Of a stretch of DNA of 21,564 nt, positions 1 through 21,564 are shown in pieces. The stretch is from a virus. How positions within the stretch are numbered: the stretch's first letter is position 1; the number at the start of each line of letters is the position of its first letter. Location: IMG/VR virus record IMGVR_UViG_3300025890_000184, positions 1 through 21,564 of that record; one strand, 5' to 3'. The notes under the pieces are model-generated. The model was given only the letters and a program-made list of their open reading frames with translations, was not told the DNA's origin and ran no database searches. The position numbers and the translations under genes were made by a program.

Positions 1-3000
1 TTGTAATTGTTATTGCACCATTATTACCATCTTGCCTTAGATGTATTAATTCATTGTCCATTGAAGCATTTTCAGCAATAACACTAACAAGTGGATTTGC
101 GGTAGCTGCCGCATTTGAGTATATCTCTAATGCTTTATCACCTGAATTAGACGTATCTATGTAAACGGCTGGTGTATCATAATCATCATGGTCAATGTGT
201 ATTGCCGTTCTATCATCTGAATATATCGATAGTGTAGCAGTATTTTCAATGTTTGATGAGTGTCCACCAAAAATTGACATTTTTTCAAATACTTCAAGTT
301 TGTCCTCTACACGAGCTTTACTTGATTCTAACCTACCAAACGAACCTGTTGAGGTTGATGAACCACTTATTGTGTTTCCAATAAAGGTATGTGTATCATC
401 AGCACTATCACCAAATACCGTAGAACCGCTTTTTTCAGCAACAGTTAAGTTTGTTACTGAAGAACTTACTATTAATTCTTGTGCAGTTAATGTTCCTGTA
501 ACATTTACATCACCTGTTACTCCTAATGTTGAACCATCAAAAGTTAGATTAGCCTCTGCAGTTCCTGTATTATCACCGTCCGAAGTTATTATTCTATTAG
601 CACCATCACTAGCCAATGGTATAAGTCCAGTTACTCCTTGTAAACCTTGAATACCTTGTAAGCCTTGAATTCCTTGAACACCTTGAGCACCATCAGAACC
701 ATCGGAACCAGTAGTTCCTTGAGTTCCTTTTATACCTTGTACACCTTGGATTCCTTGTATACCTTGGGCACCGATTGTACCTTGAATTCCTTTGATACCC
801 TGTAGCCCTTGGATTCCTTGAACACCTTGCGAACCAGTGGAACCAGTATCTCCAGTAGTTCCTTGAGTTCCTTTTGTGCCTTGTATCCCCTTTATTCCTT
901 GTAACCCTTGTATTCCTTGAACACCCTGTGAACCAGTAGAACCAGTATTTCCTGTAGTTCCTTGTGTTCCGTTTGTTCCTTGAATACCTTTTATTCCTTG
1001 TAAGCCTTGAATTCCTTGTAATCCTTGAATGCCTTGAGCACCAGTTGTACCTTGAGTACCGATTGTACCTTGAATTCCTTTGATACCTTGTATACCCTGA
1101 ACACCTTGGGAACCAGTACCACCAGTAGAGCCAGTGGTTCCTTGTGTTCCGTTTGTTCCTTGAATACCTTTTATTCCTTGTAAGCCTTGTACACCTTGAA
1201 TTCCTTGTATTCCTTGAGTACCAGTCGAACCAGTTGTACCTTGAGTTCCACTTATTCCTTGAATACCTTGTACACCTTGGCTACCAGTACCACCAGTAGA
1301 ACCAGTTGTACCTTGAATACCTAACGTACCTTGTATACCTAACGTACCTTGTATACCCTTTATTCCTTGTAGGCCTTGGATTCCTTGTAAGCCTTGTATT
1401 CCTTGGACACCTTGCGAACCAGTACTTCCTGTAGTTCCTTGAGTTCCTTTTATACCTTGTACACCTTGAACTCCTGTATCTCCTTTATCACCAGTCCTTG
1501 CGAATGTGACTATTATATCTTCATCATTACTGAATGGAGAAGCAGCTGATGAATCTACTACTGAGATTACAATCGTATGCCATCCTGTATTGTCGGTTTC
1601 ACTTGCTATAGTACCTAATATAAATTGACTACTGTCAGTCTTATTTGAAATCTTTACATGACCTTTTATTGTAGAAGTTGAAGCATCAATTGTTGCAAGA
1701 TAACTTGATATGTCTGTACCATTGACATCTTCTTCATCTATGTATATATTAGTAGCACCATTTTGTGTAGAATTATTTAGTCTGAGTTTACCACTTCCTG
1801 GATCTGATGTAGTTGTTGTTGTACTGAAGTCGTATTCGAATGTCGCACCACCAAAGTTACCTTCAACTCCTTGTATACCTTGTAAGCCTTGAATTCCTTG
1901 TACGCCTTGAGAACCAGTGGAACCAGTAGTTCCTTGAGTACCAATTATACCTTGAGTTCCAATTGTTCCTTGAATTCCTTTGATTCCTTGTAAACCTTGT
2001 AGTCCTTGTAAGCCTTGGATTCCTTGTACGCCTTGCGAACCAGTACTTCCTGTAGTTCCCTGCGTTCCAATCGTACCTTGTACGCCTTTAATACCTTGTA
2101 AGCCTTGAATTCCTTGTATTCCTTGAGTACCAGTTGAACCAGTAGTTCCTTGAGTTCCTTTGATACCTTGTAAGCCTTGAATTCCTTGAACACCCTGCGA
2201 ACCAGTAGAACCAGTAGTTCCTTGTGTACCGATTAATCCTTGTATTCCTTGTAAGCCTTGAATTCCTTGTAAGCCTTGAATTCCTTGTATACCTTGGGTT
2301 CCTGTAGTTCCAGTAGTTCCTTGAGTTCCGTTTGTACCTTGAGTTCCAATTATTCCTTGTATTCCTTGAATACCTTGAGAGCCTGTAGAACCAGTAGAAC
2401 CAGTAGTTCCTTGTGTACCAATTATACCTTGTAAGCCAGTTGTACCCTGAATACCCTTTATACCTTGTAATCCTTGAATTCCTTGTACACCTTGAGTACC
2501 AGTCGAACCAGTTGTACCTTGAGTTCCGACTAATCCTTGTATTCCTTGTAAGCCTTGAATTCCTTGTATACCTTGAGTTCCAGCACCAGTTGTACCTTGT
2601 GTACCAATTGTACCTTGTATACCGATTATACCTTGAGTACCAGCACCAGTTGTACCTTGTGAACCTACACCTGAAGCTCCTTGTACACCTTGAGAACCAG
2701 CAGGTCCTGTTCCTCCAGTACCACCAGTGCCACCAGTAGTTCCTTGAGTTCCAGCACCAGTTGTACCCTGCGTACCGATTATACCTTGTAGTCCTTGAAT
2801 TCCTTGAATTCCTTGTAAACCTTGTACGCCTTGAATTCCTTGAGTTCCGTTTGTACCTTGAGTTCCAATTATTCCTTGTAAGCCTTGAATTCCCTGTACA
2901 CCTTGTACTCCTTGAGAACCTGTAGAACCAGTCGTACCCTGAGTTCCTTTTGTGCCTTGTATCCCTTTTATTCCTTGTAAGCCTTGTATGCCTTGAATTC

Positions 3001-4951
3001 CTTGACTACCAGTCGAACCAGTTGTACCTTGAGTTCCTTTTATTCCTTGCAATCCTTGCAATCCTTGTATACCTTGCGTACCAGTTGTACCCTGCGTTCC
3101 AGTTATTCCTTGAATTCCTTGAGCACCAATATTACCAGTTGTACCTTGAGTTCCACTTGCACCTTGTGTACCTTGAACGCCACGTATACCTTGTAAACCT
3201 TGTAATCCTTGTAAGCCTTGAATACCTTGAGTTCCTTGAATTCCACTTATACCTTGTAAGCCTTGAATTCCTTGTAATCCTTGAATACCTTGTGTACCTT
3301 GAGTTCCTATCAATCCTTGTATTCCTTGAACACCTTGAGTACCAGTATCTCCTTTATCACCAGTTCTTGCGAATGTAACTATTATATCTTCTGTGTTGCT
3401 GAAAGGGTTGGTATCAGATGAATCAACAGCACTTACTGTAATGTCGAAGTAACCAGTATTTTCCGTTAGACTTGCTATAGTAAATAATAAGAACTGACTA
3501 CTATCGGTTTTATTTGAGATTTTTACATGACCTTTTAAAGTAGAAGTTGAGTCGTCTATAGTTCGTAAATAATTTTGTATATCATTACCACCGACATCAG
3601 TATCGTCTATAAAAATACTAGCAGCACTGTTCTGTGTGGCATTGTCTAATCGTAGTTTACCAGTACCAGGATCAGCATCAGCTGTCGTAGTATCAAAGTC
3701 ATATTCAAAAGTAGCACCACCAAAGTTACCTTCTATACCCTGTATACCTTGGACACCTTGAGTTCCAGTTGTTCCCTGTGTACCAGTTGTACCTTGAGTT
3801 CCGATTAATCCTTGTATTCCTTGTAAGCCTTGAATTCCTTGTAATCCTTGAATTCCTTGTATACCTTGAGTTCCAGTTGTTCCTTGAGTACCATTCGTAC
3901 CTTGTATACCCTTTATACCTTGTATACCTTGGACGCCAATTGTACCTTGAGTACCGATTGTACCTTGAGTACCAGTTATTCCTTGTATTCCTTGAACACC
4001 CTGTAAACCAGTATTACCAGTTGTACCTTGAGTACCAATTATACCTTGAGTACCAGTTGTTCCTTGTACACCAATTGTACCTTGAGTTCCGATTAATCCT
4101 TGTATTCCTTGTAAGCCTTGAATTCCTTGTATACCTTGAATTCCTTGTACACCTTGAGCACCAACTGTACCTTGTGTACCAATTGTACCTTGAGTTCCAG
4201 TACTTCCTGTAGTTCCTTGTGTTCCAGCACCAGTTGTTCCTTGAGTACCGATACTACCTAAAGTTCCTTGCGTTCCAGTAGTTCCTTGTGTTCCAGCACC
4301 ATCAACACCTTGAGCACCATCAGTTCCTTGCGTACCAGTTCCACCACTAACACCTTGAACTCCAGCACCAACAGCACCTTGAGTTCCATCAGTTCCTTGT
4401 GTACCAGTTCCACCAACACTACCAGTAGTACCCTGCGTACCAGCACCTGTAGCACCTTGTGTACCTTGAGTTCCATCTAATCCTTGTATACCTTGTAAGC
4501 CTTGAATTCCTTGTATACCTTGAGCACCAGTATTACCTGAAGCACCTTGAGCACCTGTCGTACCTAATGTACCTTGTGTACCATTTAATCCTTGAATTCC
4601 TTGTGTACCTTGCGTACCAGTTGAGATATTTGTTAGTCCACTACCATCACCTACAAATGAACCAGTAAAACTAGAACCAGTAACTCCTGTTGAAGTTGAG
4701 AAATCTACATTTGATTGTGATACGATAAGACTGCCTGTTATAATAGCAGAACCTGAAAATGGAAATCCTGCTCCACTACCAGCACTAGCCAATGATTCGG
4801 AAGTAAATGTACCACCACCGATTTTTATTTGTCCAAATGAACCAGTTGATAATGCGGAACCACTTAGTTCACCATCTACCTGCAAGCTTCCGCTTATAGT
4901 AAATGAACCTGTAAAATTTGGATCTAAATGTTTAGACTTTAGTAATGCCAT
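1..4951 (-). CDS. Giant collagen-like phage fibre protein (partial, 3' end outside window)
   Basis: An open frame runs leftwards from ATG at 4951 to the window edge, 1650 codons without a stop. Residues 1-109 are a Gly/Ser-rich head ([26 protein letters not shown]) typical of phage fibre attachment regions. Three blocks of Gly-X-Y triplets follow, about 360 in all, dominated by [12 protein letters not shown] and GTT. They are separated by two copies of a roughly 125-residue non-collagen domain. After about position 620 comes a non-repetitive region ([18 protein letters not shown], then [19 protein letters not shown]) that continues beyond the window. Phage collagen-like proteins form trimeric rods in tail or side fibres; a receptor-binding role is inferred. 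The start overlaps the upstream zinc-ribbon ORF by 20 bases and has only a weak purine-rich AAGAAG ahead of it, so translational coupling is likely. The real C-terminus is not visible. Confidence 0.9.
622..1494 (-). repeat. Collagen block 3
   Basis: About 290 residues of Gly-X-Y triplets, including several GIK triplets. It ends at [18 protein letters not shown], where the non-repetitive distal region begins. Confidence 0.92.
1495..1872 (-). repeat. Inserted non-collagen module, copy B
   Basis: The second copy of the inserted domain. It begins [19 protein letters not shown], shares [15 protein letters not shown] with copy A, and ends [17 protein letters not shown]. It differs from copy A by a two-residue deletion near the start and scattered substitutions. 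The two copies lie about 1860 bases apart in the same frame. Confidence 0.88.
1873..3357 (-). repeat. Collagen block 2 (longest Gly-X-Y block)
   Basis: About 495 residues of Gly-X-Y repeats, mostly [12 protein letters not shown] with GST/GTT spacers. Near 2580-2760 it contains Gly-Ala-Gly and Gly-Val-Gly breaks and a run of GGT units. The only proline I found in the collagen region is in the triplet Gly-Pro-Ala at about 2699-2707. The DNA is dense in the sequence GAATTC because Gly-Ile-Gln is usually written GGA-ATT-CAA. Confidence 0.93.
3358..3736 (-). repeat. Inserted non-collagen module, copy A
   Basis: A roughly 125-residue globular insert in the collagen frame. It begins [20 protein letters not shown], contains [15 protein letters not shown], and ends [17 protein letters not shown], where the collagen repeats resume. 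It is clearly homologous to the segment at 1495-1872, with roughly two thirds of residues identical by eye. No known family was recognised. The conserved beta-rich pattern suggests a trimeric beta domain that restarts or orients the triple helix, which is an inference. Confidence 0.88.
3737..4623 (-). repeat. Collagen block 1 (N-terminal Gly-X-Y repeats)
   Basis: About 295 residues of Gly-X-Y triplets, encoded by an imperfect 9-base unit read as GGN-NNN-CAA on the minus strand. This block has the most varied composition (GTD, GAV, GSV, GLD) and several one-residue phase breaks of the form Gly-Ala-Gly, as in GATGAGTQG. The 9-base periodicity is obvious on the plus strand as recurring ccttgnat/acc. 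Confidence 0.93.
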
Positions 4952-5210
4952 GTCTTATATCTTCTTGTTTTTTATCAATCCACCACTTTCGAACAGAATG
5001 AGAAATTTTTCTTTTATGTTCATATGTTTTAGGTTGTTTCATTTTATCTAATGTCTCCATAGTAACTCTTCTATCCATTTGAGCACAAGACTTACAAACA
5101 GAATTATTTCCTACTGCCCTATCAAAAGAATCTTTTCTTGTATAGGTTAGTCTCTTACCACACTCCGGACAAGGTCTATTTTTCCTATCATTCCAATGAC
5201 GTTTTCTCAT
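4932..5210 (-). CDS. Small zinc-ribbon protein with NUMOD3-like tail, possible homing-endonuclease remnant
   Basis: A 92-residue basic protein from ATG at 5210 (a TTG at 5225 would add five residues). It carries two Cys pairs, C14-x-x-C17 (CPEC) and C39-x-x-C42 (CKSC), which form a four-cysteine zinc ribbon. Near residues 62-77 the segment [16 protein letters not shown] resembles the NUMOD3 DNA-binding repeat found in phage GIY-YIG and HNH homing endonucleases. I see no catalytic HNH or GIY-YIG motif, so it is either a stand-alone DNA-binding protein or the remnant of a homing enzyme. No Shine-Dalgarno site is visible upstream of either start. Its 3' end overlaps the first 20 bases of the collagen fibre gene. 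Free-standing homing genes often lie beside phage structural genes, which fits but does not prove the remnant idea. Confidence 0.65.
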
Positions 5211-5213
5211 ACA

Positions 5214-5221
5214 TATAAATA
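5214..5221 (-). promoter_or_regulatory. Intergenic octamer ATATTTAT, candidate late promoter
   Basis: A copy of the octamer between the gp15-like gene and the zinc-ribbon ORF. It lies only three bases before the ATG at 5210, so if it is a promoter the ORF would be leaderless, or the transcript would mainly serve the fibre gene at 4951. A very short inverted repeat with a T run (5230-5240) lies just upstream. Confidence 0.4.
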
Positions 5222-5249
5222 TCAAAAAATGGTAAAACCAATGTGGAAA

Positions 5250-6791
5250 TTACGAATTAAATTTGCCTTGAGCGATAATTTCATCATCGGATTCTAAGTC
5301 ATAACCTATACTAGTTGTATTGACTTTTAGTAAAAATGTTGTACTATTTTGTTGTATTTCTAAAGCATCATGCTCCATATATTGTCCATTTATAAAAAAT
5401 ACAAAGTCTTGTTCATTAGTAGCAGACAATCCAGTTGGTGCTGAAGCAGTTACAGCATTGAAACTAGCAGTAGCAGATGATATTGAATTTGATTTTTTTA
5501 CAAATGATTTTCTCAAATAAGTATCGGTAGATGAAGCAGCATCCAAATTATTTCCATTTAGTACCAATGAACCAGTAATATTTACTGAGCCTGTAAATTG
5601 ATGATTATCATCTAATGTATCACCAGAAATAGTTGAGCCTGATTTGAAACTAGAAGTAATATGCATTACAGAAGAAGATACAATATAGTTTTCAGCTATT
5701 ATATCACCTTGTACTACCCAATCAGTATTTACCTGTGCTTTACCATCGTCTCTCTGTGATATTTCAAATGATGTAGGACCAATATGTAATACATTTGAAG
5801 CAGTTACATTTTGAAATTGTACTGTGCTGGAAGTACCAACATCTTGACCAATCGAAAATTGAAAATTAGATGTAGAAGTACCATCAAATGTACCAGCACC
5901 CGCAATACTAACACCAGTCCCTTCGACTATGCTAAATGGATTCTCTAATCCACCACCTTTAGATTTTTGCTGAACACTTACATTTATATCTTGTCCTTTT
6001 TTTGTAATAGCTCCTAAATCTAAAGAAACATCATCTCCAATTAGAATTCTTTTAGGAGTTAATTTTTTCTGTGTCGTTACTACATCTGAAAATTCTTCTG
6101 GTAAAAGATAACCATTCATAGTTACTGAAAAAGTAGTTTTTATAATTCTCTCAGAGTTTACTGTTACTTCACTAGCATCAGTATAATTGTCAATCTGTGT
6201 TCTGAATTTGAACTTGCCATCTTCTCCCCAATAAGCACCTTCACTATAAATTAGTTTCTCTACAATAGAGTTCATTTGCTCTGTATAAGTACACCATATT
6301 ACAAACTCATACTGAAGTTTTACATAATCAGGCACAGCTACAGAATATAATTCTTTAGTTGGATTTAGTCCTTGTTGTACAGAAAACTTATCGTATCTAT
6401 TCTTATCACTATATTGTTTTTGAAATGTATATTGTAACTTTGGATTCAATGGGTCTAACTTATCAACTGACATTTGGTCATCTTTCTCAATAGATGTCCG
6501 TTTGAATGCTATAAGTGGTATTACTAATTGTTGTTTATTATCAAATAAAAATCCACGTTTCTGTATCATAGCCCATCGTTCAGGATTAGCATACATAATC
6601 GGCACTTTTATCAGCTCATCATTTTCAACAACTTTAGGTTTGATAACATTATTGAAGTAATACATAATAGTAGCATCAATATCCATCAACCCTATTGAAA
6701 AGTTTTTTACATTATCATCGTTTCTAGATCTATCAAAGCCACGATTTTTATTTCTTCTAGCAGAACGTGGTATTGGTTTTTCACGAGCCAT
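5250..6791 (-). CDS. gp15-like tail-completion protein fused to a fibre-like C-terminal region
   Basis: A protein of 513 residues. Residues about 30-250 (NFSIGLMDIDATIMYYFNN at the start; SVTMNGYLLPEEF near the end) have the length and position of a T4 gp15-type tail terminator, which caps the tail tube and sheath and joins them to the neck. The similarity is by context and general look, not a decisive motif. From about residue 280 the character changes to Gly/Ser/Thr-rich fibre sequence (NVTASNVLHIGPTSF; IVSSSVMHITSSFKSGST; GSVNITGSL), ending in a small beta domain (DFVFFINGQYMEHDALEI). The IVSSSV...KSGST...GD...DD.H.F.G cassette recurs in the giant fibre gene. The start codon overlaps the upstream stop (TAATG) behind a good AGGAG site. 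T4 gp15 is only about 270 residues, so the C-terminal half is extra. Confidence 0.6.
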   Translation of the reverse strand: MAREKPIPRSARRNKNRGFDRSRNDDNVKNFSIGLMDIDATIMYYFNNVIKPKVVENDELIKVPIMYANPERWAMIQKRGFLFDNKQQLVIPLIAFKRTSIEKDDQMSVDKLDPLNPKLQYTFQKQYSDKNRYDKFSVQQGLNPTKELYSVAVPDYVKLQYEFVIWCTYTEQMNSIVEKLIYSEGAYWGEDGKFKFRTQIDNYTDASEVTVNSERIIKTTFSVTMNGYLLPEEFSDVVTTQKKLTPKRILIGDDVSLDLGAITKKGQDINVSVQQKSKGGGLENPFSIVEGTGVSIAGAGTFDGTSTSNFQFSIGQDVGTSSTVQFQNVTASNVLHIGPTSFEISQRDDGKAQVNTDWVVQGDIIAENYIVSSSVMHITSSFKSGSTISGDTLDDNHQFTGSVNITGSLVLNGNNLDAASSTDTYLRKSFVKKSNSISSATASFNAVTASAPTGLSATNEQDFVFFINGQYMEHDALEIQQNSTTFLLKVNTTSIGYDLESDDEIIAQGKFNS

Positions 6792-7279
6792 TATATACTC
6801 CTAACTCTTTCAATCTGTACAGAGCTCTTTCTTACCAAAAATGTATTAGCAATAACTGAATAGTTTTGATCGAACATTCCAGCTATTAATTGATTTTCAT
6901 TTATAGAACCTACTTCAAAGTAAGCATAATTCCAATCAATCAAATCACCAATTTCTAATACCATACTAGCATCTATAAAAGATTGTCTTAGAAAAGCAAA
7001 AACTGCAGTTTGTGAATTATCTACCCCAAAGTCATTTTCGGTGAAATCAAAGTCCTCTGCTGTAATCAGACAGTTCATTTGAACACCATCACTATATACC
7101 TTATTACCCCCAGCAGATTCCCCATACATATTTATTGCTGACTCTTTTGCAGATGGTTTATAAATAGTTACTAGCTGATTTACTATTCCATCTTTGTTAC
7201 TTTGCTTATCACCAACTAACTCTTTGGTTACTCTGGTTATAAGATTTATGTCCTTTTGAGGTAAAAATCTTCCGGCCAT
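6791..7279 (-). CDS. Neck protein, gp14-like
   Basis: A protein of 162 residues. It contains FGVDNSQTAVFAFLRQSF followed by VLEIGDLIDWNYAYFEV, comparable in order to the T4 gp14 pattern of an FG...F block followed by GDLI...FEI. gp14 and gp13 form the neck that closes the filled head and accepts the tail. It lies between a gp13-like and a gp15-like gene, the T4 order. The start at 7279 is preceded by AGGAT, and the upstream stop is four bases before it. The stop overlaps the next start by one base, so the two are probably translationally coupled. Assignment rests on motif resemblance plus synteny. Confidence 0.6.
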   Translation of the reverse strand: MAGRFLPQKDINLITRVTKELVGDKQSNKDGIVNQLVTIYKPSAKESAINMYGESAGGNKVYSDGVQMNCLITAEDFDFTENDFGVDNSQTAVFAFLRQSFIDASMVLEIGDLIDWNYAYFEVGSINENQLIAGMFDQNYSVIANTFLVRKSSVQIERVRSI

Positions 7280-7283
7280 TTGA

Positions 7284-8435
7284 TTATCCTATGTATATTG
7301 GGTAAGGAACTTTTTGTAGTTTTTCTTGTAGATGCTGTGCTTCATCTTTATCAGCCTCTAACAAAGCCTTTCTACTTGTTTGTTCCAACATCTCCCTAAG
7401 TTGCGTTACCAAAATTTCTTTTTCTGTAGTAGCTTCGGTTCTTAAAGTGTCTCCATCCATTGTTGTCTCAGCACCAGGTATTGGAAGTGAAGCATATTTA
7501 CTTCTTATTGTTCCCAATAATTCTTTACATAGCGCTAAAGCGTACTTCTTTACCCACTGTTTACCTACATCATTTATAAACTCATACTTCATATTATCAT
7601 ATGGGACATTTGAAAAGTCTGAAATCACACCCTCTGAAGTTCCTTGTAGTGTATTATTTCTATCCTTTTTCAGCAGATAAGTAAAGTGTAACTTATAGTT
7701 TGATGTCGGATTAGGAAATATTCTTAGATTATTATTTACTAACTCAAATGTGTAAGCAGACTTTCTTATTTGATCATTAAACTCTATTGCCTGTACTTTT
7801 AATAAATCAGCATACATAGGCATCATCATAAAACTTATTCCTGGTGACTTATTTCCCCAACCAAATGAATCTAGCATATTATAAGAACCATCGCCTGTTC
7901 CAGCGTAAGGATCAAAATATCTAGTTACTGCAGGAGAACCTTCGTAATGAACTTTTCTTATTTCAATAGAGTCGCCGCTTTCAGATACATTTGCATACAA
8001 TTTATTCAAATCATATTGTTGTGAGCCACTAACTATGTTTATAGATCCCGTTTTATACGATATCGTACCACCAACACCGGCTTCCGTACCATATTGTTCA
8101 GATAGTTCTATAGTTCTTCCAAAGGTAGGCGATGTTTTTCTATGTGTAATGCTTGATCCTGTAGATTGTCCTTGGAGAGAAAGCAAGTTATCCTTTATAT
8201 TGAATTGGTTTACTTGTGCTGAATACTCAGTAACAGCCTCTTCATAACAAGCATAAAATTGTTTGTCTTGTAGTTCGATTGCTATGATAGGAAACCCTAA
8301 TCTCTTAGCAGCCCAATCACTAAATCTGTCAACGGAATGTATACCTGAACCATTGAATTGTGCTTCGTTATCGTAAAACCCATAAGGTGTATCACCTGGT
8401 GAAAACGAACTACTGCCTGGCCAAATTGCTTCCAT
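7284..8435 (-). CDS. Neck protein, gp13-like
   Basis: A protein of 383 residues, longer than T4 gp13 (about 309). The C-terminal third has the pattern KKYALALCKELLGTIRSKY, then LPIPGAETTMDGDTL, then LREMLEQTSRKA and a short helical end. I associate this pattern with neck/connector proteins of large T4-like phages. The N-terminal part starts MEAIWPGSSSFSPGDTPYGF and contains a helix-rich segment (FYACYEEAVTEYSAQVNQF) seen in head-completion proteins. It begins at 8435 behind TTTAGGAGAAT, a strong ribosome site, and is preceded by the intergenic octamer at 8465-8472. It is followed by the gp14-like and gp15-like genes, matching T4 13-14-15. Confidence 0.6.
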   Translation of the reverse strand: MEAIWPGSSSFSPGDTPYGFYDNEAQFNGSGIHSVDRFSDWAAKRLGFPIIAIELQDKQFYACYEEAVTEYSAQVNQFNIKDNLLSLQGQSTGSSITHRKTSPTFGRTIELSEQYGTEAGVGGTISYKTGSINIVSGSQQYDLNKLYANVSESGDSIEIRKVHYEGSPAVTRYFDPYAGTGDGSYNMLDSFGWGNKSPGISFMMMPMYADLLKVQAIEFNDQIRKSAYTFELVNNNLRIFPNPTSNYKLHFTYLLKKDRNNTLQGTSEGVISDFSNVPYDNMKYEFINDVGKQWVKKYALALCKELLGTIRSKYASLPIPGAETTMDGDTLRTEATTEKEILVTQLREMLEQTSRKALLEADKDEAQHLQEKLQKVPYPIYIG

Positions 8436-8464
8436 AAAATTCTCCTAAATGTTCTATGTCAATA

Positions 8465-8472
8465 ATAAATAT
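8465..8472 (-). promoter_or_regulatory. Intergenic octamer ATATTTAT, candidate late promoter
   Basis: The coding strand reads ATATTTAT followed by TATTGA, 29 bases upstream of the gp13-like start. The 14-base string ATATTTATTATTGA is identical to that at 10014-10027. Promoter function is inferred from recurrence and position. Confidence 0.45.
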
Positions 8473-8490
8473 AAAAAACTAATAAATTCA

Positions 8491-9561
8491 CTAAACTCTT
8501 GTGATAAGTAAATTAGTTGTCCCATTACTTCCACTTATCAAAGAAGCACTTTGTCCTGTTTTTTTAGCACGTATTCTTAGTCTACTTTCGCTTGGAAAAT
8601 AACTAGCACAACTATACCCATAAGAATAGAAATCAGGTAAATCTGAAGAAAATGATAGGTTATGTAAACTGCCAGGTACTAAAATATAACTACTTCCTTT
8701 ATCAGTTGACTTTTCAGCTTTCATTTGAAGTCTGAAATCAGCACCATTTGCTTCTATAGAAGAATTCATATTGATTGTAAAGAAAGAATCTTCTTTGAAA
8801 GCAATATAAAAGTCATCACTTGTCCCATTTACATCATGTACATTAGTATAATTTGCTGATGATGTCAACTCTGGAGTAGCGTTGAATACTATTGTTTCGT
8901 CACTTGTACCTATATCTTGAGATGTCGCATTTAGTTTATATTGTACAGTTAAACCAGTACCAATACCCCCACCCTTTTCTATTGGTTGTATTCTTGAAGA
9001 TATAGACGAACTCATTTGAGTAACCGAGCCACTAATTACGTTTGCTGATAACGACCTTATCAATGCGGCATTAGAACCTAATGAGCCACTTATATCAGAA
9101 GCAATTTGTGATGAACCACTTATCAAAGTATTACCCAATTCAGATTCAGCAGTACTTATTCTTGTTGAAAATGAACCACTATCTGTTTTTAGATTTGTAA
9201 CCCTTGTTGAAAAACTAGAACTAGCCTGTATAAACGAACCACTTATATCAGAAGCAATCTGTGATGAACCACTTAAAGCACCACTAAATATTCCTGAAAA
9301 TGAACCACTAACTCCCGTAGTTTTTGTAAAATCTACATTAGAAGAAGATACGATAAGTGAACCAGTTATATAAGTATCTTCGGCAATATTTGATAAGAAC
9401 CCACCCTTTTGTCCTTGAGGACCTGTAGTAACAATATTGACTACTGATGTTTTAGTTATATTACGATCAACATTTCCATCAGATTTGATGATAGTGACAT
9501 TTTTATTGCTCGTACTAACACTAACATTGTTTGGTGAATTCGGAGTTATATCTACAGACAC
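8491..9561 (-). CDS. Trimeric fibre protein with short collagen tract and C1q/TNF-like head, in the wac (fibritin) position
   Basis: A protein of 356 residues. It has an N-terminal beta region, a single short collagen-like tract (GPQGQKGG, 47-54), then [19 protein letters not shown] (66-83), which recurs in the giant fibre. A Ser-rich coiled segment follows with a duplicated unit, SGSSQIASDISGS, at 97-109 and 148-160. The C-terminal 150 residues (FFTINMNSSIEANGADFRLQ, about 260-279; SESRLRIRAKK) look like a C1q/TNF-type jelly-roll trimer. The gene lies just before gp13-14-15-like genes, where T4 has wac (whisker fibritin), so a whisker or neck fibre is a reasonable guess. The start is GTG at 9561, six bases after AGGAG. 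An ATG at 9563 is out of frame and stops after three codons (ATG TGT CTG TAG). Confidence 0.7.
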   Translation of the reverse strand: MSVDITPNSPNNVSVSTSNKNVTIIKSDGNVDRNITKTSVVNIVTTGPQGQKGGFLSNIAEDTYITGSLIVSSSNVDFTKTTGVSGSFSGIFSGALSGSSQIASDISGSFIQASSSFSTRVTNLKTDSGSFSTRISTAESELGNTLISGSSQIASDISGSLGSNAALIRSLSANVISGSVTQMSSSISSRIQPIEKGGGIGTGLTVQYKLNATSQDIGTSDETIVFNATPELTSSANYTNVHDVNGTSDDFYIAFKEDSFFTINMNSSIEANGADFRLQMKAEKSTDKGSSYILVPGSLHNLSFSSDLPDFYSYGYSCASYFPSESRLRIRAKKTGQSASLISGSNGTTNLLITRV

Positions 9562-9573
9562 ATTATTCTCCTA

Positions 9574-9987
9574 TTAGTATACAGAGCCTTTGGTAACTTC
9601 TTTTGAAAGCTTGACACTTCCCTCTAAAATTCTAGTAACCACAGCAGTATTACCACTTCCGGAAACTATTTCTAAATCATAAACAGCATTTTCAAAACTA
9701 AGATTAGAAGAAGTTGCGTGACTCATATAAACACCTATACTTCCTGAAGAAACTGGTTTATTAGCACTAAGTCCTCCTGAGCCACTTAGGTTTAACCCTG
9801 TTCCATCGACACCCAAACTAGAAGATAATTCAGATATCGTAGAAGTAGAACTTATGTTTTCTCTTATCTGCATTCTTGCCTGATATCCTGCTAAATCAAC
9901 AGGATTATTATTTGAGTCTTTGTATTGTATTTCGAAATCTAAGGTACTTCCTTGTTCGATAGTAAAGCTATATTTACCAGCAGCCAT
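9574..9987 (-). CDS. Small virion structural protein, Ig-like/BppU-N-like fold
   Basis: A protein of 137 residues. It opens KYSFTIEQGSTLDFEIQY and has VDLAGYQARMQIREN near residues 30-45, then a Gly/Ser-rich middle, and ends with YDLEIVSG...VVTRILEGSVKLSKEVT. This layout (IEQG...DL.GY.ARMQIR...YDLE...R.LEG...S.EVT) is common in small beta-sandwich phage structural proteins resembling the N-terminal domain of BppU-type baseplate or fibre proteins. It is the first gene after the capsid terminator. It has a strong site (TTTAGGAGAAT) and the octamer 32 bases upstream. It may anchor the following fibre protein; that is inference. Confidence 0.6.
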   Translation of the reverse strand: MAAGKYSFTIEQGSTLDFEIQYKDSNNNPVDLAGYQARMQIRENISSTSTISELSSSLGVDGTGLNLSGSGGLSANKPVSSGSIGVYMSHATSSNLSFENAVYDLEIVSGSGNTAVVTRILEGSVKLSKEVTKGSVY

Positions 9988-10019
9988 TTTATTCTCCTAA
10001 AAGATATATCAATTCAATA

Positions 10020-10027
10020 ATAAATAT
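10020..10027 (-). promoter_or_regulatory. Intergenic octamer ATATTTAT, candidate late promoter
   Basis: The coding strand reads ATATTTATTATTGA, 32 bases upstream of the start at 9987 and immediately downstream of the strong terminator at 10036-10065. A gene directly after a terminator needs its own promoter, so this is the best-placed copy of the motif. Confidence 0.55.
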
Positions 10028-10035
10028 ACAGAAAC

Positions 10036-10065
10036 AAAAAAAGGGGAGTAAAACTCCCCTTTTTT
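10036..10065 (-). terminator. Strong intrinsic terminator after gp23
   Basis: An inverted repeat: GGGGAGT at 10043-10049 pairs with ACTCCCC at 10053-10059 around a three-base loop. Flanking A and T runs extend the stem to about 13 pairs. The transcript from the minus strand ends in a U tract. Because the repeat has A and T runs on both sides it could work in both directions. It ends the gp22-gp23 transcript. Confidence 0.92.
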
Positions 10066-10087
10066 ATATAGTTTAATGATTTCTCAA

Positions 10088-11746
10088 TTAAACGTTGTTG
10101 ATGTCCGCGACAATCACTTTTCCATAGAACTCTGGTCTGACCATCTTCTTAGCATAACGAGTCATTACCCCACGTCTTGGTGTGAAGTTTGTAGGATCGT
10201 ATACTAATGGTGTCATAATCATTGGTACATATGGAGCATAGACAGCACCAGTTTCTAAGAAGTTACTACCTCTGAATCCAACTAGTATATCGTTAGAAGT
10301 CATGTAAGGGTTCTTATAAACAGTATATCTGTTATTGATAGAACCTACAGCCTCTACACCCATAGCGTAGTTAGTAGATTTAGCATCTCCAGCATTAGCA
10401 ACATATCCACTTACGGATTCTAAGATTGTAGATGTTTCAGGTGAAACAACAACAAAATTAGCACCACCACGAAGTGTTTTCTGATGAATTGCGTTAGAAA
10501 CGGATTGAATCTTAATTCCAAGTGTCTGGAACCAAGATGGTTTTGTGTATGCGTTAGATGAACCACTAATCTCTGACCAAGCAGGTGCGCCTGTTCCAGA
10601 ACCATCATACTCAAAGCCAACTTTAGCTGACCAGTACTCTGTTTTAGCAGAAGCATTGATTGCTAACATATCTAGGATTTCTAAGTCGATTTCCATAGCA
10701 ATGTATTCACTCAACATAGCAGTTAATTCAGCTTCAGCGTCAACACTATGATAAGCGTTAAGATCCTGAGCAAGCTCTGGAGTCCAAACAGCTTTCAACT
10801 TACGTGTTTTAGCAACTATACTGATAGAACGTAGCTGGATGTCTACTTCTGGTATACCGGCATCGCCTTCTCCAGAGAATCCACCATCAGAACCAGCAGT
10901 TGGTGAAGCTTCAAACTCACCTCTTTGTTGATCGGTTGGTGCTTTATGATACTTAACTTTTGAAGGACCGATTTGAGCACCAGCACTACGAACAATAAAG
11001 CTGATTTCTGTACCAGCAGCATTGATTGAAGTGTAGTGAGGAAAGAACTCATCGAATCCACTACCAGAGATAGAGTATGCTTTGATTCCTTCTTTATCAG
11101 GTCTTGTCATAGAACCAGCTCCAACAGTTAATTTTATCAACTCATTGTTTGTTGCTAAGCCATCGGCAACAGAAGAACTCAAATCTGGTTCGAATTCTAC
11201 TTCTTTCCAAGTAGCTGAAGCAGTAGCAAAAGTTGTATTTGCTGCAGAAGCGGCTAATGTAAGAGCGCCTGTTTCTTCATCGTTAATTGAATATCCTGAC
11301 TTACCACCACCGTAAAGTCCACCAGCAGCATCACCACTACCAGATGTGTTACCGAAGATATCAGCACCTGATGTATGGTTAGCAGTTTGTGTACTACCGT
11401 ATTTGAAGTCAAGATAAAAGATTAGTCCAGATGGTAAATTCATAGGCTGAACAGAAACGAATTCCTGTGCAGATATTTCACCAAAGATTCTACGCACTAA
11501 TGGTAGAGCAACACCAGACCATTCTTCCTTATTTCCACCAGTACCTGTTGAAGAAGCTTCCTTAATCAACTGTGTAGCCTGGTTTTCAAGAAGAACAGAC
11601 ATTCCTGTTTTCTTTGTTGAATCTTCAATACCATCTAGCAATCCAGTTGGCTCCCACTTATCGACTAACTTTCTAGTCTGTTTTAGGAGCTCCTGATGAG
11701 GGTTATGACCCGTCATCACGTCGCTTAGATTTTCAAAGTTTGACAT
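10088..11746 (-). CDS. 23: Major capsid protein gp23
   Basis: A protein of 552 residues, close to T4 gp23 (521). The N-terminal region ends in TQLIKE-ASST, an Ile-X-Glu site after residue 63. This corresponds to the T4 maturation cleavage after residue 65 that removes the delta domain. Residues about 76-115 (RRIFGEISAQEFVSVQPMN, then LPSGLIFYLDFKYG) match the T4-family pattern VRR...A.D..GVQPM..P.G..F. The C-terminal part includes NFVVVSPETSTILESVSG and ends ARPEFYG-like (KKMVRPEFYGKVIVADINNV). It follows gp22 with 14 bases between the stop and the start, has a GGGAG site, and is closed by a strong terminator. It forms the hexamers of the mature shell. Confidence 0.95.
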   Translation of the reverse strand: MSNFENLSDVMTGHNPHQELLKQTRKLVDKWEPTGLLDGIEDSTKKTGMSVLLENQATQLIKEASSTGTGGNKEEWSGVALPLVRRIFGEISAQEFVSVQPMNLPSGLIFYLDFKYGSTQTANHTSGADIFGNTSGSGDAAGGLYGGGKSGYSINDEETGALTLAASAANTTFATASATWKEVEFEPDLSSSVADGLATNNELIKLTVGAGSMTRPDKEGIKAYSISGSGFDEFFPHYTSINAAGTEISFIVRSAGAQIGPSKVKYHKAPTDQQRGEFEASPTAGSDGGFSGEGDAGIPEVDIQLRSISIVAKTRKLKAVWTPELAQDLNAYHSVDAEAELTAMLSEYIAMEIDLEILDMLAINASAKTEYWSAKVGFEYDGSGTGAPAWSEISGSSNAYTKPSWFQTLGIKIQSVSNAIHQKTLRGGANFVVVSPETSTILESVSGYVANAGDAKSTNYAMGVEAVGSINNRYTVYKNPYMTSNDILVGFRGSNFLETGAVYAPYVPMIMTPLVYDPTNFTPRRGVMTRYAKKMVRPEFYGKVIVADINNV

Positions 11747-11760
11747 TATATGTCTCCCAA

Positions 11761-12816
11761 TTATATAAGGTTAGCTAACTTTTTAAACCTGTTTCTCAAC
11801 TCTGAACTTTCAGTTATTACTTCTTTTTCAGATTTAGTTGAGGCAACTGGCTTTGAAGCGCTACCCTTAGATTCATTAATTTCATTTTTTCTAGCAGAAC
11901 CAAAAGATTCACCAAGTGTAGAATACACTAACTTGACTTCACGTAGGTTGGCTGCTCTATCGAATTGCTCAACGACTTTCATTTTCTGATCGTTATTCAA
12001 ACCATATTTTCTAAATAGTTTGTTTGTGAACAGAAGTTTAGCATTTAGCAAATTGACTTCGTTTAGCTTTCCACGCAACTCTTCGATTACAGAACGATGT
12101 TCAGCAAGATCTGATTTTAGTTCGGAAACTTCATCCACTTCTTCTTCTTTATCTTCTTCCTCTGAAAGAGCCTTAAGAACTTCATCTAAATCAATATCTT
12201 CGTCAAGATCAGCTTCTTCTTTCAATTTAGCTTTTCCGTCACTACCAACATTAGATGAGTCATTAGCTTTCGCATTGACTTTATTGTCAGCTTTACCAAT
12301 GTCTGAAGAAACGTCATTTTCTTCTACCTTATCATCTTCATCATCATCTTCTTCTTCTTCATTGATTTCACTTTCTAGTTCTTTAATTACAGCTTCTAAG
12401 TCAAGATCAGAATTTTCGTCATCTTCATCATCTTCCATTTCTTCGTCCATCTCATCTTCTTCTTCCTCAGAAACTACAGGAGCGTACTTTACACCATCAA
12501 TTTCAATGATACCTTCTTCTTCCATTTCAGGTTCATCTTCCATTTCTTCGTCCATTTCGTCCTCATCACCACGTTCTTCGAGTTCGTCTCCGTCACGAGC
12601 CATTTTAGCTCTTTCTTCGACATCCTCATCTTCTTCATGATCTTCAGCTTCATCGACTTTTTCATCCTCGTCATCCATTTCCATTTGGATTTTTTTAGAC
12701 AACATAGATTGAAGTTTTGGTGTGAAAGCCTCTTCTAAAGCCATTTTTGCGTTTTCTAAAGCAGTCTCACGAACAGCTTTAGCGTCGGCAATCGCTTCTT
12801 TTAAGAGATTATCCAT
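11761..12816 (-). CDS. 22: Prohead core scaffold protein gp22
   Basis: A protein of 351 residues. The N-terminal helix (NLLKEAIADAKAVRETALEN) is followed by long acidic stretches (about 46-170 and 200-230), a coiled-coil helix (about 230-270, ending FTNKLFRKYGL), and a basic C-terminal end (SELRNRFKKLANLI). This is the plan of T4-type core scaffolds, which fill the prohead and are digested by gp21 before packaging. The acidic region contains a small beta-like element, IIEIDGVKYAPVV (103-115), flanked by two near-copies of EDEMDEEMED (86-94 and 120-129). Possible protease sites are Leu/Ile-Asn-Glu (INE 151-153, LNE 251-253, INE 313-315). It starts at 12816 behind CGGAGAAT. Confidence 0.88.
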   Translation of the reverse strand: MDNLLKEAIADAKAVRETALENAKMALEEAFTPKLQSMLSKKIQMEMDDEDEKVDEAEDHEEDEDVEERAKMARDGDELEERGDEDEMDEEMEDEPEMEEEGIIEIDGVKYAPVVSEEEEDEMDEEMEDDEDDENSDLDLEAVIKELESEINEEEEDDDEDDKVEENDVSSDIGKADNKVNAKANDSSNVGSDGKAKLKEEADLDEDIDLDEVLKALSEEEDKEEEVDEVSELKSDLAEHRSVIEELRGKLNEVNLLNAKLLFTNKLFRKYGLNNDQKMKVVEQFDRAANLREVKLVYSTLGESFGSARKNEINESKGSASKPVASTKSEKEVITESSELRNRFKKLANLI

Positions 12817-12841
12817 TTTTATTCTCCGTTTAGGATATTAG

Positions 12842-12861
12842 TATAGTTATTGGGAACTATA
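12842..12861 (-). promoter_or_regulatory. Leader hairpin 2 upstream of gp22
   Basis: A perfect 7-base inverted repeat (TATAGTT / AACTATA) with a six-base loop, 26 bases before the gp22 start. It is AT-rich and so weak alone. It sits in the untranslated leader of the gp22-gp23 transcript. Confidence 0.4.
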
Positions 12862-12883
12862 ATAGAATTATTATATTTCGATT

Positions 12884-12908
12884 ACACCGTATGTGATAGG
12901 AACGGTGT
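12884..12908 (-). promoter_or_regulatory. Leader hairpin 1 upstream of gp22
   Basis: A perfect 7-base inverted repeat (ACACCGT / ACGGTGT) with an 11-base loop, lying just downstream of the octamer at 12926-12933. No U tract follows, so it is unlikely to be a terminator. A role in mRNA stability or translation control of the capsid transcript is possible. Confidence 0.5.
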
Positions 12909-12925
12909 GTTTATTTTAGATATAT

Positions 12926-12933
12926 ATAAATAT
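12926..12933 (-). promoter_or_regulatory. Intergenic octamer ATATTTAT, candidate late promoter
   Basis: A copy of the octamer lying between the bS21 stop and the two leader hairpins, 109 bases upstream of gp22. If it is a promoter it would make a separate gp22-gp23 mRNA with a structured leader, ending at the terminator at 10036-10065. Confidence 0.45.
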
Positions 12934-12939
12934 AAGTAT

Positions 12940-13167
12940 TTAGAATTTTCTTCCTCTATTTCTGCTATCTTCTTCAGATAACTTTACTTTTTTCCAATAA
13001 TTACGGGCCTTTGCTTTATTTTTAGTCTCTTTTTTAAGAGCAGATGGTTTTTTATAGTACTCTCTTTCTCTTAGTTCATATAAAATACCAGCATCCTTTA
13101 CTTTTCTTTTGAATATACTAATAGCCTTTTCATATTGGTTATTTCTTACTACAACTTTTATTGACAT
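12940..13167 (-). CDS. rpsU: Ribosomal protein bS21 homologue
   Basis: A 75-residue, very basic protein. It aligns over its length with bS21 of the small ribosomal subunit: IKVVVRNNQYEKAISIFKRK (3-22), then AGILYELREREYYKKPS (26-42), then a Lys/Arg-rich helix. E. coli bS21 has the same order, with VREN..F..A...FKR, AG.L.E.R.REFYEKP and a basic end, at 71 residues. bS21 sits near the anti-Shine-Dalgarno end of 16S rRNA and affects translation initiation. Phage copies are known, including in T4-like pelagiphages. Here it lies between a core-like gene and gp22, all in the same direction, 10 bases after the upstream stop, with AGAGGT before the ATG. It is presumably made late and exchanged into host ribosomes; that is inference. 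Confidence 0.9.
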   Translation of the reverse strand: MSIKVVVRNNQYEKAISIFKRKVKDAGILYELREREYYKKPSALKKETKNKAKARNYWKKVKLSEEDSRNRGRKF

Positions 13168-13177
13168 ATTTACCTCT

Positions 13178-13987
13178 TTATTTTAACATATTTCTTAAAT
13201 TGTGAGCAGCACTTAATACTACAGACAATTGCTTTCTTTGTTTGATATCTTTTAATTTTTTGCTCATATCCATTAAGCCCAACATCATCTTTTCAAGACT
13301 TTTTAATTCGGCAGGTCCCTCTTCTAGTAATTCTTTTAATTTAGTCATTTGTCTGTTTTCTTGGTTTTCGTTTTTCGCCTTGTAATTTCTATCTACATAG
13401 TTGAAGAAATCTTTTTTGTCTCCATCATCCATATCTTCAATATTAGATACATTAAATTTTTTCATAGCTTTTTTGAAGAATGCTTTGTAATCATCTTCTT
13501 CTCTAAACATCATTTTATCAGCTTCTGAATGTACATCTCTATCTTCGTCATCGTGTCCCGTAACATGCCCTTCACCGATAGAATAATATCTACCTAATAT
13601 ATGTCCCATATCTTCATATAGTCCACTCATTCTTTCTTGTAGAGAATTAGCTTCACTAGCTACTTTACCAAATTGTTTTGATAAACCTGTAAGTTCTTTC
13701 ATATTACGACTGACTGTAATCTTATCAAACATATCATCTACTTCTGAGAGTGTGTGTTGAGCAGCACCTTCAGCTATCGAAGAAAGATTTTCAGCAACCT
13801 CTTTTAGATTACCTTTACCATATATAGACTCACCAATAGAATTGAAGCTATTAATTTTTGATACTAATTCCTTTACATCTACTTTTGGTTCATCTTTTTC
13901 TTCTTCATTTACCCAAGGATTATGAGAAATCATTCCACCTTGAGTTGAAATTTCGTTTAGTAAATCTTTTAGTTTTATGTTAGCCAT
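13178..13987 (-). CDS. Putative prohead-core or head protein, unknown function
   Basis: A 269-residue, largely helical and charged protein. It begins MANIKLKDLLNEISTQGG, with a Leu-Asn-Glu at 10-12 that fits the T4-type protease rule. It contains coiled segments (about 95-130) and the block KKAMKKFNVSNIEDM followed by DDGDKKDFFNYVDRNY (about 167-200), which I recall from head-region proteins of marine T4-like phages. No enzymatic motif was seen. Its N-terminus resembles that of the preceding gene (IKLKD(L/I)L), suggesting a shared targeting or cleavage peptide. It starts behind AAGGAGA, with the octamer at 14005-14012 right upstream, so it may begin its own transcript with bS21. Confidence 0.75.
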   Translation of the reverse strand: MANIKLKDLLNEISTQGGMISHNPWVNEEEKDEPKVDVKELVSKINSFNSIGESIYGKGNLKEVAENLSSIAEGAAQHTLSEVDDMFDKITVSRNMKELTGLSKQFGKVASEANSLQERMSGLYEDMGHILGRYYSIGEGHVTGHDDEDRDVHSEADKMMFREEDDYKAFFKKAMKKFNVSNIEDMDDGDKKDFFNYVDRNYKAKNENQENRQMTKLKELLEEGPAELKSLEKMMLGLMDMSKKLKDIKQRKQLSVVLSAAHNLRNMLK

Positions 13988-14004
13988 AGTTTTTCTCCTT
14001 AGAT

Positions 14005-14012
14005 ATAAATAT
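14005..14012 (-). promoter_or_regulatory. Intergenic octamer ATATTTAT, candidate late promoter
   Basis: The coding strand reads GATATTTATATC, 17 bases before the start at 13987 and directly before the AAGGAGA ribosome site. If transcription starts about 6 bases downstream of the octamer the leader would be very short. Confidence 0.45.
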
Positions 14013-14417
14013 CTATTTTCTTAATTTTCCTTTGGGCATATATCGTCTAAATCCGTTACGAACTTTTCTCCATAACATTTTCATAAAAGTTCTTTCACCA
14101 TTATGTGTTCTATTCCACGCACCAGTTTCGATACCTCTTATAATATCTAAAGCATCATACTTACCACCCTTTACACCATCCATCATAATCTTTATACATT
14201 GTTGTGAAGCCTTACCTAAAAGAGTTGACATTTTCTTTACATCATCATCCATATGTGATTTTGCTTCAGGATTACTAAATTTAGCTGGTACATAATCCAT
14301 ATCTTCATTTACAGAAGTATCATACTTATCTTTTCTTCTTAGAAGTTCTATATCGTCTATATCATTATCAATATAGTCTATTGGATTTTCTAATAATATA
14401 TCTTTTAGTTTTATCAT
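14013..14417 (-). CDS. Unknown head-region protein with N-terminal LLE site
   Basis: A protein of 134 residues. It begins MIKLKDILLENPIDYIDND, where LLE at 8-10 is a possible gp21 cleavage site. The first 60 residues are acidic, and the last 60 are basic, ending in a Lys/Arg-rich tail (WRKVRNGFRRYMPKGKLRK). The middle (GKYDALDIIRGIETGAW) is likely helical. No family was recognised. The stop of the previous gene is immediately followed by this start (TAAATG), indicating coupling. A small prohead-core component is the likeliest role from position alone. Confidence 0.7.
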   Translation of the reverse strand: MIKLKDILLENPIDYIDNDIDDIELLRRKDKYDTSVNEDMDYVPAKFSNPEAKSHMDDDVKKMSTLLGKASQQCIKIMMDGVKGGKYDALDIIRGIETGAWNRTHNGERTFMKMLWRKVRNGFRRYMPKGKLRK

Positions 14418-15155
14418 TTATTTTTTTATAACTTTGAAAGCAATATTCTGCATTTTCAGTATCGGTAGTTTAGAAAATTTCTTTTTATTTGATGTATTGA
14501 TAGCGTCATATACTTGAGTTATAGCAGATGCTGTATAACTATCCATTTTCATCTTTTTACCAGAAACAGGATCTTTTACATTAGAGTACCCTTTCTTTAG
14601 AACACCTCTTATTTGAGCTATCACATCTGGATCTTTAGCTTCGTTCACACCATCTTTTATGGGATTAGATACTTTAGCTCTTGATGAAAACTCTACAAAG
14701 TATTTTTTGTAAAGTTTCATAAGTTCCATAGCCTTATTCCTGTCTCTTTTAGCAACATCCTTAACCAAGCCTTTGATAATATTATCACTTCTTCTCATAG
14801 CAACATCAACTAAAGTAGCAATAACTTGCTGTGGAGTAAGTTCGTTCAAAGTACTTTCTTTCTTCAAACGACTTTTTTCAGCTCTTCCTCTGTTCTTAGA
14901 TTGTGCTTCAAATCCCACTATCTTTCCCCCTTTGTGTGAGGCGTCTTTACCATCACCATTTCCATAAGTACCTTTCTTACGATTATACTTATTTAGTTCT
15001 GCTCTATACTTTTTAGCTTTTTTAGAAGATTGAAATTTTTTATATTCATCTTTATAATCTCTATCTTCCTTTTTATATTTCTTTTCCCACTTTTTAGCCA
15101 TATCAGGCTTATTAGCATGCATCCATCTTCTCTGTTTTTCAGATTTGAATGGCAT
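14418..15155 (-). CDS. Basic head-region protein with a conserved phage N-terminal motif
   Basis: A 245-residue, strongly basic protein. The N-terminal PFKSEKQRRWMHANKPDMAK is a widespread phage motif (PFKS.KQRR...AN.P..A), usually without a known function. Residues 50-100 contain KYNRKKGTYGNGDGKDASH and SKNRGRAEKSRLKK, a conserved block I associate with T4-like marine phages. Leu-Asn-Glu at 103-105 could be a gp21 site separating a very basic N-terminal half from a helical C-terminal domain (105-245). It directly abuts the gp21 stop (TAAATG). It could be a DNA-binding internal head protein or core component; both are inference. Confidence 0.72.
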   Translation of the reverse strand: MPFKSEKQRRWMHANKPDMAKKWEKKYKKEDRDYKDEYKKFQSSKKAKKYRAELNKYNRKKGTYGNGDGKDASHKGGKIVGFEAQSKNRGRAEKSRLKKESTLNELTPQQVIATLVDVAMRRSDNIIKGLVKDVAKRDRNKAMELMKLYKKYFVEFSSRAKVSNPIKDGVNEAKDPDVIAQIRGVLKKGYSNVKDPVSGKKMKMDSYTASAITQVYDAINTSNKKKFSKLPILKMQNIAFKVIKK

Positions 15156-15758
15156 TTATCCTCTCAATATATCATTGATAGTTGCTTCAACCTTACCATA
15201 CTTAGTATCACGAATAGAAATGTTATTATCAACACTCTCGTTCATCGGATGAAGAAAAGCACCATGCGTAGATGGATTGGAAACGAAGTCAAAAGCAATC
15301 AACTCAAAGTCATCACCAACTTCTTGAGCACCAGTTTCATTTACTGGTGAAACAGAACCCATTCCACGAGAAGAAATACCCAACTTTATTCCATTTTTGA
15401 ATAACTCTCTTAGTATATTACCACTTGGAGTTGTTAGGATTTCTACTGTACCAACTAAATCGTCACCATTGAAAGCCATCTCTGTAATGTTATGAGATAC
15501 ATTTTGTAGATTTACTACTGATGACTCAGGATGGTCTAATTCACCCATAGCTCTTTTTTCTTTTACAAATCCATCAGAATATTTTTTAGCTTCACGCATT
15601 AGTATTTCTCTTGGATAAACTCTTCCATTTTGATTTTTAGTATCTGCTCTCTGTAAGATACCTTTGACAACTAACTTTCCGTTGTTCTCTTTCATAGCCT
15701 CATTGATTTGTTCGGCTCCTATTTCAAATGGTAGATAATCTACTATTAATTGCTTCAT
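15156..15758 (-). CDS. 21: Prohead maturation protease gp21
   Basis: A protein of 200 residues with the gp21/herpes-assemblin-type serine protease pattern: NGRVYPREIL (44-53), catalytic-type His in GELDHPES (His76), catalytic-type Ser in LGISSRGMGS (Ser129/130), and FDFVSNPS (Asp157). T4 gp21 uses His and Ser in the same setting. An Ile-Asn-Glu at 18-20 (QINE-AMKE) is a likely self-processing site. The enzyme would cleave gp22, gp23 and other core proteins after Leu/Ile-X-Glu during head maturation. It starts at 15758 behind TAGGAG and overlaps the upstream stop by four bases (ATGA). Length is close to T4 gp21 (about 212). Confidence 0.92.
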   Translation of the reverse strand: MKQLIVDYLPFEIGAEQINEAMKENNGKLVVKGILQRADTKNQNGRVYPREILMREAKKYSDGFVKEKRAMGELDHPESSVVNLQNVSHNITEMAFNGDDLVGTVEILTTPSGNILRELFKNGIKLGISSRGMGSVSPVNETGAQEVGDDFELIAFDFVSNPSTHGAFLHPMNESVDNNISIRDTKYGKVEATINDILRG

Positions 15759-16546
15759 TTTCTACTCCTAAATATTCTATCATAATTTTCTTTTAGTATA
15801 CGATAATTCTTTTTTGATTCCTTTATTGGTTTATATTTTACACCATTAATAACTTTGGTTTCGTCTTTACCTTTCAAAAGAGATTCTGCATAATCACCTA
15901 AATCTGCTAAATCTTCCTTACCATCTTTATCCATTGACTTTCTAATTCTATCATCATTAACCAGTTTTTTAGCAGCATCAAGCATTTTCTCTTTGTTGTC
16001 AAAGTAAATCATCTTATGTCCTGAACCAATATTTACTGCATATCCAACACCCTCTCCATCAGGAAAAGCATTTACAGCCATTTCTTTTTCTGGATCACCC
16101 TCACTTTCAGGATCAGCTAAAACAGCATACATACCATCATCTATTGCAGAATCCAAAAAATCTATACCTAAACCATTCAAATCACCTTCCATAGCATTGA
16201 GGTCTTTTCCTATCTGACTATTTTCTTTTTCAGATTTTTCTTCTGCAGTTTCATAATCATCGTCATCATCAGCATCAAATTGGTCATCTCTATCCATATC
16301 GTCAACATCATCACCTTCTCTATCGAAATCAGCGGTGCCTAATTTACCAGCAGAATCCTTTTCACTATCATCTCCATCATCATCCTGCATCTTATCCCAA
16401 GCTAACTTTGCTGGATGGTCTTTAGGCATCGACTTAGCTGAACCAGCTTTCATTTCACCTGACTCACCATCTTTCTTTTTATACTTGATGACTTTTTCGT
16501 CATCAACTTCATTTATACTTTGTGCTATTTCTAATAGTGATATCAT
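15755..16546 (-). CDS. Acidic prohead-core protein, gp67-like by position and composition
   Basis: A protein of 263 residues from ATG at 16546. A longer frame to 16600 is rejected because 16546 has a GGAG site eight bases away and overlaps the upstream stop (TAATG). It begins MISLLEIAQSINEVDDEK, with LLE at 4-6 and INE at 11-13 as possible gp21 sites, then KVIKYKKKDGESGEMKAG and DHPAKLAW. A very acidic stretch covers 55-108. The C-terminal domain (about 120-225) includes VGYAVNIGSGHKMIYF, and the end has INGVKYKPIKE (233-243), resembling the IDGVKYAPV element of gp22. T4 has the acidic core protein gp67 just before gp68-gp21, so a core role is likely. It ends overlapping gp21 by four bases. 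Confidence 0.78.
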   Translation of the reverse strand: MISLLEIAQSINEVDDEKVIKYKKKDGESGEMKAGSAKSMPKDHPAKLAWDKMQDDDGDDSEKDSAGKLGTADFDREGDDVDDMDRDDQFDADDDDDYETAEEKSEKENSQIGKDLNAMEGDLNGLGIDFLDSAIDDGMYAVLADPESEGDPEKEMAVNAFPDGEGVGYAVNIGSGHKMIYFDNKEKMLDAAKKLVNDDRIRKSMDKDGKEDLADLGDYAESLLKGKDETKVINGVKYKPIKESKKNYRILKENYDRIFRSRK

Positions 16547-16731
16547 TAATCTTTCTCCATCATAATTTCTGTTCTGAGACTTTCCAATTGTTCTATCCAT
16601 TGTCCAAGTCTCCTTATCATATAAGTCTTATCTACATCTTTCTTTTGTATCTCAACCTGCCATCTTTTCAACAGAGTCGAAATACTAAAAAGAGTATCCA
16701 TATAGGATTTCTTTTTATCTTCAAACGGCAT
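16546..16731 (-). CDS. Small helical protein, unknown
   Basis: A protein of 61 residues, MPFEDKKKSYMDTLFSISTL then LKRWQVEIQKKDVDKTYMIR, probably one long helix or two. No motif was recognised. It sits 11 bases after the preceding stop and its own stop overlaps the next start (TAATG), which supports it being translated even though the Shine-Dalgarno site is weak. In T4 small core proteins lie at this place between genes 20 and 21. Confidence 0.65.
   Translation of the reverse strand: MPFEDKKKSYMDTLFSISTLLKRWQVEIQKKDVDKTYMIRRLGQWIEQLESLRTEIMMEKD
16555..16558 (-). promoter_or_regulatory. Ribosome binding site fixing the start at 16546
   Basis: GGAG on the coding strand, eight bases before the ATG at 16546. 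Together with the one-base stop/start overlap it decides against the longer frame beginning at 16600. Confidence 0.7.
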
Positions 16732-16742
16732 GTGAGTTCCAG

Positions 16743-17162
16743 TTACTGTAACTGTCCTACTTTATTTGCTAGTTTTACTAACCTCTCACTTATTTTATGT
16801 AAAGCCTTATTCGTATTTTTCCAATATGATCTTGAATCTACATTCAATTCATTTTTTAAACGTACATTCATTTTAACTAATTTTTCTAAGTTAGCAAGTC
16901 CATCCCTAACTTCTCTCATTGAACGACCAATCTTTTGTTTTGCTGTTAGAGTTTCATCGTTTCTATATTGATGATACTTACCCTCATTCACTTTTTTATA
17001 TCCAGCAACTTCAGGATCTTTATGACCTTTTTTCTTTTTACTAAACGCATACGGCGTTTGATAGCCAGGTACATTAGCAGTTACCGAAGCTTCTTCTAAT
17101 GAACTTACTTCGTCAATTAACATTTCTTGAACTCGTTCTCTTAATTTACTTTCCAGCGACAT
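16743..17162 (-). CDS. Putative prohead-core protein, unknown function
   Basis: A 139-residue basic protein. It begins with a helix (LESKLRERVQEMLIDEVSSL), followed by a Leu-Glu-Glu-Ala (22-25) that could be a gp21 site, then ANVPGYQTPYAFSKKKKGHK, a segment I recall from small structural genes of marine T4-like phages. The C-terminal 60 residues are a likely coiled helix (REVRDGLANLEKLVKM). Its start overlaps the previous gene by 17 bases, behind GGAG. No enzymatic function is suggested. Confidence 0.7.
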   Translation of the reverse strand: MSLESKLRERVQEMLIDEVSSLEEASVTANVPGYQTPYAFSKKKKGHKDPEVAGYKKVNEGKYHQYRNDETLTAKQKIGRSMREVRDGLANLEKLVKMNVRLKNELNVDSRSYWKNTNKALHKISERLVKLANKVGQLQ

Positions 17163-18006
17163 CCTTCAGCTCCTTTAATAATTGATAGTATCTCATCAAA
17201 GTAATAACTTGACTATCCTCTACGATTCTACCTCTCAGTAATTTATCGGATTGTTTGATTGCTTCTTTCAATTTTATGGATGTAACCTCATCATCTATAT
17301 TAGGTAAAAACGATTGGAGTTGTTTTTTAACTTCAATAGATTCTTTTTCAACAAACTCTTTTAGTGAGTTTGTATTGGAAATATTATTTATATATTTTCT
17401 CAGCAAGTTTCGCTGTGAACCACTAAGTCCTTTATACTTTTTATTGAACTTCTCTACTAATACTTGGTAAGTAAGTAATCTAAGGTCTTTTTCAGATTTT
17501 TTATAATTTTCTATGGTTTTATTTGATTTAACACTTTCTACCATTTTCTTTCTTGTAATAGATTCCACTATTGTATATCGAGCATTTGTTTCGGAAGAAG
17601 GATCTGAAATGGTTATTGATTCAAATAGTTTATATATACTAGCATTAAGTTTATAGTTTCCTATTCTAGCCATAAAAAAATCACTTATTTTATAAGTATT
17701 TTTTATTTCATTAACTAAATTATATTTTTCACGTCGAAGTTCAGAGCGATTGATTTTATTGTAAGTTTTCATTACAGCATTAATCAAATGATTAGCTTTA
17801 CTTTCTGAATTATAGGTTTCCGTAGTCAATATCCTATACAATTCATATTCTTTCCCTAATTGTGTCTTAGGGGAAAAGTACTTCTTCAATAAGTTGACTG
17901 CTAACCCATCTCTGTTTTCGATAATATCAGCGGTAATTTGTCTTGTAAGTAACTCAAATAGTATACCTGTATTTCTAACTTTTGAGTGTTTTATTTTATT
18001 ACTCAT
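17146..18006 (-). CDS. Conserved head-region protein of T4-like phages, unknown function
   Basis: A 286-residue, helical, basic protein. The N-terminal part KIKHSKVRNTGILFELLTRQ and then LLKKYFSPKTQLGKEYELYR is a pattern I remember from uncharacterised genes next to the portal gene in marine T4-like phages. No catalytic motif, signal peptide or membrane segment was seen. It starts at 18006 with TTGGAG eight bases upstream and follows the octamer at 18037-18044. Being first in the run of genes between gp20 and gp21, it may be a core or portal-associated assembly protein. The memory of the family is not backed by a search here. Confidence 0.7.
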   Translation of the reverse strand: MSNKIKHSKVRNTGILFELLTRQITADIIENRDGLAVNLLKKYFSPKTQLGKEYELYRILTTETYNSESKANHLINAVMKTYNKINRSELRREKYNLVNEIKNTYKISDFFMARIGNYKLNASIYKLFESITISDPSSETNARYTIVESITRKKMVESVKSNKTIENYKKSEKDLRLLTYQVLVEKFNKKYKGLSGSQRNLLRKYINNISNTNSLKEFVEKESIEVKKQLQSFLPNIDDEVTSIKLKEAIKQSDKLLRGRIVEDSQVITLMRYYQLLKELKDVAGK

Positions 18007-18036
18007 TTACGAACTCCAATCGTTTATTTCTCTTAT

Positions 18037-18044
18037 ATAAATAT
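18037..18044 (-). promoter_or_regulatory. Intergenic octamer ATATTTAT, candidate late promoter
   Basis: The coding strand reads TATATTTATATAAG, 30 bases before the start at 18006 and just after the gp20 stop at 18053. It would start the transcript for the gp20-gp21 interval. Confidence 0.45.
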
Positions 18045-18052
18045 ATAGTAAA

Positions 18053-19870
18053 CTACTTTTTCTTAGTATTTAACGAATCAACTTCGCTTTTATACTCTTT
18101 TTCTAACTCGCCACTTTCATTTAGTAACTCTTTAGCACTATCTCCAAAATGTTTTAGCATATTTTCATATTTTGCTAATGATTTAGTACTATATGCTTTG
18201 CCCATATCATGCGAACCGATAGGATCTCTTCCTCTAGTACCACTATCCTGACCATATTTATCAGCTTCTTTAGGTCTTCCAGCGCCTGGTTGTCCACCTT
18301 CTTCTGAACCACCCTCATCATTCAACTCATGACCAGTTCTACCCATAGCCATATCCGATGGTGTACCTTGTGACTCACCACTTTTAGCAGGATCATTTCC
18401 TTCAGACTCTATCTGTGAGCGTCTAAACTTTGTTTTATAATCAAATGTTATTTGTTCATCTTGTTCTTTTATTTGATCATCCGTAAATCCAAATATATTT
18501 TTATAAATCCATTCAGATGATACCAACCCATCTCTTATCATTGATTCTGCCAATGATGTTTTGTTATTCCACAACTCAATCTTTTCTTGTTCGTAGATTG
18601 TAGATGGATTTGTCAAATTCAATTCAAAGTTTACAAGTTCTTGATCTCTAAACCCTTGTGAGTATAAATGAACTACAGCAATTTTTTGTAGCTCACTAAC
18701 TAAAATTCTCTGTATTCTTTCGATTGTTCTAGCAAACCTAACATCTTCAGCAGCTAATGTAGCCTTAGAACCAAGCCCTTCTTCGTATCCTAAGAAAGCC
18801 TTTGGAACATGAAGTGATGCTAATAACTTATTCTTCAAATACTCAACATCGTCTGTTGCTTCATATTGTAATCCAGGCAAAGACTCTATGTTAGTACCAC
18901 TGTCACCACCTCTTACAGGTAAAAAGAAATCTTCTGTAAGATTTTGTATATTATATCGAAGATTATATTCGCCTGTTTTCTCATCCATAATAGGTGCTTT
19001 TTTCATTTTGTTTATTACTTGTTGCATGTAATTATCAACTTCAGCAGGAGGAATATTTCCGATATCTAATTTAAATATTCTTTTTTCAGGAGCTCTCATT
19101 ATTCTATGAATCAACATAGCATCTTCCATAAGAGTTAATTGTTTCCAAACTTTTCTACCACCTTCTAATATAGAACGACCATATGGTACAAAATTAGAAT
19201 CTGAAAGAAGTCTAAAGTGTGCTACTTCATAATTTTCTAAAAGAGTAGACTCTCTACCTCTAGCAGAATGCTTGGCACCGACATGACCACTTCCTTGTTG
19301 TGGGATATATTCAAACTGAACCATTTGAGGATTTTCTGGATCGTGTCCTTCTAATCTAGAAATATCATAAGCAGACATTGGCTGTACATTCATAACTCCA
19401 TATTTATCTTGTACATCTAACTTCAAAAAGAAGTCTCCATACTTTACCATATTACGAACCCAAGGCCATAGATTGAATTCTATATTTATTATATCATAAA
19501 AAAGGTTATGAAGTATATCGTGTATTTGATCATTTGATGTACGAATTCCTAAAATCTTTCCATATTCATTTTTCATTGTCGATTCGTCTGAATATATATC
19601 TAATGCAGAAGCAACAATTGAATCCGAGTCCATTGATTCATAATCTCTGAATAAACCTAAACGAAGTTGCTGTACTTGTAAAAGTTCATTATATGGATGA
19701 TTAGCCATATTAGAGTGAAGTTTTTGAAATCTGTCAACTAATGTATTTTGTGCACCTGCTTGAATTTTGCTAGTGTCCATCACTTTTAATTTTCTTCCAC
19801 CGATATTTCTAACGATGGTACTTCCAGAAAATAATCTTTTTAGTCTACCAGTTAATGTTGTGTCTGCCAT
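18053..19870 (-). CDS. 20: Portal vertex protein gp20
   Basis: A protein of 605 residues. It carries the gp20 signature blocks: DIYSDESTMKNEYG (91-104), YGRSILEGGRKVWKQL (230-245), IHRIMRAPEKRIFKLDIGN (254-272), FFLPVRGGDSGTNIESLPG (315-333) and SLHVPKAFLGYEE (352-364). The C-terminal 130 residues are hydrophilic and Gly/Glu-rich (about 480-555) and end in a coiled charged helix. The T4 protein is about 524 residues, so the C-terminal tail is longer. The dodecameric portal nucleates prohead assembly and is the DNA channel used by gp17. The start is behind GAGGT and lies 11 bases after the gp17 stop; gp18 and gp19, which separate 17 and 20 in T4, are missing here. Confidence 0.95.
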   Translation of the reverse strand: MADTTLTGRLKRLFSGSTIVRNIGGRKLKVMDTSKIQAGAQNTLVDRFQKLHSNMANHPYNELLQVQQLRLGLFRDYESMDSDSIVASALDIYSDESTMKNEYGKILGIRTSNDQIHDILHNLFYDIINIEFNLWPWVRNMVKYGDFFLKLDVQDKYGVMNVQPMSAYDISRLEGHDPENPQMVQFEYIPQQGSGHVGAKHSARGRESTLLENYEVAHFRLLSDSNFVPYGRSILEGGRKVWKQLTLMEDAMLIHRIMRAPEKRIFKLDIGNIPPAEVDNYMQQVINKMKKAPIMDEKTGEYNLRYNIQNLTEDFFLPVRGGDSGTNIESLPGLQYEATDDVEYLKNKLLASLHVPKAFLGYEEGLGSKATLAAEDVRFARTIERIQRILVSELQKIAVVHLYSQGFRDQELVNFELNLTNPSTIYEQEKIELWNNKTSLAESMIRDGLVSSEWIYKNIFGFTDDQIKEQDEQITFDYKTKFRRSQIESEGNDPAKSGESQGTPSDMAMGRTGHELNDEGGSEEGGQPGAGRPKEADKYGQDSGTRGRDPIGSHDMGKAYSTKSLAKYENMLKHFGDSAKELLNESGELEKEYKSEVDSLNTKKK

Positions 19871-19881
19871 ATTTTTACCTC

Positions 19882-21459
19882 TTATTTAATAAGCCATTCT
19901 AATGATTCTTTTATTTTTCCATCGGGACTCCATTCCCAATTTCCCTCATTTACTTGATTGCTATTTTGTGGTAGCATTTGATTTGCAACACCACTCAATG
20001 TCTTTCTCTGTAAACTAATACCTTCTTGCCTCAATCGTAAAGCAGTATCTCTTACCCACAAGCAAATAGCAAAACTCATTACTAAGTCATCATTATATCC
20101 TTGCATAGCTTCAGCTTTATTATTGTTATATATAAATACAAAAAGTTCATCTATTAATCTATTTGAACGGACAATTACTGACTTTTCTCTAAAATATTCC
20201 TCTAATTTAGCAATAACTAGTGGTCTTGTTTTCATTGTCATACTAAATCCAGGAACCATACTTTTATCTTGAGTTCTGTATCTATTATTTACTTGTCTTT
20301 CTGTATCTACATATTGTAAATCTTTACTTGTATAAAAAAGATTTTCATATCCTCTATCTATTACTTGTTGTATTGTAGCCCATCCTATATTGTTATTTTC
20401 AATAACTAATAAAGCATTATTATATTCAGTTGATATGTTTACTAATAGATTACCAAAGTCTTTTGTTGATATCTTACCTTTATACTCAGCAACTTGTTCC
20501 ATTGTTTCTATGTTCATTATATGAAATGCAGAGTAATCAGCACTATCTCCTCTACCGACATCAGCCGATACTACATAATCATTGGTATAATTAGGTGGTT
20601 GCCACACCCAAAGATTACTATCAACTCCTCTTTTTTCTAATGGGTCATTACAATGTTTTTCTCTATACTCTTCTAACACAATACCATCAATTACAGTTTG
20701 TCCAGAAGTAATAAAATCACAATCACATTCTTGAGCAGCTAATGAAGGACCCAATAGTTTATCTTGGTCTTTTCTCCACTCATCGTCCCTTTCAGGATGT
20801 AAACTCCAATGTAATCTTATAGTGTTCCAATCATTTGTCCCATCTTCCGCACCAACCCAAGTCTTATGAAACCAATTACCCACACCATTAGGTGTTGATA
20901 GAGCAATACACTGTCCACCAGTAGATAGTGTTTGTGAAGCAGCAGCCCATATCGGTTCAATCTTATCGATGAAAGCAGCCTCATCTAATATGAGTAGTGA
21001 TAGAGCCTCTGAACGACCACTATCCTCACCACTTGAAACAGCTTTTATCTGTGAACCATTGTTGTATCTCAACGACAGCTTGTTATCTTCCGTACATTTT
21101 TGTTTTAACCAACTTGGTAAGTTAGCATGCATAACTCTAACTTTAGTAACTAAGTTTTTAGCAGTATCTTGTTTTGTAGCAATTACCAGTATGTTTTTAT
21201 CTTGATGAAATGTCATCATCCATAGAGCATACCCAGCAGATAATGTTGATAATCCTAATTGCCTAGCTTTCAATATAACATTGAATCTATGTTCTTCAAA
21301 AAGTTTTATTGATTCTTCTTGATACTCAAATAGATGAAACGGAACTTTACCTTTCATTGGGTGCTGAACTACACAGTACTTTTTTAGAAAGTATATTGGA
21401 TCTTGAGCACATTTTACATACTCTTTTTTTATTACTTCTTTTAGTACTGTAGGTTTCAT
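19882..21459 (-). CDS. 17: Terminase large subunit gp17
   Basis: A protein of 525 residues from ATG at 21459. It has an N-terminal packaging ATPase: Walker A-like KARQLGLST (64-72), Walker B LLILDE (155-160), and coupling motif STP (188-190). The C-terminal RNase H-like nuclease has acidic residues Asp300 in VVSADVGRGD, Glu354 in LVIENNN and Asp458 in YNDDLVM. The Walker A has Leu-Ser where T4 has Gly-Lys-Thr (RQLGKT), a variant common in this family. A longer frame from 21516 is rejected: 21459 has GGA upstream and overlaps the preceding stop by one base (TAATG), whereas 21516 has no ribosome site. The enzyme pumps DNA through gp20 and cuts the concatemer. Confidence 0.95.
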   Translation of the reverse strand: MKPTVLKEVIKKEYVKCAQDPIYFLKKYCVVQHPMKGKVPFHLFEYQEESIKLFEEHRFNVILKARQLGLSTLSAGYALWMMTFHQDKNILVIATKQDTAKNLVTKVRVMHANLPSWLKQKCTEDNKLSLRYNNGSQIKAVSSGEDSGRSEALSLLILDEAAFIDKIEPIWAAASQTLSTGGQCIALSTPNGVGNWFHKTWVGAEDGTNDWNTIRLHWSLHPERDDEWRKDQDKLLGPSLAAQECDCDFITSGQTVIDGIVLEEYREKHCNDPLEKRGVDSNLWVWQPPNYTNDYVVSADVGRGDSADYSAFHIMNIETMEQVAEYKGKISTKDFGNLLVNISTEYNNALLVIENNNIGWATIQQVIDRGYENLFYTSKDLQYVDTERQVNNRYRTQDKSMVPGFSMTMKTRPLVIAKLEEYFREKSVIVRSNRLIDELFVFIYNNNKAEAMQGYNDDLVMSFAICLWVRDTALRLRQEGISLQRKTLSGVANQMLPQNSNQVNEGNWEWSPDGKIKESLEWLIK

Positions 21460-21564
21460 TATATTTTTCCTAAGATAAATCCTATTCCTAACCAAAGATA
21501 CTGATTTTCGTACCATTTAGGTTCAACTAATTCTACTAATCTTTCATTAGCTTCATCACGAACT
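21459..21564 (-). CDS. C-terminal end of a small protein with a terminal hydrophobic segment (partial)
   Basis: The last 34 residues of a frame entering from the right edge: VRDEANERLVELVEPKWYEN followed by QYLWLGIGFILGKI and a stop. The end looks like a single membrane-spanning segment after a charged helical region. The stop codon shares a base with the gp17 start. The family is not recognisable from this piece; gp16 (small terminase), the T4 neighbour, is not expected to end in a membrane segment. Confidence 0.6.
   Translation of the reverse strand, partial: VRDEANERLVELVEPKWYENQYLWLGIGFILGKI

Follow-up and report, generated by a model that had tools for sequence, protein, structure and literature searches.

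Analysis of the window, which is the whole 21,564 nt of IMG/VR record IMGVR_UViG_3300025890_000184 and represents part of the genome of an uncultured T4-like phage, reveals a giant collagen-like fibre gene whose Gly-X-Y repeat is nearly devoid of proline and which, by sequence comparison, belongs to a widespread, little-noticed set of viral fibres that have one spacer domain, as yet without a name, in common. The frame begins with an ATG at 4951 and stays open over the full length seen, with no stop before the contig ends, so that the 3' part of the gene is missing (Table 1). PF01391 (Collagen) matches the product in 12 stretches (E 1.5e-148), and both the Pfam and the tail-fibre PHROG matches rest largely on the repeat itself. 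The tail/neck gene block is represented by a gp15-like neighbour together with head-tail adaptor-like and major head proteins (Pfam, PHROG). Because the fibre gene adjoins the tail-sheath stabiliser gene in a T4-like phage fragment, its product reads likeliest as a tail or side fibre.

Table 1. Features of the fibre gene and its structural neighbour in the window
Feature	Position	Strand	Basis
Collagen-like fibre gene, 1650 codons, 3' end cut by contig end	2..4951	-	ORF, PF01391, triplet count; tail-fibre PHROGs
N-terminal non-repeat module, residues 1-111	4619..4951	-	85% identical over 81 aa to fibre of closest relative contig (L012)
Gly-X-Y block 1, residues 112-413; four one-residue (G1G) interruptions	3713..4618	-	
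Inserted domain copy 1, residues 411-534	3350..3721	-	Structure prediction pLDDT 92.2, pTM 0.86
Gly-X-Y block 2, residues 531-1036; starts GDKGDTG; holds only Gly-Pro-Ala (2699-2707); four one-residue interruptions	1844..3361	-	
Inserted domain copy 2, residues 1034-1158	1478..1852	-	
Gly-X-Y block 3, residues 1154-1444; starts GDKGDTG; 97 unbroken triplets	620..1492	-	
Distal non-repeat region, residues 1445-1650	2..619	-	Sequence comparison
Tail sheath stabiliser (T4 gp15-like, PF16724), neighbouring structural gene	5250..6791	-	Pfam + PHROG

The original prediction of about 360 triplets in a frame of at least 1650 codons, with a single Gly-Pro-Ala and few charged residues, agrees with the recount: exactly 360 triplets lie in 10 tracts of at least four triplets, the longest running to 97, and 200 residue shuffles never gave more than 58 triplets in total or a run above 9. 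Proline fills one of the 720 X and Y positions, in the Gly-Pro-Ala at residues 749-751, which coordinate arithmetic places at nt 2699-2707 as originally predicted, and charged residues fill 33. The X position (n = 360) holds Thr 114, Ile 99, Leu 44, Ser 32, Val 31, Ala 19, Gly 9, Asn 6, Asp 5 and Pro 1, so that Ile, Leu and Val make up 174, and the Y position (n = 360) holds Gln 210, Thr 67, Ile 23 and Lys 19, the rest being fewer. If triple-helical, the stalk would measure about 311 nm, and the description of a giant, nearly proline-free collagen-like phage fibre stands. The composition that is typical, though not defining, of viral collagens (proline in X, charge in X and Y) is absent: proline and Asp/Glu reach 0.3% and 1.4% in X and Arg/Lys 5.6% in Y, far below the 22.1%, 35.3% and 38.1% that Table 4 of PMC3368898 lists for viral collagens other than EPclA and EPclB.

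The repeat is interrupted by two copies of a domain of about 120 residues, for which no Pfam match in this fibre and no PDB sequence match were found, and for which Foldseek against the PDB returned nothing at E 0.001 or better, while copy 1 yields a confident model. The best VIA-align score (Z 6.1 over 89 residues, 3.1 A) was to the Sf11 phage tail and was equalled by an unrelated helicase. Since this modelled resemblance could reflect no more than a widely shared arrangement, no novelty is claimed for the fold. The same fold occurs in "collagen triple helix repeat" proteins of uncultured Caudovirales, Synechococcus phage S-CAM7 and giant viruses, which infect eukaryotes, namely Marseillevirus LCMAC102 (query TM 0.92, 41% identity), Indivirus and Klosneuvirus. 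A tblastn search with the whole fibre gave four records, every match falling at the inserted domain (BLAST masks repeats), and a single close-relative scan of bacterial and archaeal genomes gave no relative, by a pattern method that makes this weak evidence of absence. Of 142 distinct junctions leading from a domain into a repeat, 97 carry the motif [KR]G[DE], as against 138 of 18153 steps within tracts (98 of 125 ORFs kept after dropping duplicates and ORFs of fewer than 20 triplets), and the only two in this fibre mark its two domain-to-repeat junctions. The suggestion that the inserted domains act as clamps gains support from this motif and from the S74 chaperones that end some relatives, and it is tempered by a wider use of the domain, which is found with little or no repeat in the isolates HTVC010P, DMCA, cta39025 and S-H34 and was thus not made for collagen only.

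Fibres of this kind recur among relatives. Among the listed matches to the gp15-like neighbour gene, 6 of 70 loci carry a Gly-X-Y fibre, all six with at most 0.2% proline; the 70 are those with at least 2 kb downstream (up to 10 kb seen) from 77 of the best 80 listed, three cut-off matches being omitted, and since L023 and L024 are apparent near-copies, the six amount to about five independent cases. Among the listed matches to the inserted domain, 64 viral loci (110 plus-strand ORFs, cut to 87 once repeats of an identical N-terminus were removed, each locus being represented by its largest Gly-X-Y ORF) include 21 with less than 1% proline in X and Y and 25 with at least 20%, and the proline share of stalks sharing the domain ranges from 0 to about 41%, the domain occurring also within fibres of 20-41%. 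Minus-strand "GPV" ORFs, the mirror frames of GPT tracts, were excluded from these counts; related contigs recur among the fibre loci (e.g. L197, L219, L241, L243), and L212 and L230, both in the 64-locus set, are pieces of one contig. A 10-letter protein pattern scan gave at least 120 stretches, of which the 80 listed were examined. Among the listed capsid-protein kin, 5 of 79 loci have a Gly-X-Y ORF of at least 12 triplets, four without proline and one (L108) with 15%. Named or catalogued phages related through the capsid protein contain little of this kind: in the parts read, Mel-JY01 (1-5001 left out) has only GSS/GTS stretches of 7 and 12 triplets with two prolines each, immuto 2-6A (100001-106901 and 148504-160410 left out) has one 6-triplet stretch, and the small part of LR756508 covered has no Gly-X-Y stretch.

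These counts go part of the way towards refuting the original prediction of a Gln/Thr/Ile-rich, nearly proline-free tract, which was to fall if such tracts were the norm in this phage family. The lack of proline proves common and in that respect the tract is unexceptional, while the Gln/Thr/Ile-rich form, present here, is one dialect of several, others including GSS/GTS, GGT and a Gly-rich form with Gly at X in kin L018, L024 and L025. The last 111 aa of the distal region share 95% identity with a central stretch of the L018 fibre, which uses another dialect, and the distal 110 aa, used as a query, matched the L018 contig only. Peptidase-S74 (PF13884) is present at the C-terminus of 11 of 20 relatives hand-picked after reading and absent from nine. 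Triplet number did not track proline share (Spearman -0.15, p 0.38, 38 complete ORFs), and the notion that fibres are longer when proline-free was dropped. Among the top-listed papers of a literature search with subscription journals thinly covered, none dealt with proline-free phage collagens, as judged by title and abstract start.

Collagen stability is usually ascribed to proline, hydroxyproline and charge pairs. Over 35 proline-free ORFs, Ile/Leu/Val stand at X in 958 of 1161 cases and Lys/Arg at Y in 127 of 142, the latter preference being reported for known collagens too (PMC3368898). Asp favours Y in the proline-free set (424 vs 220), opposite to known collagens. By a rough stability score, with approximate host-guest values and the Pro-at-Y value guessed, the sequence as written outscored its X/Y-swapped version in 29 of 29 proline-rich tracts and in 16 of 32 proline-free ones, which equals chance (this fibre, +0.12), and this lack of X/Y optimisation counts against a simple triple-helix reading. 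It would suit a flexible, largely disordered tether in which Gly at every third position and small polar partners provide reach and keep the chain soluble, trimer formation being confined to the globular modules, as would the near absence of proline and charge pairs and the linker-like GSS/GTS and GGT sister dialects. We nevertheless consider such a tether unlikely: the Gly phase is kept with all four Gly codons in use in this fibre (GGT 185, GGA 139, GGC 32, GGG 4), and in 19 hand-picked ORFs with 7414 triplets in all, neighbouring tracts are parted by a break that preserves the phase just 18 times (breaks of at most 12 residues); this fibre has no in-phase Gly replacement between neighbouring tracts, and its short breaks are one-residue deletions. 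The abundance of Ile, Leu and Val at X would moreover be odd if exposed, and [KR]G[DE] at block starts also argues against a tether.

Another polyproline/polyglycine-II arrangement, either a packed bundle or an untwisted triple helix, appears more improbable still. The adhesin of phage S16 exemplifies the bundle, in which turns connect short, antiparallel, Gly-rich helices; a strand running on for as many as 97 triplets with no turn would suit it poorly. The Gly-rich dialects with Gly at X in kin speak for an arrangement of this general type. Untwisted PPII assemblies do exist, the S16 long tail fibre included (PMC11869133). More plausible, though on the doubtful side, is an ordinary collagen fibre that lost its proline through an AT-rich base composition or drift of the repeat, nothing special stabilising it and a low temperature removing the need for proline; it amounts to a milder version of the clamped tail-fibre explanation, and both can hold together. 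Proline-free fibres are indeed common, and proline share rises with the GC content of the DNA around the gene (Spearman 0.41, p 0.001, 60 loci, kinship uncorrected), but DNA of about 33-40% GC hosts both kinds (L233, GC 0.327, 22% proline; L219, GC 0.335, 0.2%), and the dialects are sharply distinct from one another and each internally uniform. A repeat-assembly artefact, to which the many contigs terminating inside such genes might point, is highly improbable given the open frame and a second contig (L012, L230, L212) with a 95% identical gp15-like protein, the same gene order, a similar fibre N-terminus and proline-free tracts that likewise contain copies of the domain.

The reading we favour, and hold to be probable, makes the product an elongated tail or side fibre with a homotrimeric collagen-like stalk, trimeric inserted-domain clamps and folding seeded at Gly-Asp-Lys-Gly-Asp junctions. 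The N-terminal module would anchor the fibre to the tail, and three chains would build a stalk of three Gly-X-Y blocks reaching at least about 300 nm, as judged from the triplet count, broken by two small, predicted beta-rich domains that probably trimerise and keep the chains in register. The Lys-Gly-Asp pair forms interchain salt bridges in triple helices, and as the blocks following the inserted domains open with Gly-Asp-Lys-Gly-Asp, folding could start at the clamps and proceed from there into a Gln-rich helix without proline, whose modest stability would suffice at host temperature. The missing distal end probably bears receptor-binding modules and perhaps also the peptidase-S74 chaperone known from several relatives, which trimerises the chain. 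A broader proposition, that uncultured phages build true triple helices which extend for hundreds of nm, all but lack proline, carry few charges and are held together by repeated trimeric clamps that seed folding via Lys-Gly-Asp, is a serious possibility that we advance tentatively. If true, a clamp domain shared with giant viruses and paired with stalks whose proline ranges from 0 to 41% would be a natural experiment on what collagen needs. A large natural set of fibres with one inserted domain and such differing stalks would allow a direct test of the proline and charge account of collagen stability, and it could supply proline-free, unmodified collagen-like materials. With a confident model and no Pfam match, the inserted domain, which bridges phage and giant-virus collagen proteins, merits a name and a structure.

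Among known systems, the side-tail proteins EPclA and EPclB of E. coli O157:H7 prophages are likewise phage tail proteins in which a Gly-X-Y stalk is joined to globular and trimerisation domains at its ends, and EPclA forms a triple helix by CD and dumbbell particles by EM; in their stalks proline makes up 48.1% and Asp/Glu 35.6% of X, with Arg/Lys at 31.0% of Y (all from PMC3368898), far from the values found here. Their end domains differ from those of this fibre, and the inserted domain belongs to the present stalk. The viral "collagen triple helix repeat" proteins resemble the present fibre in the fold of the inserted domain. A further likeness is to fibres with the peptidase-S74 (endosialidase) chaperone, in which the proline-free relatives L018 (about 2700 aa) and L024 end; as the present fibre is cut before its own C-terminus, the chaperone may be present here by analogy with these relatives. 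The collagen-like proteins of Actinomycetia phage DSL-LC01 combine the inserted domain with Gly-X-Y tracts in an isolate, and differ in that their three ORFs hold 23-39% proline in X and Y, mostly as GPT and GAT.

The window, which spans a virus record of 21,564 bases from end to end and has its main genes on the minus strand, encodes a real collagen-like phage fibre, and the proline-free variant of such fibres is common in uncultured phages. The fibre frame comprises 1650 codons with no end within the contig and holds exactly 360 Gly-X-Y triplets across 10 tracts, bearing out the original prediction of about 360 triplets in at least 1650 codons, and its longest run of 97 compares with at most 9 (and at most 58 triplets) in shuffled controls. 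The best relatives of the capsid protein were the tailed phages LR756508, Mel-JY01, immuto and RM378 (43-53% identity); in the parts of the Mel-JY01 genome read, Gly-X-Y stretches were short only.

Features of the window and of related records
Record	Feature	Position	Strand	Remarks
Window	Major head protein		minus	phrog_138
Window	Head-tail adaptor-like protein		minus	phrog_211
Window	gp15-like tail sheath stabiliser	5250-6791	minus	PF16724; 513 aa, long
Window	Collagen-like fibre	2-4951	minus	after gp15-like gene; leaves contig at position 2
Window	Terminase, portal, prohead protease			named by eye from translations only
Window	Zinc-ribbon-like ORF	4932-5225	minus	97 aa, between gp15-like gene and fibre; weakly matches Lar-like phrog_6422 (E 0.00096); two CxxC pairs
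Window	Structural ORF near fibre	8491-9561	minus	no family match; one GPQGQKG stretch
L012 (closest relative contig)	Stretch near C-terminus of gp15-like protein	5446-5577		matches fibre distal region, 50% over 44 aa
L377 (Mel-JY01, nearest named isolate by capsid protein)	Annotated prolyl 4-hydroxylase	6570-7169
L251 (Pelagibacter phage HTVC010P)	Annotated fibre CDS	4065-5937		seemingly loses frame within short Gly-X-Y tract

The contig most closely related to the window (loci L012, L230 and L212; gp15-like protein 95% identical) has a Gln-rich proline-free tract in the same gene order, and it also carries the zinc-ribbon-like ORF, closely similar by eye. The match within its gp15-like protein suggests a module common to this tail protein and the fibre. 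A 14-residue motif of the structural ORF closely resembles a motif from the N-terminal region of the fibre.

The prevalence of proline-free fibres was examined through several sets of relatives. Among the matches listed, 77 loci related by the gp15-like gene were checked, 70 of them with at least 2 kb downstream; a Gly-X-Y ORF was found in six, all with at most 0.2% Pro (L023 and L024 resemble near-copies), and most of these loci therefore have other proteins at that place. The prevailing triplets were GTQ/GIQ in L015, GGT/GTG/GAT in L018, L023, L024 and L025, and GTQ/GST/GTT in L078. Capsid-protein relatives gave Gly-X-Y ORFs in 5 of 79 loci listed, four without Pro and one (L108) with 15%. 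In 64 loci sharing the inserted domain, Pro at X/Y was below 1% in 21, 1-5% in 6, 5-20% in 12 and at least 20% in 25. A scan with a ten-residue protein pattern returned at least 120 stretches; 79 of the 80 analysed had such an ORF, with Pro below 1% in 26, 1-5% in 25, 5-20% in 23 and above that in 5. Absence of proline is thus common among uncultured phages. The original prediction had held that it would be refuted by a survey finding Gln/Thr/Ile-rich, proline-free tracts to be the norm in this phage family; the lack of proline is indeed widespread, but the wording differs between kin, and only part of that objection therefore applies. A literature search covering titles, abstract openings and best-ranked matches found no description of a proline-free phage collagen fibre.

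Selection for glycine at every third place, rather than recent slippage, is favoured because phase-keeping breaks are few or absent although the glycine codons of the window fibre are mixed, a variety that may partly have been copied along with longer repeat units. Between neighbouring window tracts there were zero in-phase glycine replacements, the eight short interruptions, counted by eye, being one-residue deletions (Gly-Ala-Gly or Gly-Val-Gly), and 19 hand-picked ORFs gave 18 phase-keeping breaks over 7414 triplets, counting short breaks only.

The inserted domain of about 120 residues occurs in two window copies, 73% identical to each other, and a profile built on it picked up 205 copies, spread over 92 of the Gly-X-Y ORFs in the window and the retrieved loci. 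The window copy had zero Pfam matches; across 36 members, two DUF families each weakly matched one member, and 14 matched phrog_35140 (function unknown). AlphaFold2 predicts a fold dominated by beta strands, plus one longer helix (pLDDT 92.2, pTM 0.86). At E 0.001 or better, this model had 47 matches in a viral structure library, many annotated 'Collagen triple helix repeat', giant viruses included, and none in the PDB with Foldseek, where a second look with VIA-align gave a best Z of 6.1 (89 residues, 3.1 Å; an Sf11 phage tail protein, level with an unrelated helicase), which may reflect no more than a widespread arrangement. Sequence searches of a phage collection found the domain in 5 records with the window copy and, at a looser threshold with the copy of relative locus L232, in 11, same-genome duplicates counted. 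Since some of these carriers have little or no repeat, the domain is not tied to collagen. HTVC010P carries it at three places, the third copy in the CDS following an apparent frameshift, sequencing artefact or real. L231, L234 and L237 each have a pair of adjacent large Gly-X-Y frames of the Ser/Thr type that share one reading frame and are separated by no more than the length of a stop codon; inserted domains occur in both members of the pair in L231 and L234, and in the second alone in L237.

Over its last 111 residues within the window, the fibre shares 95% identity with the mid-portion of the L018 fibre (~2700 aa), whose repeats are worded wholly differently; modules and repeat wordings were evidently exchanged independently of each other, as far as these sequences indicate. 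In L018 the matching segment is followed by another Gly-X-Y block and a peptidase-S74 chaperone, so the window fibre may be longer still. S74 stood at the C-termini of 11 of 20 relatives, hand-picked after reading and implying no rate.

Whether the proline-free tracts form triple helices was approached with a rough scale of host-guest stability values, each tract being scored as written and again after exchange of X and Y. The order as written gave the better score in 29 of 29 proline-rich tracts and in 16 of 32 proline-free ones, with the window neutral. Asp was found preferentially at Y in the proline-free set, and Pro share moderately follows GC content in the inserted-domain loci. These three observations count against a straightforward triple-helix interpretation; the proline-free tracts may be weak helices held by clamps at low temperature, or may partly be no helices. 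In triple helices, KGD is known for strong pairing between chains. [KR]G[DE] was present at 97 of 142 distinct junctions following the inserted domain and at 138 of 18,153 steps within tracts, junctions themselves counted in; the window's two occurrences lie precisely at its two junctions. We infer a mechanism in which the inserted domains would act as clamps, KGD would provide seeding and S74 would serve as chaperone.

At X the window fibre has mainly Thr, Ile, Leu, Ser and Val, and at Y mainly Gln and Thr. A single Pro and 33 charged residues in 720 X/Y positions confirm the predicted near-absence of proline and scarcity of charge. Were the height predicted in PMC3368898 to apply (0.288 nm per residue), the 360 triplets would span ~311 nm. 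In other viral collagens, according to Table 4 of that paper, X is 22.1% Pro and 35.3% Asp/Glu, and Y is 38.1% Arg/Lys.
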